Assembly: GCA_030684555.1 (NCBI GenBank)
Contig: JAUXVN010000013.1
Span: 124,001 to 188,000, forward strand
Origin: Ignavibacteria bacterium
Lineage (GTDB): Bacteria; Bacteroidota; Ignavibacteria; Ignavibacteriales; Ignavibacteriaceae
Direction: 5' to 3'
Length of the DNA stretch: 64,000 bases
Position numbers and translations under genes: made by a program. Under the pieces are notes generated by a model, which was not told where the DNA came from, ran no database searches, and saw only the letters and a list, made by a program, of their open reading frames with translations. Positions 1-64,000 of the stretch are shown here, in pieces. How positions within the stretch are numbered: position 1 is the first letter of the stretch; the number at the start of each line of letters is the position of its first letter.

Positions 1-73
1 CTCCTATAATTCGAGCCTGGGAGCCTTTGGTATTATACACAGATGTAAAAACTTCCATAAAGAAGAGAGAAAA

Positions 74-511
74 CTACTCTTCGGTTTTTACAGAAGTATC
101 CTCAGAAGCAGCACCCTTAACTTCCGCTGTGCTTAGTTCTTTCTGAATCCCCTTAGTTCCTTTTTTCTGACCTTTTTTTGCTGAAGCAGCTTCTTTAGAA
201 CTTTTCCAATTACCTACTTCTAAAGCAACTTGTTCTTCAGACAAACCTCTTTTAAGCAGTTCACGTTTAAGTGAAACACCTGCTTGACGAAACAAACTTC
301 TTACTGTATCGGTTGGTTGAGCACCAACACTTAACCAGTATAAAGCACGATCTTCTTTAACTTGAATCGTGTGAGGATTTGTAAGAGGGTTGTACAATCC
401 TATTGCTTCTATAAATTTACCGTCTCGTGGCGAACGGGCATCGGCTGCAATCACTTTATAAATTGGTTGCTTTTTCTTTCCCATTCTTCTTAATCTTAAC
501 TTAACTGCCAA
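74..511 (-). CDS. rpsP: 30S ribosomal protein S16
   Basis: Small-subunit ribosomal protein that binds 16S rRNA during 30S assembly. The first 80 or so residues are a full S16 domain: it begins [19 protein letters not shown] and continues through [16 protein letters not shown] and a [16 protein letters not shown] stretch. At 145 residues it is much longer than the usual 80 to 90. The extra C-terminal part, from about residue 100, is rich in Lys, Ala, Glu, Ser and Thr and looks disordered; such tails are common in Bacteroidota-type S16. It lies 25 bases downstream of ffh on the same strand and is probably co-transcribed with it. Confidence 0.97.
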
Positions 512-536
512 GTTTGATAACCTCCGTATAACCTAT

Positions 537-1868
537 TTAATTGAATTTAAAATTCTTGTTATTCATCATTGCATTCTGAAAACCTTTTTGAGCAAATTTG
601 CTCATCATTTTTTGCATCTCTGCAAATTGCTTTATTAGTTTATTAACTTCTTGAATCGAAGTTCCGCTTCCGCGTGCAATTCTTTTTCTTCTATTACCGT
701 TCAACACTTTTGGTGAACGTCTTTCTTCTTTTGTCATTGAATTGATAATCGCTTCAATACGAACAAATGCTTTTTCATCAACATTTGCATTTTTCATTGC
801 CGAGCTGATGCCGGGAATCATTCCAATTAGGGATGACAAAGAACCCATTTTTTTAATGAGCTTAATCTGCTTAAGAAAATCTTCAAAATCAAATTTATTT
901 TTACGTAATTTTTCTTCGAGTTTATCAGCCTCAATATCGTCAAAGTGTGCTTGAGCTTTTTCGACGAGTGAAATTACATCACCTTTTCCGAGAATTCTTG
1001 AAGCAAGTCTATCAGGATGAAAAGATTCAACAGCATCAAGTTTTTCACCGTTACTGATAAACTTAATCGGTTTACCAACAACGCTTCTTATAGAAAGTGC
1101 ACAACCACCGCGTGAATCGCCATCCATCTTTGTAAGAACAATTCCATCAAAATCAACTTTATCATTAAATGACTTCGCTGAATTTACAGCATCTTGACCT
1201 GTCATGGAATCAACAACAAATAAAACTTCTTGTGGATTAGTTAATTGTTTTATATCGGCTACTTCGCCCATCAATTCTTCATCAACATGAAGTCGGCCGG
1301 CGGTATCTATAATTACAGTATCTAATCCATTTTCACGTGCAAAATTTAACGAATTTTCGGCAATTTTTCTTGCATTTTTTTCATCGAGTGAAAAAACGGG
1401 AATATTAATTGACTTCCCGAGCATTTTCAATTGATCAATAGCCGCCGGTCTGTAAATATCTGCAGCAACTAAAAGAGGTTTTCGATTGCTGTTTGAGAGC
1501 CGTTTAGCTAATTTTGCCGAAAAAGTAGTTTTACCTGAACCTTGCAAACCTACAATTAAAATTACAGTAACACCGGAAGCATTTATCTTTAACTCTGAAT
1601 GACTTCCTCCGAGTAGTTCTGTTAACTCATCAAAAATAATTCTTGTTATTAATTGTCCGGGGGTAATGGATGAGATTACTTCCTGACCTAATGCTTTTTC
1701 AGTTACTTTTTCAATGAACTCTTTTGCGACTTTATAATTTACATCGGCATCAAGTAAAACTCTTCTAATTTCTCTAAGAGTTTCAGTTACATTTTTTTCG
1801 GTAATTTTTCCTTGACCGCGAATTTTCTTTAAAGTAGCTTCAAGTTTTTGTGAAAGATCTTCTAACAT
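537..1868 (-). CDS. ffh: Signal recognition particle protein Ffh
   Basis: GTPase that binds the 4.5S SRP RNA and delivers nascent membrane and secretory proteins to FtsY. Order of parts: N-terminal helical bundle (1-90), P-loop GLQGSGKTT near residues 107-115, DTAGR near 188, TKMDGDSRGG near 247, then a methionine-containing M domain with MGSLSSLIGMIPG and a C-terminal EMQKMMSKF helix. The length of 443 is normal. It lies 12 bases downstream of atpG, so the F-ATPase operon appears to run into protein-export and ribosomal genes. The start MLEDLSQKL matches the family. Confidence 0.98.
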   Translation of the reverse strand: MLEDLSQKLEATLKKIRGQGKITEKNVTETLREIRRVLLDADVNYKVAKEFIEKVTEKALGQEVISSITPGQLITRIIFDELTELLGGSHSELKINASGVTVILIVGLQGSGKTTFSAKLAKRLSNSNRKPLLVAADIYRPAAIDQLKMLGKSINIPVFSLDEKNARKIAENSLNFARENGLDTVIIDTAGRLHVDEELMGEVADIKQLTNPQEVLFVVDSMTGQDAVNSAKSFNDKVDFDGIVLTKMDGDSRGGCALSIRSVVGKPIKFISNGEKLDAVESFHPDRLASRILGKGDVISLVEKAQAHFDDIEADKLEEKLRKNKFDFEDFLKQIKLIKKMGSLSSLIGMIPGISSAMKNANVDEKAFVRIEAIINSMTKEERRSPKVLNGNRRKRIARGSGTSIQEVNKLIKQFAEMQKMMSKFAQKGFQNAMMNNKNFKFN

Positions 1869-1880
1869 ATTTTGAAGCTT

Positions 1881-2756
1881 TTAAGATTTATCTTTAAGAG
1901 CATTTGCTCCGGAAACAATTTCCAAAATTTCTTTTGTAATGGAAGCTTGTCGTTGTTTATTATAAGTAATTTTTAATGTTCTAATTAATTCTTTTGCATT
2001 TGTAGTTGCGTTTTCCATTGCAGTCATACGTGCACCAAATTCAGAAGCATTTGATTCAAGAAGCATTCGCCATAATTGAGCTAATAAATGTTTTGGTAAC
2101 AAATGTTCAAAAATTTCTTTTTGATTTGGTTCAAAAATATATAATCCTTCTGATGAAGAATTATCATCTACTGAAATTGGTACAGGTAAAAATTGTTCAC
2201 GAATAACTTTTTGCTGAACAACAGATTTAAATTCGTTGAAAACGATCTCAATCTTATCATAGTCGCCGGATAGAAAACCTTTAATAATATCTTTAGAAAT
2301 ATTTTTTGCGTTCTCATATTTAAGTGAATTAAAAATACTTATGGTTGACCCAAGAATATTATAACCCCGTTTCCTAAAGTGATCATAACCTTTTTTACCA
2401 ACACAATATAAACTTGCTTGAATTCCCTTTGGTTTAAAATCTTCTTCAATTATTCGAGTTGTTTCTTTAATCAAATTTGTGTTAAATGCACCGCATAATC
2501 CTCTATCAGCAGTAACAACAACAATAAGAACATTTTTAATTTCTCTGGTCGAAATGTAGGGATTATCATTTCTATCACTCTCGGATGCAAGACTACTTAA
2601 CATTTCGATGATCTTTTTAGCGTAAGGACGAGAATTGATTACGTTATCTTGTGCACGGCGCAATTTTGCCGCAGCAACCATTTTCATTGCTTTAGTAATC
2701 TGTTGGGTATTTTGTACCCCTTTAATTCGTCTTTTTATATCTCGAAGTGTTGCCAT
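1881..2756 (-). CDS. atpG: F-type ATP synthase gamma subunit
   Basis: Central rotor shaft of F1, coupling rotation of the c-ring to the alpha/beta catalytic sites. The conserved N-terminal helix (MATLRDIKRRIKGVQNT, then ITKAMKMVAAAKLRRAQ) and the C-terminal helix (ENATTNAKELI followed by NKQRQASITKEI) that together make the coiled-coil shaft are both present; 291 residues is normal. It is the last atp gene here. The expected atpD and atpC do not follow; ffh does. A split atp operon is usual in Chlorobiota/Bacteroidota relatives, so beta and epsilon are presumably encoded elsewhere. Confidence 0.98.
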   Translation of the reverse strand: MATLRDIKRRIKGVQNTQQITKAMKMVAAAKLRRAQDNVINSRPYAKKIIEMLSSLASESDRNDNPYISTREIKNVLIVVVTADRGLCGAFNTNLIKETTRIIEEDFKPKGIQASLYCVGKKGYDHFRKRGYNILGSTISIFNSLKYENAKNISKDIIKGFLSGDYDKIEIVFNEFKSVVQQKVIREQFLPVPISVDDNSSSEGLYIFEPNQKEIFEHLLPKHLLAQLWRMLLESNASEFGARMTAMENATTNAKELIRTLKITYNKQRQASITKEILEIVSGANALKDKS

Positions 2757-2768
2757 TAATTATCCGAA

Positions 2769-4319
2769 TCAACTACTTTTTACAAATGAAGATAAAAATT
2801 CAGATGCTGCTTTTTTGATTAAAGCAACTGTATCTTCTTTCAATTCTTTAGTTTCTCTTATCGATACAAAAATTGATTTATACTTCATATCGATAAATTC
2901 GAGAATTTCTTTTTCAAATTGTTTAATATCGTGAACAGCAACATCATCTAACAATCCGTTTGTTCCCATAAAAATACTTACAACTTGTTTTTCAATCGGA
3001 ACCGGTTTGAATTGTCCTTGTTTCAATAATTCAACAAGACGCGCCCCTTTTGAAAGGGTTTTAAGTGTTGAAGCATCAAGATCGGAACCAAATTTAGCAA
3101 AAGCTTCAAGTTCGCGATATTGAGCTAAATCAAGTTTCAAAGTTCCCGCTACTTTTTTCATCGCCTTAATTTGAGCATTTCCACCGACACGAGAAACAGA
3201 AATACCTACGTTAATAGCAGGTCTAACACCGGCATTAAACAAGTTCGATTCAAGATATATCTGACCATCAGTAATCGAGATTACGTTTGTCGGAATATAA
3301 GCGGAGACGTCCCCTTGTTGAGTTTCAATTATCGGTAAAGCAGTTAAACTACCTCCACCAAGATCATCACTCAATTTAGAAGCTCTTTCTAATAAACGGG
3401 AGTGAAGATAAAAAACATCACCTGGATAAGCTTCACGTCCGGGAGGTCTTCTTAGAAGCAATGAAAGCTCACGATAAGCTGCAGCTTGCTTTGAAAGATC
3501 ATCATAGATAACAAGAGCGTGACGACCACTATCACGGAAGAACTCACCTAGTGTTGCCCCTGAGTAAGGAGCGATGAACTGGAGGGGTGCCGGATCTGAA
3601 GCGGAAGCAGCTATGACAGTCGTATAATCCATCGCGCCATGTTCATGGAGTTTAGCTACAACTTGTGCAACTGTCGAATTTTTTTGACCGATTGCTACAT
3701 AAATACAAAAAACAGGATTCACTCCAAGCTTTTTTGCTTCTTCGGTATGAGTAAATTTTTGATTAATTATTGCATCAACTGCAACTGCTGTTTTTCCGGT
3801 TTGACGATCACCAATAATTAATTCTCGTTGACCACGACCAATCGGAATCATCGCATCAACAGCGGCAATACCGGTTTGTAAAGGTTCTTTAACCGGTTGT
3901 CTTTGAATAACCCCGAGTGCTTTTCGTTCAATCGGAAGAAATTGTTTTGTGGTGATGCTTCCTTTACCGTCAATCGGGATTCCTAATGGTGTAATAACTC
4001 TTCCAAGCATTTCTTCGCCTACCGGCATCGAAGCAACACGGTTAGTACGTTTTACTCTATCCCCTTCTTTAACCAATGATGAATCACCGAAGAGTACACA
4101 ACCTACTGAATCCTCTTCAAGATTTAACACCATCCCAAAGACTTCATTAGGGAACTCGACTAACTCACTAGCCATTACCTTTGATAAACCGTAAACGCGA
4201 GCGATACCATCACCAACTTGCAGCACCGTCCCAAAATCATAAATGTCTACTTCATTCTCATAACCAGAAAGCTGTTTACGTAATATTGCGGTAATTTCAT
4301 CCGGTCTAATGTCAACCAT
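2769..4319 (-). CDS. atpA: F-type ATP synthase alpha subunit
   Basis: Non-catalytic nucleotide-binding subunit of the F1 hexamer. The N-terminal beta-barrel is followed by the P-loop GDRQTGKT (170-177), and the [10 protein letters not shown] segment near residue 375 carries the arginine that reaches into the neighbouring beta site. The length of 516 is normal. It sits 12 bases upstream of atpG and 24 bases downstream of atpH in the usual H-A-G order. Confidence 0.99.
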
Positions 4320-4343
4320 AATCTCTTTCCTCTAAATTTTTAT

Positions 4344-4895
4344 TTAGATTGCACCAGCTCCGTTGACGAGCTGTTTTTTCATTAATTCTAATTGATTTTT
4401 TACTGATGCATCATAGATTTTATCATCAACTTTTGCGACAAAACCACCTATTATTGAGGCATCTATTTTTTTTGAAAATATTACTGATTTATTCAATAAT
4501 TTTTCTAATGTAACTTTTATTTTTTCTAATTGATGTTCATCAACTTCAATCGAAGTTGTCAACTCAACTTTTGCTATTCCAAGTTGTTCATTTTTAAGAG
4601 TTTCGAAACATTCAAGAATTTCATCAAGAATTGTCTCACGTCCCTTCGAAATTAAAAATGTTATAAACGAAAAAAACTCTTCAGAAACACGGCTCTGAAA
4701 AACTTCATTTAAAATCGATTGTTTAACTTCTAATTTGACAATCGGATTTTTTAATAATCTCATAAATTTTGGATTTTGACGCAATGCCAATAATGCAAGG
4801 GTTACATCATCTCCAATTACCGCAAGAGAATTCTTTTCGACAGAAGTCTCAAGTAGAGTTTGAGCATATTTTATTGCAACTTTTCTAGAGCTCAT
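4344..4895 (-). CDS. atpH: F-type ATP synthase delta subunit
   Basis: Peripheral-stalk subunit linking the b dimer to the top of F1 (OSCP family). At 183 residues it has the normal length, with an N-terminal helical domain (VAIKYAQTLLETS) and a C-terminal domain with the family-typical IGGFVAKVDDKIYDASVKNQL stretch, of which the IGG and YDAS parts are clearest. It is placed between atpF (2-base gap) and atpA. Sequence conservation is low, as usual for delta, so context adds much of the confidence. Confidence 0.96.
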   Translation of the reverse strand: MSSRKVAIKYAQTLLETSVEKNSLAVIGDDVTLALLALRQNPKFMRLLKNPIVKLEVKQSILNEVFQSRVSEEFFSFITFLISKGRETILDEILECFETLKNEQLGIAKVELTTSIEVDEHQLEKIKVTLEKLLNKSVIFSKKIDASIIGGFVAKVDDKIYDASVKNQLELMKKQLVNGAGAI

Positions 4896-4897
4896 AA

Positions 4898-5443
4898 TTA
4901 ATTCTTTTGAAGTTCATTTATGTATTTGTCAATAACTTCAGCGTTAAGTTGAGTGTTTAGATTTTGCTTAATGACTTTTTCGGCTATCTGAAGAGAAATT
5001 TCTGCAACTTGATTCTTTAACTCACCAAAGGCTTCTTCTTTTTTTCTCTCAATCTCTTCAGTTGCAGAAGCAATAATTTTTTGAGATTGTAATTTGCTGT
5101 CATCCATTATTTGATTTTTCAAACTCTCAGCAAAAACCCTTGCTTCATTAATAATTTTACGTGATTCTTCTTCAGCTTTATGAAGATTACTTTTATTCTC
5201 TTCCAGAAGTCTTTTTGACTCTTCTTTTGATTTTTCTGCAAGTTCAAGTGAATCTTTTATATTCTTCTCTCTTTCGTTGAGAGCAGCAATAATCGGTTTC
5301 CATGCAAATTTCGTTAGAACAAATACCAAGATTAAAAAAGTTAAACCGACCCAAAAAGCTAACCCTTCATTTACAGAAAGGAGCCCTCCGCCGCCTTCAT
5401 CACCTGAATACATTGATGAAAAAGCTAAAATATTAGCTATCAT
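4898..5443 (-). CDS. atpF: F-type ATP synthase b subunit
   Basis: Peripheral stalk (stator) subunit of Fo. One membrane segment near residues 28-46 (GLAFWVGLTFLILVFVLT) is followed by the KPIIAALNEREKNIKDSL segment typical of bacterial b subunits and then about 120 residues of charged coiled coil. The length of 181 is normal. A Gly-rich stretch (DEGGGGLLSV) precedes the membrane helix. Only one b-type gene is present, so this is a homodimeric b stalk as in most non-photosynthetic bacteria. Confidence 0.97.
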   Translation of the reverse strand: MIANILAFSSMYSGDEGGGGLLSVNEGLAFWVGLTFLILVFVLTKFAWKPIIAALNEREKNIKDSLELAEKSKEESKRLLEENKSNLHKAEEESRKIINEARVFAESLKNQIMDDSKLQSQKIIASATEEIERKKEEAFGELKNQVAEISLQIAEKVIKQNLNTQLNAEVIDKYINELQKN

Positions 5444-5509
5444 AAATCATCATCCCTTTGAATTTCTTATAAAGAAAAATGGAGTGTAACCATTACACTC
5501 CTTTTCAAT

Positions 5510-5728
5510 TTATTTACCTGCTAACAAAAAGCAGATAACTAAAGCGAAGAGTGAAATACCTTCGATAAGAGCAGCTGCAATAATCATAGATGTACGGATT
5601 GCTCCTGCTGCTTCCGGTTGTCTTCCACTAGCTTCCATAGCTGAACTTGCAAGTTTACCGATTCCTAAAGCACCGCCTAGGATAGTTAATCCGGCACCTA
5701 ATCCTGCTGCTAAATATGCGAATTCCAT
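5510..5728 (-). CDS. atpE: F-type ATP synthase c subunit, proton type
   Basis: Forms the c-ring rotor. It is a 72-residue hairpin of two membrane helices with the RQPEA polar loop at 36-40 and the ion-carrying carboxylate E56 in AALIEGISLFALV. The residue after E56 is Gly, where Na+-binding c subunits usually carry Thr or Ser. The Glu/Gln pairing of Na+ rings is not obvious either, so a proton-driven enzyme is the better reading (an inference from sequence only). The helix 1 glycine pattern (GAGLTILGGALGIG) is intact. Confidence 0.98.
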   Translation of the reverse strand: MEFAYLAAGLGAGLTILGGALGIGKLASSAMEASGRQPEAAGAIRTSMIIAAALIEGISLFALVICFLLAGK

Positions 5729-5771
5729 TCTTTTTCTCCTTTGTAATAGATAGTTATTTCTTAATTAATTA

Positions 5772-6617
5772 TTAATGATCCTGATGAACTGCCATCCCGA
5801 TAAACAACGAGGATAACATTGTAAAAATGTATGCTTGTAATAAAGCAACCAAAATTTCTAAAAGATATATGAATAAAGCCATACCTATCGACACCGGTGC
5901 AATGAAATAAGATTTCATCACAAAGATCAAACTGATAAGTGCATAAATGACAATATGTCCGGCTGTCATATTTGCGAAAAGACGAATTGCCAATGCGAAT
6001 GGTTTTGTAAATAGCCCCAATAGTTCTACTACCAACATAATCGGCAGTAGAAATACAGGAACTCCGTGTGGTATTAAACCCTTAAAATAACCAAATAATC
6101 CATTTTTTTGGATTCCACCGACTTGGGTCACCAGAAAGGAGGAAACAGCTAACACTACAGTCACCGAAATATTACTTGTAACTGTAGCTGAGAAAGGTAT
6201 AAGTCCTAAAAAGTTACTGAAGAGGATAAAAAAGAAAGCAGTTAACAGATATGGAACAAATTTCTCATAACCTTTTCCAATAGTTGGTTTTGCAATTTCA
6301 TCCCGAACAAAAATTATTAATATTTCAAAAAAGTTGGTCATTCCGCTGGGAACTAACGATTTCTTATATGCTTTTGCAACTTTCAACATAATGAATATTA
6401 AAAGTGCAGCAGAAATCCAAAGGAAAACAACATGACGGGTTATGGAAATATCAATCCCGAATAATTCTAAATGTGGGAGATAGATTTTACCGAATGGAGT
6501 AAAATCGAGATAATTACCATCCATTATATGATGCATTATCCAATTATCACCACCGGAGCTGTGTTCCGTCGCCTTTTGTAAAGTATCAGTCAATGTTTCT
6601 GAATTTTGTAAATCCAT
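5772..6617 (-). CDS. atpB: F-type ATP synthase a subunit
   Basis: Stator channel subunit of Fo that carries ions to and from the c-ring. It is a 281-residue membrane protein with the essential arginine at R212 in KPFALAIRLFANMTAGH and the C-terminal YIFTMLSSLFIGMA helix. A soluble N-terminal segment of about 60 residues (with LDFTPFGKIYLPH) precedes the first helix, as is common in Chlorobiota/Bacteroidota a subunits. It is followed by atpE in the usual B-E-F order. Confidence 0.98.
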   Translation of the reverse strand: MDLQNSETLTDTLQKATEHSSGGDNWIMHHIMDGNYLDFTPFGKIYLPHLELFGIDISITRHVVFLWISAALLIFIMLKVAKAYKKSLVPSGMTNFFEILIIFVRDEIAKPTIGKGYEKFVPYLLTAFFFILFSNFLGLIPFSATVTSNISVTVVLAVSSFLVTQVGGIQKNGLFGYFKGLIPHGVPVFLLPIMLVVELLGLFTKPFALAIRLFANMTAGHIVIYALISLIFVMKSYFIAPVSIGMALFIYLLEILVALLQAYIFTMLSSLFIGMAVHQDH

Positions 6618-6623
6618 ACAGTA

Positions 6624-7016
6624 TTATTTAGTTATAACCTTCACGTCCCGGTTTGAAAGATTAATTATTTCTAAAGTCAAAAAAAAGATATAGAAAGTAA
6701 AGATTGCAAAGATAAAAGAATCTTGACTCATTTTCAACAATTTTATTGAAATTATTATCGAAATGAGGACGAAAAATAATCTGACAACCATTCCCCCCAT
6801 CACAATTGCAAGAAATAGTTTATCCGGTTTATTGAGTCCAATTCTTAACAGATAAAAACCGGCTAAATAATTTACTAATGCAATAATTATCCCTGCAAAA
6901 CCGGATCTAAATATATCATATTCAATTGTACCGGTTTGATAAAGTACAAAAACAGTAACACAAACGATCAGAGTTGTAATTAATCCAATGATCAGATATT
7001 TAAAGCTTCTTTTCAT
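6624..7016 (-). CDS. Small four-helix membrane protein in the atp operon (AtpI-like)
   Basis: The 130-residue product has about four hydrophobic segments (roughly 7-25, 38-58, 67-91 and 100-118) and nothing else recognisable. It is encoded between the AtpZ/AtpI-type gene, whose end it overlaps by 17 bases, and atpB, the place usually taken by the poorly conserved ATP synthase protein I. By position and topology it is probably an Fo assembly factor that helps assemble the c-ring or takes part in Mg2+ uptake. That role is inferred from family position, as no diagnostic residue is visible. Confidence 0.7.
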   Translation of the reverse strand: MKRSFKYLIIGLITTLIVCVTVFVLYQTGTIEYDIFRSGFAGIIIALVNYLAGFYLLRIGLNKPDKLFLAIVMGGMVVRLFFVLISIIISIKLLKMSQDSFIFAIFTFYIFFLTLEIINLSNRDVKVITK

Positions 7017-7257
7017 CTTTTGATTTCCGCGATTGAAGATTCAGCACAGTCTTAATCAACTGATACATTCCGGTAAAGATTCCCAATACCCCGAAAATCA
7101 ATGTCCAGATTGGTGATGTCTCGTATTTTTTATCTATCCAATCACCAATAAAAATCATAACTACCATAGTAGCTGCAAGCTGCAAACCAAGTCCGAGATA
7201 AGGAGCCACTTCCCTATAAGTATTCGAAAGAGAATCCTTTTCTGGTTCTGGCATCAT
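7000..7257 (-). CDS. atpZ: AtpZ/AtpI family protein
   Basis: An 85-residue protein with two membrane helices. The Y-LGLGLQLAATMVVMIFIG helix, GDWIDKKYETSPIWTLIFG, and the second helix ending in GMYQLIKTV match the small AtpZ-type protein found at the head of many atp operons. It is thought to aid Fo assembly or ion handling. The ATG overlaps the stop of the bactofilin gene by one base and the 3' end overlaps the next gene by 17 bases, so translation is probably coupled. A second in-frame ATG lies one codon downstream. Confidence 0.88.
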   Translation of the reverse strand: MMPEPEKDSLSNTYREVAPYLGLGLQLAATMVVMIFIGDWIDKKYETSPIWTLIFGVLGIFTGMYQLIKTVLNLQSRKSKDEKKL

Positions 7258-7625
7258 TATTCCGCTTTTGTCTCTTGACTGTTCATCATAGCACTTCTGC
7301 CGGTAAATAATGCTCCCTCTTCAACTATCAATATTTTTGCAGTCAAATCACCTTTTAGCTGGGATTTATCTTCAAGGACAAGCTTTTCCCTGCAAATTAT
7401 TGTTCCTAAAATTTTACCACCAATTGTAATATTTGCGGCATCAATATTCCCTTCAACATACCCTTGCGGACCAATAGTCATAACACCATCTGCCTTAATA
7501 TCACCTTTAACTTTACCGTCAATCCGAAGATTCCCTTTTGTTAAGATATTCCCTTGAATTTGCATAGTGCTGCTTATGATGCTTACTTCATCATTATTCG
7601 AACTTTGACTTCCCTTAAATTTCAT
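7257..7625 (-). CDS. bacA: Bactofilin
   Basis: Bactofilins are polymer-forming cytoskeletal proteins with a right-handed beta-helix core. This 122-residue copy shows the repeating pattern: ISSTMQIQGNILTKGNLRIDG, then GDIKADGVMTIGPQGYVEGNI, AANITIGGKILG and CREKLVLEDKSQLKGDL, with hydrophobic residues every few positions and short unstructured ends. It lies 10 bases downstream of an M23 peptidase gene. Bactofilin/M23 pairs act together in cell-shape control in several bacteria, so a role in guiding peptidoglycan editing is likely. Confidence 0.94.
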   Translation of the reverse strand: MKFKGSQSSNNDEVSIISSTMQIQGNILTKGNLRIDGKVKGDIKADGVMTIGPQGYVEGNIDAANITIGGKILGTIICREKLVLEDKSQLKGDLTAKILIVEEGALFTGRSAMMNSQETKAE

Positions 7626-7635
7626 TTTAGCTCCT

Positions 7636-8466
7636 TCAGTAATTCAGTAATAAAGTTTTCGGGTCAATTGGAATACCGTCTTTCCATACCTCGAAATGAA
7701 GATGAGGACCGGTAGTTAGTTTACCCGAGTTACCGGATAATGCAATTGTCTCACCTTGAATCGCAAAATCTCGAACATTCTTAAATAATAACGAACAATG
7801 TTTATAAACCGTAGTGTAATTATTTGCATGATTAATAATTATCATAAATCCATCGTTTACTGTAAAATCAGAAAAAACCACATAACCATTAGCCGAAGCA
7901 AAAAGAGGTGTTCCGATGGCAGTTGAATAATCAATTCCAAAATGACCATTTTCTGCATTAAATCCACGACTTTGAAAACCATTTATCGGCTGTTTGAAAA
8001 ATATTTCATTTTGAATAAAAAACCGTTCAAGAAATAATTGGAATGCAAAGAAAATATTTCCGTTTAGTTTTGACTTACCGATATATTGTCTTTTATTCAT
8101 GGTATCCCGCGAAGTCGAATCTGTTAAAAGGAGAATATTATTCAATTGATTATTCGTCTTTTTTAACTGATCAACCTCAAGTAACAAAAAGTTCAATTTT
8201 TCATTTAGAGTTTCAATCTTTTTTAATTCCTCTTTAGAGTATCCTTTGGAAGGGAAAAAGGATTCTTTAACCGGATTAAAGAAAAGAGAAAACAATATTA
8301 TTAAGATTATGTTATAACTAAAAAAAATAATCCATGTATTTCTGAAGCTTACGGTTTTTGAGGATAGATTTGTTTTGGATGAATCAGGAACAATAATCAC
8401 CGAGAACTTCAACTTCTTAAATGAATTGATAAAATTCTTAAACTTTAGAATATACTCGTCAAACAT
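7636..8466 (-). CDS. Membrane-anchored M23 family metallopeptidase
   Basis: Zinc endopeptidase (LytM type) that probably cuts peptidoglycan cross-links in the periplasm. A cytoplasmic N-terminal stretch of about 43 residues is followed by one membrane helix (about 44-64), a coiled coil (77-112) and the M23 domain. The zinc and catalytic motifs HxxxD (H175, D179) and HxH (H255, H257 in HLHFEVW) are intact, so it should be active. It is encoded directly upstream of the bactofilin gene and 2 bases downstream of the Sua5-type gene. Confidence 0.94.
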   Translation of the reverse strand: MFDEYILKFKNFINSFKKLKFSVIIVPDSSKTNLSSKTVSFRNTWIIFFSYNIILIILFSLFFNPVKESFFPSKGYSKEELKKIETLNEKLNFLLLEVDQLKKTNNQLNNILLLTDSTSRDTMNKRQYIGKSKLNGNIFFAFQLFLERFFIQNEIFFKQPINGFQSRGFNAENGHFGIDYSTAIGTPLFASANGYVVFSDFTVNDGFMIIINHANNYTTVYKHCSLLFKNVRDFAIQGETIALSGNSGKLTTGPHLHFEVWKDGIPIDPKTLLLNY

Positions 8467-8468
8467 TA

Positions 8469-9104
8469 TTATGTATTCTCATGTTCATGAAATCGAGTTA
8501 AAATATCTTCAAAACGGATTTTACCTTCACGAATAAGCACGGGTATATTTCCGGTTAAATCAATTAAAGTCGAACCGCAATTCATACTTTTTTTCTTACT
8601 TACAAATATAGCATCTATTTCATTCATGAATTCCATTTGAATCATACCAGCATCATTTAAGGGTGTATCATCTCTTCTGTTTACACTAGTAGAAATTAAT
8701 GGCATTTTTGTTTCATTAAGAAATTTAAGACAAAATGCATTATTCGGAATTCTGAAGGCTGCTTTCTCAATCCCCAATGATGTGCTAATATCTTTATTCA
8801 AATTTAGAACTACCGAAATAGGGTTAGGCCAAATTGAGATTAGAAAATCATAATGATTTTCATCAACCACCGAGATATATTTCCGCAAGATATCTATTGA
8901 ACCAACCAGAAAAATATATTGCTTATCAAGATCTCTCTTTTTTACGAGATTTAATTTTAATACAGCTTGTTGATTAAATGGATTTGCACCTAATCCATAA
9001 ATCGTATCAGTGGGATATGCAAAAATCTTTCCAGTAAAAAACAAATTTTTTGCGCTTTCAACAGCGGCTAGAACATTATGTTCAATGTTAATTATTTCTG
9101 TAAT
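8469..9104 (-). CDS. tsaC: L-threonylcarbamoyladenylate synthase (Sua5/TsaC), probable ATT start
   Basis: Makes threonylcarbamoyl-AMP from threonine, bicarbonate and ATP for the t6A37 modification of ANN-decoding tRNAs. The YrdC fold is shown by AYPTDTIYGLGANP, KKRDLDKQYIFLV, SIWPNPISVVLNL, RIPNN and STSVN. From the nearest usual start (TTG, 9044-9042) the protein would begin right before the first core strand and lose the N-terminal helix. The open frame continues upstream to read TEIINIEHNVLAAVESAKN, the expected family N-terminus, and contains no ATG, GTG or TTG. An ATT at 9104-9102 has AGAGGG seven bases upstream (9117-9112), so I place the start there. This overlaps the end of the GT9 gene. 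Confidence 0.85.
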   Translation of the reverse strand: MTEIINIEHNVLAAVESAKNLFFTGKIFAYPTDTIYGLGANPFNQQAVLKLNLVKKRDLDKQYIFLVGSIDILRKYISVVDENHYDFLISIWPNPISVVLNLNKDISTSLGIEKAAFRIPNNAFCLKFLNETKMPLISTSVNRRDDTPLNDAGMIQMEFMNEIDAIFVSKKKSMNCGSTLIDLTGNIPVLIREGKIRFEDILTRFHEHENT

Positions 9105-10153
9105 TTTAGTACCCTCTCATTTAACATTTCTTGAATTTTCCCATAAACCATTTGAGGTAACATTTTTTTACCGCAATTAAAATGGGAAAGGGGACAACTT
9201 CTGTGTCCATGGATCCCGCACGGTTTACAATCCAATTCATCGTAGCTAACGTAACAACTTTTTTCATTATATGGATAAAATCCAAATCCCGGTTGAGTTG
9301 AACAATATATTGTTAAAACGGGAATATCGGCACTCATCCCGAAATGTGTCGGTGCGCTGTCGTTAGTTACTAATAAATTTACTTTTTCCAAAAAACATAT
9401 CGTCTCAACAATTGATAACTGTCCTGCGAAATTAATACAATTTGATCCAACTTTACTAACAATTTGGTCGCACAAATCTTTTTCATTTTCAGAACCGATT
9501 AATATGCAATCATAATTGTTATTGGCACATTTTTGAATTACCTCAATCAATTGATCTATCGGGTATTGTTTAGTAAACCATTCGGTACCCGGTGCAAAAA
9601 CAATTTTTATCTTCGTACTATCAAAGTTATTAAAAATAGTCGGGATTTTACTTTTTACATCTTCAGAATAAGTTACTTCGGGTTTTAACGATTTAAAATT
9701 GTAAGCTTCCGCGTCTTTTAAAAAAGCGAATAATCGCTCGATTTCATGGGAATTAAATTTATAACCAATTAAATTTTTAAATACATACGGAAACTCTGAA
9801 TTATCAAATCCATATGTTTCCCGTACATTTGTAAAAAGTGTTAACAATGCACTTCTTAATGAGCGATGCGGAGTATAAACTTTTGAATAATTATTTTTTC
9901 TAAGTTCTTTTGCAAATTTTATTAAACTGAAAATCGATTTATGACGGTGAGATTTATCGAGAATAAATACATCATTTACTGAGGCAGAGGCTACAAAAAG
10001 TGAAGCAGTTTTGGCAGTTGTAACTACATCAATTAAATAGTTTAAATTTTCTTCTTTTAATTTTTGAAGAAATGGAAGAGTTAAAACTGCATCTCCTATG
10101 AACGCAGTTTGAATTACCAAAATCCTCTTCGATGATGAGTTTAATACTTCCAT
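9092..10153 (-). CDS. Glycosyltransferase family 9 (heptosyltransferase-like)
   Basis: Likely transfers a heptose or similar sugar from an ADP-sugar to lipopolysaccharide core. The GT9 fold is seen in RILVIQTAFIGDAVLTLPFL near the N-terminus, FAPGTEWFTKQYP mid-protein, and the donor-site segment LLVTNDSAPTHFGMSADIPVLTIY in the second half. The length of 353 is normal. The C-terminal part has a Cys cluster (CKPCGIHGHRSCPLSHFNCGK), which is often seen in WaaF-type proteins. The start overlaps the 3' end of the acyltransferase gene by 13 bases. Acceptor specificity cannot be read from sequence. Confidence 0.92.
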   Translation of the reverse strand: MEVLNSSSKRILVIQTAFIGDAVLTLPFLQKLKEENLNYLIDVVTTAKTASLFVASASVNDVFILDKSHRHKSIFSLIKFAKELRKNNYSKVYTPHRSLRSALLTLFTNVRETYGFDNSEFPYVFKNLIGYKFNSHEIERLFAFLKDAEAYNFKSLKPEVTYSEDVKSKIPTIFNNFDSTKIKIVFAPGTEWFTKQYPIDQLIEVIQKCANNNYDCILIGSENEKDLCDQIVSKVGSNCINFAGQLSIVETICFLEKVNLLVTNDSAPTHFGMSADIPVLTIYCSTQPGFGFYPYNEKSCYVSYDELDCKPCGIHGHRSCPLSHFNCGKKMLPQMVYGKIQEMLNERVLKLQK

Positions 10154-11010
10154 CTTTTATGCATCCAAAACCACTGATCGGGGTATTTTCTAATTAGAGA
10201 TTCGAGATATTTATAATGCCTTTGAGTTAACTCAAGGACTTTATCATCATATTTTTCAGGAAGATTATCTTTACTTATTTCAACAAATTCAATATCATAA
10301 TTTAAATCTTCTTGACGAACAGCAATTGCATATAACATATTCGCACCTGTTTTAATTGCAAGAGCTGCTGGACCGGCAAACGAAGCAGTTTCAACGCCCA
10401 TAAATTTTATACGTGGACCGTCTTTTGGACCTCTTTGATCAGCTACTAACGCTGCAACTTTTTTTTCTTTAAGTGTAACTACAATATTTCTGATAGATAC
10501 ACCAAGTGGAACAATTACATTTAAGTAACGGGTTCTCATTTTATTCATCCAGTCATCAACCAAAATATTTCGCTGTTGTTTAGCTGCAACGTAAAAGGGG
10601 GTGTTGACAAGAACACTCAGCATCATCGCACCAATTTCCCAATTAGCAAAGTGAGCGGAGAGTAAAACTATTCCTTTATTTTCTTGATGTTTTTTGTGAA
10701 AAAGTTCAGGATTCTTTAATCTTAAAATCGAAAGAAGTTGAGCATCAGAAAGGGAAGGTAAAATAAGAATTTCTACAAGAGTTAAGCTAAACCCATAATA
10801 ACATTTAAAAGCAATTTCATTAATTTTTGTATCATCCCACTCCGGGAAAGCACGTTTTAAATTATCAATTACAACTTCTTTACGAATCGGTAAATAGTTG
10901 AAAAAGAATTTCGCCATATATTTGGCAAATTTACGTGATTTATCAAGTCCGAGTAAACTAAAAAATTTACTGAACATGACAAAAAGCAAGTACTCATATT
11001 TATTTTTCAC
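10141..11010 (-). CDS. lpxL: Lysophospholipid/lipid A acyltransferase family protein
   Basis: LpxL/HtrB-type enzyme that adds a secondary acyl chain to the lipid A precursor at the inner membrane. The HX4E catalytic pair is H120/E125 in SAHFANWE, followed by the RNILVDDWMNKMRTR region and DQRGPKDGPRIKFMGVETA, the usual substrate-binding segment. The length of 289 is normal. It sits directly upstream of and overlaps the GT9 gene, which together suggests a small lipopolysaccharide module. The gene symbol is by family; a minor phospholipid role is possible. Confidence 0.88.
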   Translation of the reverse strand: MKNKYEYLLFVMFSKFFSLLGLDKSRKFAKYMAKFFFNYLPIRKEVVIDNLKRAFPEWDDTKINEIAFKCYYGFSLTLVEILILPSLSDAQLLSILRLKNPELFHKKHQENKGIVLLSAHFANWEIGAMMLSVLVNTPFYVAAKQQRNILVDDWMNKMRTRYLNVIVPLGVSIRNIVVTLKEKKVAALVADQRGPKDGPRIKFMGVETASFAGPAALAIKTGANMLYAIAVRQEDLNYDIEFVEISKDNLPEKYDDKVLELTQRHYKYLESLIRKYPDQWFWMHKRWKY

Positions 11011-11023
11011 AACAAAATTTTAA

Positions 11024-12397
11024 CTAATTAGAAACTACTTTTCTCTGCCAATTATCATCACGTAACTCTCCACGTAATGTAGAGTGTAACAATAGGTAAT
11101 CAGAAAACCCTGTTAAGTCAGCAAAAACAAATTGAACTCCCCCCTCAAGTGAATTATACTGCCATATTTCATAAGGCTTGGAATCTATTTGATTTGGAAA
11201 TCTTTCAATTTCGCTTGGCTCACCGTAAAGTAGAAAAACTCTTCCGCGATCAGTTTTATAACCTTTTTTCTGAAAAGTTGAATATTGAGAATTTGCAATC
11301 TCGGCTCTTTTAAAATAATCTCGTTTATATTCATTTAAAGAAGTAGTTGGATCTTGATCTCGAACTTTCCAAAAATTGAAAAGGAAATTTCTTTTCCCAT
11401 CAATTTCTCTGATCCCTCCCCATTGTTGAATTTCAACTTTTTTTGCTAAATACTTTGATAATTCAAAAACCTCATTCAATTCTTCTTCTCCCATCGAAGC
11501 AAATTCGGAGGCTATAAAATCATTATCCGAAAATGATTGACTAACAGGTTGTGCAATTGAAGGATTATAAATAAATATTTTTTTTGAAGAAGCTAATGAA
11601 ATATTTTGGATAGAATCAGTCAGAATAATTGCTAATGTATAAGTTCCCCCCGGAATTTTCGAAATATTGAGCGCTCCAGCTTCTACAATAGAATGATTTT
11701 TTCTCCCCACATATTTAGTTTTTCTTAAAACAGGATTGTTCTTAACGTCTAACAGTAAATGATCTACTTTGAGTAATTCAGACTTAACTTCTTTATCTAT
11801 ATCATAAAGTTCAGAATAAAAAAAGATAACCGGTAAACCTTCCCCGTAGACAGTTGAAGGATTTGGTATTACCTCGTAGGAGTTTTTATAGAAAACAGAA
11901 TTAACATCAACGGCGCCCTGTTTAATCGATGAAGCCAATTGAATATCACTTAAAGAAAATGATGGTGTATTCGCTTTTGAAACATGGAAAGCAAACTGAT
12001 CTTCGTATTGCAAAGTGGAAGATTCATCACCGCCCGTAAGTTTGCATAAATAATCTCCGAACGGGAGTACAAATGCTAATGTTCCTATTAGACTTTTATT
12101 TTTACCATTTCTTAATGAATCAGAAGCTAACGATCTAAATTTATAATCTTTGCTAATAATTAATGAATCACTCTTAATATCCTTAATGCTGATTGTCAGA
12201 TAACCTTTAACAAAACTATTCCCCTCTTCTTGAATCGGCTGTAACAAGTATTCTGCAAAAGAATAATAGATTTCCAAAAAAGCAGTTTTTTCATCATAAT
12301 TAAATCTTGCGTAATCATAATCAAAAAGAGGCTTTTGAGTTTGGGCTGTTAGAAAAGTATTTATTAAAAGGATGGCGAATAAGAATTTTATTTTCAT
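11024..12397 (-). CDS. GWxTD domain-containing secreted protein
   Basis: A 457-residue protein with a signal peptide (MKIKFLFAILLINTFLTAQ). The C-terminal third holds the GWxTD domain: FWKVRDQDPTTSLNEYKRDYFKR, then a GYKTDRGRVFLLYGEPSEIER stretch and the WQY segment. The naming motif reads GYKTD here instead of GWKTD. The family is frequent in Ignavibacteria, Bacteroidota and Acidobacteria; its function is unknown. The gene begins only about 20 bases after a hairpin terminator, so its promoter must overlap that hairpin or it depends on read-through. Confidence 0.88.
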   Translation of the reverse strand: MKIKFLFAILLINTFLTAQTQKPLFDYDYARFNYDEKTAFLEIYYSFAEYLLQPIQEEGNSFVKGYLTISIKDIKSDSLIISKDYKFRSLASDSLRNGKNKSLIGTLAFVLPFGDYLCKLTGGDESSTLQYEDQFAFHVSKANTPSFSLSDIQLASSIKQGAVDVNSVFYKNSYEVIPNPSTVYGEGLPVIFFYSELYDIDKEVKSELLKVDHLLLDVKNNPVLRKTKYVGRKNHSIVEAGALNISKIPGGTYTLAIILTDSIQNISLASSKKIFIYNPSIAQPVSQSFSDNDFIASEFASMGEEELNEVFELSKYLAKKVEIQQWGGIREIDGKRNFLFNFWKVRDQDPTTSLNEYKRDYFKRAEIANSQYSTFQKKGYKTDRGRVFLLYGEPSEIERFPNQIDSKPYEIWQYNSLEGGVQFVFADLTGFSDYLLLHSTLRGELRDDNWQRKVVSN

Positions 12398-12417
12398 TTT
12401 AAACTCATGTTTCGAAT

Positions 12418-12447
12418 AAAAAAGGCGTCTTTATAAGAAAGACGCCT
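12418..12447 (-). terminator. Rho-independent terminator after the PorV-like gene
   Basis: A 10-bp perfect stem (AGGCGTCTTT with AAAGACGCCT) and a 5-base loop, followed on the minus strand by six T. It lies 25 bases after the stop of the PorV-like gene and ends transcription of the 19983-12472 envelope operon, at least partly. Confidence 0.9.
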
Positions 12448-12471
12448 CATTAGATAAAATATTCAACCAAA

Positions 12472-13494
12472 TTATTGGAGAATTAATTTAACTGTAAAAA
12501 TATGGTTTGAAGTTGGAAAATCTTTTACATCACGGAAAGCGTAATCAAAAACTACACCTAAACCATCTGTAAATTCATAATCTAAACCGGCACCAAAAGT
12601 TACTCCGTAATTTGAAGTGGATGTATTCTTAGTCAAAAGATTATAACCACCGCGTATAAAGAAAGTTTTTGCGAATCCATATTCCAAACCAAGTTTTAAC
12701 TCATCTTCAAATGAATTATTATTTACAAATGTACCACCAACAAGAATGTTGTTTGTAGAATTGATATCATAATTATAAGAAGCACTTAGTCCAAAGTAAC
12801 TTGGAATCTGGAATTCTTCTGATGTTGCTTCGTATGAACCTGAAGGTGATCCCGGTTGAGATTGTGGGATACCGGTTTTCACTTGTAAATCTTGACCGGT
12901 ATAACGCATATTAGTACCGATATTCTTTACAACAGCACCGATAGCAATATCTTTCGCAAATCGATATTGAACACCAAAATCAAGAGCAAAACCTGTAGCT
13001 GTAGTAGCCATAATGGTTTCACTGATAACTTTTGCATTAACACCGATGGAAACTCTATCTGTAATTACTTTTGAATATGTTAAAGTACCTGTTAAAAATG
13101 AAGGTGAATACATTGCACCGGTACCGTCAGGTGCATCAGCCGTTGTGACAGCTATTTGACCAATATCAAAAGTTTTAAAACTAAGTCCAACCGAACCGAT
13201 ATCTCCAAGTGATGTACTTACAGCAAAGTAAGAAATATTAATATCGGCAATGTAGGACATATAACTGAACATACCTTCGCTTCTAGGAACAATATCCAAA
13301 CCGGCAGGATTGTAATAGATAGCTTCCAGACCGGTTAAATTAGAAACAAAAGCTCCAGCAGTAGCAATTCCTCTAGCTCCAACCGGTATCAATAATTGAT
13401 CTGCTCCGGTTGTTCCTTTGCGCGCTACATCACCCGCAAAGCTTAAGGTAGAGAAAATTATCATCAAGAATACTACTGTCATTAATCTTCTCAT
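12472..13494 (-). CDS. PorV/PorQ family outer membrane beta-barrel protein
   Basis: A 340-residue protein with a signal peptide (MRRLMTVVFLMIIFSTLSFA) and a UPF0164/PorV-type start: GADQLLIPVGARGIATAGAFVSN, then GLEAIYYNPAGLDI. It ends in an amphipathic strand pattern (FDYAFRDVKDF, HIFTVKLILQ). PorV is the outer membrane shuttle that receives type IX secretion substrates; this family also includes related barrels of unknown job. It is encoded 71 bases downstream of a large T9SS-type secreted protein, after a GC-rich hairpin, which fits a role with that cargo. Confidence 0.85.
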   Translation of the reverse strand: MRRLMTVVFLMIIFSTLSFAGDVARKGTTGADQLLIPVGARGIATAGAFVSNLTGLEAIYYNPAGLDIVPRSEGMFSYMSYIADINISYFAVSTSLGDIGSVGLSFKTFDIGQIAVTTADAPDGTGAMYSPSFLTGTLTYSKVITDRVSIGVNAKVISETIMATTATGFALDFGVQYRFAKDIAIGAVVKNIGTNMRYTGQDLQVKTGIPQSQPGSPSGSYEATSEEFQIPSYFGLSASYNYDINSTNNILVGGTFVNNNSFEDELKLGLEYGFAKTFFIRGGYNLLTKNTSTSNYGVTFGAGLDYEFTDGLGVVFDYAFRDVKDFPTSNHIFTVKLILQ

Positions 13495-13528
13495 GTTTTT
13501 AAATCTCCTTTTTTATACTTAAAATTTG

Positions 13529-13552
13529 GCGGCGGTTTTAAGTAACCGCCGC
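13529..13552 (-). terminator. GC-rich hairpin between the 1187-residue protein gene and the PorV-like gene
   Basis: A perfect 9-bp inverted repeat (GCGGCGGTT / AACCGCCGC) with a 6-base loop, 14 bases after the stop of the 13566-17129 gene. The following minus-strand sequence has only a weak T-run, so it may be a partial terminator or an mRNA-stabilising element that sets the ratio of the two products. Confidence 0.6.
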
Positions 13553-13565
13553 ACAATTCGTTAAA

Positions 13566-16500
13566 TTAGAATCGTTGAATTTGCTTCTGAGGCATAATTA
13601 CAGAGAATTTAAGAATCTTTTCTCCATAACCAGGCGAACTAACAATTGCCAAGTAGAAACCGGAAGCAATTCTCAAACCGGATTCATTATTGAGATCCCA
13701 TCGTAAGAATGGGCTCGTCTGAGAAGATTTATCAGCAGTTGTCATAGTTCTAATTAACATTCCGGATAATGAATAAACCTTAATCGTCACTTCTTCAGGT
13801 AAGTTAGAGAATGTGATGAAAGGTTCATCGGCCTTTCCATTGTTATAACTGGTTGCCGGATTGTATGCAAATAAAGGATTTGGGAATACGTTAACTTTAT
13901 TAAATAAGTCTTTCTTCTCTGCTTCTGAAAGCGCACCTTTATAATTAGTAGAGAACGTGAACTTGTCAGCTTCTGTGTATGGATATTCCGCAACTGGTAT
14001 TTTCAAAACATCACCTGGAGTAAAAAAATCGGTCTTATTCAATCTCTGAAATCCTACAACATATAGAGCATTAAATAATTGCGATTTCGCTATATTAGTA
14101 TCAACTGTTATACCAGAAGGCGGGTTCCAACCTCTATTTATATCCGCCCAGACGGTTGAATCACTAAAAACACCACCGGTATACTCAAGATGACTACCAT
14201 CTGCTTTATAGTCTGAATCAAAAATAATGATGACTTCGGAAGATCTATTTAAACTAGTGTCTGGATCCCAGATTCCATCAGGAGTTCCACCGTAACTTTT
14301 TCTAGCCTCAATAAATGCAACAGCTAATTGACGTTCTTCGTTGTACCTCGAATCAACAACCCATGCTGTGAAAGGGACATCAACAAATCCTACACCTAAC
14401 TGTCCAATCTCACCTTTTCCCACAGTATCAGTGGCTGCAACACCGGCAGCATAGCGGTAAATACCAAGTGGAGCTGTTAATCCTGAACCAATAAATCCAT
14501 TTAGATAACGATATGCTTTACCGGCATTCGGTGCACCGAATCTCAATTCTACTTTTCTCAATCGGTCAGCAGTTGTTTGTTTAGTTGTTTTAGGTGAAGC
14601 AAAATTTTTCGGGACAGGAATAGTAGTACTCCCGGGGATATCACTTCCTACATAATAAGCACCTGTACCGGTCACAGCAGTAAAATTAGTATACCAGCGT
14701 GGTTTTGTAGATGTATATGTCATATCAGTAAGTTCACCTAAAGCTGGAGAAACAGGTTTAACTTTAGGAATAAAGCCTTCATAAACGATTCCGGCATATT
14801 TTGTTGTATCGAAATCATATGTATCAGAAGAATCAATTAAAACAACATTTTTAGTTGTATTTTTTAATGACCAATATGTACCATAATTAGTCGGATTCTT
14901 TTTATTCTTGAATTCGATACTATAATTGTCACCGGTAAGATTTTCGTTATTCACGATAACATATTTTACAGCTCCGTTTGAGAAACCTGCAGCCATATTA
15001 GCAGAGCCGGTTTCATTAGCGGGAGCAAATAAATCTTTACCGAACGTAACAGGAACAATTGCGGTTTCATATTCTTCAAGTCCACCGCCAGTAGAGTCAG
15101 CGTAATCACCTAAACGACCGGCTCCAACAGATTTTGGAAAGCGATTTAAAGAATCTTTATGAAAAATCACCTGATGATTTAATGTATAAGTTGTTACGGT
15201 ATAGTAATATTCTTTTCCTTTTACAAATGGACCATCGGTGAAAGGATCTTTTTTAAGTCTCACCTTAATTCTTCCTTTTACAGGATCGGCATAAACCGCA
15301 GAATCAAGTTTATTTTCTGTAGGAGCTTCAGTTCTTACTAAATCAAGACCGCCATTACCTACTAAAGTATAGTAATTGTTAATTGAATCTTTTATATCGT
15401 AGTTAGCAATTTCTTTGGAAGTCTCTAAGCCAGCAATGCTTGGCAATTTAGCATTTGTTCTATAGGCTGTTACATAATAACCTTGAACTCTTCTATCTAT
15501 GTCCAAAACTGTATCAATTGCTTGATATGAAACTTGCTCGTTTGTAGCCCATGTCAAATCAATAAAATCTGCACCTGTATTAACCTCAACTTTTACCGGA
15601 GGTGGAGGTGGAGGTGAAGGGAAATTTGAGTCAAACAATAATTGAGCTATTTTGGAATAATTTTTTGTCAAAGAAACAGAATTCAACGCATTAGTGCCTC
15701 TTCCGACAACATAAGCCACAAAAATATCAACCGGTTGATCTTTTAATAATTGAAAAGGACCTGTGTTTGACATTTGTCTTTGGTCTGTTTCAAGGCTATT
15801 AATCCAACCTGTAGAAGTAACAGGGTCACCGGAATAGAAAAATCTATTATCAATTCCTGTAGGGTTAACTCCGCCAAGAACTGTTCCGAATGCCCAAGTC
15901 GCAGGATCAAGCGGATTACCTAATTTGTCATATCCAAGCATATAATTTCTTGCTTCTTGACGTGTATTTGGATCACCTAAGGTGGCGTGACTTTGCATGT
16001 AATGTACGAACGATGAAAGTCCAACATTCTTTGCGCCAGGAATTTTAGCCACCCTACGTACCTGCCCCTGAACATTATGAGCAGTATCAATTGGAGTATC
16101 AACTCCTTCATCGTATACACCATTTCCGTTTACATCAGTGAATGTAACCCCTGGAATATAAGTAATAGGTCCCTGGAAAAAGTCAATTAAAAATGAAGGC
16201 GGATTATTGCGAAAGTCTCCATCGTCGCCATTATTATAAACGTATCCAGCATCTAAACCTGCTGTATCCGCTTTTGGGTAACCTGAAAATGATTGTGGAG
16301 CATCACAACCAACTAAGTCATCGTATGCATCACCTAAATCAGGATCAGCCCAAACACCGAGATAAACAGAATCAATTACATTTGCAACTTTTCCGGTATT
16401 AACGATACTATATCTTATAAAGATCATATTACCGACAACACCTTTAGAATTGAATGCAAAAACTGTTTGACGAATTTCAATCCCCTGCGGGTCAACATCG

Positions 16501-17129
16501 TTGAAACGTCTTAATGCCGGATCAGTTCCATCATTATAGACACACCAAACGGTCTCATCACCTAAAAGATCAGGGCGGTCTTCATCACGGTCCCATTTTC
16601 CGTTACCGTTTTTATCAACCGGATTATAAACTCCGTCACCATCTCCGTCATAATAATAAGCACCAAGATCAACCGCATCTTTCCACTCAGTCCAACTTGC
16701 ACTAAAATCGCCGTCAGTTTGTCTGATGATATAAAGTTGAGCTCGTGGATCATTACGACCGGAAGCAACTGTACCGGGGACATAATCTTGAATACGGGAT
16801 GCAGATGCAACAGCATTAGCCCACATTCTGCCATCTGTGACACCACTTAGGAAAAACCCGCCGGAATATAGAAATACTTTTTTATTTATTTTTCCGCCGG
16901 CGGTCTCACCGCCAATAGCCACATCGGCTAAAACACCTAATCTATTTAATGGCAGATCAACATTGTTAATATTCATACGATACGCATCTTTTTCTTTTAG
17001 CAATGATTTGTTTGCCTTTGATTTTCCTTTATTACTCTTATCCCCTTCAGCGTTTCCTGTTGTTAAAAAACTGAAACTTATCAAGAGAACGAGTAAAGTT
17101 CTTGATAACACTAAAAATTTATTTTTCAT
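13566..17129 (-). CDS. Large secreted protein with EF-hand-like loops and T9SS sorting domain
   Basis: A 1187-residue protein with a signal peptide (about 1-28). Acidic calcium-loop-like repeats occur at 161-166 (DGDGDG), 172-184 (DKNGNGKWDRDED) and again near 331-345 (DVNGNGVYDEGVD). A run of prolines (SPPPPPP) near residue 505 precedes a fibronectin-like stretch (FIDLTWATNE). The C-terminus is a type A sorting-like domain: NVFPNPL, then ITFSNLPEEVTIKVYSLSG, MLIRTM, RWDL and GLRIASGFYLAIV. No catalytic motif was recognised. It sits 37 bases downstream of a TonB receptor gene and upstream of a PorV-like gene, a triad that suggests a surface-exposed partner of the receptor. Confidence 0.85.
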   Translation of the reverse strand: MKNKFLVLSRTLLVLLISFSFLTTGNAEGDKSNKGKSKANKSLLKEKDAYRMNINNVDLPLNRLGVLADVAIGGETAGGKINKKVFLYSGGFFLSGVTDGRMWANAVASASRIQDYVPGTVASGRNDPRAQLYIIRQTDGDFSASWTEWKDAVDLGAYYYDGDGDGVYNPVDKNGNGKWDRDEDRPDLLGDETVWCVYNDGTDPALRRFNDVDPQGIEIRQTVFAFNSKGVVGNMIFIRYSIVNTGKVANVIDSVYLGVWADPDLGDAYDDLVGCDAPQSFSGYPKADTAGLDAGYVYNNGDDGDFRNNPPSFLIDFFQGPITYIPGVTFTDVNGNGVYDEGVDTPIDTAHNVQGQVRRVAKIPGAKNVGLSSFVHYMQSHATLGDPNTRQEARNYMLGYDKLGNPLDPATWAFGTVLGGVNPTGIDNRFFYSGDPVTSTGWINSLETDQRQMSNTGPFQLLKDQPVDIFVAYVVGRGTNALNSVSLTKNYSKIAQLLFDSNFPSPPPPPPVKVEVNTGADFIDLTWATNEQVSYQAIDTVLDIDRRVQGYYVTAYRTNAKLPSIAGLETSKEIANYDIKDSINNYYTLVGNGGLDLVRTEAPTENKLDSAVYADPVKGRIKVRLKKDPFTDGPFVKGKEYYYTVTTYTLNHQVIFHKDSLNRFPKSVGAGRLGDYADSTGGGLEEYETAIVPVTFGKDLFAPANETGSANMAAGFSNGAVKYVIVNNENLTGDNYSIEFKNKKNPTNYGTYWSLKNTTKNVVLIDSSDTYDFDTTKYAGIVYEGFIPKVKPVSPALGELTDMTYTSTKPRWYTNFTAVTGTGAYYVGSDIPGSTTIPVPKNFASPKTTKQTTADRLRKVELRFGAPNAGKAYRYLNGFIGSGLTAPLGIYRYAAGVAATDTVGKGEIGQLGVGFVDVPFTAWVVDSRYNEERQLAVAFIEARKSYGGTPDGIWDPDTSLNRSSEVIIIFDSDYKADGSHLEYTGGVFSDSTVWADINRGWNPPSGITVDTNIAKSQLFNALYVVGFQRLNKTDFFTPGDVLKIPVAEYPYTEADKFTFSTNYKGALSEAEKKDLFNKVNVFPNPLFAYNPATSYNNGKADEPFITFSNLPEEVTIKVYSLSGMLIRTMTTADKSSQTSPFLRWDLNNESGLRIASGFYLAIVSSPGYGEKILKFSVIMPQKQIQRF

Positions 17130-17166
17130 TTTAATTCCCTTATTTAATGATATACTGTTAATTTAA

Positions 17167-19983
17167 TTAAAGTGAGATACCTGAAAAGTTCACTTTTAAT
17201 CCAACTTTAATTAATCGTGGAATACCGAAATTGAAGGGATTTCTTTCGAGCGATTCATAATCATATTTGAAGCCAATACCTCTATCCTGAATTAATTTTT
17301 TACCGTTTTCGGTTGATAAAAATCCTGTAGAATAGGCATCACCAGTAGATTGATAAACTGCAACTGGATTATCGGAATCAAATACGTTTTCTACCCATAA
17401 ATAGGGAGTAATTAATGCTTTTCCAAAAGCAAATGATTTTTCAACTTTTAAATCAACTTTAAATGTTCCGGGACCGTAAGCTGAATTCACATAACCTTTG
17501 GTATTACCCCAGTTGGTTGAACCTTCAAGTAAGCTTTGTGATTCAATAGGGGTATAAGGACGACCACTTGCAAAGTTGATTAAAATATTTGCGCTCGTTA
17601 ATTCAAAGAAACCGAGATCTCCTTTCGGAACGTAAAAATCTACATTAATAACGCCTGTGTGTCGCTGATCAAAATCCAACGGAGCTATAACTTTTGGAAT
17701 TTCGCCGTTTGTGTTTCTGAAAGCAGCGGTAAATGATGAACTTGTAGATGAACCGGTTCCTTCTGCAATTGAATATGTATAATCTGCAGATAAGGAGAAA
17801 TAGCTAATTCTTGATATATCCAATGATAGAGCAACACCTTTAATAGTACCAAAATCGGTATTAGTTGGGGTAATATATCTCAACATTTGACCGCCGGGAG
17901 TTCTATAAAAGAATACAGTAGCAGTATTTACCAATCCTTCGGTATTTTTATAAAATGCAGTAATATTTAAAGATGCTTTATTATCAATAATCTGCCTGAA
18001 ACCAATTTCATACTGTGTTGTTACTTCACTATTCACATGGCCTGTATTCAATCGCCAGTTGTCATCTGTGATCAAGAAATTTAAGTCATAAATAGTTGTA
18101 TACAACTGATCCAAAGATGGCTGTTGAGTGAATTTACCATATTGAGCATGGAAAACTGTACTTTGTGTTACAGGGAATCCTAACCCAATTCTTGGTGAGA
18201 AAAAGACTTCCGATTTCTTTGTAACAAAATCAGCTGCATCATAAGCATTTGGATCACCTTCAGCAAATGGAAGAGAAGGATCCCTTAATATTTCAGCTTT
18301 TGTATCAAAATAATCTAATCTCAAACCAATATTAAGAACCATATCTTCTAATTCAAATCTATCTTGAACATATGCATAAGCAAACATTGGTGTTTTAGCA
18401 GCATAATCACCGTCATCAACTTTGGTTCTTCCGGTAATATCATAACCAAAAGCTGTAGGTTGTAAACGACGATATTTTTCTTCTATAGGCAAATTTCTTA
18501 TATTATCAGCAGATAAACCACGTGGTCCAATCGAAAATAATCTAACTGTGTTTGTATTGAAACCGCCACCGAATTCCATTAGATGATCCATCAACTGAGC
18601 TGTTAAATCTGCATCTACAGTAAGAGTATTATTATTTCTTTTTGAGTATGCGTTATTAACTCTACCATTCTTAGCGAAAATCCCATACTCATCAAAAGGA
18701 ATGATTCCACCATTATTTGGCAAAGTAATTCCGATTTGTGCATTTAGGACACTATCGCCGTACCCATCAAGGTTATCAAACCAAACACCATCGCCGGATT
18801 CTTGATTAAAAACTCTATAACCAACATTCAAATTCCAGAAAGCATTGTTGCTTATATTCTGTGATAATTTACCACTTAAAGAAAGGTTATCTCTTTTGGT
18901 TAATGGATTATGAGCAGAGTTAGCTTTTGCATATGAATGAACATATCCTTTTGCATCACGGTTATTAAAATTAGCACCTAATCTTAATGCAAAGTCACCC
19001 AAAATGTGGGTGGTTCTTGCTGTTAAACGCCATACTGAAGATTCCAAATCTCTCTTTTTATCACTCTGATAACCGATGGACTGAAATTCATTTCCAATAG
19101 CTCTTGGGTTATTATCAGCATTCCATCCTCTTTCACCTGAAAGGAAAAATGTATGATTACTAACACCAGGAATGAAGGGACCGCTTAAGTTCATGGTATA
19201 AAGATTATAACCAAAATCATCTGTGAATGAAGAAGAAATAACATCAACAAATAAACCATATAATGGTGAACCTGATTTAGTTGTGACATTAACAATACCC
19301 GATTGGGCTTGTCCATATTTTGCTTCATAACCACCGATTTGGAAAGACAGCTGATCAATCGCCGAGTTACTAACCTGAGAATAGTTGGCACCGGTGTAGA
19401 CATCGTTTTGAGGCACACCGTCAACTATATAAAGAACTTCTCCTCCACGACCACCGCGAACGTTTATAGTTGCATTACCGTCGGCGCCACCGCTACCTTC
19501 TGATTTAACAACTCCCGCCTGTAATGCAGCTAAGTTCTCAACTCCTTTTACAGGGAGTCTGTTAATTTCATCAGCATCAATAATTTTTGTGGTGCCAGTT
19601 GATTTTGCTTCAAAAAATTTGCGTCCTTCGACAACAATTTCAGGAAGTGTAAAATCTGTACTTAATTCAATATTTAACTCATAAGTAATACCGGGTACAA
19701 TACGAACATTAGCTATCGTTTTAGGTGCATAACCTACATAACTAATTTTTACATCGTAATTACCGGGTGTAATATTAAGAATAAAATACTCACCGGAAAT
19801 GTCTGTTGCAGTTCCGAGTGTAGTATTTACCAACAACAAATTCGCCCCTATTAAAGGCTCTCTTGTATCAGCATCAGTTACTTTACCACTCAATTTACCA
19901 ACACCGGTCTGTGCAAAACCGGGTACAGCAAATACGAATAAAAGTAAAAGATTTATCAGATAAAATGAAACATTTCTTTTCAT
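17167..19983 (-). CDS. TonB-dependent receptor with carboxypeptidase-regulatory-like domain
   Basis: A 938-residue outer membrane receptor for an unknown ligand. The signal peptide (1-24) is followed by a beta-sandwich domain (GKLSGKVTDADTREPLIGAN, about 29-110), a plug domain (VEGRKFFEAKSTGTTKIID with NVRGGRGGEVLYIVDG, about 115-235), and a long beta-barrel ending in LIKVGLKVNFSGISL. It is SusC-like in domain order, but no SusD gene is adjacent. A GGTGGAGAAGAG ribosome-binding region precedes the start. It heads the envelope operon with the 1187-residue protein and the PorV-like protein. Confidence 0.93.
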   Translation of the reverse strand: MKRNVSFYLINLLLLFVFAVPGFAQTGVGKLSGKVTDADTREPLIGANLLLVNTTLGTATDISGEYFILNITPGNYDVKISYVGYAPKTIANVRIVPGITYELNIELSTDFTLPEIVVEGRKFFEAKSTGTTKIIDADEINRLPVKGVENLAALQAGVVKSEGSGGADGNATINVRGGRGGEVLYIVDGVPQNDVYTGANYSQVSNSAIDQLSFQIGGYEAKYGQAQSGIVNVTTKSGSPLYGLFVDVISSSFTDDFGYNLYTMNLSGPFIPGVSNHTFFLSGERGWNADNNPRAIGNEFQSIGYQSDKKRDLESSVWRLTARTTHILGDFALRLGANFNNRDAKGYVHSYAKANSAHNPLTKRDNLSLSGKLSQNISNNAFWNLNVGYRVFNQESGDGVWFDNLDGYGDSVLNAQIGITLPNNGGIIPFDEYGIFAKNGRVNNAYSKRNNNTLTVDADLTAQLMDHLMEFGGGFNTNTVRLFSIGPRGLSADNIRNLPIEEKYRRLQPTAFGYDITGRTKVDDGDYAAKTPMFAYAYVQDRFELEDMVLNIGLRLDYFDTKAEILRDPSLPFAEGDPNAYDAADFVTKKSEVFFSPRIGLGFPVTQSTVFHAQYGKFTQQPSLDQLYTTIYDLNFLITDDNWRLNTGHVNSEVTTQYEIGFRQIIDNKASLNITAFYKNTEGLVNTATVFFYRTPGGQMLRYITPTNTDFGTIKGVALSLDISRISYFSLSADYTYSIAEGTGSSTSSSFTAAFRNTNGEIPKVIAPLDFDQRHTGVINVDFYVPKGDLGFFELTSANILINFASGRPYTPIESQSLLEGSTNWGNTKGYVNSAYGPGTFKVDLKVEKSFAFGKALITPYLWVENVFDSDNPVAVYQSTGDAYSTGFLSTENGKKLIQDRGIGFKYDYESLERNPFNFGIPRLIKVGLKVNFSGISL

Positions 19984-20083
19984 CTCTTCTCCACCATGTT
20001 AATTAATTTGATAAATTTCTGTTTAGTCTGAAGAGAAATTTACTATTGATACATTTATATAATTCAAGTTTACTATAAATAGG

Positions 20084-20116
20084 GACGGATTCCGTTTTCA
20101 GGAATCCGCCCTAATA
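20084..20116 (-). terminator. Hairpin downstream of the T9SS cargo gene
   Basis: An inverted repeat GGCGGATTCC / GGAATCCGTCC (one G-T pair) around a TGAAAAC loop, about 20 bases after the stop of the 20138-21913 gene. No strong T-run follows; it probably acts as a weak terminator or 3' protector between this gene and the receptor operon. Confidence 0.65.
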
Positions 20117-20137
20117 AAAGAGATCATTAAAGCGAGA

Positions 20138-21913
20138 TTACTTCATTAACATCATTTTTTTCGATGAGGTAAAGTTTCCTGCTTTAATTGTATAGATATA
20201 AAGACCGGAAGCTAAATCGCCAGCATCGAATGATACATGATGATTTCCGGCATCTTTTGTTGAGTTTACTAAGGTCATAACTTCGCGTCCAAGAACATCA
20301 AAAACTTTCAAAGATACATTACTTTTTTCAGTAATTGTAAAATTGATTGTAGTTGTTGGGTTGAACGGATTTGGATAATTTTGTCCAAGTTCAAAGCTAA
20401 TTAAATTATCACCATCATAAATTGAATTGGGTAACTCAACTTTTATTGGTGCAACATAAAATACAGTAGGGCCTACAGTATTGATTGCAGGTCCATCATT
20501 CCCAGCTTCATACCAATAACCAACAAATGCTGTTAGTTCATTAGCAACTGCATCGAGTTTAAGTGTTGGAGCTAAGTGAATACCACACTCATTGATGTTA
20601 GGTGAATTTGTAATGTTAACCGGGGTTGACCATTCACCATCTAATTTCCTCCATGAATAGAAAATATCAGCAACAGTATCTGCTGGTGAAGCCGGTGCAC
20701 TCCAAGCAGTAAATAAATACTCCTTTGATTTATCCATACCAAGATAATGTGAGGGACCCATTTGACCAAGTGATGCTGCATTATTTGAAGTAAACCATGC
20801 ACCAAAGAAATTATCAGGAATTGACTCTAAGACGATTTTTGCATCCCAGCCACTTGCAGTTTCAAATAATTCTACAATAGAATTTTTGTTAGCCACATTG
20901 GTATCTGAAACAGCAATCATCATGTGAACATAACCATCTTTATCTACATTAATATCAGCTTCATACTGAACATATATATCACCTTTTATAAAATCAAATA
21001 GTCTTTGGTAACTTTGCAATGCCGGAATAGTTCTGAAATCAGCTACATGTGTTGTATAAGTTGCAAAATCATCAGAAGATTTAAAATAACCTGGATACCA
21101 ACCGGAACTAATTGGATTATTGGCATCAGGATCAGGGTATGTACCAAGAACTCCATAATAATGTGTTCCGTTATGATAAGCTCCACCCATTGTTATATTA
21201 CCACCATCATCAAAAGCTGAAGATGGGATTGTTGTTTTATTAATAGTCTGAAAATCTTCTGTAACAAAGATATCGATTGCTGCATCTGTACCATTATCTG
21301 AAGCCCACACGAATTTAGTATCACTAGTCCAGCATGGTACATGTGAACTATATGCCGGAGGACCCTGGTTAATAGCATAGAAATTTGGATTTTGCGTATC
21401 GCCCAATGGTTGAGCCGCGCCATAACCTAAGTACCCAAAAGCACTAGGAGTCAATTGAGGCCATGAGAATAATCCTGTGGTAGCATCAAGTCCACCACCC
21501 GAATTCTGAATTGCCATGCTTGGATAACGAGCTGCCAAATCAGCGTTATTAATAGCAGCAATTCTATTCCAACCGGCTCCGCCATCAGTTGATATACTGT
21601 ACCATAATTGACCACTACCTAAAGAAAAAGTCGTTCTACCACGGTAAACTACAGCAACCACATCCGCATCGGGATCATAAGCTATTGGATTAAGTGAGGC
21701 AATTGCAGGTCCATAAGCATTTGCCATAGTGTCAACCGCTACCCACGGTGCAGAAACTGTACCATCACCAACTTTAACTTGTGTAAAAGTTTCGGTGGTT
21801 GAACTTGGTTCATTGAAAAAAATAGGTGCTTTTTTAGCAACTCTTTCCTGAGCATTTATAAGAACAGGAACTAGTACTAAAACCAACACCATTGTAGAGA
21901 GTCTTTTTAGCAT
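20138..21913 (-). CDS. T9SS type A sorting domain protein (BNR-like)
   Basis: A 591-residue secreted protein. The signal peptide (MLKRLSTMVLVLVLVPVLINAQ) is followed by a sialidase-like propeller region with GQLWYSISTDGGAGW near residue 80 and YSWRKLDGEWSTPVNIT near residue 415. The C-terminal 80 residues are a textbook sorting domain: LGQNYPNPFNPTTTINF, then VSLKVFDVLGREVMTLV, SGLYIYTI and KKMMLMK. The substrate is unknown; no sialidase arginine triad was verified. AAAGGAGTG lies 6 bases upstream of the ATG. It is a single-gene unit flanked by its own hairpin. Confidence 0.87.
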   Translation of the reverse strand: MLKRLSTMVLVLVLVPVLINAQERVAKKAPIFFNEPSSTTETFTQVKVGDGTVSAPWVAVDTMANAYGPAIASLNPIAYDPDADVVAVVYRGRTTFSLGSGQLWYSISTDGGAGWNRIAAINNADLAARYPSMAIQNSGGGLDATTGLFSWPQLTPSAFGYLGYGAAQPLGDTQNPNFYAINQGPPAYSSHVPCWTSDTKFVWASDNGTDAAIDIFVTEDFQTINKTTIPSSAFDDGGNITMGGAYHNGTHYYGVLGTYPDPDANNPISSGWYPGYFKSSDDFATYTTHVADFRTIPALQSYQRLFDFIKGDIYVQYEADINVDKDGYVHMMIAVSDTNVANKNSIVELFETASGWDAKIVLESIPDNFFGAWFTSNNAASLGQMGPSHYLGMDKSKEYLFTAWSAPASPADTVADIFYSWRKLDGEWSTPVNITNSPNINECGIHLAPTLKLDAVANELTAFVGYWYEAGNDGPAINTVGPTVFYVAPIKVELPNSIYDGDNLISFELGQNYPNPFNPTTTINFTITEKSNVSLKVFDVLGREVMTLVNSTKDAGNHHVSFDAGDLASGLYIYTIKAGNFTSSKKMMLMK

Positions 21914-22100
21914 AATGCACTCCTTTTGTTGTATGATATGAGATATTGATTAAATAAGTAACTTTTAATCTTGCCTTGTAAAATAAAGATAAATCTAAGA
22001 TAAACAAATATTATTCGTCACAATTTACAAACTCTTAGAATCTTCTAAACAAACAATAAAGATTTTTTTGTTATTTGTCAAGAAGTTTTTTTTATCTATA

Positions 22101-23684
22101 CTAAATTTTAACCGCATAAATATTGTTTACACCGCTTATCGAAGAAATTTTAGAAATCGTATTTTTGTCGATAACACTGTCAACATTGATTACGGTGATT
22201 GCTTCTTGACCGATTCCTTTTCTTCCTAAAGATAGTCCGGCAATATTTATCTGATTATCTGAAAGTACTTTTCCAACAGTTGCCAACACACCTGGCTTAT
22301 CAATGTTAGAGTAAAAAAGTAAATTTCCTTCAGGTTTAATTTCAATTCTAAAATTGTTAATTGAAACAACCCTTATATCATTGTTCCCGAATACAGTACC
22401 GCTTAACGAATAACTGTTTTTATCTGAGTTTAAAATAACAGTAAATAAATTTTTATAATCTGTAACTTCACCTGAAATTTTTTCATCAACAATCAAACCC
22501 ATTTCCTTAGCAAGTAAAGCAGAGTTAACAAGATTAACAGAGTCGGGAATTAATTTTGATAAAAATCCTTTTAAAAATGCTGAGACTAATAATCCGTTTG
22601 ATGAATTTAATAATTCACCAGAATATTGGATTGAGATTTTTTTAATTTTTTCTTTAGTTAATTGTGATTGAAGAGTCCCCATATTTTCGGCAAGCTTAAC
22701 ATAGGGGGCTAACTCCTTATTCCCTATTGCTTCAATAGCAGAAGCATTAACGGCACCTCGAACAATTTTATTTTTAAAGAGATCAACAATTTCTTCTGCT
22801 ATTTGAACAGCAACTTTTTCCTGCGCCTCTTCAGTAGATGCACCCAAATGCGGAGTTGTAACAACTTTAGGATGTTGTATTAATCCACCTGAAAAATCGG
22901 GCGGTTCTTGTTCGTATACATCAAAAGCTGCTGCAGAAACTTTTCCTGATTCCAATGCTTTCAGAATTGCAACCTCATCAATAATTCCACCGCGGGCACA
23001 ATTAATTATTTTAACACCGTCTTTACACAAAGCTAAAGTTTCTTCAGAAATAAGATGGTGTGTATCTTCGTTGTAAGGAACATGAACCGTTATAATATCT
23101 GATCTCTCAAATAATTTAGATATATCTAACAATTCGATATCCATTTTTTCGGCAGCTATTTCAGAAAAGACAGGATCAAAACCAACAATCGACATTCCGA
23201 ATCCCTGCGCACGTAAGGCAACTTCCCTTCCGATTTTCCCGAGCCCAATGACTCCGAGAGTTTTACCGAACACTTCAGTTCCTTGAAATTTTTTGCGTTC
23301 CCATTTACCGGATTTAATAGAAGAATCAGCTTGTGGAATATTTCTGCACATTGAGAGCATCAATGACATTGTATGTTCGGCAGTAGAGATTGTATTTCCA
23401 CCGGGAGTATTTAAGACGATAATACCTTTACGTGTTGCGGCTTCTGTATCTATATTATCAACACCGCTGCCTGCTCTTCCGATAACTTCCATCTGATCCA
23501 TATCTTGAATCAAATCTGCAGTAACCTTTGTATCACTCCTAACGACCAAACCGTGATAAAGTCCAATAACTTTTACAATTTGGTCTGGTTTCATTCCCGG
23601 TTTATAATTGACTTCAAATCCTGCAGAAGTTAAAACATCGACACATTTTTTATCTACCGAATCAGTAATAAGAATTTTTTTCAT
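22101..23684 (-). CDS. serA: D-3-phosphoglycerate dehydrogenase
   Basis: First enzyme of serine synthesis, oxidising 3-phosphoglycerate to 3-phosphohydroxypyruvate with NAD+. The 527-residue long form is complete: N-terminal substrate domain, Rossmann motif GLGKIGREVA near residue 150, catalytic Arg in NCARGGIIDE, the Glu in YEQEPP, His in TPHLGASTEEAQ, an intervening domain (340-450) and a C-terminal ACT domain (NIDKPGVLATVGKVLSDNQINIAGLSLGR region), which usually binds serine for feedback. It lies 13 bases downstream of trxA. Confidence 0.98.
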   Translation of the reverse strand: MKKILITDSVDKKCVDVLTSAGFEVNYKPGMKPDQIVKVIGLYHGLVVRSDTKVTADLIQDMDQMEVIGRAGSGVDNIDTEAATRKGIIVLNTPGGNTISTAEHTMSLMLSMCRNIPQADSSIKSGKWERKKFQGTEVFGKTLGVIGLGKIGREVALRAQGFGMSIVGFDPVFSEIAAEKMDIELLDISKLFERSDIITVHVPYNEDTHHLISEETLALCKDGVKIINCARGGIIDEVAILKALESGKVSAAAFDVYEQEPPDFSGGLIQHPKVVTTPHLGASTEEAQEKVAVQIAEEIVDLFKNKIVRGAVNASAIEAIGNKELAPYVKLAENMGTLQSQLTKEKIKKISIQYSGELLNSSNGLLVSAFLKGFLSKLIPDSVNLVNSALLAKEMGLIVDEKISGEVTDYKNLFTVILNSDKNSYSLSGTVFGNNDIRVVSINNFRIEIKPEGNLLFYSNIDKPGVLATVGKVLSDNQINIAGLSLGRKGIGQEAITVINVDSVIDKNTISKISSISGVNNIYAVKI

Positions 23685-23697
23685 TTAGTTTAAACGC

Positions 23698-24021
23698 TTA
23701 TCCTAAAACTGTATTAATACGTTGTACGATTTGAGTTTTCGGTAACGCACCAATAATAGTATCAACTACATGACCACCTTGAAATATTAGGAGAGTCGGA
23801 ATGCTTCTTACGCCATACTTAATTGCAGCTTGTTGATTATTATCAACATCAAGTTTTCCGATTTTCACTTTCCCGGCAAATTCTTTTGCAAGGTCTTCAA
23901 CAATGGGAGCAATCATTCGGCATGGTCCACACCAGACTGCCCAAAAATCAACTAATACCGGAGTATCTGATTTTAAAACTTCCGTTTCAAAATTACTATC
24001 TGTAAATTCAATTGGTTTCAT
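23698..24021 (-). CDS. trxA: Thioredoxin
   Basis: Cytoplasmic disulfide reductase of 107 residues. The active site WCGPC is in VDFWAVWCGPCRMIAPIVEDL, and the cis-proline loop is GVRSIPTLLIF. Length and motifs are normal and there is no signal peptide. It sits between an SDR gene (20 bases upstream) and serA (13 bases downstream) on the same strand, and is likely co-transcribed with both. Confidence 0.97.
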   Translation of the reverse strand: MKPIEFTDSNFETEVLKSDTPVLVDFWAVWCGPCRMIAPIVEDLAKEFAGKVKIGKLDVDNNQQAAIKYGVRSIPTLLIFQGGHVVDTIIGALPKTQIVQRINTVLG

Positions 24022-24041
24022 CTTTATACCTTAATTATTTT

Positions 24042-24884
24042 TTATACATTTAATGAATTATCTGAAGGGACACGCTGCCCAACATACGAAACAACATCTT
24101 CACCACCATCAGCATTTATAACACCGCCGGAAATCCATTCGCCGCCATCCATACATAAAAGAGAAATTACTTTGGCAACATCTTTTGGAGTGGTCAAGCG
24201 GTTACGTGGATTTTTTCTTCTTGCAACTTCAATCATTTCCGGGTTCCCGGGAATTTTCCTTAATGCAGGTGTATCTGTAACACCAGCCATAATTGCGTTT
24301 ACTGCAATTTCCATGTCTCCAAGTTCGGCAGATAATTGTCGGCAGTGAGATTCAAGTGCGGATTTGGCTGCCGATACTGCTCCATAATAAGGGATTGAAG
24401 AGTTCCCACCGGAACTTGTCATTGCAAAAATTCTTGCTTTATGAACAAGGAATTCTCTGATAAATAAATCCTGCGTCCAATATACTAAAGAGTTTGCCAT
24501 TACATCTATAGTCATTTCCATTTGTGCTTTATTTAATGGTAACTCCCCTTTTTTAGGGATAAACGGTTTTAAAGTTCCAAAAGCTAAAGAATGCATCAAC
24601 ACCTTAACTTGCGGTTTACCTTCAGGAAGGTTTTCAAATTCATTTAATATTTCAGTTCGTTTTTGCTCATCAGCCGCATTCACATTATAAAAAATTGCTT
24701 TAACACCGAGAGAAGTTATTTCACTTTTTATTCGATCAACATTATGCATCGTAGCCTGACGATCAAGGTGCACGCCAACAATATTGTAACCGTCTGCTGC
24801 TAATCGTAAAGCAGTGGCTTCACCAAATCCTGATGAGGCTCCTAAAATGACAGCCCAATATTTTCCATGCTCATGATTGTTCAT
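24042..24884 (-). CDS. SDR family oxidoreductase, FabL-like enoyl-ACP reductase candidate
   Basis: A 280-residue short-chain dehydrogenase. The cofactor motif is GASSGFGEATALRLA (about 15-29). The catalytic tyrosine and lysine are spaced Y-x6-K in YYGAVSAAK instead of the usual Y-x3-K, a feature of enoyl-ACP reductases. The C-terminal part (GVTDTPALRKIPGN, NPRNRLTTPKDVAKV, GGVINADGGEDV) resembles FabL. It probably reduces enoyl-ACP in fatty acid synthesis, but a different enone substrate is possible. It is longer than FabL by about 30 residues, mainly before LMHSLAFG. Confidence 0.78.
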   Translation of the reverse strand: MNNHEHGKYWAVILGASSGFGEATALRLAADGYNIVGVHLDRQATMHNVDRIKSEITSLGVKAIFYNVNAADEQKRTEILNEFENLPEGKPQVKVLMHSLAFGTLKPFIPKKGELPLNKAQMEMTIDVMANSLVYWTQDLFIREFLVHKARIFAMTSSGGNSSIPYYGAVSAAKSALESHCRQLSAELGDMEIAVNAIMAGVTDTPALRKIPGNPEMIEVARRKNPRNRLTTPKDVAKVISLLCMDGGEWISGGVINADGGEDVVSYVGQRVPSDNSLNV

Positions 24885-24994
24885 ATATCCTCTTGCTTCT
24901 TTAATATTAATTATTTTGGGGTCGAATAATACAAAATTGAAAAATGCTATACAAGAATGTTAATTTTAATTGAAATAATTTTTAACCTCAAAAT

Positions 24995-27900
24995 TTATCT
25001 TCCAAGAAGTACAACAGACTCTTCACCAAGTAAATTTTGAACTACAGAAATAAGTTTTGCGGACGGATCAATTCGGAATTGTTTTAAAATGAATAAATCC
25101 CGCCCTTTAATTACATTCAAAACTTCTAACATTACAGGGAAATTCCCTTGATGTTTATTGAGTAATTCCTTTAATGGCCGAACGACCTCTTCATTATATT
25201 TTTCTTTATCGATAATTATTTTGACATACTTTGTAAATCGTTCTTTAACTTTTTCGATTGGAATAATTTCATCAACATGTACTTTTACGGCATCACCGCT
25301 GCTTTCAGTTTTTCCTAAAAGAAGTATGGCAGATTCTTCTTTTACATACTCTCCAAATTTTTCATAAACCGATGCAAACATCAAACACTCACACGAACCG
25401 GTAAAATCATCAAGATTAAAAAACGCCATCGTTTTCCCTTTTTTATCAATCTTAGTTGATAAATCAGTTATTACTCCGACTGCACGAACCGAATCAAGTT
25501 TTTCCATCTCTTCAGTTTCACCAAGATGAATAGTGGCAAATGACCTATGTTCAAGTTCATATTTTCTTAATGGATGTCCCGTAACATAGAAACCTATTAC
25601 AACTCTTTCGTGTGAAAGTCTTTCTTTTTCAGTCCAATCAGTAACTGTTGGTAATTCTGGTTCTTCAATGAGTTGGTCATCTTCTCCGTTTCCAAAAAGA
25701 CTGTTGGTGTTTTTTGATTTATATGATTGTGCTTTTGAACCAAAGGATAATGCAGCCTCAACTGATTCGAACAATAATTTTCTGTTTTTGTTTATTGAAT
25801 CAAATGCACCGGCTAAAATTAATCCTTCAAGAGTTCGTTTATTAACAACACGTGTTTCCATGTTAATGCAAAAATCAAAAATGGATGTAAAATCCCTGCC
25901 AAGAATTTCCTTCTTCTTAATAATTTCTTCAACCGCAGAGACGCCTACATTTTTTATTGCTGATAAACCGAACCTTATTTTCTTTTTTTCTACATCGAAA
26001 AAGAGAGTTGGTTTATTAATGTTTGGAGGGAGAACTTGTATGTGAAGTTTTCTACAGTCTTCCAAAAAATTTGCAACTTTAGTTTTATTGCCAAACTCAT
26101 TTGTTAAATTTGCGGCAAGGAACTCAGCAGTGTAATGGGCTTTCAAATATGCTGTTTGATAAGCAACAACAGAATATGCAACAGAATGACTTTTATTAAA
26201 ACCGTAATTTGCGAACTTGTCAATCCCCTCAAAAATTTCAGCAGCTATTTTTGCAGGAATTCCATTCTTTACTGCACCATCAACAAAGAACTTTTGCTGT
26301 TCACGCATAGCTTTAAGATCTTTTTTCCCCATCGCCCGGCGTAAAATATCCGCTTCTGCAAGTGTCATTCCCGCAACTTTATTTGCAATTTGAATTACCT
26401 GCTCTTGATAAACAATAATTCCGTAAGTCTCTTTAAGAATCGGTTCAAGCACCAGATGGAGATACTTAATTTCTTTTCTTCCGAATTTACGGTCAATAAA
26501 ATCATCAATAAACTCCATAGGACCGGGTCGATAAAGAGCATTCATCGCAGAAAGATCACTGATAGAATTTGGTCTTAATTTTTTAAGATATTCCCGCATT
26601 GGGGGAGATTCAAACTGGAACACTCCGGTAGTTTGTCCTTTAGAAAAAAGCTGATACGTTTTTGAATCATCCAACGGAATATTATCAATATCAATTTCTA
26701 CATTATGATTTTTCTTGATTAACTTTAATGTATCTTTAATTATTGTTAAAGTACGTAATCCTAGAAAATCCATCTTTAACAGACCGGCGTTTTCTAATTC
26801 TTTCATATTGAATTGAGTAACAATTTCAGTCTGCTGTGAAGCAGTTGCAAGTGGAACGAAATTACTTACATCGCCGGGGGCAATAACAACACCGGCTGCA
26901 TGTTTAGAGGCATTTCTGTTCATTCCTTCAAGGACTTTAGCATATTTTATTAGTTTACGAATCGTATCATCCTTTGATTCTTTAACCCATTTTAATTCTG
27001 CTACTTCACTCAAGGCTTCATCAATAGTGTAAACTTTCCCGAATTTTGACGGGATGAACTTTGTAATATTATTGACAGTAGGTATCGGAATTTTCAGAAC
27101 TCTTGCCACATCCTTTAATACCGCTCTTGAGGATAAACGATTAAAAGTGATTATCTGACTAACGCATTCGGAACCGTATCTTTTCTTTACATACTCAATT
27201 ACTTCACCTCGTTGATCGTCTGCAAAATCAACATCAATATCGGGCATTGATTTTCTTGCCGGATTTAAGAACCGTTCAAACAGCAAGTTATATTTTAAGG
27301 GATCAATATTGGTTATCCCGAGTGTATAAGCTACAAGGCTGCCTGCAGCACTTCCTCTTCCGGGTCCCACCGGAATTCCCATTTTTTTTGCCGCATTAAT
27401 AAAATCCTGGGTAATTAAAAAATATCCGGAGAAACCCATTTCTTTTATGGTCTTAACTTCAAAATTAAACCGCTCTTCAATTTCATTTGTAATTGATGAA
27501 AACTTTTTGTGCAATCCTTCACGTGCAAGTAATTCGAAATAATCATCTAAAGTTTTTGCAGAAGAATCGTCAGGTATTGGAAATACAGGGAAATGATGCC
27601 CTTCAAAATCCAAACTAAGATTTATCTTCTCTTCAATCTCAAGTGTATTTTCGATTGCTCCTTTATAATTCTTAAATAGATTAATCATTTCATCTTGAGA
27701 TTTAAAATAAATCTCATCGGTACCATAACGAAGATTGTTATAGTCAGCTTCACCTGTTTTATCTGAAAGGAGAAGTAGAATATTATGTGCTATCGCATCT
27801 TCTTTGTTAATATAGTGGCAGTCATTTGTGGCAACTAATTTAATTCCGAGTTCTTTCGAAAGCTGAGGCATTCCCTCTAACATTGCTTTTTCAGCTTCCA

Positions 27901-28459
27901 TTTTATGATCTTGAATTTCGAGATAAAAATCATCCCCAAAAATTTCTTTGTATGTTATAGCAACACTTTTCGCCTTAGCATAATCATTATTTACAAGGTG
28001 AGTTGCAACTATTCCTCCAACACAAGCAGAGGTACATATTAAACCTTCACCATATTTTTTTAATAACTCAAGATCGATTCTTGGTCGGTAATAAAAACCT
28101 TCCATAAATCCAAGTGTGGAAAGTTTGATTAGATTTTTATATCCGGTTTTATTTTTTGCAAGTAATATTAAATGATGGTAATGTTTCCGTTTTTTCTTTC
28201 CGGGGATTTCATCAGTTTTTGCTTTGTCAAATCTGCTTCCTTGTGAAACGACATAAGCTTCCATACCAATTATCGGTTTTATACCTTCTTTTTTTGCCAG
28301 CTTATAAAATTCAGGTATTCCATACATCACTCCATGATCTGTAAGAGCTACAGCGTGCATGTTGTGACGTTTTGCAGCCTTTACAAGGTTATCAACAGTG
28401 CAAGCGCCATCCTGCAAACTGTAATGTGTGTGGTTGTGTAAATGTATATAATCTGACAT
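24995..28459 (-). CDS. dnaE: DNA polymerase III alpha subunit
   Basis: Main replicative polymerase subunit, 1154 residues. N-terminal PHP domain (HLHNHTHYSLQDGA, then ALTDHGVMYG) with its metal-binding histidines present; the palm domain carries the two catalytic aspartates in MPDIDVDFAD; next come the SKHAAGVVIAPG region, helix-hairpin-helix segments, an OB fold (VRAVGVITDLSTKIDKKGKTMAFFNLDD) and a C-terminal tail. The intact PHP histidines allow intrinsic proofreading, which is inferred. It is flanked by roughly 100-base gaps on both sides, so it may have its own promoter. Confidence 0.98.
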   Translation of the reverse strand: MSDYIHLHNHTHYSLQDGACTVDNLVKAAKRHNMHAVALTDHGVMYGIPEFYKLAKKEGIKPIIGMEAYVVSQGSRFDKAKTDEIPGKKKRKHYHHLILLAKNKTGYKNLIKLSTLGFMEGFYYRPRIDLELLKKYGEGLICTSACVGGIVATHLVNNDYAKAKSVAITYKEIFGDDFYLEIQDHKMEAEKAMLEGMPQLSKELGIKLVATNDCHYINKEDAIAHNILLLLSDKTGEADYNNLRYGTDEIYFKSQDEMINLFKNYKGAIENTLEIEEKINLSLDFEGHHFPVFPIPDDSSAKTLDDYFELLAREGLHKKFSSITNEIEERFNFEVKTIKEMGFSGYFLITQDFINAAKKMGIPVGPGRGSAAGSLVAYTLGITNIDPLKYNLLFERFLNPARKSMPDIDVDFADDQRGEVIEYVKKRYGSECVSQIITFNRLSSRAVLKDVARVLKIPIPTVNNITKFIPSKFGKVYTIDEALSEVAELKWVKESKDDTIRKLIKYAKVLEGMNRNASKHAAGVVIAPGDVSNFVPLATASQQTEIVTQFNMKELENAGLLKMDFLGLRTLTIIKDTLKLIKKNHNVEIDIDNIPLDDSKTYQLFSKGQTTGVFQFESPPMREYLKKLRPNSISDLSAMNALYRPGPMEFIDDFIDRKFGRKEIKYLHLVLEPILKETYGIIVYQEQVIQIANKVAGMTLAEADILRRAMGKKDLKAMREQQKFFVDGAVKNGIPAKIAAEIFEGIDKFANYGFNKSHSVAYSVVAYQTAYLKAHYTAEFLAANLTNEFGNKTKVANFLEDCRKLHIQVLPPNINKPTLFFDVEKKKIRFGLSAIKNVGVSAVEEIIKKKEILGRDFTSIFDFCINMETRVVNKRTLEGLILAGAFDSINKNRKLLFESVEAALSFGSKAQSYKSKNTNSLFGNGEDDQLIEEPELPTVTDWTEKERLSHERVVIGFYVTGHPLRKYELEHRSFATIHLGETEEMEKLDSVRAVGVITDLSTKIDKKGKTMAFFNLDDFTGSCECLMFASVYEKFGEYVKEESAILLLGKTESSGDAVKVHVDEIIPIEKVKERFTKYVKIIIDKEKYNEEVVRPLKELLNKHQGNFPVMLEVLNVIKGRDLFILKQFRIDPSAKLISVVQNLLGEESVVLLGR

Positions 28460-28558
28460 TAAAATATCGGTTTGGGTAATAAAGGTAAATCAATCTGACT
28501 GCAATATTACGAAAAGAAAATGGAAAAAAAAGTTTGATAATTAAGATTTTTTTTGTAA

Positions 28559-29002
28559 CTATTTGCCGGTACTCCCGAATCCACCAGAACCTCTGTCGGT
28601 TAAATCCAGTTCTTCTGATACAGTCCACTCAATTTTTTCAACTTTATTTAGAACAAGCTGAGCTATTCTGTCATTTCTGTTAATTATAAAATCTTTTTCA
28701 CCAAGGTTTATCAATATAATTTTAATTTCACCACGATAGTCTGAATCAATTGTTCCCGGGGAATTTAGTATTCCTATTCCATCACTCAAAGCTAAACCGC
28801 TTCTTGGACGAACTTGTATTTCATAACCTTCAGGTATTTCAACTGATAAATTTGTGGGAACTAATCCGACTGTTCCTTTTTGAATAATCAATGGTTCATT
28901 TACAGCTGCGCGAATATCCAATCCTGCGCTTCCGGTAGTTTTATATTCAGGAAGTGTTACATCTTCAAATCCGATTAAGACTCTCTTTAATTTTACAATC
29001 AT
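28559..29002 (-). CDS. dut: dUTP diphosphatase
   Basis: Trimeric dUTPase that makes dUMP and keeps uracil out of DNA. At 147 residues it has all five motifs, including AGLDIRAA, RPRSGLA, GILNSPGTIDSDYRGEIKI with the catalytic Asp, RIAQLVL, and the Gly/Ser-rich tail RGSGGFGSTGK. The ATG overlaps the stop of the flippase gene by 4 bases (ATGA), so translation is coupled. Confidence 0.98.
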   Translation of the reverse strand: MIVKLKRVLIGFEDVTLPEYKTTGSAGLDIRAAVNEPLIIQKGTVGLVPTNLSVEIPEGYEIQVRPRSGLALSDGIGILNSPGTIDSDYRGEIKIILINLGEKDFIINRNDRIAQLVLNKVEKIEWTVSEELDLTDRGSGGFGSTGK

Positions 29003-30474
29003 AATTTTGAAATTCCGGTCTTTCTAAAAATTTTGTTAGTTAAGAATGATAATTCATTTTTAGTTACAACTCTAAATGCAACCAGCATAAAGAGGTAGGC
29101 GATGCAAAGTAATAATTTAACGTATCCGTTTAGATAATTTAATTCTGCAAGTAAATAATAGCTTAATGTTACAATCAATATCGCTAAAAATATTCTTGCT
29201 ATTTTACCAAATTCATAATTAATAGGATAGTGTTTTTGAACTGCAAAATAGAATCCAACAGCCATCATAAAATAACTTGCAAGTGTAGCAATTGCCGCTC
29301 CCATAATATTGAAAATGGGGATTAAAATAAAGTTAGCCGCAATATTAGTTATCGCACCCACACCCATAATTATTGGGACGTACATGCTTTTTTCTTTTAT
29401 ATAAATTCCTGCAGTAAAATTGACATACATTCCGTTAAACAGATAACCAAGCAGAATAATAGGTACTATAGAGATTCCGGACCAATAATCCTTACCGATT
29501 AATGTTTTTCCAAAAAAGGGTGTTGTAACAATCTCAACAATAAATATTGATAAAAAGATTAAAATAATTGATCCAATTGTTGTGAATATCGTAAGTACTT
29601 TTGCAAAAATTTCTTTAGCGTTTGGTTCTTTTTCATTTTGCAGAAAAAACGGCTGCCAGGCATATTGAAACATGACAACATAAAGCATCATAAAAATACC
29701 GAGTTTATAATTTGCTTGATAAATCCCGAGTGTGCTTAAGTCGGTCAGGTGTTCAACTATTGGGCGGTCGATAACTTGTATAAATATTCCCGCTAACCCA
29801 CCCGGCAAATATGGAAGCCCAAATTTTAATAAGCGTTTATACAATACTTTATTGAAGGAAAATGATAATCTTTTAATTATAGATGGTGACAAGAGAATAA
29901 GCGAAAGTATTGATGCCGCAAGATTACTAATAAATACTGCTTCAATCCCCATCTCCAATACTAGAATGAGAAAAAGATTTAGTACAATATTTAAAAATAT
30001 GTTTAAGATTTTAATAGTCGAAAATTTTATCGTCTTCCGTTCTAATCTCAAATAAATAAATGGAAGTACTGCGAGTGCATCAAAGAAAAGAATACCGGCT
30101 CCGTAATAAATCAAATAGTCGTATTCAATGGGAATACTTAAAAATCTGTTTACTTGATGTTGAGATAGAACAAAAATCAAAATAAAAATAATTGAAGTTG
30201 TTAACACAGAGAGAAAAGGTGTTGAGAAATTTTCTTTTTTGTTTGGATATTCTTCAGACTCAGCAAATTTAAGATACGCTGAATCAAGTCCATAAATAAA
30301 AACGATATTCATAATTGCAATTACAGCGTACAAGTTTGAGATTATACCATATTGCTCGGGAGGGAATATATTTGTGTAGAAAGGAACTAGAATAAAATTT
30401 AAAAAGCGCCCTAACATCGTACTGATGCCGTAAATCGCAGTATCCTTAGAGAGTTGTTTTATTTTATCAAACAT
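28999..30474 (-). CDS. Oligosaccharide flippase family membrane protein
   Basis: A 491-residue MATE/Wzx-type transporter with 12 to 14 predicted membrane helices. The N-terminus (LSKDTAIYGISTMLGRFLNFILVPFYT, then PPEQYGIISNLYAVIAI) is typical of lipid-linked polysaccharide flippases. It likely moves an undecaprenyl-linked glycan or teichoic-like repeat across the inner membrane. No polymerase or ligase gene lies nearby; the glycosyltransferases at 32754-35462 are the nearest partners. Substrate unknown. Confidence 0.88.
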   Translation of the reverse strand: MFDKIKQLSKDTAIYGISTMLGRFLNFILVPFYTNIFPPEQYGIISNLYAVIAIMNIVFIYGLDSAYLKFAESEEYPNKKENFSTPFLSVLTTSIIFILIFVLSQHQVNRFLSIPIEYDYLIYYGAGILFFDALAVLPFIYLRLERKTIKFSTIKILNIFLNIVLNLFLILVLEMGIEAVFISNLAASILSLILLSPSIIKRLSFSFNKVLYKRLLKFGLPYLPGGLAGIFIQVIDRPIVEHLTDLSTLGIYQANYKLGIFMMLYVVMFQYAWQPFFLQNEKEPNAKEIFAKVLTIFTTIGSIILIFLSIFIVEIVTTPFFGKTLIGKDYWSGISIVPIILLGYLFNGMYVNFTAGIYIKEKSMYVPIIMGVGAITNIAANFILIPIFNIMGAAIATLASYFMMAVGFYFAVQKHYPINYEFGKIARIFLAILIVTLSYYLLAELNYLNGYVKLLLCIAYLFMLVAFRVVTKNELSFLTNKIFRKTGISKL

Positions 30475-30509
30475 GATTTGCTAAATGAAATAATGAGATT
30501 TTCATCTTC

Positions 30510-31379
30510 TCAATTATTTTTTCTTATTGATAATTCGAGTGAAATATCAAGGGCTTTTACACTATGAGTAATTGCTCCAACAGAAATAAAATCTACACCT
30601 GTCTCAGCTATGCTTTTTATTGTTGATAAATTTACTCCTCCGGAAGCTTCTATCAAACATCTTTTATTAATTTGTTTAACAGATGAATCCATCTCCACTA
30701 CCGAAAAATTATCCAACATAATTATATCGACACATGCTTCAATGGTTTCTTCAATTTGGGCGCTGGATGTAACTTCAACTTCGATTTTTGCTTCAATATT
30801 ATTTTTTATGCGGAAGGATTTACATGCCATCACAGCATTAGAAATTGAACCTGCAATAGCGATGTGATTATCTTTTATTAAAAACATATCGAATAACCCC
30901 ATTCGATGATTTTTCCCCCCGCCATAAAGTACGGCAAGTTTATCAATCATTCGAAGACCGGGAACTGTTTTTCTTGTATCAAGTAATTTTGCTCTGGTAT
31001 GTTTTATTAACTCAATATAAGAAGCGGTTGCAGTGGCAATTCCACTCATTCGCTGCATAAAATTTAATGCTGTTCTTTCAGAAGTTAGAAGGGATTTAGC
31101 CTTGCCGGAAACTTCCGCCGCAATGGTTCCGATACTGACTTTATCGCCATTAACTAAATTAGATTTAAATTCAACAGATGGATCAATATTGTGGAAAATC
31201 TTTTCTGCAAAATCAATCCCTGCAATTATTCCATCTTCTTTTACAAGAAAATTTCCTTTTGCAAATATATCATCTGAAAAAATAGCTTCGGTAGTAATAT
31301 CACCGATACCGATATCTTCTCTAATCGCAAGTTCGATTACTTGTTCGGTTAGTGGATCAAAAATAATTTTCTTATTCAT
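30510..31379 (-). CDS. nadC: Nicotinate-nucleotide diphosphorylase (carboxylating)
   Basis: Converts quinolinate and PRPP to nicotinate mononucleotide in de novo NAD synthesis. Family hallmarks are TRKTVPGLRMIDKLAV, YGGGKNHRMGLFD, FLIKDNH, and DIIMLDNFS followed by a C-terminal ASGGVNL and FISVGAITHS. I start at MNKKIIFDPL (31379), which overlaps the upstream thioesterase gene by 8 bases. Two other starts, ATG 31397 and TTG 31400, would add a few residues without a ribosome-binding sequence. nadA and nadB are not in the window. Confidence 0.96.
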   Translation of the reverse strand: MNKKIIFDPLTEQVIELAIREDIGIGDITTEAIFSDDIFAKGNFLVKEDGIIAGIDFAEKIFHNIDPSVEFKSNLVNGDKVSIGTIAAEVSGKAKSLLTSERTALNFMQRMSGIATATASYIELIKHTRAKLLDTRKTVPGLRMIDKLAVLYGGGKNHRMGLFDMFLIKDNHIAIAGSISNAVMACKSFRIKNNIEAKIEVEVTSSAQIEETIEACVDIIMLDNFSVVEMDSSVKQINKRCLIEASGGVNLSTIKSIAETGVDFISVGAITHSVKALDISLELSIRKNN

Positions 31380-31782
31380 AATATTTTTTAATTGCATCAA
31401 GAAAGAAATGAGGCGGACGGGTGAGTTTGCGAGTTTCAGCTTTCATAAATGCTAATTCGATGTAACCTTCAACAATTAGAACTTTTCTTTCTTTACTGAA
31501 AATTTTATGATCAATATGAACTTTTAATCGAGGCAATTCTTTAACTTCCGATTGAATAACAAGGACTTCATCATAAAAAGCAGCGCTTTTAAACTCGATC
31601 TTTGCTTCCATAACAGGCATGTGAAAACCATTCGCTTCAATTGCGTGATAAGTTAACCCGATTTCACGCATCATCTCTGATCTGCCGACTTCAAAGTATT
31701 CAAAGTACTTTCCGTTATAAACAAACTTCATTTGGTCAGTATCAGCGTATCGGACACGAACTTCTGTATTATGCGTTAACAT
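31372..31782 (-). CDS. Acyl-CoA thioesterase, 4HBT/YbgC type
   Basis: A 136-residue hot-dog-fold thioesterase. The signature VRYADTDQMKFVYNGKYFEYFEVGR carries the catalytic Asp of the 4-hydroxybenzoyl-CoA thioesterase class, followed by the long central helix. It probably hydrolyses short or medium acyl-CoA or acyl-ACP. It lies between accA, 18 bases upstream, and nadC. The neighbouring accA hints at a fatty-acid role, but YbgC-type enzymes are often near unrelated genes. Confidence 0.9.
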   Translation of the reverse strand: MLTHNTEVRVRYADTDQMKFVYNGKYFEYFEVGRSEMMREIGLTYHAIEANGFHMPVMEAKIEFKSAAFYDEVLVIQSEVKELPRLKVHIDHKIFSKERKVLIVEGYIELAFMKAETRKLTRPPHFFLDAIKKYYE

Positions 31783-31800
31783 TTAAAACCCTTAAAAAAG

Positions 31801-32751
31801 CTACTCAATCCATTCCCCCATTTTGCCAAATTTTTCAAGTCTATTATCGACTAGTTTATCCGGTTTTATTTTAATAAGCTGTGCAAGTTCTTCCTTAATT
31901 ACTTTTTTTAAAAAAAGTGCTGCTTCTTCATGATTTTTATGTGCACCACCAAAAGGTTCAGGAACAATTCGATCAACAATTTTTTGCTCAACTAAATCTG
32001 GAGCAGTTAATCTAAGAGCTTCTGCGGCTTGCTCTTTATAATCCCAACTACGCCATAAAATACTGGAACACGATTCGGGGCTAATTACAGAATACCAACA
32101 ATTTTCGAGCATCAAAATTCTATCACCGACTCCAATACCAAGCGCACCACCACTCGCCCCTTCCCCAATAACAACAACTATAATCGGGACTTTTAGTCTG
32201 CTCATCTCTAACAGATTTCTTGCGATTGCTTCAGCTTGTCCCCGTTCTTCAGCTTCTAAACCGGGGAAAGCACCAGGTGTATCAAGCATAGTAATAATCG
32301 GCTTATTAAACTTTTCTGCAAGTTTCATCAAACGTAATGCTTTTCTGTAACCTTCGGGATTAGGCATTCCAAAATTTCTATAAACATTCGATTTTGTATC
32401 GCGTCCTTTTTGATGACCGATTATCATAACTTTATATTCATCAATCTTTGCAAATCCGCCAACAATTGCTTTGTCATCTTTGAAATATCTATCGCCATGC
32501 AATTCGATAAAATTTTCAGTCATCAAATAAATATAATCAAGAGTATATGGTCTCTCCGGGTGACGAGCTAATTGAACCCGCTGCCAGCGTGTTAAGCTTT
32601 TATATACACTTTCTTTTAATTGTTTAACTTTATCTTCGATAAGAAGAATTTCACTCTCAATATCAAGATCATTTGAAATTCGTTTCATCTGTGTGAGTCG
32701 TTCTTCTAATTCAATTATCGGTTTTTCAAATTCTAAAATTGTCTTTGCCAT
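31801..32751 (-). CDS. accA: Acetyl-CoA carboxylase carboxyltransferase subunit alpha
   Basis: Together with AccD, transfers the carboxyl group from biotin to acetyl-CoA to make malonyl-CoA. The 316-residue sequence has the coiled N-terminal region ([14 protein letters not shown]), [15 protein letters not shown], the [14 protein letters not shown] block, [20 protein letters not shown] and [15 protein letters not shown], which form the crotonase-like oxyanion site. It lacks the zinc ribbon, as expected because that is in AccD. No accD is seen nearby. Confidence 0.98.
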
Positions 32752-32753
32752 CT

Positions 32754-34733
32754 TTACTTCCGTTTAATTAAAAATCGTGAAATAGTTTTTCCTAATATTT
32801 CGAGGTCGAGCCAAATATTCTGATTTTTGGCGTAAAATATATCTAATTTCTCGTTGTTTTCCTCATTGTCTCCTTCAGTTAACCATAAGCCTGTTATCCC
32901 CGGTTTTCCAAGATATAATATAGAATCAAACTTTAATGATTTAGGACCCACCAAACTCTTTTTTCCTATTAGCACTTGAGGAACTTGTTGAATTAACGCT
33001 TTTAGAGAATATGCTCCTTGATTTCTTTTACTAAATATAATCAATGGAAAGAAAAACATGACTAAAAACATTGAGACAATCAAATCAAACATTTTCTTTA
33101 AAAAACGATTTACAGGTTGAGAGATGTTATAACTTATGCCAATCAATGGGACTTCATTCAATAAATTAACCGATGATTTTCCGACAAGAAAATCAAGATC
33201 ACCTCCGACAAGTTTGAACTCGACATTCTCATTTTGACATTGTGAAACAATCTGCATCATACTATTATAACTTAGTTCATCTGATGAAAATATTACTTCA
33301 TTTATTTTATGTTCGTGAATTACTTTTTTAATATTCTCTATACTTCCAACCACCGTTAGTCCGTTGATTTCCTGATTAATTTCTTTTCGTGATAAACTAA
33401 TTAATCCGATATACGAATAAAGAGATGAAGTTTTACTTTTGAGCTTATTCGCTAATTCAAGGGCAGAATGATTACTCCCCACAATTAAAGCCTTTGAAGC
33501 TGAAAGTTCCAATGCCGGAACACCCATTCGATAAATCATTTTAAGAACAATTCGCCATAATGAAAGAACAATCAGCAGAGTAATGTATAAAATTATTATA
33601 ACACCCCGGCTGTATGCAAAATCCTTAAAGAAATATGTTATGGAAGAGAGGATAAAAAATCCGGCAATTATAGCTCCGATGTTCTTTAAAACACCAATAT
33701 GTTCTTTCTTGTAAACTCCGAGAAATGCTGATGTAGTAATTTGAAGAAGTGCTGGTATAGTATAAACAATCGACAAAGAGAAATCAGGAAAACCGCGCCA
33801 GTCTCTGAAACTTTCATATGTTTTTTCGGCAATTAAAAGTGAAATATTGAAAAATATGAAATCTAAAAAGAGTGAGATAAAAACCAATTTTTTCTTCGCA
33901 ATAAAAGAGATAAACTTCCTCATGATAATTGCAGTTCGCAAAATTATTTCTACTAAAAAAGATGACGCAAGATGTTTTTGGACGAATAAATGCATAGCTT
34001 CATAAAAGACTTTTGTCTCATCAAAACTGCTTCTCTTGGTGCTTTCTCCTTTGTAGTGAATTATTTGTGTACTATGATAATAGTAAACCTTGTAACCCGA
34101 TTTCTGAACACGATAACACCAATCCAGGTCTTCACCATACATAAAGAATATTTCATCAAGTCCGCCAATTTTTTCATAAACTTCACTTCGAATCATCATA
34201 AATGATCCCGAAATTGCATCAACCTCATAACTTTTATTCTCATCAAGATAAGTAAGATTATATCTGGCAAATAATCGGCTGTTCGGGAAAAGAGTGCTCA
34301 ACCCGCTTGCTTTACAGAATGAGGTCCATGGTCCGGGAAAACTTCTTCGACAAGCAAGTTGAAGCGTTCCATCCGGGTTCAATATTTTGCATCCTGCTAA
34401 TCCAACTTCGGAATTTTCGTTAAAGAAATTAATCATTTTCTCAAAAGTATCTTCCTGAACTATAGTATCAGGGTTTAGGAGAAGAATGAATTTCCCTTTT
34501 GCTAATTTCAATCCGACATTATTTGCTTTACTGAAACCTAAGTTTTCCTTATTGATAATCAGTTTAACCAATGGAAATTTTTCTTGAAGTAACTCGATGC
34601 TTCCGTCATCTGATGCGTTATCGACAATTATAACTTCGGAACTAATATTAGTTGTAGCTTTACTTATAGAATGGAGTAAGTTCTGCAGAAATTCTTTTAC
34701 ATTGTAATTAACAATAATTATGGAGAGATCCAA
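32754..34733 (-). CDS. GT2 glycosyltransferase fused to a degenerate sugar-phosphate transferase
   Basis: A 659-residue fusion. Residues 1-270 are a rhamnosyltransferase-like GT2 domain with [14 protein letters not shown] and GEDLDWCYR. Residues 283-400 hold about five membrane segments, and 415-520 form a Rossmann-like region ([14 protein letters not shown]), as in WbaP/WcaJ-type polyprenyl sugar-phosphate transferases. Residues 540-659 are a shrunken catalytic domain: the RFxxKxxFD start, SLVGPK and PGITGLW survive, but the KFRTM block is absent and the catalytic Asp-Glu before L-P-Q reads Gln-Gln (IQQVPQ). The C-terminal half is therefore probably inactive as a phosphotransferase and may be a scaffold; the GT2 half looks active. 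Confidence 0.85.
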
Positions 34734-34742
34734 AATTCCCTC

Positions 34743-35462
34743 TTATAAAATTCCGATTATGCTTCGGAAACGTAATTTCCAAACCATTAAAGCTGCTTCT
34801 CGCACTATTTTTTGAGACATCTTCGATTTTCCCATTTGGCGGTCTGTGAAAATGATTGGGATTTCGGTAATTCGAAAACCTTTTTTCCAGGCTTTGAATG
34901 TCATTTCAATCTGGAAAGAATAACCGTTTGAGTGTATATTATCCAAATCGAGTGATTCAAGAACAACTCTTCTGAAACATTTAAATCCGCCGGTAGCGTC
35001 ACTGATAGGCATTCCGGTAATTATGCGGGTATATTTATTTGCAAAATAACTTAACAATAGACGTTGCATTGGCCAATTAATTACGTTTACTCCGGAATTA
35101 TAACGACTGCCTAAAACTAAATCACTATTTAAAGTAGCTGATAGGAAATTTGAAATCTCTTTTGGATCATGAGAAAAATCAGCATCCATCTCAAAAATGA
35201 AATCAAATTTCTTCTCGATTGCATATTTGAAACCTGCGCAATAAGCTGTACCCAAACCCAATTTTTTTTCTCTGGTAATTAGATGAAGTCGGGGTTCGTT
35301 AGGCATCAAAGATTTAACATATTCTGACGTTCCATCAGGGGAGTTATCATCGACAATGAGAATATCAATTCCTGTTTCATATAATGAAAATATGTATGGA
35401 ATGAGTTTTGGGATATTTTCCATCTCATTGTAAGTCGGTATTATAATAACTGATTTTGACAT
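34743..35462 (-). CDS. Polyprenol monophosphomannose synthase-like GT2
   Basis: A 239-residue DPM1-type glycosyltransferase: SVIIIPTYNEMENIPKLI, VDDNSPDGT, EMDADFSHDP, GSRYNSGV, then SDATGGFKCFRR and YSFQIEMTFKAWKKGFRITEIPIIFTDR. It probably moves mannose (or glucose) from a GDP- or UDP-sugar to polyprenyl phosphate at the membrane, supplying periplasmic or cell-surface glycosylation. It lacks the C-terminal GtrA-like membrane domain found in some relatives. It lies 9 bases upstream of the GT2 fusion gene and 13 bases downstream of a sugar-transferase remnant. Confidence 0.9.
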   Translation of the reverse strand: MSKSVIIIPTYNEMENIPKLIPYIFSLYETGIDILIVDDNSPDGTSEYVKSLMPNEPRLHLITREKKLGLGTAYCAGFKYAIEKKFDFIFEMDADFSHDPKEISNFLSATLNSDLVLGSRYNSGVNVINWPMQRLLLSYFANKYTRIITGMPISDATGGFKCFRRVVLESLDLDNIHSNGYSFQIEMTFKAWKKGFRITEIPIIFTDRQMGKSKMSQKIVREAALMVWKLRFRSIIGIL

Positions 35463-35475
35463 TCTATAATTAGCA

Positions 35476-35675
35476 TTAATTGAAAAAAACTTTTAATCGT
35501 AATGTCCCTTGCCGAACATTACTAAAAAATTGTCGAAATAATATTTTAAGATCCATACGTAAAGACATATTTTCAATGTAAAAAAGATTGAACTTGATTT
35601 TTTCTTTTACATCTTCGATAGTTTCATCGTATTTATGTTTCATTCGCGCTTTTAGTAAGATACAATAACGGTCTC
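35476..35675 (-). pseudogene. Remnant of the C-terminal end of a bacterial sugar transferase
   Basis: The minus strand reads to an intact stop at 35476 as ARMKHKYDETIEDVKEKI followed by an F-N-L-F-Y-I-E-N-M-S-L-R-M-D-L-K-I stretch. This matches the extreme C-terminus of Bac_transf (polyisoprenylphosphate hexose-1-phosphate transferase) proteins. Upstream of about 35649 the match decays: an AGACCG coding for Arg-Pro, as expected before G-I-T-G, falls in another frame, and a stop (35676-35674) closes the reading frame. The catalytic part is missing. It stands just upstream of two same-strand glycosyltransferase genes, as expected for the lost first gene of that operon. Confidence 0.72.
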
Positions 35676-35808
35676 ATAAGCGACTTTTGTTCATCCCCAG
35701 TTGTTTGTCTACTGAAACCGTTAACTATTTGATATTCTTTCTTATAAACTTACGTGAAAAAGATTAAATAACTTATTCCTCAACCATATTCTTATTAGAT
35801 ATATAAGC

Positions 35809-35940
35809 ATGACTAATAATAATAATTCTAAACAAAAGTCCAGTCACAAAAAAATTGATGACTTGGAGATTAATATAATAAAAGAAATAAGAACATCAAG
35901 GTTCTCTTTATTTTTTTCTGGTATTCAAGCATCAATTTAA
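35809..35940 (+). CDS. Possible 43-residue ORF, unrecognised
   Basis: ATG at 35809 to TAA at 35940 encodes an Asn/Lys/Ser-rich start (MTNNNNSKQKSSHKKIDD) and a more hydrophobic end (FSLFFSGIQ). No ribosome-binding sequence is evident and no family was recognised. It lies in a 780-base stretch without other genes. It may be chance. Confidence 0.25.
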   Translation: MTNNNNSKQKSSHKKIDDLEINIIKEIRTSRFSLFFSGIQASI

Positions 35941-36176
35941 ACTTTCTGTATGAAGTTACTTCTACAAAATATCTGCTGCCTCATTTTTAACTGTATGATA
36001 GTTAATATTGCTTACTGTATTTGGAGTTAAATAAATAGTTCATTTTATAGAACACGTTGTTTTAAAATTCGACATAACAAATTTCAAACCGCATAATGAA
36101 AATAACTTGAAATGAAAACTACTATTTATCCACAGAAGAGAGTTTAAATTATTATATAAAGATTTTATTCTCCTAC

Positions 36177-36206
36177 TTGACATTAATGAATAATTTCATA
36201 TTTTTG
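36177..36206 (+). promoter_or_regulatory. Promoter upstream of the structured RNA region
   Basis: TTGACA at 36177-36182, a 16-base spacer, then TATTTTTG at 36199-36206. The downstream element fits both a sigma-70 -10 and the Bacteroidota TAnnTTTG form. Transcription would start near 36213 and run into the structured region and the small ORF at 36457. Confidence 0.6.
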
Positions 36207-36212
36207 TAACAA

Positions 36213-36350
36213 AAAATAAGGAATATTTTATCGTTCGATTTGCTACCATCTGCTAAGTTTCAAATTTTAACATAATTTCAGGAAATTATAGCTGGATTAC
36301 CAGAGTAGCAAATTATTACCGATTTAGGGAATTTCTCTGGTCGGTTTTTT
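36213..36350 (+). ncRNA. Structured RNA or attenuator leader, candidate
   Basis: Between a good promoter and a T6 run (36345-36350) the sequence holds several pairings. ATTTGCTAC (36238-36246) pairs perfectly with GTAGCAAAT (36305-36313). An internal hairpin ATAATTT-CAGG-AAATTAT spans 36272-36289. ACCAGAG (36299-36305) pairs with CTCTGGT (36335-36341), and ACCGA (36318-36322) pairs with TCGGT (36341-36345) just before the T-run. Some of these exclude one another, as in an attenuator with terminator and anti-terminator forms. It could also be a free-standing RNA of about 140 bases. No known riboswitch class was recognised. Confidence 0.5.
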
Positions 36351-36456
36351 GTTGTTAAATTAGTTATAAAAATAAATCGAGGTGAATAAGAGTTTTTTTG
36401 ATACCTATGATCATGTTAAGCGTCTAATAAACAAAAAAGAAAGAAAGGGTAATGCT

Positions 36457-36705
36457 ATGAAAACCATAATAGCAAAAATCAGCAATCCTTTAAACGAATT
36501 AATAAGTGATGATATATATGACTTATTAAATTCACATGGATTAATCGACGAAAAATCTGTCCGCGATTACCAGATTAGAAAAAAGTTTAAAGCATTGCGA
36601 TCAAGCAAGACCAGTGCCGGTGATGCAATTGATGCGATAAGAGAAGAGTATCCATATTTGCAATTTGATACCATCCGCAAGATTGTATATCAAATAAGTA
36701 AATAA
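36457..36705 (+). CDS. Small conserved-looking protein, unknown function
   Basis: An 82-residue protein from ATG 36457, chosen because AAAGGG lies 7 bases upstream (36444-36449). The frame is open further up to a GTG at 36382, which has no spaced ribosome-binding site. The product is helical and basic: MKTIIAKISNPLNELISDD, then RDYQIRKKFKALRSS, AGDAIDAIREEYPYLQFDTIRKIVYQ. The second half looks like a short helix-turn-helix or nucleic-acid-binding fold. It lies between two structured RNA candidates. No family name can be given from sequence reading. Confidence 0.65.
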   Translation: MKTIIAKISNPLNELISDDIYDLLNSHGLIDEKSVRDYQIRKKFKALRSSKTSAGDAIDAIREEYPYLQFDTIRKIVYQISK

Positions 36706-36729
36706 ATTTTTTATATTTTTTGCTGATAC

Positions 36730-36758
36730 TTGACAAATAGTATCGGTTCGTTTATATT
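36730..36758 (+). promoter_or_regulatory. Sigma-70-type promoter for the two-hairpin RNA
   Basis: TTGACA (36730-36735), exactly 17 bases, then TATATT (36753-36758): a full -35 consensus and a 5/6 -10. This is the best classical promoter I found in the window. It would start transcription near 36765, immediately before two hairpins and a terminator. Confidence 0.7.
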
Positions 36759-36763
36759 TCCAT

Positions 36764-36840
36764 TGTCTTTCTCGTAGGTTTCTCCCCTGGCCTACGAGAT
36801 ATAACAGACAGCCCAGTGTTTCCCCCAGCACTGGGTTTTT
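36764..36840 (+). ncRNA. Candidate two-hairpin small RNA with C-rich loops
   Basis: About 75 bases following a strong promoter. Hairpin 1: CTCGTAGG (36771-36778) pairs with CCTACGAG (36791-36798), with loop TTTCTCCCCTGG. Hairpin 2: CCCAGTG (36812-36818) pairs with CACTGGG (36829-36835), with loop TTTCCCCCAG, followed by TTTTT. Both loops share a TTTCnCCCC-type core. C-rich single-stranded loops in bacterial small RNAs usually pair with Shine-Dalgarno sequences. It ends 20 bases before the next ATG, so it could instead be a terminating leader of 36861-37133. Confidence 0.6.
36812..36840 (+). terminator. Rho-independent terminator
   Basis: A 7-bp perfect stem (CCCAGTG / CACTGGG), a 10-base loop and a T5 tract. 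It serves as the 3' end of the small-RNA candidate and probably also of the 36457-36705 gene. Confidence 0.8.
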
Positions 36841-36860
36841 ATTTTATTAACGGAGTATAC

Positions 36861-37133
36861 ATGGCAGCTAAAGTAAAAAAAACAACGAGAATTGTAAAGA
36901 AACAAACTATTTCCCCGTTCAAAATATATTGGGAGAAAAAAAACTATATCCTTTTATTAGTAGGGATTTTAGTTAGTATTATCGGTTATTATCTGCTTTC
37001 TGTTGGTACATGGGATAGTACAGAATCACTAATTATTTCTCCGATTCTACTTTTCATAGCCTACTTGATTATTTTTCCACTTTCAATATTTTTTAGACCA
37101 AAAGAATCGTCAAATACTTCTCAGGAAGGATAA
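36861..37133 (+). CDS. DUF3098-like membrane protein
   Basis: A 90-residue protein with a lysine-rich N-terminus (MAAKVKKTTRIVKK) and two membrane helices: YILLLVGILVSIIGYYLLSVG and a second around ISPILLFIAYLIIFPLSIFF. This is the layout of the DUF3098 family of Bacteroidota-like bacteria; function unknown. I start at 36861, with CGGAG 6 bases upstream, not at the in-frame codon at 36816, which lies inside the terminator hairpin. It is followed after 3 bases by a EutN-family gene. Confidence 0.8.
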   Translation: MAAKVKKTTRIVKKQTISPFKIYWEKKNYILLLVGILVSIIGYYLLSVGTWDSTESLIISPILLFIAYLIIFPLSIFFRPKESSNTSQEG

Positions 37134-37136
37134 GCG

Positions 37137-37418
37137 ATGCTTTTAGCTAAAGTTAAGGGGAATGTTGTTTCTACTCAGAAGAACAGTGAATTAAAAGGAC
37201 ACAAACTTCTGATTGTGAATGAAATTGATCTTCAAGGTAATTTCAAAAACAAACAGGATGTAATTGCGATTGACCTCATTGATTCAGGAATTGGAGACAC
37301 AGTTCTCGTCACCCAGGAGGGAGATGCTGTTCAACAAATTTTAGGACATAAAAAAGCCCCGGTTCATTCCATTATTGTTGCTAACGTAGATAAACTTGAC
37401 ATTCCCAATAACAAATAG
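37137..37418 (+). CDS. EutN/CcmL family microcompartment vertex protein
   Basis: A 93-residue pentamer-forming BMC vertex (BMC-P) protein: MLLAKVKGNVVSTQKNSEL, KGHKLLIVNEIDLQG, VIAIDLIDSGIGDTVLVTQEGDAVQQILG, then HSIIVANVDKLDI. These are the family's usual blocks. In microcompartments such proteins cap the vertices of the shell. No hexameric shell protein or microcompartment enzyme lies beside it: its neighbours are a DUF3098-like gene and dprA. It may be a lone homologue with another job. Confidence 0.88.
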   Translation: MLLAKVKGNVVSTQKNSELKGHKLLIVNEIDLQGNFKNKQDVIAIDLIDSGIGDTVLVTQEGDAVQQILGHKKAPVHSIIVANVDKLDIPNNK

Positions 37419-37427
37419 CTTTCAAAC

Positions 37428-38549
37428 GTGTCAAAATTAAGTTTTGATCAACTTGTCAATCTTCAACTCCTCCTTTCAATTGAAGGAATTGGGCCAATCA
37501 AAATTAAAAATCTATTGATCAAATTGAAAAAGTTCGAGAATGTAATAAATTCAGATTACCGAACTTTATCGAGTGTTGAAGGTATCGGTCCAAATTTGGC
37601 AAAAAGGATTGTTAAAGCAAAACAGAATAGAAGTGAGATCGAAAACTTATTTAATGAGAAACTGAACAAACTTCATAAAATGAATGGAAGAATTTTGACG
37701 ATCTGGGATTCAGATTATCCTCAAATTCTAAAAAAAATTTATGACCCTCCGTTATTACTTTACATCAAAGGAAATTTTGAAGAATCGGATAAATATTCCA
37801 TCGCAATAGTCGGAACAAGAAATCCTACAAACTATGGTAAAATTCAAGCTGAAAATTTTGCATCTTCATTGGTTGAACAAAAAGTTACCGTTGTTAGCGG
37901 ATTAGCCCGCGGAATCGATTCAGCAGCTCACAGCGGAGCTCTTAAAAATAATGGCCGAACTATTGCGATATTAGGTAATGGATTAGATATTATTTACCCT
38001 CCCGAGAATAGAAAACTTAGAGATGAGATATCCGAAAAAGGAATTTTGATTTCAGAAAATGAAATAGGAACTAAACCGGACGCGCAAAATTTTCCCAGAA
38101 GAAATAGAATAATTTCCGGGCTTAGTCTTGGAACACTTGTTATAGAATCAGGAGCATCCGGAGGGGCAATGCAAACTGCTGCCTTTGCCCTGGATCAGAA
38201 TAGAGAGGTTTTTGCAATCCCGGGTAATATTGGATTAACACAATCCGAAGGAACCAATCTTTTAATTCAAAAGGGAGAAGCAAAATTAGTTCTAAATGTT
38301 GAAGATATTTTCAGTGAGTTAGAATTAAAACTCAAACCTGTTATCGGCGAACATCACACCAAGAGACCTATTGATTTAAATATGTTTGAAGCAAAAATTT
38401 ATGATGTAATAAGTAATGAACCACAACATATTGACAAAATCTCTCAATTAAGTAATTTATCATCATCAGATAGTTTAGTGCATCTTTTATCTTTAGAGTT
38501 TCGAGGGCTTATTAAGCAGTTAGCGGGGAAAATGTTTATTAAAACTTAG
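37428..38549 (+). CDS. dprA: DNA-processing protein DprA
   Basis: Binds incoming single-stranded DNA during natural transformation and loads RecA. A helix-hairpin-helix region (LSIEGIGPIKIKNLL and VEGIGPNLAKRI, residues 15-65) precedes the Rossmann-like core: AIVGTRNPTNYG, VSGLARGIDSAAHSGAL, GNGLDIIYPPEN, FPRRNRIISGLS, ESGASGGAMQTAAFALDQ, FAIPGNIG. A C-terminal winged-helix-like domain follows. It begins with GTG at 37428. The last 4 bases overlap the stop of convergent rarA. Confidence 0.97.
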   Translation: MSKLSFDQLVNLQLLLSIEGIGPIKIKNLLIKLKKFENVINSDYRTLSSVEGIGPNLAKRIVKAKQNRSEIENLFNEKLNKLHKMNGRILTIWDSDYPQILKKIYDPPLLLYIKGNFEESDKYSIAIVGTRNPTNYGKIQAENFASSLVEQKVTVVSGLARGIDSAAHSGALKNNGRTIAILGNGLDIIYPPENRKLRDEISEKGILISENEIGTKPDAQNFPRRNRIISGLSLGTLVIESGASGGAMQTAAFALDQNREVFAIPGNIGLTQSEGTNLLIQKGEAKLVLNVEDIFSELELKLKPVIGEHHTKRPIDLNMFEAKIYDVISNEPQHIDKISQLSNLSSSDSLVHLLSLEFRGLIKQLAGKMFIKT

Positions 38550-39850
38550 TCGTATTTTTTAGACTTTTTCCAAAGGAATTTCAATCTATCCTTCAGTGTT
38601 TTCTCCTGCCCATTTTCAGAAGGGAAATAAAATTGTTCACTTGCTAATTCGTCTGGCAAATATTTTTCATCTACAAAATTATTTATAAAATCATGCGGGT
38701 ATTTGTAGTTCTTCCCATAATTCAAGTTTTTCATTAAAGCAGTTGGAGCATTCCTAAGATGAAGCGGAACATTATATAATGGTTTTTGCCTTACAGCATT
38801 ATAAGCCTTCTCTAATGCGATATATGAAGAATTACTTTTTGGTGATGAAGCTAAATAAGTTACGCATTGTGCGAGAATAATTCTTCCTTCCGGCATTCCG
38901 ATTTTTTCAATTGCGGAAAAGGTCGCTTCAGCTAATACAAGAGCGTTTGGTGATGCATTTCCAATATCTTCCGATGCAAGTATTATTAATCGACGAGCTA
39001 TAAATAAAGGGTCTTCTCCCCCTTCTAACATTCGTGCCATCCAATAAAGTGCAGCATCGGGATCGCTTCCTCTTATACTTTTTATAAATGCGGAGATTAT
39101 ATTATAATGTTCTTCTTCTTTATCATAAAAAATATTTTTACTTTGAATTACATTCTCGATAACTTCTTGTGTAATTTTAATTTCAGCATCATTAAATGTA
39201 TTCAGAATTGAATTTTCAAATACATTCAGCATAGTTCTTGCATCCCCACCGGAGATAAAAATCAAATAATTTTCATCGATAAAAGAGATATTAAGTTTTG
39301 ATAGGAATTCATCTTTTTGTATCGCCGCTTTTAGTATTTGAATTAATTCGTCATTGCTCAAATTAGTCAGAGTGTAAATTCGCATTCGAGAACGGAGTGC
39401 CGGAATAACTTCGAAAGAAGGATTTTCTGTTGTTGCTCCGATTAAAATAATTTTTCCTGTTTCAACAGCATGCAGCAGTGCATCCTGCTGAGATTTATTA
39501 AAACGGTGGATTTCATCAATAAATAAAATTGTCCGAATTTTATTCTTGAGATTTTCTTCAGCTTTACTAATTACTTCACGAATATCTTTTACACCCGAAG
39601 AAATTGCATTTATTCTGTAAAAGTCGGAGTTGGTTTTTTGTGCAATTAAAAATGCAATCGTAGTTTTTCCGGTGCCGGGTGGTCCCCATAATATAAATGA
39701 AGATAATAAATCCTTTTGCAGCATCAATAACAAAGGTTTACCTTCACCAAGCAGATGTTTTTGTCCAAAAAATTCTTCAATGAATTTTGGTCGAACACGC
39801 TCAGCTAAAGGTACAGAGGGAAAATCCATATTAAAATTATTTAACCTCAA
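38546..39850 (-). CDS. rarA: Replication-associated recombination protein RarA (MgsA)
   Basis: AAA+ ATPase working at stalled replication forks. A 434-residue protein with Walker A GPPGTGKT (56-63), Walker [20 protein letters not shown], the sensor [11 protein letters not shown], and the C-terminal MgsA/RarA domain ([51 protein letters not shown]). The start overlaps the divIC-like gene by 14 bases. Its stop and that of dprA overlap on opposite strands. Confidence 0.97.
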
Positions 39851-40127
39851 CTTTGATAACTATTTCATTCGGAAGGCTCATACCATACTTCTCGCGGGCA
39901 ATTCTTTCAATCTTATATCTTACTTTTTGTTGAAGAGAATCAATTTCCATTTTCAATCTCTCATTCTGTTCTTCTGAAAACTTGATTTCATTTTGTATGG
40001 ATTGGATTTCAGATTTTAACCCAAAATATTTTATAAATCCATAATCATTAAACGTGAGATAAACTATAAATATGATTATACCCGTGATATATATAAAGAA
40101 GAAAATATTTTTTTTATTAACTGCCAT
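39837..40127 (-). CDS. Septum formation initiator family protein (FtsB/DivIC-like)
   Basis: A 96-residue protein with one membrane helix (about 9-28), then a coiled coil (LKSEIQSIQNEIKFSEEQNERLKMEIDSLQQKVRYKIERI) and an REKYGMSLPNE ending, the FtsB/DivIC layout. It probably joins FtsL and FtsQ in the divisome. It overlaps ddl by 11 bases upstream and rarA by 14 bases downstream. The pairing with ddl supports a cell-wall/division operon. Confidence 0.85.
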   Translation of the reverse strand: MAVNKKNIFFFIYITGIIIFIVYLTFNDYGFIKYFGLKSEIQSIQNEIKFSEEQNERLKMEIDSLQQKVRYKIERIAREKYGMSLPNEIVIKVEVK

Positions 40128-41130
40128 TTTTTAAAGAAAGATTTACAATTTTGGCAATTAGTTCTTCAAATGATATTCCGATAGCTTTAGCCATTTTTGG
40201 GATAAGACTTGTCGATGTCATTCCAGGAAGAGTATTTACCTCAAGACAATAGCTCTTACCTTCCGGTGAAAGTCTGAAATCAGCTCTAGCGTACCCTATG
40301 CAGCCCAAAGATCTATAAGCTTTAAGAGCCTGGTCTTGAATATGTTTAAATGTTTCTTCATCAACCTGAGCCGGAACAATATACTCACTCATTCCGGAGG
40401 TGTATTTACATTCGAAATCGTATAGCTCATGTTTAGGCTTAATTTCGAGAAGAGGTAAAACTTTATCGTTAAGAATACCAACTGTAAGCTCGCGCCCCGG
40501 AATAAATTCTTCAATTATAGTTTTATTCGAATACTTAAAGGAAAACTCGATGGCTTTTTCAATTTCAGTTTCATCATCACATATTGTTAATCCCATTGTA
40601 GAACCTTCATCATTCGGTTTAACAACTATGGGAAAACCAAAGCTCATTTTTATTGATTCAAGTAAATCCTTAAATGAATAAGAAGATTTTGATATCACAA
40701 GTCCTTTTGGAACCGATACACCATTATCTTTGAAAATAATTTTTGCTTTTCCTTTATCCATTGAAAGTGCGCTAGCCAATACTCCTGATCCGGTATATTT
40801 TATGCCGCACAACTCCAACAAAGATTGAATAGTACCATCTTCTCCCCACTTACCATGTAAACCAAGAAATGCGAGATCGATATTTTTTTTCATAATCGAA
40901 GCAACCGCAGCAGCATAATTTTGCGTACTTACAATTACATCTTTATCGGGCAAAAAATAATCTTCTTGATTCTGATATTGATTATCACCTAAAGCCGGAT
41001 CAATTAATATCACTTCATGCCCTAAATTCAATAGTGCAGAATAAATTGATTTAGAAGATAGTTTTGAAACTTCCCTCTCAGATGAAGCACCTCCCACAAA
41101 GAGAGCGATCTTTAGCTTATCATTCTTCAT
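40117..41130 (-). CDS. ddl: D-alanine--D-alanine ligase
   Basis: ATP-grasp ligase making D-Ala-D-Ala for peptidoglycan precursors. A 337-residue protein with FVGGASSEREVSKLS (the Ddl N-terminus), LGLHGKWGEDGTIQSLLEL, YTGSGVLASALSMDKGKAK, FPIVVKPNDEGSTMGLT, EEFIPGRELTVGIL and the C-terminal SYCLEVNTLPGMTSTSLIPKMA. The SLIPK block fits D-Ala, not D-Lac or D-Ser. It overlaps the downstream divIC-like gene by 11 bases. Confidence 0.97.
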   Translation of the reverse strand: MKNDKLKIALFVGGASSEREVSKLSSKSIYSALLNLGHEVILIDPALGDNQYQNQEDYFLPDKDVIVSTQNYAAAVASIMKKNIDLAFLGLHGKWGEDGTIQSLLELCGIKYTGSGVLASALSMDKGKAKIIFKDNGVSVPKGLVISKSSYSFKDLLESIKMSFGFPIVVKPNDEGSTMGLTICDDETEIEKAIEFSFKYSNKTIIEEFIPGRELTVGILNDKVLPLLEIKPKHELYDFECKYTSGMSEYIVPAQVDEETFKHIQDQALKAYRSLGCIGYARADFRLSPEGKSYCLEVNTLPGMTSTSLIPKMAKAIGISFEELIAKIVNLSLKNGS

Positions 41131-41140
41131 TGAAACTTTC

Positions 41141-41803
41141 TCATTCTATAAATTTGTTCGCATCTCTAATTTGAAGCCCATATGTTTTTTCTGCAATAGA
41201 ATAAAGTTCTAATAATTTTTCCGCCGGAATTTTGTTTGTTCCACCAAGTAATTCTGCATTGATTAAAATTTTGGCAGTATGTTCTAATTTTTCCATAAAG
41301 AAATATGCTTGAGTGATATTTTTACCTGCTGCTACAACGCCATGATTTTGCAATAAAAATACTGAAGCAAAATCAACAAAGGGTTTCATACTTTCGATAA
41401 GACCATCGGTTGAAGGTGTCGCATACTCACAAAGTGGAATTCTACCAATTGTTAATACTACTTCAGGGAAAACCGGTTGATCCAAAATATTTCTTGATGT
41501 TGCAATTGCAGTTGTATATACAGGATGACAATGTATAACAGCGTTAACATCATTTCGATTTTGATATAAGAATAAATGTATTTTATTTTCTGTAGATATT
41601 TTTGCTGAACCGGAAATCAAATTTCCATCATAATCAATTTCCACTATATCTTTTTCGTTAACATCACCTTTACAAACACCCGACCTTGTAATTAAAACAG
41701 TATTATCTGGAGTTCTAAGTGAAAGATTTCCATCGTATGCAGCTACAAAGCCTTTTGAGTAGACCTTGTGACAAATTTCAACTAATTCTTTTTTGAGTGA
41801 CAT
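41141..41803 (-). CDS. Class II aldolase/adducin family protein
   Basis: A 220-residue zinc-dependent aldolase-like enzyme related to L-fuculose-phosphate and L-ribulose-phosphate aldolases/epimerases. Visible are AYDGNLSLRT, LITRSGVCKGD, the catalytic Glu in STENKIHLF, zinc-binding HCHPVY and the later His in QNHGVVAAGKN. It could cleave L-fuculose-1-phosphate or a related sugar phosphate. No fucose kinase or isomerase is present. It overlaps the Gfo/Idh/MocA gene by 22 bases, which suggests joint expression in a sugar pathway. Confidence 0.85.
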   Translation of the reverse strand: MSLKKELVEICHKVYSKGFVAAYDGNLSLRTPDNTVLITRSGVCKGDVNEKDIVEIDYDGNLISGSAKISTENKIHLFLYQNRNDVNAVIHCHPVYTTAIATSRNILDQPVFPEVVLTIGRIPLCEYATPSTDGLIESMKPFVDFASVFLLQNHGVVAAGKNITQAYFFMEKLEHTAKILINAELLGGTNKIPAEKLLELYSIAEKTYGLQIRDANKFIE

Positions 41804-42801
41804 TTTGATTCAAACTCTTCAATCAATCGCATATTTATTAATCCGTCGTAACCTGTAACAAGAGGAGTTTCGTTTTTTCTAAATGATTTATTCACGGAAC
41901 TCAACAAACGGAACAATTTATTCGCACGTTTTCTAAATGCTTTCCTAGCTTCACCTTCCAGAAGAATAGATAATTTTGCAGATTGATAACGCTGTCCTAC
42001 TAAATTATCAATATTCACAGCGCCTTTATGACCAATCACTTCAACACGATTTATTGACTTCATGCTACTGTAAGAAACCTGGAAAGTACCGTAACCACCT
42101 TTTTCAAATTGAACAATACCGGAAGCAAAATCTTCAACTTCATTTTTATAAACTACATTATCCATCACACCGTCTATAAAATTAATTTCACCTCCCAAAA
42201 AGCGGAGAAGATCAATCATATGTGTTCCCAAATCTCTAACCGCACCACCACCGCTTAATTCCTTGCTAAACCGGAAATTATCATCCGGTGTTAGATTTAT
42301 GTTGAAGGAAGTATTTACAGCAATAATTTTTCCTAACAACTGAGAATCAATTAACTCTTTCGTCTTCTGGATTAAAGGATGAAATCGATAAACATAACTA
42401 ACCGCCAATTGAACATTATTTAACTTACAAGCATTAACCATTTCCTCAGCTTGCTTTGAAGTAATTGATAGTGGTTTTTCGCATAAAATATGCTTACCAG
42501 CATTTGCTGCTTTTATAACTTGTTCATAATGATGAACATTTGCACTGCCGATATAAACTGCATCAATTCCAGACTTTAAAAAATCATCATAATTACTAAA
42601 ATGGTTGGGTACTGAAAATTTTTCAGATAGCGATCTTGAGCGGTTAGGATCATTACTAAAAATTGAATGCAGTTTTGCTTTTCTCACTAGATAAAGCGAT
42701 GGTATAAATGCAGTCTCGCTAAATCTACCAAGCCCGGCAGCTCCCCAATTTAATTTCGGATATTTTTCGCGTCTAAGTTTTAACATGTTATTAAGAGACA
42801 A
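41782..42801 (-). CDS. Gfo/Idh/MocA family oxidoreductase
   Basis: A 339-residue NAD(P)-dependent sugar dehydrogenase-type protein. The Rossmann N-terminus (NWGAAGLGRFSETAFIPSL), then DAVYIGSANVHHYEQVIKA and GKHILCEKPLSI with the catalytic Lys, and GGGAVRDLGTHMIDLLRFLGG with the active-site Asp and His. Its substrate is unknown. It is embedded between metF and the aldolase gene with short overlaps (11 and 22 bases). An envelope-sugar or cyclitol role is possible. Confidence 0.87.
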   Translation of the reverse strand: MSLNNMLKLRREKYPKLNWGAAGLGRFSETAFIPSLYLVRKAKLHSIFSNDPNRSRSLSEKFSVPNHFSNYDDFLKSGIDAVYIGSANVHHYEQVIKAANAGKHILCEKPLSITSKQAEEMVNACKLNNVQLAVSYVYRFHPLIQKTKELIDSQLLGKIIAVNTSFNINLTPDDNFRFSKELSGGGAVRDLGTHMIDLLRFLGGEINFIDGVMDNVVYKNEVEDFASGIVQFEKGGYGTFQVSYSSMKSINRVEVIGHKGAVNIDNLVGQRYQSAKLSILLEGEARKAFRKRANKLFRLLSSVNKSFRKNETPLVTGYDGLINMRLIEEFESKCHSKKN

Positions 42802-43765
42802 AATGATTCTCTTTATTTAAGTTTAATTTTTTCATCAACAAATTGATGGGTTTTGAATTTTGCATAATATAAAAATGAATACTTGGTACATTTGCATTTA
42901 ATAATTCTTCAACTTGCTTTGCAGCCCAATTAACGCCAATCTCAAGAACATGTTCAGCTTTTGCTTCCATTATTTCGCTGGTTAATTCATCGGGTAAATT
43001 AATATAGAAATTTCTTGGAATAGTATTTAAATGGGATTTCAAAGTTAATATTTTTAATCCCGGGATTATCGGAGCATTTATTCCTTCTTCAGTACACCTT
43101 TTTACATAATCAAAATAGGCTTTGTTCTCGAAGAACATTTGAGTAACTATATAGTCAGCGCCTGCTTTTATTTTGTCCTTTGTATATTTAATATCAGTGC
43201 GAAGGTTAGGTGATTCAAAATGTTTTTCCGGATAACCACTTACACCAATACAAAAATTAGAAGCTCTTGCATCAAGCAGACCTTTTTCGAGGTATTGTCC
43301 ATTATTCATATCCTTTACCTGTGCAACAAGATCAACCGCATAATCATTTGCGCTCCTGCCTTTGGGAACAGGTTTTATAAAACCATTATCATCACCTCTA
43401 ATTGCAAGAACATTATCAATTCCCAAATATCCAAGCTCAATTAAGAAATCTTCAGTCTCTTCTCTTGTAAAATTTTTGCAGAGAATATGAGGGACTGCAT
43501 CAATATTATACTTATTCTGAATGAGAGCACAAATTCCTAAAGTTCCGGGTCTTTTTCTAATAACCTTTTTTTGTATTCCGGTTGCAGTCTCTTCATAAAC
43601 CACTTCAGCACCGTGGCTGGTAATATCTATATAAGGAGGTTTAAATTTAACAAGGTCTTCAATTACAGCAAAAAGACTTTTAATATCTCCCCCTCTTTTA
43701 GGAGGAATAATTTCAAAACTGATAAAAGGTTCTTTCGCCTGGACAAGATGATCAATAACTTTCAT
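42791..43765 (-). CDS. metF: Methylenetetrahydrofolate reductase
   Basis: Flavoprotein reducing 5,10-methylene-THF to 5-methyl-THF for methionine synthesis. A 324-residue TIM barrel: SFEIIPPKRGGDIKSLF, ITSHGAE, NVLAIRGDD, GVSGYPEKHFESP, KAGADYIVTQMFFENKAYFDYV, PGLKIL. It is about 30 residues longer than E. coli MetF at the C-terminus. It is the promoter-proximal gene of the minus-strand operon that runs to rarA, and is divergent from mnmA. Confidence 0.96.
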   Translation of the reverse strand: MKVIDHLVQAKEPFISFEIIPPKRGGDIKSLFAVIEDLVKFKPPYIDITSHGAEVVYEETATGIQKKVIRKRPGTLGICALIQNKYNIDAVPHILCKNFTREETEDFLIELGYLGIDNVLAIRGDDNGFIKPVPKGRSANDYAVDLVAQVKDMNNGQYLEKGLLDARASNFCIGVSGYPEKHFESPNLRTDIKYTKDKIKAGADYIVTQMFFENKAYFDYVKRCTEEGINAPIIPGLKILTLKSHLNTIPRNFYINLPDELTSEIMEAKAEHVLEIGVNWAAKQVEELLNANVPSIHFYIMQNSKPINLLMKKLNLNKENHFVS

Positions 43766-43910
43766 ACATTCCTATTAATTTTACAATTGCAAATTTAACA
43801 TTTTCTACATAGATAAAAACTAATGAAGTAAAAGTTTGGTGATAAAATTCAATATTCTTTTGAAGCAGGAATTAGACTAAATTGCATGAAAAATTATTAA
43901 AGAATAAAAG

Positions 43911-44960
43911 ATGAAAATAGCAGTACTACTTTCCGGTGGTGTTGACAGCTCTGTTGCATTGCGTTTGCTTAAAGAAGAAGGACATGACATAACCGCCTTC
44001 TACCTTAAGATTTGGCTTCAAGATGAATTTTCGTATTTAGGTGATTGTCCCTGGGAAGAAGATTTAAATTTTGCACGAGCCGTTTGTGAGCAGGCAGATG
44101 TTCCCTTGGAAGTAATTCCCCTACAGAATGAATATTGGGACTATGTTGTAAGTTATACAATTTCCGAAATTTCAGAAGGTAGAACTCCAAATCCAGACAT
44201 ATTTTGTAACAGCTTGATTAAGTTTGGACAATTTTTTAATAAAGTAGGAGATTCATTTGATAAAGTTGCTTCAGGCCATTATGCAATTGTTGAGAATAGA
44301 GATGATAAATATTTTCTTCGGCGTTCGCCCGATCCAATAAAGGATCAGACTTATTTTTTAGCTTATCTTAAGCAGTTACAATTATCAAATGTTTTGTTTC
44401 CTATCGGAAAATATAACAAGAGTGAAATCCGTTCGATTGCACAAAAATTTGATCTGCCGAATAAGGATAGAAAAGACAGTCAAGGAATTTGTTTTCTCGG
44501 TAAAATTAAATTCTCAGATTTTATTAAACATCATCTTGGAGATAAACCGGGAGAAATAATTGATATTGAGACCGGCAAAGTTATTGGAATGCATAACGGT
44601 TACTATTATTACACTATTGGACAGCGTTCGGGATTAAAACTCGGCGGAGGACCATGGTTTGTTGTTGAAAAGGATGTAACAAATAATAAAGTTCTTATTT
44701 CAAAAAATTATGAACTTGTTGATAAGGATAAAGATCATTTTAAAGTAACCAAGTTTAATTGGTTCAATAATAAACCAAGCTCAGAAAATGTTCTTGTGAA
44801 AATACGTCACGGAGAACGGATTATAAAAGGAAAACTGCTTTTTGAAGATGATAATTTTGGAACTGTTTATTTAGAATCAGCAGATAGAGGCATTGCCCCG
44901 GGACAGTTCGCAGTCTTTTATGAGGAAGATTATTGCCTTGGTGGAGCGGTTATTCTTTAA
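43911..44960 (+). CDS. mnmA: tRNA-specific 2-thiouridylase MnmA
   Basis: Thiolates U34 of tRNA-Lys, -Glu and -Gln. A 349-residue protein with PP-loop LLSGGVDSSVAL at the N-terminus; the NPDIFCNSLIKFGQF segment carries one catalytic Cys and DSQGICFLGKIKF the other. ASGHYA, DQTYFLAYL and the C-terminal beta-barrel (KLGGGPWFVVEKD) are also present. It is divergent from metF across a 145-base gap and convergent with the acylase gene. Confidence 0.97.
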   Translation: MKIAVLLSGGVDSSVALRLLKEEGHDITAFYLKIWLQDEFSYLGDCPWEEDLNFARAVCEQADVPLEVIPLQNEYWDYVVSYTISEISEGRTPNPDIFCNSLIKFGQFFNKVGDSFDKVASGHYAIVENRDDKYFLRRSPDPIKDQTYFLAYLKQLQLSNVLFPIGKYNKSEIRSIAQKFDLPNKDRKDSQGICFLGKIKFSDFIKHHLGDKPGEIIDIETGKVIGMHNGYYYYTIGQRSGLKLGGGPWFVVEKDVTNNKVLISKNYELVDKDKDHFKVTKFNWFNNKPSSENVLVKIRHGERIIKGKLLFEDDNFGTVYLESADRGIAPGQFAVFYEEDYCLGGAVIL

Positions 44961-44998
44961 ATGTAATGTTTATCTGCAAAATAATTTGATGTTTGGAA

Positions 44999-47446
44999 TT
45001 ATTTGGCAATCAATTTTAGAATTTGACCGTTTTTTGTGAAACTCTCTTCATCTGTACGAATCTTGATATACTTTCCTGATAACCACATATCAGCTTGGTT
45101 TTTATAATGAGGGGAAAAAACATTACCGGATTGCCCGGTCGGTAATACCAAATAGAATTCATTCGGATTTGCAAAATCATAGATGAATCTCATAGAAGGT
45201 CCAAGATTATTAGCGAAATCTTTACTCCCCAACTTTTTCAATTTTCCATTGTATGGAACTAATGGATACTCGGTATTAAATAAAGTAGTTCCATCTCCAC
45301 CAACTCCAAATGGACCAATATTAATAAGCTTATCGAGTGGACTGTTCTGACCTGAAAAAAAGTGTTTAAAGGTAACCGTATGAATTCTCCCCCATTGCCA
45401 CAGTTGCGGATCGCCTCCATAATTTTGTTCAAGATATGTAATTGCGTCAACAAAACTTTCACGAATTATCACATCACGGGTCTCTATTTTTTTTGTTTTT
45501 TTATTATTGATAAAACTTGAACTGTTCTGTTCAAGAATTTTCAGAACAGATCTATATGGAACATTTGCAACAAATGAATATTCACTAAATAATTCCCATC
45601 CCAATTCATCTTCTAACAAATTTCTCAACAGATATTTGAAGAAGACCGCATAAATAGCGGGAGCTTGTAAATATGCATCAAAGGAGTGATCCCAATCTTT
45701 TATAAGTTCTAATGAAGTCATTAAATTTGAATCGGTTATTTTGATTTTGTCAAATGCATTTATTAGATATTTACTAATTTGTCTTGCAAATGGTGAAACA
45801 ACATCACTCTGATATTTCATAAAATCATTTATTGAATGAACATTCTTACTTGTGAGTAATTCTGTAATCCTATTGATGCGGGATGAAGGCTCCCACAAGT
45901 TAGAAATATGATATTGGAAATTCTTAACAGTTTTATTATTTGCCGAAGCAATAAAATTTTCTTGAGGGTTAAATAACATTGGCATCTGCGCATTTGGAAC
46001 AAAACCTTTCCAGTCATTCTCATCATTAGTTCCATCAAACACAAAAGTTGTTGAATTTGAGGGACGAATTGGAATTTTTGCACCACACAAATAACCGATA
46101 TTTCCGGTTTTATCGGCATAAACAAAATTCTGTCCCGGTACCGCAAATGAGGCTATTGCGGATTTAAAATCATCCCAGTTTTTTGCTTTATTGATTGCGA
46201 TAAAAGATAAATATTCATCGCTAAAATCAGCCCCAATCCATCGCATACTTATAGGTTGAGAAAAATGTTCGTTATCGTTAAACATATTCGGGAAAAGATG
46301 AATATCAGAAATTATTGGACCTCGATGAGTTTCAAATATTTCAAAAGGAACGACTTCAGAGTTTTTAACTTTTATCTCTTCTTTAATAGTGCTGAGATTT
46401 TTCCATTCGTTTTTGTAAAAATATTTTTTTGTTTTGGAATCTACTTTTTCAGAATAAAAATCTGCCTCATCAGCCATAACATTTGTTAATACCCAGGAAA
46501 TATTTTCATTTTTCCCTATTATAATTCCCGGTACACCGGGAAGTGAAACACCTGCTACTTTTAAATCTCGTGTATTAATAACTGAAGCATACCATTTACC
46601 CGGGACTTGATGAGCCAGATGTGGATCATTGGCAATAATAGATTTATTTGAATTTGACAATTTTCCGTTCACTACCCAATTATTAGAGCCAATATGTGTT
46701 CCGGTAAAACCAAAGTAACTTCTAAATTTTTTATTTATATCAATGAACGAATCAGAAAATAATTTTCCCTTAGATAATGAAGAAGGGATTATGGTTGGAG
46801 CATTTTCAGGATAATCCGGTAAAATTTCCTCAGCCTTAGATACACCAAATTTTTGAACCAACCGTGAAAATGTAATGTCCGTCCACCAAGCAATATTTAA
46901 TTCCCATGCCATCATACGTATAATCATCAACGAATGTTCAGGTTTCCATATTTCCGGATTGTAATCCAGCAAATCAAACTCAATCGGTAGAGGTGATTTA
47001 GAATTTAGAAAAGCATTTACACCTTTTGAGTATGCAGTTAGGTTTCTCTTAGTAATCGAACTTACAAGATTAAGATTCCGTTCAGAAATTCTTTTGATTC
47101 CAATCGTCAGGAACATCTTATCGAAGAGTAAAGTTTCTTCACCAAAAACTTCACTTAATTTTCCTTCGGCAGCTCTTCGAGCAATATCCATCTGAAATAA
47201 TCTTTCCTGAGCGTGCAAAAAACCGAGTGCATACATTGCATCTTCGTCTGTTTCTGCATTTATATAAGGGATTGCCAGAGAATCACGATAAATTGTTATA
47301 TCATTTTTTAAACCATCAACATGGAATTCGCTGTTATAATTTGGGACGGAAGAAGTTATCAAATAATAGCCAATTATGCCTCCAATCAGTAAAAGCATAA
47401 CTAAAGCGAATGTGATACCGAGAATATATTTTAACCAGGTTTGCAT
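44999..47446 (-). CDS. Penicillin acylase family protein
   Basis: Ntn hydrolase of 815 residues. The single precursor should self-cleave before the nucleophile serine S254 in THIGSNNWVV. An N-terminal membrane anchor (7-31) replaces a cleavable signal. Family blocks include YALGFLHAQERLFQMDIARR, ANDPHLAHQVPGKWY, GVPGIIIGKNENISW and QSGNVFSPHYKNQADMW near the C-terminus. Natural substrates are probably N-acyl amides such as acyl-homoserine lactones or acylated amino acids; this is inferred from relatives. Expected to act in the periplasm, anchored to the inner membrane. Confidence 0.92.
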   Translation of the reverse strand: MQTWLKYILGITFALVMLLLIGGIIGYYLITSSVPNYNSEFHVDGLKNDITIYRDSLAIPYINAETDEDAMYALGFLHAQERLFQMDIARRAAEGKLSEVFGEETLLFDKMFLTIGIKRISERNLNLVSSITKRNLTAYSKGVNAFLNSKSPLPIEFDLLDYNPEIWKPEHSLMIIRMMAWELNIAWWTDITFSRLVQKFGVSKAEEILPDYPENAPTIIPSSLSKGKLFSDSFIDINKKFRSYFGFTGTHIGSNNWVVNGKLSNSNKSIIANDPHLAHQVPGKWYASVINTRDLKVAGVSLPGVPGIIIGKNENISWVLTNVMADEADFYSEKVDSKTKKYFYKNEWKNLSTIKEEIKVKNSEVVPFEIFETHRGPIISDIHLFPNMFNDNEHFSQPISMRWIGADFSDEYLSFIAINKAKNWDDFKSAIASFAVPGQNFVYADKTGNIGYLCGAKIPIRPSNSTTFVFDGTNDENDWKGFVPNAQMPMLFNPQENFIASANNKTVKNFQYHISNLWEPSSRINRITELLTSKNVHSINDFMKYQSDVVSPFARQISKYLINAFDKIKITDSNLMTSLELIKDWDHSFDAYLQAPAIYAVFFKYLLRNLLEDELGWELFSEYSFVANVPYRSVLKILEQNSSSFINNKKTKKIETRDVIIRESFVDAITYLEQNYGGDPQLWQWGRIHTVTFKHFFSGQNSPLDKLINIGPFGVGGDGTTLFNTEYPLVPYNGKLKKLGSKDFANNLGPSMRFIYDFANPNEFYLVLPTGQSGNVFSPHYKNQADMWLSGKYIKIRTDEESFTKNGQILKLIAK

Positions 47447-47520
47447 TTGTAAAGTAAAATAAAATGATAAATAATGTGGCTTAAGTTAAGGAAGGTGTTA
47501 TTGATTGCAAAAATAAATTG

Positions 47521-47559
47521 ATAAAAATAAAGATGACACCCTATTAAGGATGTCATCTT
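47521..47559 (-). terminator. Rho-independent terminator after the Ycf48-like T9SS gene
   Basis: AAGATGACA pairs with TGTCATCTT (9 bp, 12-base loop), followed on the minus strand by a TTTATTTTT tract, about 20 bases past the stop of 47582-49294. Confidence 0.87.
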
Positions 47560-47581
47560 AAAATGCTAATAACATTAAATA

Positions 47582-49294
47582 CTATTTAAGTAGATTTAGT
47601 TTGATTGATTGACTGAATTTCCCTTCTCCTACTTTTATCAATGCTATATAAATTCCGCTCGCTAAATCTGATGCATTAAGTTGTACTGAGTGAACTCCCG
47701 GTTTTTGAACTTGATTTACTAATGATTTAACTTCTTGTCCAAGCAAATTATGAACCTTCAACGAGACAAAATTTTCATCGGGTAATTGATATTTAATTAA
47801 AGTTGATGGATTAAAAGGATTCGGAAAATTTTGCAATAATTTGAATTCTAAAGGTAAAATATTATTAATCTCAACAACTTGACTGTATGCAAATTTACCA
47901 TCATAATCAATTTGTTTTAATCTATACGAAATTGCATTTGCAGATACATCACCAATATTATCCGTGAATGAATACGATTTTTGTTCAGCAGTTGTCCCAA
48001 ATCCTTGTTTAAACCCTACAACTACCCAGTCACTTTGAACATCTGCACTTGAAATTTTTCTTTCAATTTCAAAACCGAAATTGTTTACTTCGGTTGCGGT
48101 AATCCATTCCAACTGAATATTGTTACCGGTTTGCATTCCTTTAAAAGAAGTAAGTTCAACAGGAACTAAATTACCTACATATTTTCTCATTCCTCCAGCC
48201 GTTGAACTTGTATTAAAGCCACCAGCCCAACCGGTAACTGCATCATAAAAATCTACACCTAAAAATTGTGTTCCTGAAGTTCCTATAAAATCAACCCAAG
48301 TTGTACCGCCATCAAAACTATATGATGCTCCTGAAACACCTGTTGCTGCCCCTGTACTTACCCAGGTATTTGGTGTCCCTGGAACATACGTATAATGATT
48401 CGAATAAAATGGACCATTTGGAATATAAGTTGTCCAGGTTGCACCACCATCAGTTGTTTTATACGCTGTTGAATTTGTTGGAACATAAGCAATACCGTAG
48501 TTCTGATCTTTGAATTTTATTTTAAACTGATTATTTCCAATTGGTGTGGTTGTTACCGTCCAATTCAATCCTTTATCAGTAGATTTGAAAAGTCGACCTT
48601 TATTAGTTGAGAACCATATTGTATTACCTACGACAGAATAATACCCGACTACACCATATTCATCAGAAGCAGAGGGAGCGGGAATATTTACCGATGGAAC
48701 TCTCGTCCAATTTGTACCACCATCTGTTGTAGTGTATAATTCAAAATAACCACCGTTTGGATCACCCTGGCAAAATCCAACATTTTCATCCCAAAAATGG
48801 ATAAGATTTGGGAAACCTGCAGGAGCAGCAAATGCAGCCGTAGTTTGGATATTCCAGTTTGTGCCGCCATCTGAAGTGTATAGAATTCTACCGCCACCGG
48901 CTGTTGTATTAAAAACCGGAATCCATGCTTTATTTGCATTTACAGCATAAATCATTGCTGTTCCCCATCCCGAAGCATAACCTGTAATTCCTGATGCAGT
49001 CCATAATAAACCGGCATTTGTCGTTCTAGTATATTCGACTATATATGTAGTGGTACTTAAACCATTATAAGCAGAAGCCCACGCGACATTTTCATTCACA
49101 GCAACAAGATATGATATTCCTCTTGAAGCTGTAGCAAATCCGGATGCCTGGTCAACCCATGTACCTGTTTCAGCAAAACCGTGTGCCGATTTGTCCCAGC
49201 CAACTTTTCTGATAGATTCTCGCTCACCATAAAGTGGAGTAACAATAAGTGACACAGTGGTAAGTAGAAGTAGGAATAGATAACTTTTTTTCAT
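47582..49294 (-). CDS. T9SS cargo with Ycf48/BNR-like repeats
   Basis: A 570-residue secreted protein. The signal peptide (1-23) is followed by a seven-blade-like propeller with repeated YTSDGGTNWNIQT, YTTTDGGTNWTRV, KSTDKGLNWTVTT, KTTDGGATWTTY and YSFDGGTTWVDF units. A linker holds LEWITATEVNNFGFEIER, commonly next to such propellers. The C-terminal sorting domain is FPNPFNPSTLIKY, VSLKVHNLLGQEVKSLV, ASGIYIALI. It is probably displayed on the cell surface or released. The function of the propeller is unknown. Confidence 0.9.
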   Translation of the reverse strand: MKKSYLFLLLLTTVSLIVTPLYGERESIRKVGWDKSAHGFAETGTWVDQASGFATASRGISYLVAVNENVAWASAYNGLSTTTYIVEYTRTTNAGLLWTASGITGYASGWGTAMIYAVNANKAWIPVFNTTAGGGRILYTSDGGTNWNIQTTAAFAAPAGFPNLIHFWDENVGFCQGDPNGGYFELYTTTDGGTNWTRVPSVNIPAPSASDEYGVVGYYSVVGNTIWFSTNKGRLFKSTDKGLNWTVTTTPIGNNQFKIKFKDQNYGIAYVPTNSTAYKTTDGGATWTTYIPNGPFYSNHYTYVPGTPNTWVSTGAATGVSGASYSFDGGTTWVDFIGTSGTQFLGVDFYDAVTGWAGGFNTSSTAGGMRKYVGNLVPVELTSFKGMQTGNNIQLEWITATEVNNFGFEIERKISSADVQSDWVVVGFKQGFGTTAEQKSYSFTDNIGDVSANAISYRLKQIDYDGKFAYSQVVEINNILPLEFKLLQNFPNPFNPSTLIKYQLPDENFVSLKVHNLLGQEVKSLVNQVQKPGVHSVQLNASDLASGIYIALIKVGEGKFSQSIKLNLLK

Positions 49295-49412
49295 ATAACC
49301 TCCTGATAAATAATTGAAATTAAATTATAAGAGTGAAAACAAGAAATTGATAAGAACTTTTTTCTCTAAATAGGTAATAAAAATTAAAAAGTCAATATTA
49401 ATTTCATTAAAA

Positions 49413-49446
49413 TAAAAAAAACGGTCCAAAAACTCGAACCGGTTTT
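49413..49446 (-). terminator. Terminator after the kinase/regulator operon
   Basis: A CGGTTC/GGACCG stem (one G-T pair), extended by AAAA/TTTT, with a T-run of eight on the minus strand just past the 49464 stop. It ends the 56592-49464 operon. Confidence 0.75.
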
Positions 49447-49463
49447 ATAAAATTTAGTGAAGA

Positions 49464-50618
49464 TTATTTTTTAAAAAATATACCGGTTATCAGGTAGAAT
49501 TCTTTATCCTCAAGATTATCGATTCCTTCCCAGTATAGTGCTCCTTCTTTTACCTTAGTATCATCAATCCTTAATAACTCATTCATTTTTTTGACATACT
49601 TTTCTATTTCTTCCTGATAGTATAAAACGGCTCCCTTCCCGATCTTTAATTGTTGTAACTCGGAATCGAGATTACTGGCATCAATCATACAAATCCAGTT
49701 TTTGTCGTATGTTGAATAATCAAGTGATTCAAGATTTTCACCAAGTTCAGTATTAACTTTTGTAATTTTTCCTGAGACCGGAGAATTGAATTTAGCCGTT
49801 CGTTTGCCTTGTTTAATTCCAAAAATGGGTTGATCAGCAGTAACTTCCATTCCAAGGTTTGGAAAATCAATTCCTTCAATTTTACCAAGAACTTTTTTTG
49901 CGAAATCATCTATACCAATTTTCACTGAACCATCCTGCATAATACTTGCCCAGCAGTGCCCCTCTGATATAAATACTCCACCGGGTATAGCAAATTCACC
50001 TTTAGATTGAGTTTCAGGTTCTTGTGTTGCTGATATGTGAACACGCGGTTTCAATTCCTTCATTATTCGTTCTTGTCGCTTCACAACAGCTTTTTTGGTA
50101 AATGCAAGTAATTCATCTTCGGTAAACGGTTTTTGCACATAATCCATAGCTCCGTATTTCATAGTATCAACAGCATTTTCAATTGTTGCATAACCTGTGA
50201 TAACAATAACATCAATATCCGGTCTGATTGTTTTTACAATTTTTGTTACTTCAACTCCATCCATTTCCGGCATTTTAATATCAGTGAAAACAAAATCGTA
50301 ATGATGTGATTTAATTAGTCCAATAGCTTCTGCACCGGCATTAACTGTATCAATGCTATAACCGTCCAACACAAGGATTTTCCTAAAACTGTCAAGGATT
50401 ACATCTTCATCATCAACGCAAAGTATTTTTGCTTTAGGGTTTGGAACTTCAGCACGTTTAAGAGATTTAGCTTCTGTTGTAAAATCGTATTGAATACTCT
50501 CAGTGAGAATTGATTCTCTTTCTTTTCGAAGTTTATTTTCTTTTGATTTATCAACTGCATATCTGATGATAATATCTGCAATGATAAATATTATTACTGC
50601 AACAATAAATAGGGGCAT
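49464..50618 (-). CDS. Membrane-anchored response regulator with GcvH-like domain
   Basis: A 384-residue protein with an N-terminal membrane helix (3-21), a receiver domain (about 63-178) with DD69-70, phospho-acceptor D113 (FTDIKMPEMDG) and K164 (VQKPF), then a GcvH/lipoyl-like domain (about 210-350). The latter reads GGVFISEGHCWASIMQDGSVKIG, IDDFAKKVLG, then GKRTAKFNSPVSGKITKVN. K272 sits at the place of the lipoyl lysine, 8 residues before the S-P-V Pro. There is no DNA-binding domain. It is the last gene of the operon, 39 bases after a second receiver-GcvH gene. Output is unknown; it may act by protein contact at the membrane. Confidence 0.85.
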   Translation of the reverse strand: MPLFIVAVIIFIIADIIIRYAVDKSKENKLRKERESILTESIQYDFTTEAKSLKRAEVPNPKAKILCVDDEDVILDSFRKILVLDGYSIDTVNAGAEAIGLIKSHHYDFVFTDIKMPEMDGVEVTKIVKTIRPDIDVIVITGYATIENAVDTMKYGAMDYVQKPFTEDELLAFTKKAVVKRQERIMKELKPRVHISATQEPETQSKGEFAIPGGVFISEGHCWASIMQDGSVKIGIDDFAKKVLGKIEGIDFPNLGMEVTADQPIFGIKQGKRTAKFNSPVSGKITKVNTELGENLESLDYSTYDKNWICMIDASNLDSELQQLKIGKGAVLYYQEEIEKYVKKMNELLRIDDTKVKEGALYWEGIDNLEDKEFYLITGIFFKK

Positions 50619-50657
50619 GATGTTTCTCCTGTTTTAATAAAATTTTCTGTTAATCAA

Positions 50658-51443
50658 TTAGTCCGAGCTGCATGAAATTAATTGACTTTTTTCGTTTTCA
50701 AGATCCGAAGGAAGAACTCTATAAATCCATCCTTCAAAATAAGGGTCTTTTTCTATCAATTTAGGGTTTGATAAAAGTTTTTCATTCACTTCCAAAATTC
50801 TTCCTGTTACAGAAGAATAGATTGTATGGATTAATCCATCTTCAGCAAATATTTTAGCACATTCATTTCCCTGTTTAAGACCATCATCTACATTTAATAA
50901 TTCAACTTTTTCTATTGATTCTATCAACTTCAATAAAATATCAGTTGTCCCAAGTAAAACAGTGCTGTCATAATTTTCCGCTAACCAGCTTGAAAAACCT
51001 AACCTTAAATATTTAGGTGGACAAGGGATAAAAAATAAAGCCGATGAATCTTCTTCCATCTTCTTTAAGAGAGCATTATATCTTAAACCTCGTTTGATAA
51101 TACTTGAGAGTTCATCAAAACTAAACGGTTTTGGGATAAAACCTACTGCACCATAGTACAACGCTTTGACTGTATTGTCAAGAGTTGAATATCCTGTTGT
51201 AATGATAACCGGAGTTTTAATTTTTCGCTGTGCAATTTCCTGTAGAAATTGAAAACCATCCATTCCGGGCATCATTATATCAGAGAAAATTAAATTGTAA
51301 TTATTAGTTTCAAGCTTAATCAGTGCAGTCGGAACGTCAAGAGCTGAATCTATAGAAACATCTTCCATTTTAGCAATTTTGATAACCGAATCAATTATTA
51401 CTTGTTCGTCATCAACAACTAAAATATCAAATTGCAGATTCAT
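50658..51443 (-). CDS. Response regulator with degenerate GcvH-like C-terminus
   Basis: A 261-residue protein. The receiver (1-125) has D11/D12, phospho-acceptor D55 (FSDIMMPGMDG) and K105 (IPKPF). The C-terminal half (130-250) resembles the GcvH-like domain of its neighbour: GNECAKIFAEDGLIHTIYSS, VTGRILEVNEKL and DPYFEGWIYRVLP. However, the position of the lipoyl lysine is glycine, so lipoylation is not expected. It lacks the membrane helix and has no DNA-binding domain. It lies directly downstream of the histidine kinase gene (6 bases), so it is probably one of two partners. Confidence 0.83.
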   Translation of the reverse strand: MNLQFDILVVDDEQVIIDSVIKIAKMEDVSIDSALDVPTALIKLETNNYNLIFSDIMMPGMDGFQFLQEIAQRKIKTPVIITTGYSTLDNTVKALYYGAVGFIPKPFSFDELSSIIKRGLRYNALLKKMEEDSSALFFIPCPPKYLRLGFSSWLAENYDSTVLLGTTDILLKLIESIEKVELLNVDDGLKQGNECAKIFAEDGLIHTIYSSVTGRILEVNEKLLSNPKLIEKDPYFEGWIYRVLPSDLENEKSQLISCSSD

Positions 51444-51449
51444 TTTTTA

Positions 51450-53306
51450 TTATTCCGGTAATCTTATTATAAATGTTGTACCCATACCAACTTCACTTTT
51501 AACTATTATTGTTCCGTCATGGTTATCTACTATTCCCCAAATAACTGAAAGCCCGAGTCCGTTCCCTTTTTGTCCTTTGGTTGAGAAAAATGGATCGAAA
51601 ATTTTGTTTAGATTTTCCGGTGGAATTCCACAACCATTATCTTCTATTTTTATTTCGATAAATTTTTTATCACCGCCAAAATCAACTGCATCCCAACTTT
51701 GCCATTCATCATTAAAAGAAGCACAGCCTTCTAAAAAACCCATTTTAGGAATCGGTATTCGATATATCGGACCGCCACATTCGGGACAAGTTTTTGTTTT
51801 ATCTATTAGTGTAATATTACATTGTGGACACTTTAAGTCAATAGATGATTTTTTATTAATTGATAAACCGAAATAATGTTTATGTCTTCCATAAATGGGG
51901 TCAAGATTTATGAAACCTTCTGTTCCATTTGCTTTTACCTTTAATCTGATGGAAGGAGTTCCTTCAAGTTTATAATCTGCATCAAGAAGGCTATGGTTCT
52001 TATTACAAACCGCTTCTTTAATGTGTGTGATTCCTTTAGGTGAAAGACTAATTTCAGAAGTTGTAACAACAATCTTCCCATCTTTTTTTTCAATTGCGTC
52101 AATAGCATTTAGTAACAGATTTAATATTACCTGTTGAATTTGATTTGCATCGGCAACAATCTGCGGAAGCATATCTCCAAAATTCGTTGTAAGAGTAATT
52201 TGCTTAATCTTTAACTGATTTATTACTACTTTGTTTGCTCTCTCAATTACTTCATGGATATCAGTTTTATTTTTTTTAGGCACTGATTGTCTGGCAAAAT
52301 CAAGTAAACCTTTAATGATTTCGCGGCTTCGCAAAGTTTCTCTAACAATCACATTAAGATCTTCCTGCATTTCAGGATTGTCTTTTGTTCTCTTCAACAA
52401 AAAACTGCTGTAAGTTAAAACACCTGTTAGCGGATTATTAATCTCGTGAGCAACACCCGCAGCTAATTGACCTAATGATGCCATTTTATCAGACTGGAAG
52501 ATTTGCTGTTTCATATCTTCAAGTTTTTTGGTCATTTTATTAAACGAAATACCTAATCTTCCGAGTTCATCATTTCGTTTAGTTGGAATTGTATAATTGA
52601 AATTTCCAACAGCAATTTGGTCAGTAGCTTTTAATAATTCTTTAATTGGTTTATCGAGCCATCTTTTCACAAAAAAGCCGATTACTAATCCTATCGCAGT
52701 TATTGAAATTAAAGCAAAGAGAAGTTCCCGAAGTTTATTCACTTCAATCTGAGCATCAACTTTATCTAATTGAAATGAGACATCAAGAACACCAAGAACT
52801 GTAGCCTCTTCGGGATGAGCGTGACATTCAGATTCCCAGCAAGATTTTTCATTATAAATTGGGTTTATTATTCCCATAATTCGTGATGAATCAGGAAATA
52901 GTTTAAATATTCTGGTTCTATCTTTTATTTCAAGTCGTTCAATCGGTTCATCTTTTGCATGACAGACGTAACAACTTTCGGCATTTTTATCAAGAAGCTC
53001 ACCAATATCATTTTTATTTGTTGAATAGATGATAATTCCTTCTTTGTTCATTATTCGTACAGAACTGATGGCTTTATCCTGACCAATGGTGTTGATAATC
53101 TCCTGAATCCGTTCTCTTTGATTCAGGAGCATATCATATCGCGTACTGTTTTTAACAGTTTCGCTCAACTGATTTGCGTGACGTTCTACCTCTGAAAGTA
53201 AAACTTCGCTTTGCGATTTAATATTGAAATAAGAATAAATCCCAATTATTGAAATCGAAGTAATACTAACAACTAAAATCAGTTTGAACGCAATTTTCTG
53301 AAACAT
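51450..53306 (-). CDS. Heme-motif sensor histidine kinase with a zinc ribbon in its ATPase domain
   Basis: A 618-residue kinase with TM1 (9-27), a periplasmic sensor with a CYVCH c-type heme motif (112-116) and a CX4CH-like CWESECH (156-162), TM2 (193-213), HAMP (about 214-265), HisKA with H287 in VAHEINNP, and HATPase_c. The N-box QQVILNLLLNAIDAI (about 391-405) is separated from the G-box DNGCGIP by about 140 extra residues that carry a CPQC...CPEC zinc ribbon (C493, C496, C507, C510). The later FDPFFSTK and GNGLGLSV blocks are intact. It lies downstream of the 13-heme cytochrome gene, so it probably senses redox state, NO or a gas in the periplasm. Confidence 0.88.
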   Translation of the reverse strand: MFQKIAFKLILVVSITSISIIGIYSYFNIKSQSEVLLSEVERHANQLSETVKNSTRYDMLLNQRERIQEIINTIGQDKAISSVRIMNKEGIIIYSTNKNDIGELLDKNAESCYVCHAKDEPIERLEIKDRTRIFKLFPDSSRIMGIINPIYNEKSCWESECHAHPEEATVLGVLDVSFQLDKVDAQIEVNKLRELLFALISITAIGLVIGFFVKRWLDKPIKELLKATDQIAVGNFNYTIPTKRNDELGRLGISFNKMTKKLEDMKQQIFQSDKMASLGQLAAGVAHEINNPLTGVLTYSSFLLKRTKDNPEMQEDLNVIVRETLRSREIIKGLLDFARQSVPKKNKTDIHEVIERANKVVINQLKIKQITLTTNFGDMLPQIVADANQIQQVILNLLLNAIDAIEKKDGKIVVTTSEISLSPKGITHIKEAVCNKNHSLLDADYKLEGTPSIRLKVKANGTEGFINLDPIYGRHKHYFGLSINKKSSIDLKCPQCNITLIDKTKTCPECGGPIYRIPIPKMGFLEGCASFNDEWQSWDAVDFGGDKKFIEIKIEDNGCGIPPENLNKIFDPFFSTKGQKGNGLGLSVIWGIVDNHDGTIIVKSEVGMGTTFIIRLPE

Positions 53307-53312
53307 AAAAAA

Positions 53313-54446
53313 CTATCGCTTTACTTTTTTACCCGGAATAAATGCCGGATAAGTATAATCATCGTGGCAGCTTGAACATTCGGGTTTAGCGTAAGTTGGA
53401 TTTGTATGACAACTTTCACAATCAAACTCTAAGTGAATTTCATCCAATACTAATCCGGTAACTTTGTGATTGAATTTTTCTTTGGTCCAAGTACCATGAC
53501 ATGTATTACAATTTTTATTCAATCCGGTAAACTTACCCGGTGTTGTATGACATCTTACACAACTTAATTTGGAGTGATAACTGTTTAGATTAAATCCGGT
53601 TGATATGAGATGGTTGAAACCATTCGTCTCTTTATCATTATGACAAGTTACGCAATTACTTTTTACCTTTGTATCGTGACATGAGCTGCATGCTTTATGT
53701 TTGAGTTCAACACTCATTTTTGGTTTTGCTGATGCGGGACGTTGATCGTGACACTTTACACAACCGTCATTTGAATGGCAAGATTGACAATCGAGTCCGA
53801 ATAAATCTATATGTTCTTTATGGAAGAAGACTACAGTTTTACCTTCAGCTTTAGGTGTTTTATATGTGATTTTTTCAGGAGTCTCAAGTTTAGCATGACT
53901 CTTCTTAATTGTTCCTGTTATAAGTTTTTCTTTCGAAGGAGATTTTGTATTTAATTGATGACAAGCAGAACATTCAACTCCACCACTCCACTCACGATGA
54001 CAATCCATACATTGTCTATGATAAGCACCTTTTAAATCGGGTCGATTAACATCTTCACGTTTGCGCGATGAATTATGGCAGTTATCGCAACCAATGATTT
54101 TTCCCGGTGGATTATAATGATGACAGGTTACACAACCACCTGACATTTCGGACATTTCTGCATGAAGTCGATGACTAAAAGTGACTTCTTTATAAATATC
54201 CTGATTACCTTTTAGTTTATTGATTACAATAATATCAGGACCTTCTTCAGGTTTTTGTTTGGTTGTAGCAATTGACTCGCGTGGACAATCACGTAAGCAT
54301 GGGTTTTCTTTTGTAGGAATACTGCATGAATGGCAATTTTCACAAATCAATGCTTTTTGACTATGGGAAGTCCCCATTTTTTTTACTTGACCGTTTACAT
54401 TAGTAAGTAATACTAAAGTAATTATAAATAAAAATATTTTTTTCAT
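53313..54446 (-). CDS. Multiheme c-type cytochrome, 13 CxxCH motifs
   Basis: A 377-residue periplasmic protein with a signal peptide (MKKIFLFIITLVLLTNVNGQ) and thirteen CxxCH heme sites: CENCH, CVTCH, CDNCH, CMDCH, CSACH, CQSCH, CVKCH, CSSCH, CVTCH, CVRCH, CNTCH, CESCH, CSSCH. Many free His-bearing segments (FSHRLHAEM, FFHKEHIDL, YHSKL) give bis-His ligation of cytochrome c3 type. An additional CX4C pair near 49-54 (CLRDC) has no His. It overlaps the membrane subunit gene by 4 bases (ATGA). It probably takes electrons from the HybB-like protein and carries them in the periplasm; the terminal acceptor is unknown. Confidence 0.93.
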   Translation of the reverse strand: MKKIFLFIITLVLLTNVNGQVKKMGTSHSQKALICENCHSCSIPTKENPCLRDCPRESIATTKQKPEEGPDIIVINKLKGNQDIYKEVTFSHRLHAEMSEMSGGCVTCHHYNPPGKIIGCDNCHNSSRKREDVNRPDLKGAYHRQCMDCHREWSGGVECSACHQLNTKSPSKEKLITGTIKKSHAKLETPEKITYKTPKAEGKTVVFFHKEHIDLFGLDCQSCHSNDGCVKCHDQRPASAKPKMSVELKHKACSSCHDTKVKSNCVTCHNDKETNGFNHLISTGFNLNSYHSKLSCVRCHTTPGKFTGLNKNCNTCHGTWTKEKFNHKVTGLVLDEIHLEFDCESCHTNPTYAKPECSSCHDDYTYPAFIPGKKVKR

Positions 54447-55684
54447 CTGAATAAACCTTTTACTGCATATTTCGTTTTAAAAGCGACTTTTTGCGGAACA
54501 CTAACAATCGGGAATATCATAACGAATATTCTAAAAAGTAAAATTTCTAACGCGATGAATCCGAGTGTTACCGAAAATTCCCCAACCGATGGGAAGTAGG
54601 AACTTTCAGCATATGGTGGAGTGTACGCAACTATAAAATTGTTTAATCGATTCATCAATACACCGATAATAACAAACGCCGATGCCCAGAAAAGACCTTC
54701 AGGAGTTTTTGAGATTTTTCTGGAGAAAAACATCCTCAATGGAATTACGATACCAATCATAACTTCCAATGTGAACATTATACTCTCGGTATTTATTACC
54801 ATTAGATGAACATATGTCTGACGAATAACTACATCAACAATTTTTGCAGTTAGATAAATTAATAACATTGGTCCAACCATTCTGCCTAAACCTTCGAGAA
54901 CGTCAAGTTCAGGTTTTAATCCGAATGATTTCGAGCTTATAAGTGATTCAAAAATTACCATCGGGAAACCGACACAAATTGCAGAAAGTAAGAATAAAAG
55001 AGGCAGTATCGGAGTTTGCCACAATGGGTGCATTTTTTCACCCGCAATAACCATCAATGTTCCCAATGATGATTGATGCAAACAAGAAAGAACAACTCCG
55101 GATATAATGAAAATGAACATTGTTTTTTCTAATGTTCTATCCAATACACGTAAAAGTTTATCGATAATATTATTGAACTTTCTCAAGAAGCCGGGCAAAT
55201 CAACTCTTCCAATAAATCTTTCTGTTACAATCGGTAGAAATTCAATATAAAGCACTGTAAGATAAATCATTACGCATATGCCAACCTCAAAAAGTACAGA
55301 AGTACCATTCCACATGACAAGAGGATGCCATATATAGTGATAACGCCCTAAATCAATCATCACACTCATAGCTACAAAAGTATAACCAAGCATTGCAGTT
55401 AATAAAGCAGGACGAATTATAACTTCATATTTATCTTTATGCATTATATGACCGAGTGCTGCGGTGGTAAAACCGCCGGCGGCGAGGGCAACACCTGCAG
55501 CTACATCAATTCCAATCCAAATTCCCCACGGAAATTGGTCATTCAAATTAGTAACCGCACCGAGTCCAAAAACAAATCTTCCGAGAAGAAATACTAAGCC
55601 ATTAATGGCTACTGCCGAGATTAATATCACTAATGGAGTAAAAAATTTCTTTTGAATAGGAGTAGGTTTGAAAAAATGTTCCAT
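54443..55684 (-). CDS. HybB/NrfD-type quinol-interacting membrane subunit
   Basis: A 413-residue integral membrane protein with about ten helices. The opening FFKPTPIQKKFFTPLV and FPWGIWIGIDVAAGVALAAGGFTTAAL, plus MIDLGRYHYIWHPLVMWN, follow the HybB/PsrC (NrfD) family, which exchanges electrons with menaquinol without cofactors of its own. It is encoded with a HybA-like ferredoxin (2-base gap) and the 13-heme cytochrome (4-base overlap). A three-part quinol:cytochrome complex is likely. Confidence 0.93.
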   Translation of the reverse strand: MEHFFKPTPIQKKFFTPLVILISAVAINGLVFLLGRFVFGLGAVTNLNDQFPWGIWIGIDVAAGVALAAGGFTTAALGHIMHKDKYEVIIRPALLTAMLGYTFVAMSVMIDLGRYHYIWHPLVMWNGTSVLFEVGICVMIYLTVLYIEFLPIVTERFIGRVDLPGFLRKFNNIIDKLLRVLDRTLEKTMFIFIISGVVLSCLHQSSLGTLMVIAGEKMHPLWQTPILPLLFLLSAICVGFPMVIFESLISSKSFGLKPELDVLEGLGRMVGPMLLIYLTAKIVDVVIRQTYVHLMVINTESIMFTLEVMIGIVIPLRMFFSRKISKTPEGLFWASAFVIIGVLMNRLNNFIVAYTPPYAESSYFPSVGEFSVTLGFIALEILLFRIFVMIFPIVSVPQKVAFKTKYAVKGLFR

Positions 55685-55686
55685 GT

Positions 55687-56592
55687 TTATTCATCCTCCC
55701 CATGTTCAGTTTGCTTACGATTTTTGTTTAGCCACATAACTCCCCCTAACAAAGCATAAATTGCAATGGGTGGAATGAAGTATGCGAATATTCCATGCTG
55801 AATAGCTTCGGTAACACCGGGCGCAGGGTTTTTACCTAATTTTGGAAAATCAATTTGAGTAAACTCTTTACTTGATAGATACATCCATGATGTACCTCCA
55901 ACTTCATGTTCACCCAAAATATGATCAACATATCTTTCGGGATATAATCTTATTTTTTCCTTTGCTGCTCTTAACAGATCTGATTTTTTTCCATAAGTTA
56001 AAACTTCCATCGGACAAATTTCTACGCAAGCCGGTAATTCCCCTTTTTTTGTTCGATCAAAACAGAAGTCACATTTCTTAATATCAGGACTCCATGCTTT
56101 ATCAAATTCAAATGCCGGAATTTGGAAAGGACATGCAACCATGCAATACCTGCAACCGATACATTTATCACCATTCCACAGAACAGTTCCGTTTTCTTCT
56201 TTAGAAAAGGCTCCGACAATACAGGCTGATAAACAAGCAGGGTGATCACAATGCATACATTGAACTTTTACATCAATTGGAAATTTACCATTGGGGTTTT
56301 CGAATTCATTTACGACTGTTAACGCATTTGCATTCGGTCTTCTTCTTTTTTCGAATACTGTGCGGTCATCATATTTTTCAATTGGTTCGGTTGGCATGTT
56401 ATGAGATGTTTTACAAGCCCATTCACATTTCCTGCATCCAATACAGACTGTTGTATCAACAAGTACACCCATTCTGTCATCAGATAGAATATTCTTCGGA
56501 GCACCTTTTACGGTTTTCGTTGAAGCGACTCCTGCAATCGATGCCCCCATGAAAGCAGAAGTTTTTAAGAAGTTACGACGGGATTTATTCAT
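55687..56592 (-). CDS. Tat-exported HybA-like four-cluster ferredoxin
   Basis: A 301-residue iron-sulfur protein with a twin-arginine signal (SRRNFLKTSAFMGAS) and 16 cysteines for four [4Fe-4S] clusters: CIGCRKCEWAC, CMHCDHPACLSAC, CIGCRYCMVAC, CDFCFDRTKKGELPACVEIC. A C-terminal membrane helix (about 268-286, IFAYFIPPIAIYALLGGVMW) anchors it, as in HybA. It passes electrons between a quinol-linked HybB-type protein and the multiheme cytochrome. It is the first gene of the operon. GGGGAGAA (56604-56597) serves as ribosome-binding site. Confidence 0.95.
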   Translation of the reverse strand: MNKSRRNFLKTSAFMGASIAGVASTKTVKGAPKNILSDDRMGVLVDTTVCIGCRKCEWACKTSHNMPTEPIEKYDDRTVFEKRRRPNANALTVVNEFENPNGKFPIDVKVQCMHCDHPACLSACIVGAFSKEENGTVLWNGDKCIGCRYCMVACPFQIPAFEFDKAWSPDIKKCDFCFDRTKKGELPACVEICPMEVLTYGKKSDLLRAAKEKIRLYPERYVDHILGEHEVGGTSWMYLSSKEFTQIDFPKLGKNPAPGVTEAIQHGIFAYFIPPIAIYALLGGVMWLNKNRKQTEHGEDE

Positions 56593-56665
56593 CCTGTTCT
56601 CCCCTATATTATTATCAAAAGATAGTCAATAACTATTTTCAGCAAATAATTTAAAAAATCCTTAT

Positions 56666-56696
56666 CAAAATTATTCCCTTTTGAGAGTAAAGTCAA
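56666..56696 (-). promoter_or_regulatory. Promoter of the HybA-HybB-13-heme-kinase operon
   Basis: On the minus strand TTGACT (56696-56691), 17 bases, then TAATTTTG (56673-56666). This fits both sigma-70 spacing and the Bacteroidota TAnnTTTG -7 element. It lies about 75 bases upstream of the ATG. Confidence 0.6.
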
Positions 56697-56725
56697 CTAA
56701 AATTAAACAGTTTTAAGAATGAGTT

Positions 56726-56768
56726 GTTGAATTTTTCAACTAATTTAACTTTAAAAGTAGTTAAGTTG
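56726..56768. repeat. Inverted repeats upstream of the HybA operon promoter
   Basis: A perfect GTTGAA-TTT-TTCAAC palindrome at 56726-56740 is followed by a looser 32-base inverted repeat (CAACT ... AGTTG) at 56737-56768. Both lie 30 to 75 bases upstream of the -35 element, so they are candidate activator sites. The TTG-N7-CAA spacing is one base short of FNR/HcpR-type boxes, so no family is assigned. Confidence 0.4.
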
Positions 56769-56786
56769 AAGAAGTGGGGAAAAAGA

Positions 56787-56816
56787 GAGGCTCATAGTAA
56801 TACTGCTAAGAGCCTC
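56787..56816 (-). terminator. Terminator after nrfA
   Basis: A GAGGCTC/GAGCCTC stem, extended inward by TAGTA/TGCTA with one G-T pair, then TCTTTTT on the minus strand. It lies 12 bases past the nrfA stop. Confidence 0.85.
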
Positions 56817-56828
56817 ATAAAAATTAAT

Positions 56829-58304
56829 CTAATTACTCATTTTAGATTGACGCTCGGCTGCCTTTTTATCCCATTGAGTTGGAGTTGTTGAAAGGAATAT
56901 TTTCTTTTGAGCATTAAGTTTTTCCATATCAAGTCCAATATACTTTTGGGCTTTTTCTTTAGTTGAGATGTCAGGCATAGCAATTGGAGTTTGAACTCCA
57001 AGATTTGTCAACAACTTAGAAAGTTCTACACGGGCTTCCTCAGCTTTTCTAATTGAAGTTGCTAATATCCTTGCACTTTCTAATGGTGCATGAAATGATC
57101 CTCCATGACTCGCTGCAACATAATCCCATCTCCATTGAGCATGGCGAATATTTGTTAAAATAGATTTCATCTCTTCTTCTTTTGCCCCTTTATCCCATGC
57201 AGTTTTAGCTTCAATATGTGCTTTGACAATTGAATGTTCAGCTAATAACAGAAGCTCTTTAACTTTATCTTGTCGTTCGTAAACATTGTTCAATAAAGTT
57301 TCTTCACTTTCACGGTGACAAACCTGGCAGGATCGAGAAATATTATTCAATGGGCTTTGAATATGATGGTCGGTAAACTTAACCCCACCTTCACTCTTAT
57401 AAGGCATATGACAGTCTGCACAAGCAACTCCCCGTTGAGCATGAATACCAAATTGAGCCATCTCCCAATCAGGATGTTGTGCTTTAAGTACCGGTGTTTT
57501 GCTCAAAGTATGAACAAAGTCAACGTGTTCAATTTCATCATAATACTTTTCCATTTCCTCTACACTTATCCCGCCATCCCACGGAAATGTTAAATATTTT
57601 TCAGTCTTCCCTTTGAAATAATATTCTACATGGCACTGTGCACAAACAAGTGAGCGCATATCTTGATGTGAGGATTTTGTAATATCTTTTCCCTGGCGTT
57701 CAAAGGCTTCAATTAAAGCCGGTCGGGTAATTCTCAAATTCATTGTTTTAGGATCATGACAGTCTTGACAACCGATTGCATTCACGACTTCATCACCTAA
57801 TTCATTCCAACTTTTTTTATAAAAATCTGAGACACCCATTTCATTCATTAATCTTGGGACATCTGTACTTTTACACGTCCAGCAAGTTGCGGGTTGAGGA
57901 ACATCAGTTCGTAAAGTATTTCTAATATCTTTTATTGCGTAATAATGCCCACGTCCTTGATTATAATCCCGCGAGAAAGCGTAACCTGCCCACAGGACAA
58001 CCAAATTTGGTTCTCGTTGCAACATATCAACCATGCCACTTCCGCCATATTTACTGACAAATGTAGTATCAAGTGTTTTTATATATGACTCAAATTGACG
58101 ATTAAAATTTTCACCCCAAACTTCATTTCGCGGTTCCCACTCTGCAATTGGTGTTACTAATTGAAATCGTTGAATTGCTTCACTTCTTCTTTCAACTATT
58201 GAAGCACCAAATAAGCCGATAAAAAATACTACCACCACCGTCGAAAGGAAAAGTCCCCAGGCAATTAATGGTTTTTCTGTTATTAACTGTTGAATTTTTT
58301 TCAT
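56829..58304 (-). CDS. nrfA: Ammonia-forming cytochrome c nitrite reductase
   Basis: Reduces nitrite to ammonium with six electrons in the periplasm. A 491-residue pentaheme enzyme: the catalytic heme motif is CWTCK (141-145) and the others are CQDCH (179-183), CAQCH (221-225), CADCH (295-299) and CQVCH (326-330). The active-site His is H288 (GIHAQRG), and the calcium-site region VEYYFKGKTEKYLTFPWDGG follows heme 3. An uncleaved-looking N-terminal hydrophobic segment (12-33) may be a signal-anchor. It lies 17 bases downstream of nrfH, which feeds it from the quinol pool. Confidence 0.98.
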   Translation of the reverse strand: MKKIQQLITEKPLIAWGLFLSTVVVVFFIGLFGASIVERRSEAIQRFQLVTPIAEWEPRNEVWGENFNRQFESYIKTLDTTFVSKYGGSGMVDMLQREPNLVVLWAGYAFSRDYNQGRGHYYAIKDIRNTLRTDVPQPATCWTCKSTDVPRLMNEMGVSDFYKKSWNELGDEVVNAIGCQDCHDPKTMNLRITRPALIEAFERQGKDITKSSHQDMRSLVCAQCHVEYYFKGKTEKYLTFPWDGGISVEEMEKYYDEIEHVDFVHTLSKTPVLKAQHPDWEMAQFGIHAQRGVACADCHMPYKSEGGVKFTDHHIQSPLNNISRSCQVCHRESEETLLNNVYERQDKVKELLLLAEHSIVKAHIEAKTAWDKGAKEEEMKSILTNIRHAQWRWDYVAASHGGSFHAPLESARILATSIRKAEEARVELSKLLTNLGVQTPIAMPDISTKEKAQKYIGLDMEKLNAQKKIFLSTTPTQWDKKAAERQSKMSN

Positions 58305-58321
58305 GTCTTACCTGATTATTA

Positions 58322-58936
58322 TTATTTATTTGATTTTTCTAATTCTAAATATTTTTGTAACCATTCAGGGGTTACTGGTGTTAATTGCGGAACACGTGCA
58401 AAAGGAAATGAGGAGAGACTACTAACTCTTCCGTGCGGAGTTTCTCTATGGCAATCCCAGCATAACTTTTCTCCTCCATGTCTTGCGGCTGAACCTGTTA
58501 CTGAAACAACTGATGCCATGTTAACATACTCATAATGACATCTTATACAATTTTCCTGGACTACACTTTTACCCGCTTCTTTAATACGTATCACTTCCGG
58601 TTCTAAACGAAAAGTAAACATTGTAGCATGCCGCAAACCATCGCTGGCTTTAAAATAATAAGTGCGGATAAAATTGTCTTGAGGGACATGACAGGCTGTG
58701 CAAGTTGCCACTCTTGCATGACTACTTTTTTGCCATGATGCAAATTGTGGTGTCATAACATGACAATTCATGCACGTTAGCGGATCGTTTGATAAATATG
58801 AACTTGCATTTGATATGTGGAAAATCACTATTAACATTCCCACCAAAACCCCTAATACTATAATAACCTGTATTCTCCATTGAGGAGGTGGAAAAAGAAA
58901 CCGAACTTTATCAAATATTTTCATAGATTTTTTCAT
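58322..58936 (-). CDS. nrfH: Cytochrome c nitrite reductase small subunit (NapC/NirT family)
   Basis: Tetraheme quinol dehydrogenase of 204 residues anchored by one N-terminal helix (22-43). The heme motifs are CMNCH, CTACH, CIRCH and CWDCH. The methionine after heme 1 (CMNCHVM) is the axial ligand seen in NrfH. It reduces NrfA. It is a little longer than classical NrfH (about 150-170 residues), owing to a C-terminal tail (RVSSLSSF to SNK). It lies 11 bases downstream of the hemerythrin gene. Confidence 0.96.
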   Translation of the reverse strand: MKKSMKIFDKVRFLFPPPQWRIQVIIVLGVLVGMLIVIFHISNASSYLSNDPLTCMNCHVMTPQFASWQKSSHARVATCTACHVPQDNFIRTYYFKASDGLRHATMFTFRLEPEVIRIKEAGKSVVQENCIRCHYEYVNMASVVSVTGSAARHGGEKLCWDCHRETPHGRVSSLSSFPFARVPQLTPVTPEWLQKYLELEKSNK

Positions 58937-58947
58937 TTTATTTTAAA

Positions 58948-59415
58948 CTATGTTATACATTTAGAAGGATTATCTTCACGATTCAATTTTTGCGAGAGCT
59001 GATTTAACTCATCTTCAGAAAATTGAGTTTGGATTTTTTCAAATAATTCGCGCTCTTCAAATCGGATATGTTGCTCTAACAAAATTCCGAATTCATTTAA
59101 ATCGGCTTCGGGATTTTTGGAATTGGATAGGCGGAATACATACTCACTTAGTTTTATATGCTCTTCTTGAAGCTGATTAACTGCAGATTCGAAATACTCA
59201 TTTTTTTTCTTTATAAATTCGAAAAGTATTTTTTCCTCTTCATCAAAATGATTTTTCAGTTCATTTTCATAAAAGGAGACAACATAATTAATCTTACCTG
59301 GTGTATCATGTGGAAGTCCTTTATAATGTGGGGCTTCCTTCTTAACTATTTGTGCGAGAATAAGACCATGATGGTGATCTCTTGATAAATAAATAAGTGA
59401 CGGGTGTCGTTTCAT
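58948..59415 (-). CDS. Hemerythrin domain-containing protein
   Basis: A 155-residue four-helix protein with di-iron ligands DHHHGLILAQ, HFDEEEKILFEF, EHIKLSEYVF and QHIRFEERELFEKI. It probably binds O2 or NO or repairs iron-sulfur clusters; the ScdA_N domain of RIC/YtfE repair proteins is missing. It is the first gene of the unit hemerythrin-nrfH-nrfA, preceded by its own promoter with a palindrome in the spacer. A nitrosative-stress role fits the neighbours but is inferred. Confidence 0.9.
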   Translation of the reverse strand: MKRHPSLIYLSRDHHHGLILAQIVKKEAPHYKGLPHDTPGKINYVVSFYENELKNHFDEEEKILFEFIKKKNEYFESAVNQLQEEHIKLSEYVFRLSNSKNPEADLNEFGILLEQHIRFEERELFEKIQTQFSEDELNQLSQKLNREDNPSKCIT

Positions 59416-59439
59416 TTAATTGATCCGAATTTTGTTTAG

Positions 59440-59468
59440 AATTTATCGTAATACGATTAATAATTCAA
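59440..59468 (-). promoter_or_regulatory. Promoter with embedded palindrome before hemerythrin-nrfHA
   Basis: On the minus strand TTGAAT (59468-59463), 17 bases, then TAAATT (59445-59440). The spacer contains a perfect ATCGTA-A-TACGAT palindrome (59445-59457) touching the -10. This is a typical place for a repressor. The promoter hexamers themselves match consensus only 4/6 each. Confidence 0.5.
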
Positions 59469-59478
59469 GACTATTTTA

Positions 59479-60144
59479 TCATTGGTTGTAACTAAGATTT
59501 TTAAAAACTGAAGTGGCCAATGACATATCTTTATTTAAACCTAAATGAGTATGAATAATATCCCCTTTTGAATCAAGAATAACTATCATATTCGTATGAG
59601 AAAAATCTCCGTTATCTTCTTTACGATATTTAAATCCAAGTAATGCAGCTAACTCTAACACATCATCGTTAGTTCCGGTAACCAATTTCCATCTATCCAT
59701 ATTTATTTTTTTTGATAAAGCAAATTCTTTTAATCTCTGCGGAGTATCTCTATCAGGATCAATTGATACAAGGATAAATTTACTGCTTCCGATCTCTCTA
59801 TCCGAAAGTTTTTCTTCGATTTTTTGCATGTCATTCAGAATGATTGGGCATGCATAACTGCAATTAGAAAAGAACAACGCCATGACGACTCTTTTTCCTT
59901 CTATTTCTTTTAACATAAATTCATCATTTTCCTGATCTCTCCAAACAGCAGAAGTTTGATAAATAGATGTTTCACTTACGGATGAGTGTGCGGTAATCTC
60001 ATCACCGCAACAACTCGATTTCCCTTTTGCTTCATCTTTATCAAGCACTTTTTCATTCGACGATGATGTGATTAAAAAATAACCTGTAGTCAGAGCAACA
60101 AATAATATAACTACTGTTAATATTGTTTTTAAATAGGTTTTCAT
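59479..60144 (-). CDS. SCO1/SenC family copper chaperone
   Basis: A 221-residue membrane-anchored thioredoxin-fold protein. The N-terminal helix (5-26) is followed by a short CC-containing linker (SSCCGDE), the copper motif CSYACP (in FFSNCSYACPIILNDM), and the ligand His in GDFSHTNMIVILD. It is expected to deliver copper or reduce disulfides in the periplasm. It is encoded downstream of a NirK-cytochrome fusion, which needs type 1 and type 2 copper, so NirK maturation is the natural client, although cytochrome oxidase is the textbook one. Confidence 0.92.
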   Translation of the reverse strand: MKTYLKTILTVVILFVALTTGYFLITSSSNEKVLDKDEAKGKSSCCGDEITAHSSVSETSIYQTSAVWRDQENDEFMLKEIEGKRVVMALFFSNCSYACPIILNDMQKIEEKLSDREIGSSKFILVSIDPDRDTPQRLKEFALSKKINMDRWKLVTGTNDDVLELAALLGFKYRKEDNGDFSHTNMIVILDSKGDIIHTHLGLNKDMSLATSVFKNLSYNQ

Positions 60145-60156
60145 ATGGATTCCTTT

Positions 60157-60975
60157 TTATTTATCTAAATTTTTTGCACATCTGAAACCAAGATTATGCA
60201 CAGTATATTCTGCTTTCAAACTCCCACGAAAAGCATAGCGCATAAAAGATGCATAATCTGTAACATCAGAAAACGATTTTGAACCTGCTCCACAAAAAAG
60301 ATTACTATCGAAGCTTTTATCTCCACGAGATTCACCTGTTACCAAATTCGAATTGAAATCTGCAACCCATTCCCATATCAATCCATGCAGATCATAAACT
60401 TTGTAATAATTTGGTTTCTGCATACCAACTGAGGTAATTAACTTTTCACCAGATTTTGAGTACCAATCGATAATTGTTTTATTTTTCACATCATCAGTTT
60501 TTCCGTTGGCTTTTTTCTGACTCGTTAAGGCGACATATTCCCATTCATCCGTAGTTAGAAGTCTTTTGTTCTTCCATTTTGCATAAGCCCGAACTGCATA
60601 CCATGATACATTTACAACCGGACTTTGAGGATTGACTTCAGAACCAAATGTAGAGTCATTTAACCAATGGGTTAGGTAATTTCTATCGGCAAAGATTTTT
60701 TTTACACTATTTTTTCGCCAAACAGGATTTGCTTTTGCAAACTGTAGGAAATCTTCATTGGTTACAGGAAGAGCATCAATTAAAAAGGAATTCACTTTTA
60801 CTAATGCATTACCTTTTTCTTTCTTCTCAAATCCTATCATCTCTCCTGCCGGAATTAAAACCATTCCATCAAAATCTTTTTTATCAGAATGTCTCCTCCC
60901 TTTTTGAGCAAATGAAATTTCAATTAAAAAGATAGCGAGCAACAAAAAGCACAATATGTTTTTTACAATTAACAT
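60157..60975 (-). CDS. nirV: NirV-like formylglycine-generating-enzyme family protein
   Basis: A 272-residue secreted protein (signal peptide 1-24) of the SUMF1/FGE fold: MVLIPAGEMIGF, then PVVNVSWYAVRAYAKWKNKRLLTTDEWEYVAL, YDLHGLIWEWVADF and FRGSLKAEYTVHNLGFRCAK. Of the two copper-binding cysteines of active FGE at the strand before R-Y, only one Cys (FCGAGSKS) is seen, so sulfatase activation is unlikely. NirV proteins of unknown function are commonly next to nirK, which supports this call. It lies 5 bases downstream of the nirK gene. Confidence 0.85.
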   Translation of the reverse strand: MLIVKNILCFLLLAIFLIEISFAQKGRRHSDKKDFDGMVLIPAGEMIGFEKKEKGNALVKVNSFLIDALPVTNEDFLQFAKANPVWRKNSVKKIFADRNYLTHWLNDSTFGSEVNPQSPVVNVSWYAVRAYAKWKNKRLLTTDEWEYVALTSQKKANGKTDDVKNKTIIDWYSKSGEKLITSVGMQKPNYYKVYDLHGLIWEWVADFNSNLVTGESRGDKSFDSNLFCGAGSKSFSDVTDYASFMRYAFRGSLKAEYTVHNLGFRCAKNLDK

Positions 60976-60980
60976 GTTAG

Positions 60981-62456
60981 TTATTTTCTATTTTTCGCAA
61001 CTTCTTCTTTTGAAATGATACCCCCGGAATTTCCGAAGTTATTATAAACATAGGTTAAAACTGCTGCTGTCTGGATATCGTCAAAGTTTTGAGGAGGCAT
61101 GATATTATTATATTTTTTTCCATTTACTATAACCTCTCCGCTTAAACCTTTCAACACAGTTTTAATAGTTTTTGATTTATCCTTCAAATAATCAGATTGA
61201 GCTAATGGCGGGAAAACATTTGGTAATCCTTTTCCGTCAACTTGATGACAAGCTTGACAAGTTGCAGTATAAAGATTTTTTCCCATTGCCATTAATTCTT
61301 CTTTTGACATTTTCTTGTTTGAATTTTCGGCAGTTGAAGCACCGGACTGCAAGGTGGCTTTTAATAATCCCGGATCATTATTGTTGGTACTTCCCAAATA
61401 AACTTCTTCCCTCTGTTTTCCGGAATAAATTTCAAGATCTTCATCTCCACTCACTTTCAACATTCCGATTGCCCCTTTATTGAAAGCTCTGAATATCGAG
61501 TGATCAACAAGAATTAAAGTTCCGGGAACATCAACTTTAAATTCGACAATTGAAGAACCACCGGCGGGGACTAATGTGGTCTGAACATTATTCTGATTAA
61601 TTTTTGTTCCACCTTCACCATATACATTATCAAAAATTTCTCCTATAACATGAAAAGAGGAAATTAAATTTGGTCCTCCATTACCGATGAATAATCTAAT
61701 TTTCTCTCCAACTTTTGCTTGAATTGCTTTTTCACCAACTAATGAACCGGTCGAGCCATTAAAAACAACATACGATGGTCTTTCATCAACAGCTTTTTGT
61801 TGATTAAATGGTTGAAGTCCGGAGACGCCAAAATCGCCATCAGTATAAAATTCACTTTGCATTACATAATATTCGCGGTCAACTTTTGGGAGACCTTCTT
61901 TCGGTTCGACAAGAATTAATCCATACATTCCATTTGCGATATGCAAACCAACCGGAGCAGTTGCACAATGATAAACATATAAACCTGAATTAATTGCTTT
62001 AAAGGAAAAAACTGAAGAGTATCCAGGTGCTGTAAATGAAGACGCTGCACCGCCACCAGGCCCGGTAACAGCATGCAAATCTATATTATGAGGCATTTTA
62101 CTAGATTGATGATTATGAAGATGAAATTCAACGAGATCACCCTCTTTTACTCTGATAAATTTTCCGGGAACTTCCCCTCCGAATGTCCAAAAAGTATATT
62201 CAACACCTTCCGATAATTCTCTTACTACTTCAGAAGTTTCAAGGTGCACAATCACTTTAGTCGGATGGTTTCTGGTGATTGGCGATGGAACATAGGGGGC
62301 ATGTGTTAAGACTGCAACTTCTTCTCCGCTGACTTCTGTTGAATATGAATCACTGCATCCATAAAACGGATATGTGAGAAAACTTATAGCAAATAGTATA
62401 GTTATACCCGCTAACATCGGGTAATAAGTATTTTTGAGTTTCATAACTGACCTCAT
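60981..62456 (-). CDS. nirK: Copper nitrite reductase fused to cytochrome c (NirK-Cyt c)
   Basis: Reduces nitrite to NO in the periplasm. A 491-residue two-cupredoxin protein: type 1 copper ligands H123, C164, H172, M177 and type 2 ligands H128, H163, H319, plus catalytic Asp126 (NIDLH) and His269 (SSFHVIGE), are all in place. A linker leads to a C-terminal cytochrome c domain with CQACH (400-404) and an axial Met in IMPP (453), so it can take electrons without a separate donor. The N-terminus ([11 protein letters not shown]) is lipobox-like but weak. The start overlaps the NapH-like gene by 4 bases. Confidence 0.97.
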
Positions 62457-63565
62457 TCTTTTATGTTACTTGAACCTGTTTCATTGATTTTATTATTTAT
62501 TTGTGCTTCTTTATTTAAGGCTTTTATTTGGCTTGTACCTGTCGGATGCCCGAAAGAATTCAAATCTTTGAAGAGAATTAAATATTCATCTTTTTTAATT
62601 TGATTATTCCAATTTCCTGTCATCATTCCTATTCCTGTAACTATCATAAATACTACCACAATGATGAAGGCAAAATGTTTCTTAGCTAATTTTTTCTTAG
62701 TTAAAATATTTTCTACATAAAGTGTATCTTTCACAGGACAGGCATCAACACAACTCATACATGAAGAACATTCATCCGATAAAACTGTTTTCACTTTATC
62801 TACTTTAATAAATGATGGGCAGGCTTTTGCGCATAGGTTGCAATCGATACAGCTAACTTCATTTCTTTTTATTTTATTCGTGCTCAGAAAAGTTAGTGCT
62901 CCAAGAAGAGCTCCGTAAGGACATAGGAAACGACACCAAAAATTTCTTACAACTATTGATAAAACGAACAAAACTGCGATAACAATCAATGAAGTTCGAG
63001 ATAAGTCTGCGAAGAAATAATACATCTTCACATCACTCATTAAATTGTAAGGACTATCGAGAAACATTTTTAACGCAGCCTCACTCATAACAAAAAAAAC
63101 GGAGTAAAATAGAAATCCGAGTAGAAGATATTTTAACGAACGGAGAGGATAATCGAGAAACTTCGGAAGTTTTAATTTCCTTTTGAATAATTTTTCTCCA
63201 AAGTCACCTATCATTTCCGACAGCAATCCAATTGGGCAAAACCAACTGCAAAATGATTTACCGAAAATTAGAGAGACAACTACAATTCCAAGAAAGATGA
63301 AAAAACCGGCAGGATGTGCCGGGTGAATTGTACCGGATATAAAGTAATAATAAAAACTCATTAACGAACTGATTGGTAAAAATCCATCTACTCCCGCTGG
63401 ACGATTGTAAAACTTTTCTACTCCCCCGCTTTCTAAAAACTGAGTGAAATAATAAAATTCAATACCTATCCAGATACAAAGAAGTGCAAAAAGAATTTGC
63501 ACAATGAAACGGCTTTTTTGAATCGGCTTTTCTTCGTTACGAATTATTTTATTTTTAGTTTTCAT
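62453..63565 (-). CDS. NapH/NosR-like membrane polyferredoxin
   Basis: A 370-residue protein with about five membrane helices, two conserved loops [11 protein letters not shown] and [12 protein letters not shown], a 2x[4Fe-4S] ferredoxin segment ([24 protein letters not shown]) near 240-285, and a last helix near 300. NapH/NosR-type proteins move electrons from quinol or cytosol across the membrane to periplasmic reductases. It is translated into nirK with an ATGA overlap, so it probably supplies the NirK-cytochrome fusion. It lacks the periplasmic FMN domain of NosR. Confidence 0.9.
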
Positions 63566-63626
63566 TATCGGATGTTTTTGTCTGATTATACTTTAAAAGC
63601 TTAACTTTGTATTTATCCAAATAAAT

Positions 63627-64000
63627 TTATTGAATAGATTCTATCTTATTTATTGTTAGTTGTTTGAACTTGTCCATTGTCTCATCACCAAGCATATTAA
63701 ATGTTTGGTTAATCATTTGAGACCATTTATAGTGAAGCGGACAAGGAGCTTTATCTGAACAGTTAGGAAAACCGAGAACGCATCGATTAAAAATATCCGG
63801 TCCGTCAATAGCTAATACTATATCTAAAAGTTTAAGTTCATTCGGATTTTTAGCAAGCGCAAATCCACCCGACTTCCCTTTTTTGGAAAATATTATTCCA
63901 TTGACTGTTAATTCTTGAAGAATTTTAGAAACAAATTCTTTCGGAATTTTAAGTCTGTTGGCTATTTCTTCTGCTGTATGAATTCCGCCTTGCTGCTCTG
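63627..64000 (-). CDS. Rrf2 family transcriptional regulator, truncated at the window edge
   Basis: The last 123 residues and stop are in the window; the start is beyond 64000. The visible part has GGIHTAEEIANRLKIPKEFV (winged helix recognition region), LQELTVNGIIFSKKGKSGGFALAKN, and an iron-sulfur-type three-cysteine loop C-x6-C-x5-C (CVLGFPNC then SDKAPC), followed by the dimerisation helix. Three-Cys Rrf2 proteins (IscR, NsrR, RirA) bind a [2Fe-2S] or [4Fe-4S] cluster and respond to NO or iron state. Placement before the nirK operon makes a NO/nitrite response likely. The 61 bases to the next gene contain TATAAT (63590-63585). Confidence 0.9.
   Translation of the reverse strand, partial: EQQGGIHTAEEIANRLKIPKEFVSKILQELTVNGIIFSKKGKSGGFALAKNPNELKLLDIVLAIDGPDIFNRCVLGFPNCSDKAPCPLHYKWSQMINQTFNMLGDETMDKFKQLTINKIESIQ

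What the first reader, a model, noticed from the sequence alone, without database searches (positions are those of the whole stretch)
36730..36840. Compact small-RNA locus: strong promoter, two hairpins with near-identical C-rich loops, terminator
TTGACA-N17-TATATT is followed within 15 bases by two stem-loops whose loops share TTTCnCCCC, then T5. The stems differ in sequence while the loops agree, which is what selection on the loops would give. C-rich loops typically block Shine-Dalgarno sites.
Basis: partly seen in the sequence, partly recalled or inferred. Interest (0 to 1): 0.6.

Follow-up and report, generated by a model that had tools for sequence, protein, structure and literature searches.

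The report
Class-wide Ignavibacteria small RNA
A short stretch between two genes encodes a small regulatory RNA, about 75 bases long, that is conserved across many Ignavibacteria families; its hairpin stems mutate while its C-rich loops stay fixed, which suggests that the loops grab the ribosome-binding sites of other messages, although no target has been shown.

Summary
Window 36730-36844 (+) carries TTGACA-N17-TATATT, an 11-bp and a 10-bp hairpin with C-rich loops, and a T5 tail; the RNA folds 8 s.d. better than shuffles. It is a real RNA family with no Rfam match at gathering score. Homologues occur in every Ignavibacteriaceae-type genome drawn by the covariance search (40/40) and in at least ten families of the class (147/391 genomes), in 1-8 copies per genome. 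The stems show strong compensatory change (17 of 24 pairs; 162 cells against 54 shuffled), while the first loop (UCUCCCCU) is almost invariant and the promoter sits at a fixed distance in most of 94 copies. The best sub-threshold Rfam hits are ar14 and anti-hemB, both small RNAs with C-rich loops. The main copy sits directly 5' of a DUF3098 membrane-protein gene in nine families, but about 30 other copies do not, so it is not merely a leader. The most likely function is an Hfq-independent, trans-acting RNA whose C-rich loops pair with purine-rich Shine-Dalgarno sites, like alphaproteobacterial ar14/cuckoo RNAs. Structure, transcription signals, loop selection and distribution rest on computed evidence; targets are not shown, and two attractive candidates failed conservation tests.

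The parts
36730..36735 (+). -35 box TTGACA
   Evidence: exact TTGACA in 58 of 94 homologous copies, all within a 5-base range of positions
36753..36758 (+). -10 box TATATT, spacer 17
   Evidence: 87% of 94 copies score 9/12 or more against 24% of shuffles; 78% against 3% at 10/12
36765..36841 (+). predicted small RNA, about 77 nt (start inferred 7 nt after the -10 box, end inferred in the T run)
   Evidence: ends inferred, not measured
36765..36768 (+). outer clamp helix, 5' strand (GUCU)
   Evidence: pairs with 36806-36809; all 5 alignment pairs of this helix show changes on both sides, 81.5% of cells paired
36806..36809 (+). outer clamp helix, 3' strand (AGAC)
36770..36799 (+). hairpin 1, 11-bp stem; loop 36781-36788 UCUCCCCU
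   Evidence: 9 of 11 pairs with compensatory changes; 96.8% of cells paired; loop near-invariant
36811..36836 (+). hairpin 2 and intrinsic terminator; loop 36821-36826 UCCCCC
   Evidence: 99% of cells paired
36836..36844 (+). U-rich terminator tail (T5, A, then T-rich)
   Evidence: T tail mostly 89-97% conserved
36861..37133 (+). DUF3098-like small membrane protein gene, start codon about 20 nt after the terminator; constant neighbour of the main copy
   Evidence: PF11297 at E 4.6e-5, 23.3 bits against a cut-off of 25; several orthologues in other families pass the cut-off; linked in 66 copies of 9 families
36457..36705 (+). conserved 82-aa protein gene upstream; neighbour only in families f1-f3, not an obligate partner

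Best explanation
An independently promoted, intrinsically terminated small RNA of about 77 nt, belonging to a family spread over the class Ignavibacteria. It folds into two hairpins, the first held by a short clamp helix. The C-rich loops (UCUCCCCU and UCCCCC) are presented single-stranded as partly redundant seeds that pair with G-rich translation-initiation regions (GGAG, GGGGAG) of target mRNAs in trans and block ribosome binding, without Hfq. The main copy is also the promoter-proximal, mostly terminated leader of a DUF3098 gene, which would then be expressed by read-through. Steps supported by computation: RNA family, structure, promoter, terminator, loop selection, no detectable Hfq, existence of stand-alone copies. 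Steps inferred: that it is transcribed, trans-pairing, Shine-Dalgarno occlusion, read-through into DUF3098.
For: Fold z -8.4. Homologues in 40/40 drawn genomes of the own family, 147/391 of the class; a pattern scan of 84,980 species genomes hit only Ignavibacteria, Chlorobiaceae-labelled or unspecified Bacteroidetes MAGs. Covariation: 17 of 24 pairs with two-sided change, score 0.504 against 0.206 shuffled and at most 0.096 when slid. Loop core UCCCC invariant or nearly so, where stems are mostly 0.3-0.7 identical. Every one of 102 aligned sequences keeps CCC in at least one hairpin loop, 86 in both. Promoter at fixed distance. About 30 copies unlinked to DUF3098, several facing a convergent gene, so they cannot be leaders. 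Canonical anti-SD CACCTCC in 16S; GGAG in the SD zone of 16% of 365 genes against 1-2% in control zones. No Hfq in 13 genomes. Published parallel: ar14/NfeR1 has ultraconserved CCUCCUCCC in its unpaired regions, stems that differ highly, and silences mRNAs by pairing at the initiation region (PMC10746234).
Against: No target demonstrated. Exact complements of loop 1 (CAGGGGAGAA) in the own genome are not at plausible start codons. The best own-genome candidate, an NrfD-linked ferredoxin gene at window 55687-56592 with AGGGGAGAA before its start, keeps the match only within its genus. A recurrent hit upstream of a radical-SAM gene is explained by the conserved coding end (WKGREY) of the overlapping upstream gene. 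The tight link of the main copy to DUF3098 leaves room for a cis role. The homologues were gathered partly with a model trained on C-rich loops, which biases loop counts upward.
Confidence: 0.6

Rival explanations
1. A cis-acting leader or attenuator of the DUF3098 gene: hairpin 2 terminates transcription unless a signal or protein bound at loop 1 permits read-through.
For: The main copy is directly 5' of a DUF3098-like gene in 9 families, although the upstream gene differs (82-aa gene or LolD-like ABC ATPase); the gap from terminator to start codon, mostly about 7-50 nt, leaves little or no room for another promoter.
Against: About 30 copies in the same group have no DUF3098 downstream, several face convergent genes, yet keep loops and terminator. 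No alternative antiterminator pairing appears in the consensus. A locus without a visible RNA between the 82-aa gene and DUF3098 exists (L361).
Confidence: 0.2
2. A protein-binding RNA: the C-rich loops are recognised by an RNA-binding protein, which the RNA titrates or carries; multiple copies raise the dose.
For: Conserved single-stranded loops on variable stems, multiple tandem copies in some genomes, no Hfq in 13 genomes.
Against: No candidate protein found. The adjacent 82-aa protein has a different distribution: not found in families f5, f7 and f14 that have the RNA, present in f4, f6, f8, f10, f12 and f15, where the RNA model found little or none. The sense strand has no GGA in its loops, so a CsrA-type sponge is unlikely on this strand.
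Confidence: 0.15
3. Two ordinary terminator-like hairpins in tandem with chance loop similarity and no RNA function.
For: Hairpin 2 is a good intrinsic terminator.
Against: Class-wide covariation, loop-1 invariance, fixed promoter, several copies.
Confidence: 0.02

Closest known systems
ar14 / NfeR1 and the cuckoo RNAs of Alphaproteobacteria (Rfam RF02344)
   Same: Hairpins with ultraconserved C-rich anti-SD-like loops on highly variable stems, last hairpin a terminator, redundant seeds; reported to silence mRNAs at the translation start (PMC10746234).
   Different: 23.6 bits against a gathering score of 58.8. ar14 carries CCUCCUCCC in three hairpins; here UCUCCCCU and UCCCCC in two, plus a clamp helix; different phylum; linked to DUF3098.
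anti-hemB (Burkholderia RNA 7, RF02837)
   Same: First hairpin with a UCUCCUCCCUG-type loop, last hairpin a terminator; weak alignment over the whole model.
   Different: 21.0 bits against 49.5; that model has three hairpins and a U-rich terminator loop.
Chlorobi-1 RNA (RF01696)
   Same: Candidate non-coding RNA of the neighbouring group Chlorobi (listed in PMC2864571).
   Different: No Rfam match at gathering score in the window or in eight divergent relatives; not in the permissive list either.
RsaE and other C-rich-motif sRNAs of Gram-positive bacteria (from general knowledge, not tested)
   Same: Unpaired UCCC motifs pairing with Shine-Dalgarno sites.
   Different: Different hosts and architecture; no Rfam match here.

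Membership tests
ar14 (RF02344) | covariance-model score at or above gathering (58.8 bits) | tested here: not met
   23.6 bits, E 0.0072 in a 171-base search
ar14 (RF02344) | CCUCCUCCC aSD motif in the unpaired regions of three hairpins | tested here: not met
   two hairpins with loops UCUCCCCU and UCCCCC
ar14 (RF02344) | stems differ highly while the loop motif is conserved | tested here: met
anti-hemB (RF02837) | covariance-model score at or above gathering (49.5 bits) | tested here: not met
   21.0 bits
Chlorobi-1 (RF01696) | covariance-model match at gathering score | tested here: not met
   no match in the window or relatives
trans-acting, seed-pairing small RNA (functional class) | own promoter and intrinsic terminator | tested here: met
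   sequence only, transcription not measured
trans-acting, seed-pairing small RNA (functional class) | copies at loci where a cis role on a downstream gene is impossible | tested here: met
   about 30 copies unlinked to DUF3098, several followed by convergent genes
trans-acting, seed-pairing small RNA (functional class) | conserved complementarity to mRNA targets | tested here: inconclusive
trans-acting, seed-pairing small RNA (functional class) | expression as a short transcript | not testable with these tools
   needs RNA-seq or Northern blot

The most novel reading that the evidence does not exclude
A class-wide, Hfq-independent sRNA family that works both as a multi-copy trans-acting anti-Shine-Dalgarno RNA and as the terminated leader of a conserved membrane-protein gene (DUF3098), linking translation control to that gene in a group with no described sRNA, and arisen independently of the alphaproteobacterial cuckoo RNAs.
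Probability: 0.3. Interest if true: 0.7.

Novelty: new member of a known kind. Interest (0 to 1): 0.5.

Why it matters
No sRNA paper on Ignavibacteria was found in the library searched and Rfam holds no match to this RNA at gathering score. A conserved, often multi-copy sRNA with near-invariant loops would be a first handle on post-transcriptional control in this class, which lacks detectable Hfq in the genomes tested. It looks like a convergent case of loop-presented anti-SD seeds, and the alignment and covariance model are ready for testing.

Tried and rejected
Rfam search of the window and of eight relatives: nothing relevant at gathering score. Antisense reading as a CsrA-type sponge (GGA in loops on the minus strand): rejected because promoter and T run are on the plus strand. 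Perfect loop-1 complements in the own genome: 8 sites, one being the RNA itself; none at a plausible start codon, one lies inside what looks like nosZ. Ferredoxin/NrfD-like operon at window 54443-56592 as a target: the match is kept only in the same genus. Radical-SAM gene with AGGGGAGAA before its start in several genera: due to the overlapping upstream coding sequence WKGREY. The 82-aa protein as obligate partner: distribution does not match and it lies elsewhere in other families. Phylum hits outside the class lie near the cut-off (E 2.6e-5 to 8e-4) and the one inspected (L142) is not convincing. Hfq: none in 13 genomes, control genomes positive. The paper defining the cuckoo family (PMC4615179) is not held.

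Full report
Check of the observation. The promoter, the two hairpins and the terminator are present at the stated place. The -35 box is TTGACA 36730-36735, the -10 box TATATT 36753-36758. The RNA is predicted to start near 36765 and end near 36841 (inference). Hairpin 1 has an 11-bp stem and loop UCUCCCCU; hairpin 2 has a 10-bp stem and loop UCCCCC, with T5 at its end. The fold is 8.4 s.d. below dinucleotide shuffles. The loops agree as TTTC(n)CCCC, the second being one base shorter.

Neighbourhood. Upstream on the same strand lies an 82-aa protein gene (36457-36705) without a known family; downstream lie a DUF3098-like membrane protein gene (36861-37133), an EutN/CcmL-family protein (37137-37418) and dprA (37428-38549). 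The window has no Rfam match at gathering score and no tRNA.

Homologues. A nucleotide search of 80 genomes of the same family found about 30 with clear matches, several with tandem or dispersed copies. All 30 loci fetched carry CTCCCCTG. 37 sequences were aligned and a covariance model R1 built. R1 found all 40 genomes drawn from the own family, and 147 of 391 genomes of the class in at least ten families, with E down to 1e-28. In the phylum sample 53 of 392 matched; those outside the class lie near the cut-off and are not trusted. A pattern scan of the named species genomes returned 26 contigs, labelled Ignavibacteria, Chlorobiaceae (one) or unspecified Bacteroidetes MAGs. Copy number reaches 8 (G021).

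Structure and selection. On the 37-sequence alignment 94.4% of cells form standard pairs against 79.5% in shuffles, 17 of 24 pairs have two-sided changes, in 162 cells against 54; sliding the partner by 1-3 columns destroys the signal. The loop-1 core is near-invariant (0.99 identity) while the outer stem 1 has 0.46. In the 68-match set including other families the C positions of the loop-1 core stay at 0.96-1.0 where that loop is present, and CCC of the terminator loop at 0.94-0.97. The selection of homologues is partly biased to C-rich loops, but the model also retrieved family f2, in which hairpin 1 has lost its C-rich loop while the terminator loop (UCUCCCCCCAA type) is kept, and a paralogue group with the opposite loss. 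Every aligned sequence keeps CCC in at least one loop (some of the 102 sequences are the same copy cut at slightly different ends). This is what loop seeds with partial redundancy would give.

Transcription signals. In 94 copies a -35/-10 pair scoring 9/12 or more occurs in 87% (shuffles 24%), and 10/12 or more in 78% (3%), mostly ending at the same position; exact TTGACA occurs in 58 copies within a 5-base range. The T tail is conserved.

Genomic context. In nine families the main copy lies directly 5' of a DUF3098-like gene: 66 of 97 copies inspected. The upstream gene changes: the 82-aa gene in f1-f3, a LolD-like ABC ATPase in f5, f7, f14, f22 and f31. The short gap leaves little or no room for a second promoter, so DUF3098 is probably read by escape from the terminator (inference). 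Thirty copies, 27 of them in the own family, have no DUF3098; several face convergent genes. The numbers are not a census: paralogues were chosen on purpose. In one f13 genome the 82-aa gene and DUF3098 are adjacent without a visible RNA.

Mechanism. The 16S rRNA carries the standard anti-SD CACCTCC, and GGAG is enriched about tenfold in the SD zone of 365 own genes (16% against 1-2%), so a C-rich loop can in principle occlude start sites. Hfq was not found in 13 genomes. The comparison with ar14/NfeR1, where loop motifs on variable stems silence mRNAs at initiation regions, is close in logic (PMC10746234). Attempts to name a target failed: perfect loop-1 complements are not at plausible starts, a ferredoxin gene candidate inside the window is conserved only within its genus, and a recurrent radical-SAM hit is a by-product of upstream coding sequence.

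Verdict. A real, class-wide small-RNA family without an Rfam match, most likely a trans-acting anti-SD-type regulator; the regulatory step remains inference.

Noticed in passing
36457-36705 (+): Strongly conserved 82-aa protein of unknown family (core YPYLQFDTIRKIVYQ), in 108 of 197 genomes of the class, sometimes several per genome; in some other families followed by an NAD-synthetase-like gene (judged by eye, not by a family search).
   Followed up: partly
37137-37418 (+): A lone EutN/CcmL-family (microcompartment pentamer) protein between DUF3098 and dprA; an EutN-like gene also lies downstream of DUF3098 in family f2 and in two f3 loci. No other shell gene was looked for.
   Followed up: no
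53313-58936 (-): Cluster of what look by eye like NrfA, NrfH, a ferredoxin, an NrfD-like protein and a multihaem cytochrome; the ferredoxin gene has AGGGGAGAA before its start, complementary to loop 1, a near-match kept only in the same genus.
   Followed up: partly
L137, L144: A second conserved position of the RNA in two genera, beside what looks like an rsmE gene on the opposite strand.
   Followed up: partly
L016, L032, L033: Tandem arrays of two or three copies of the RNA in genera g4 and g9, most with their own promoter-like site.
   Followed up: partly
36722-36747 (+): Inverted repeat GATAC..GTATC overlapping the -35 region, a possible operator; not tested in relatives.
   Followed up: no
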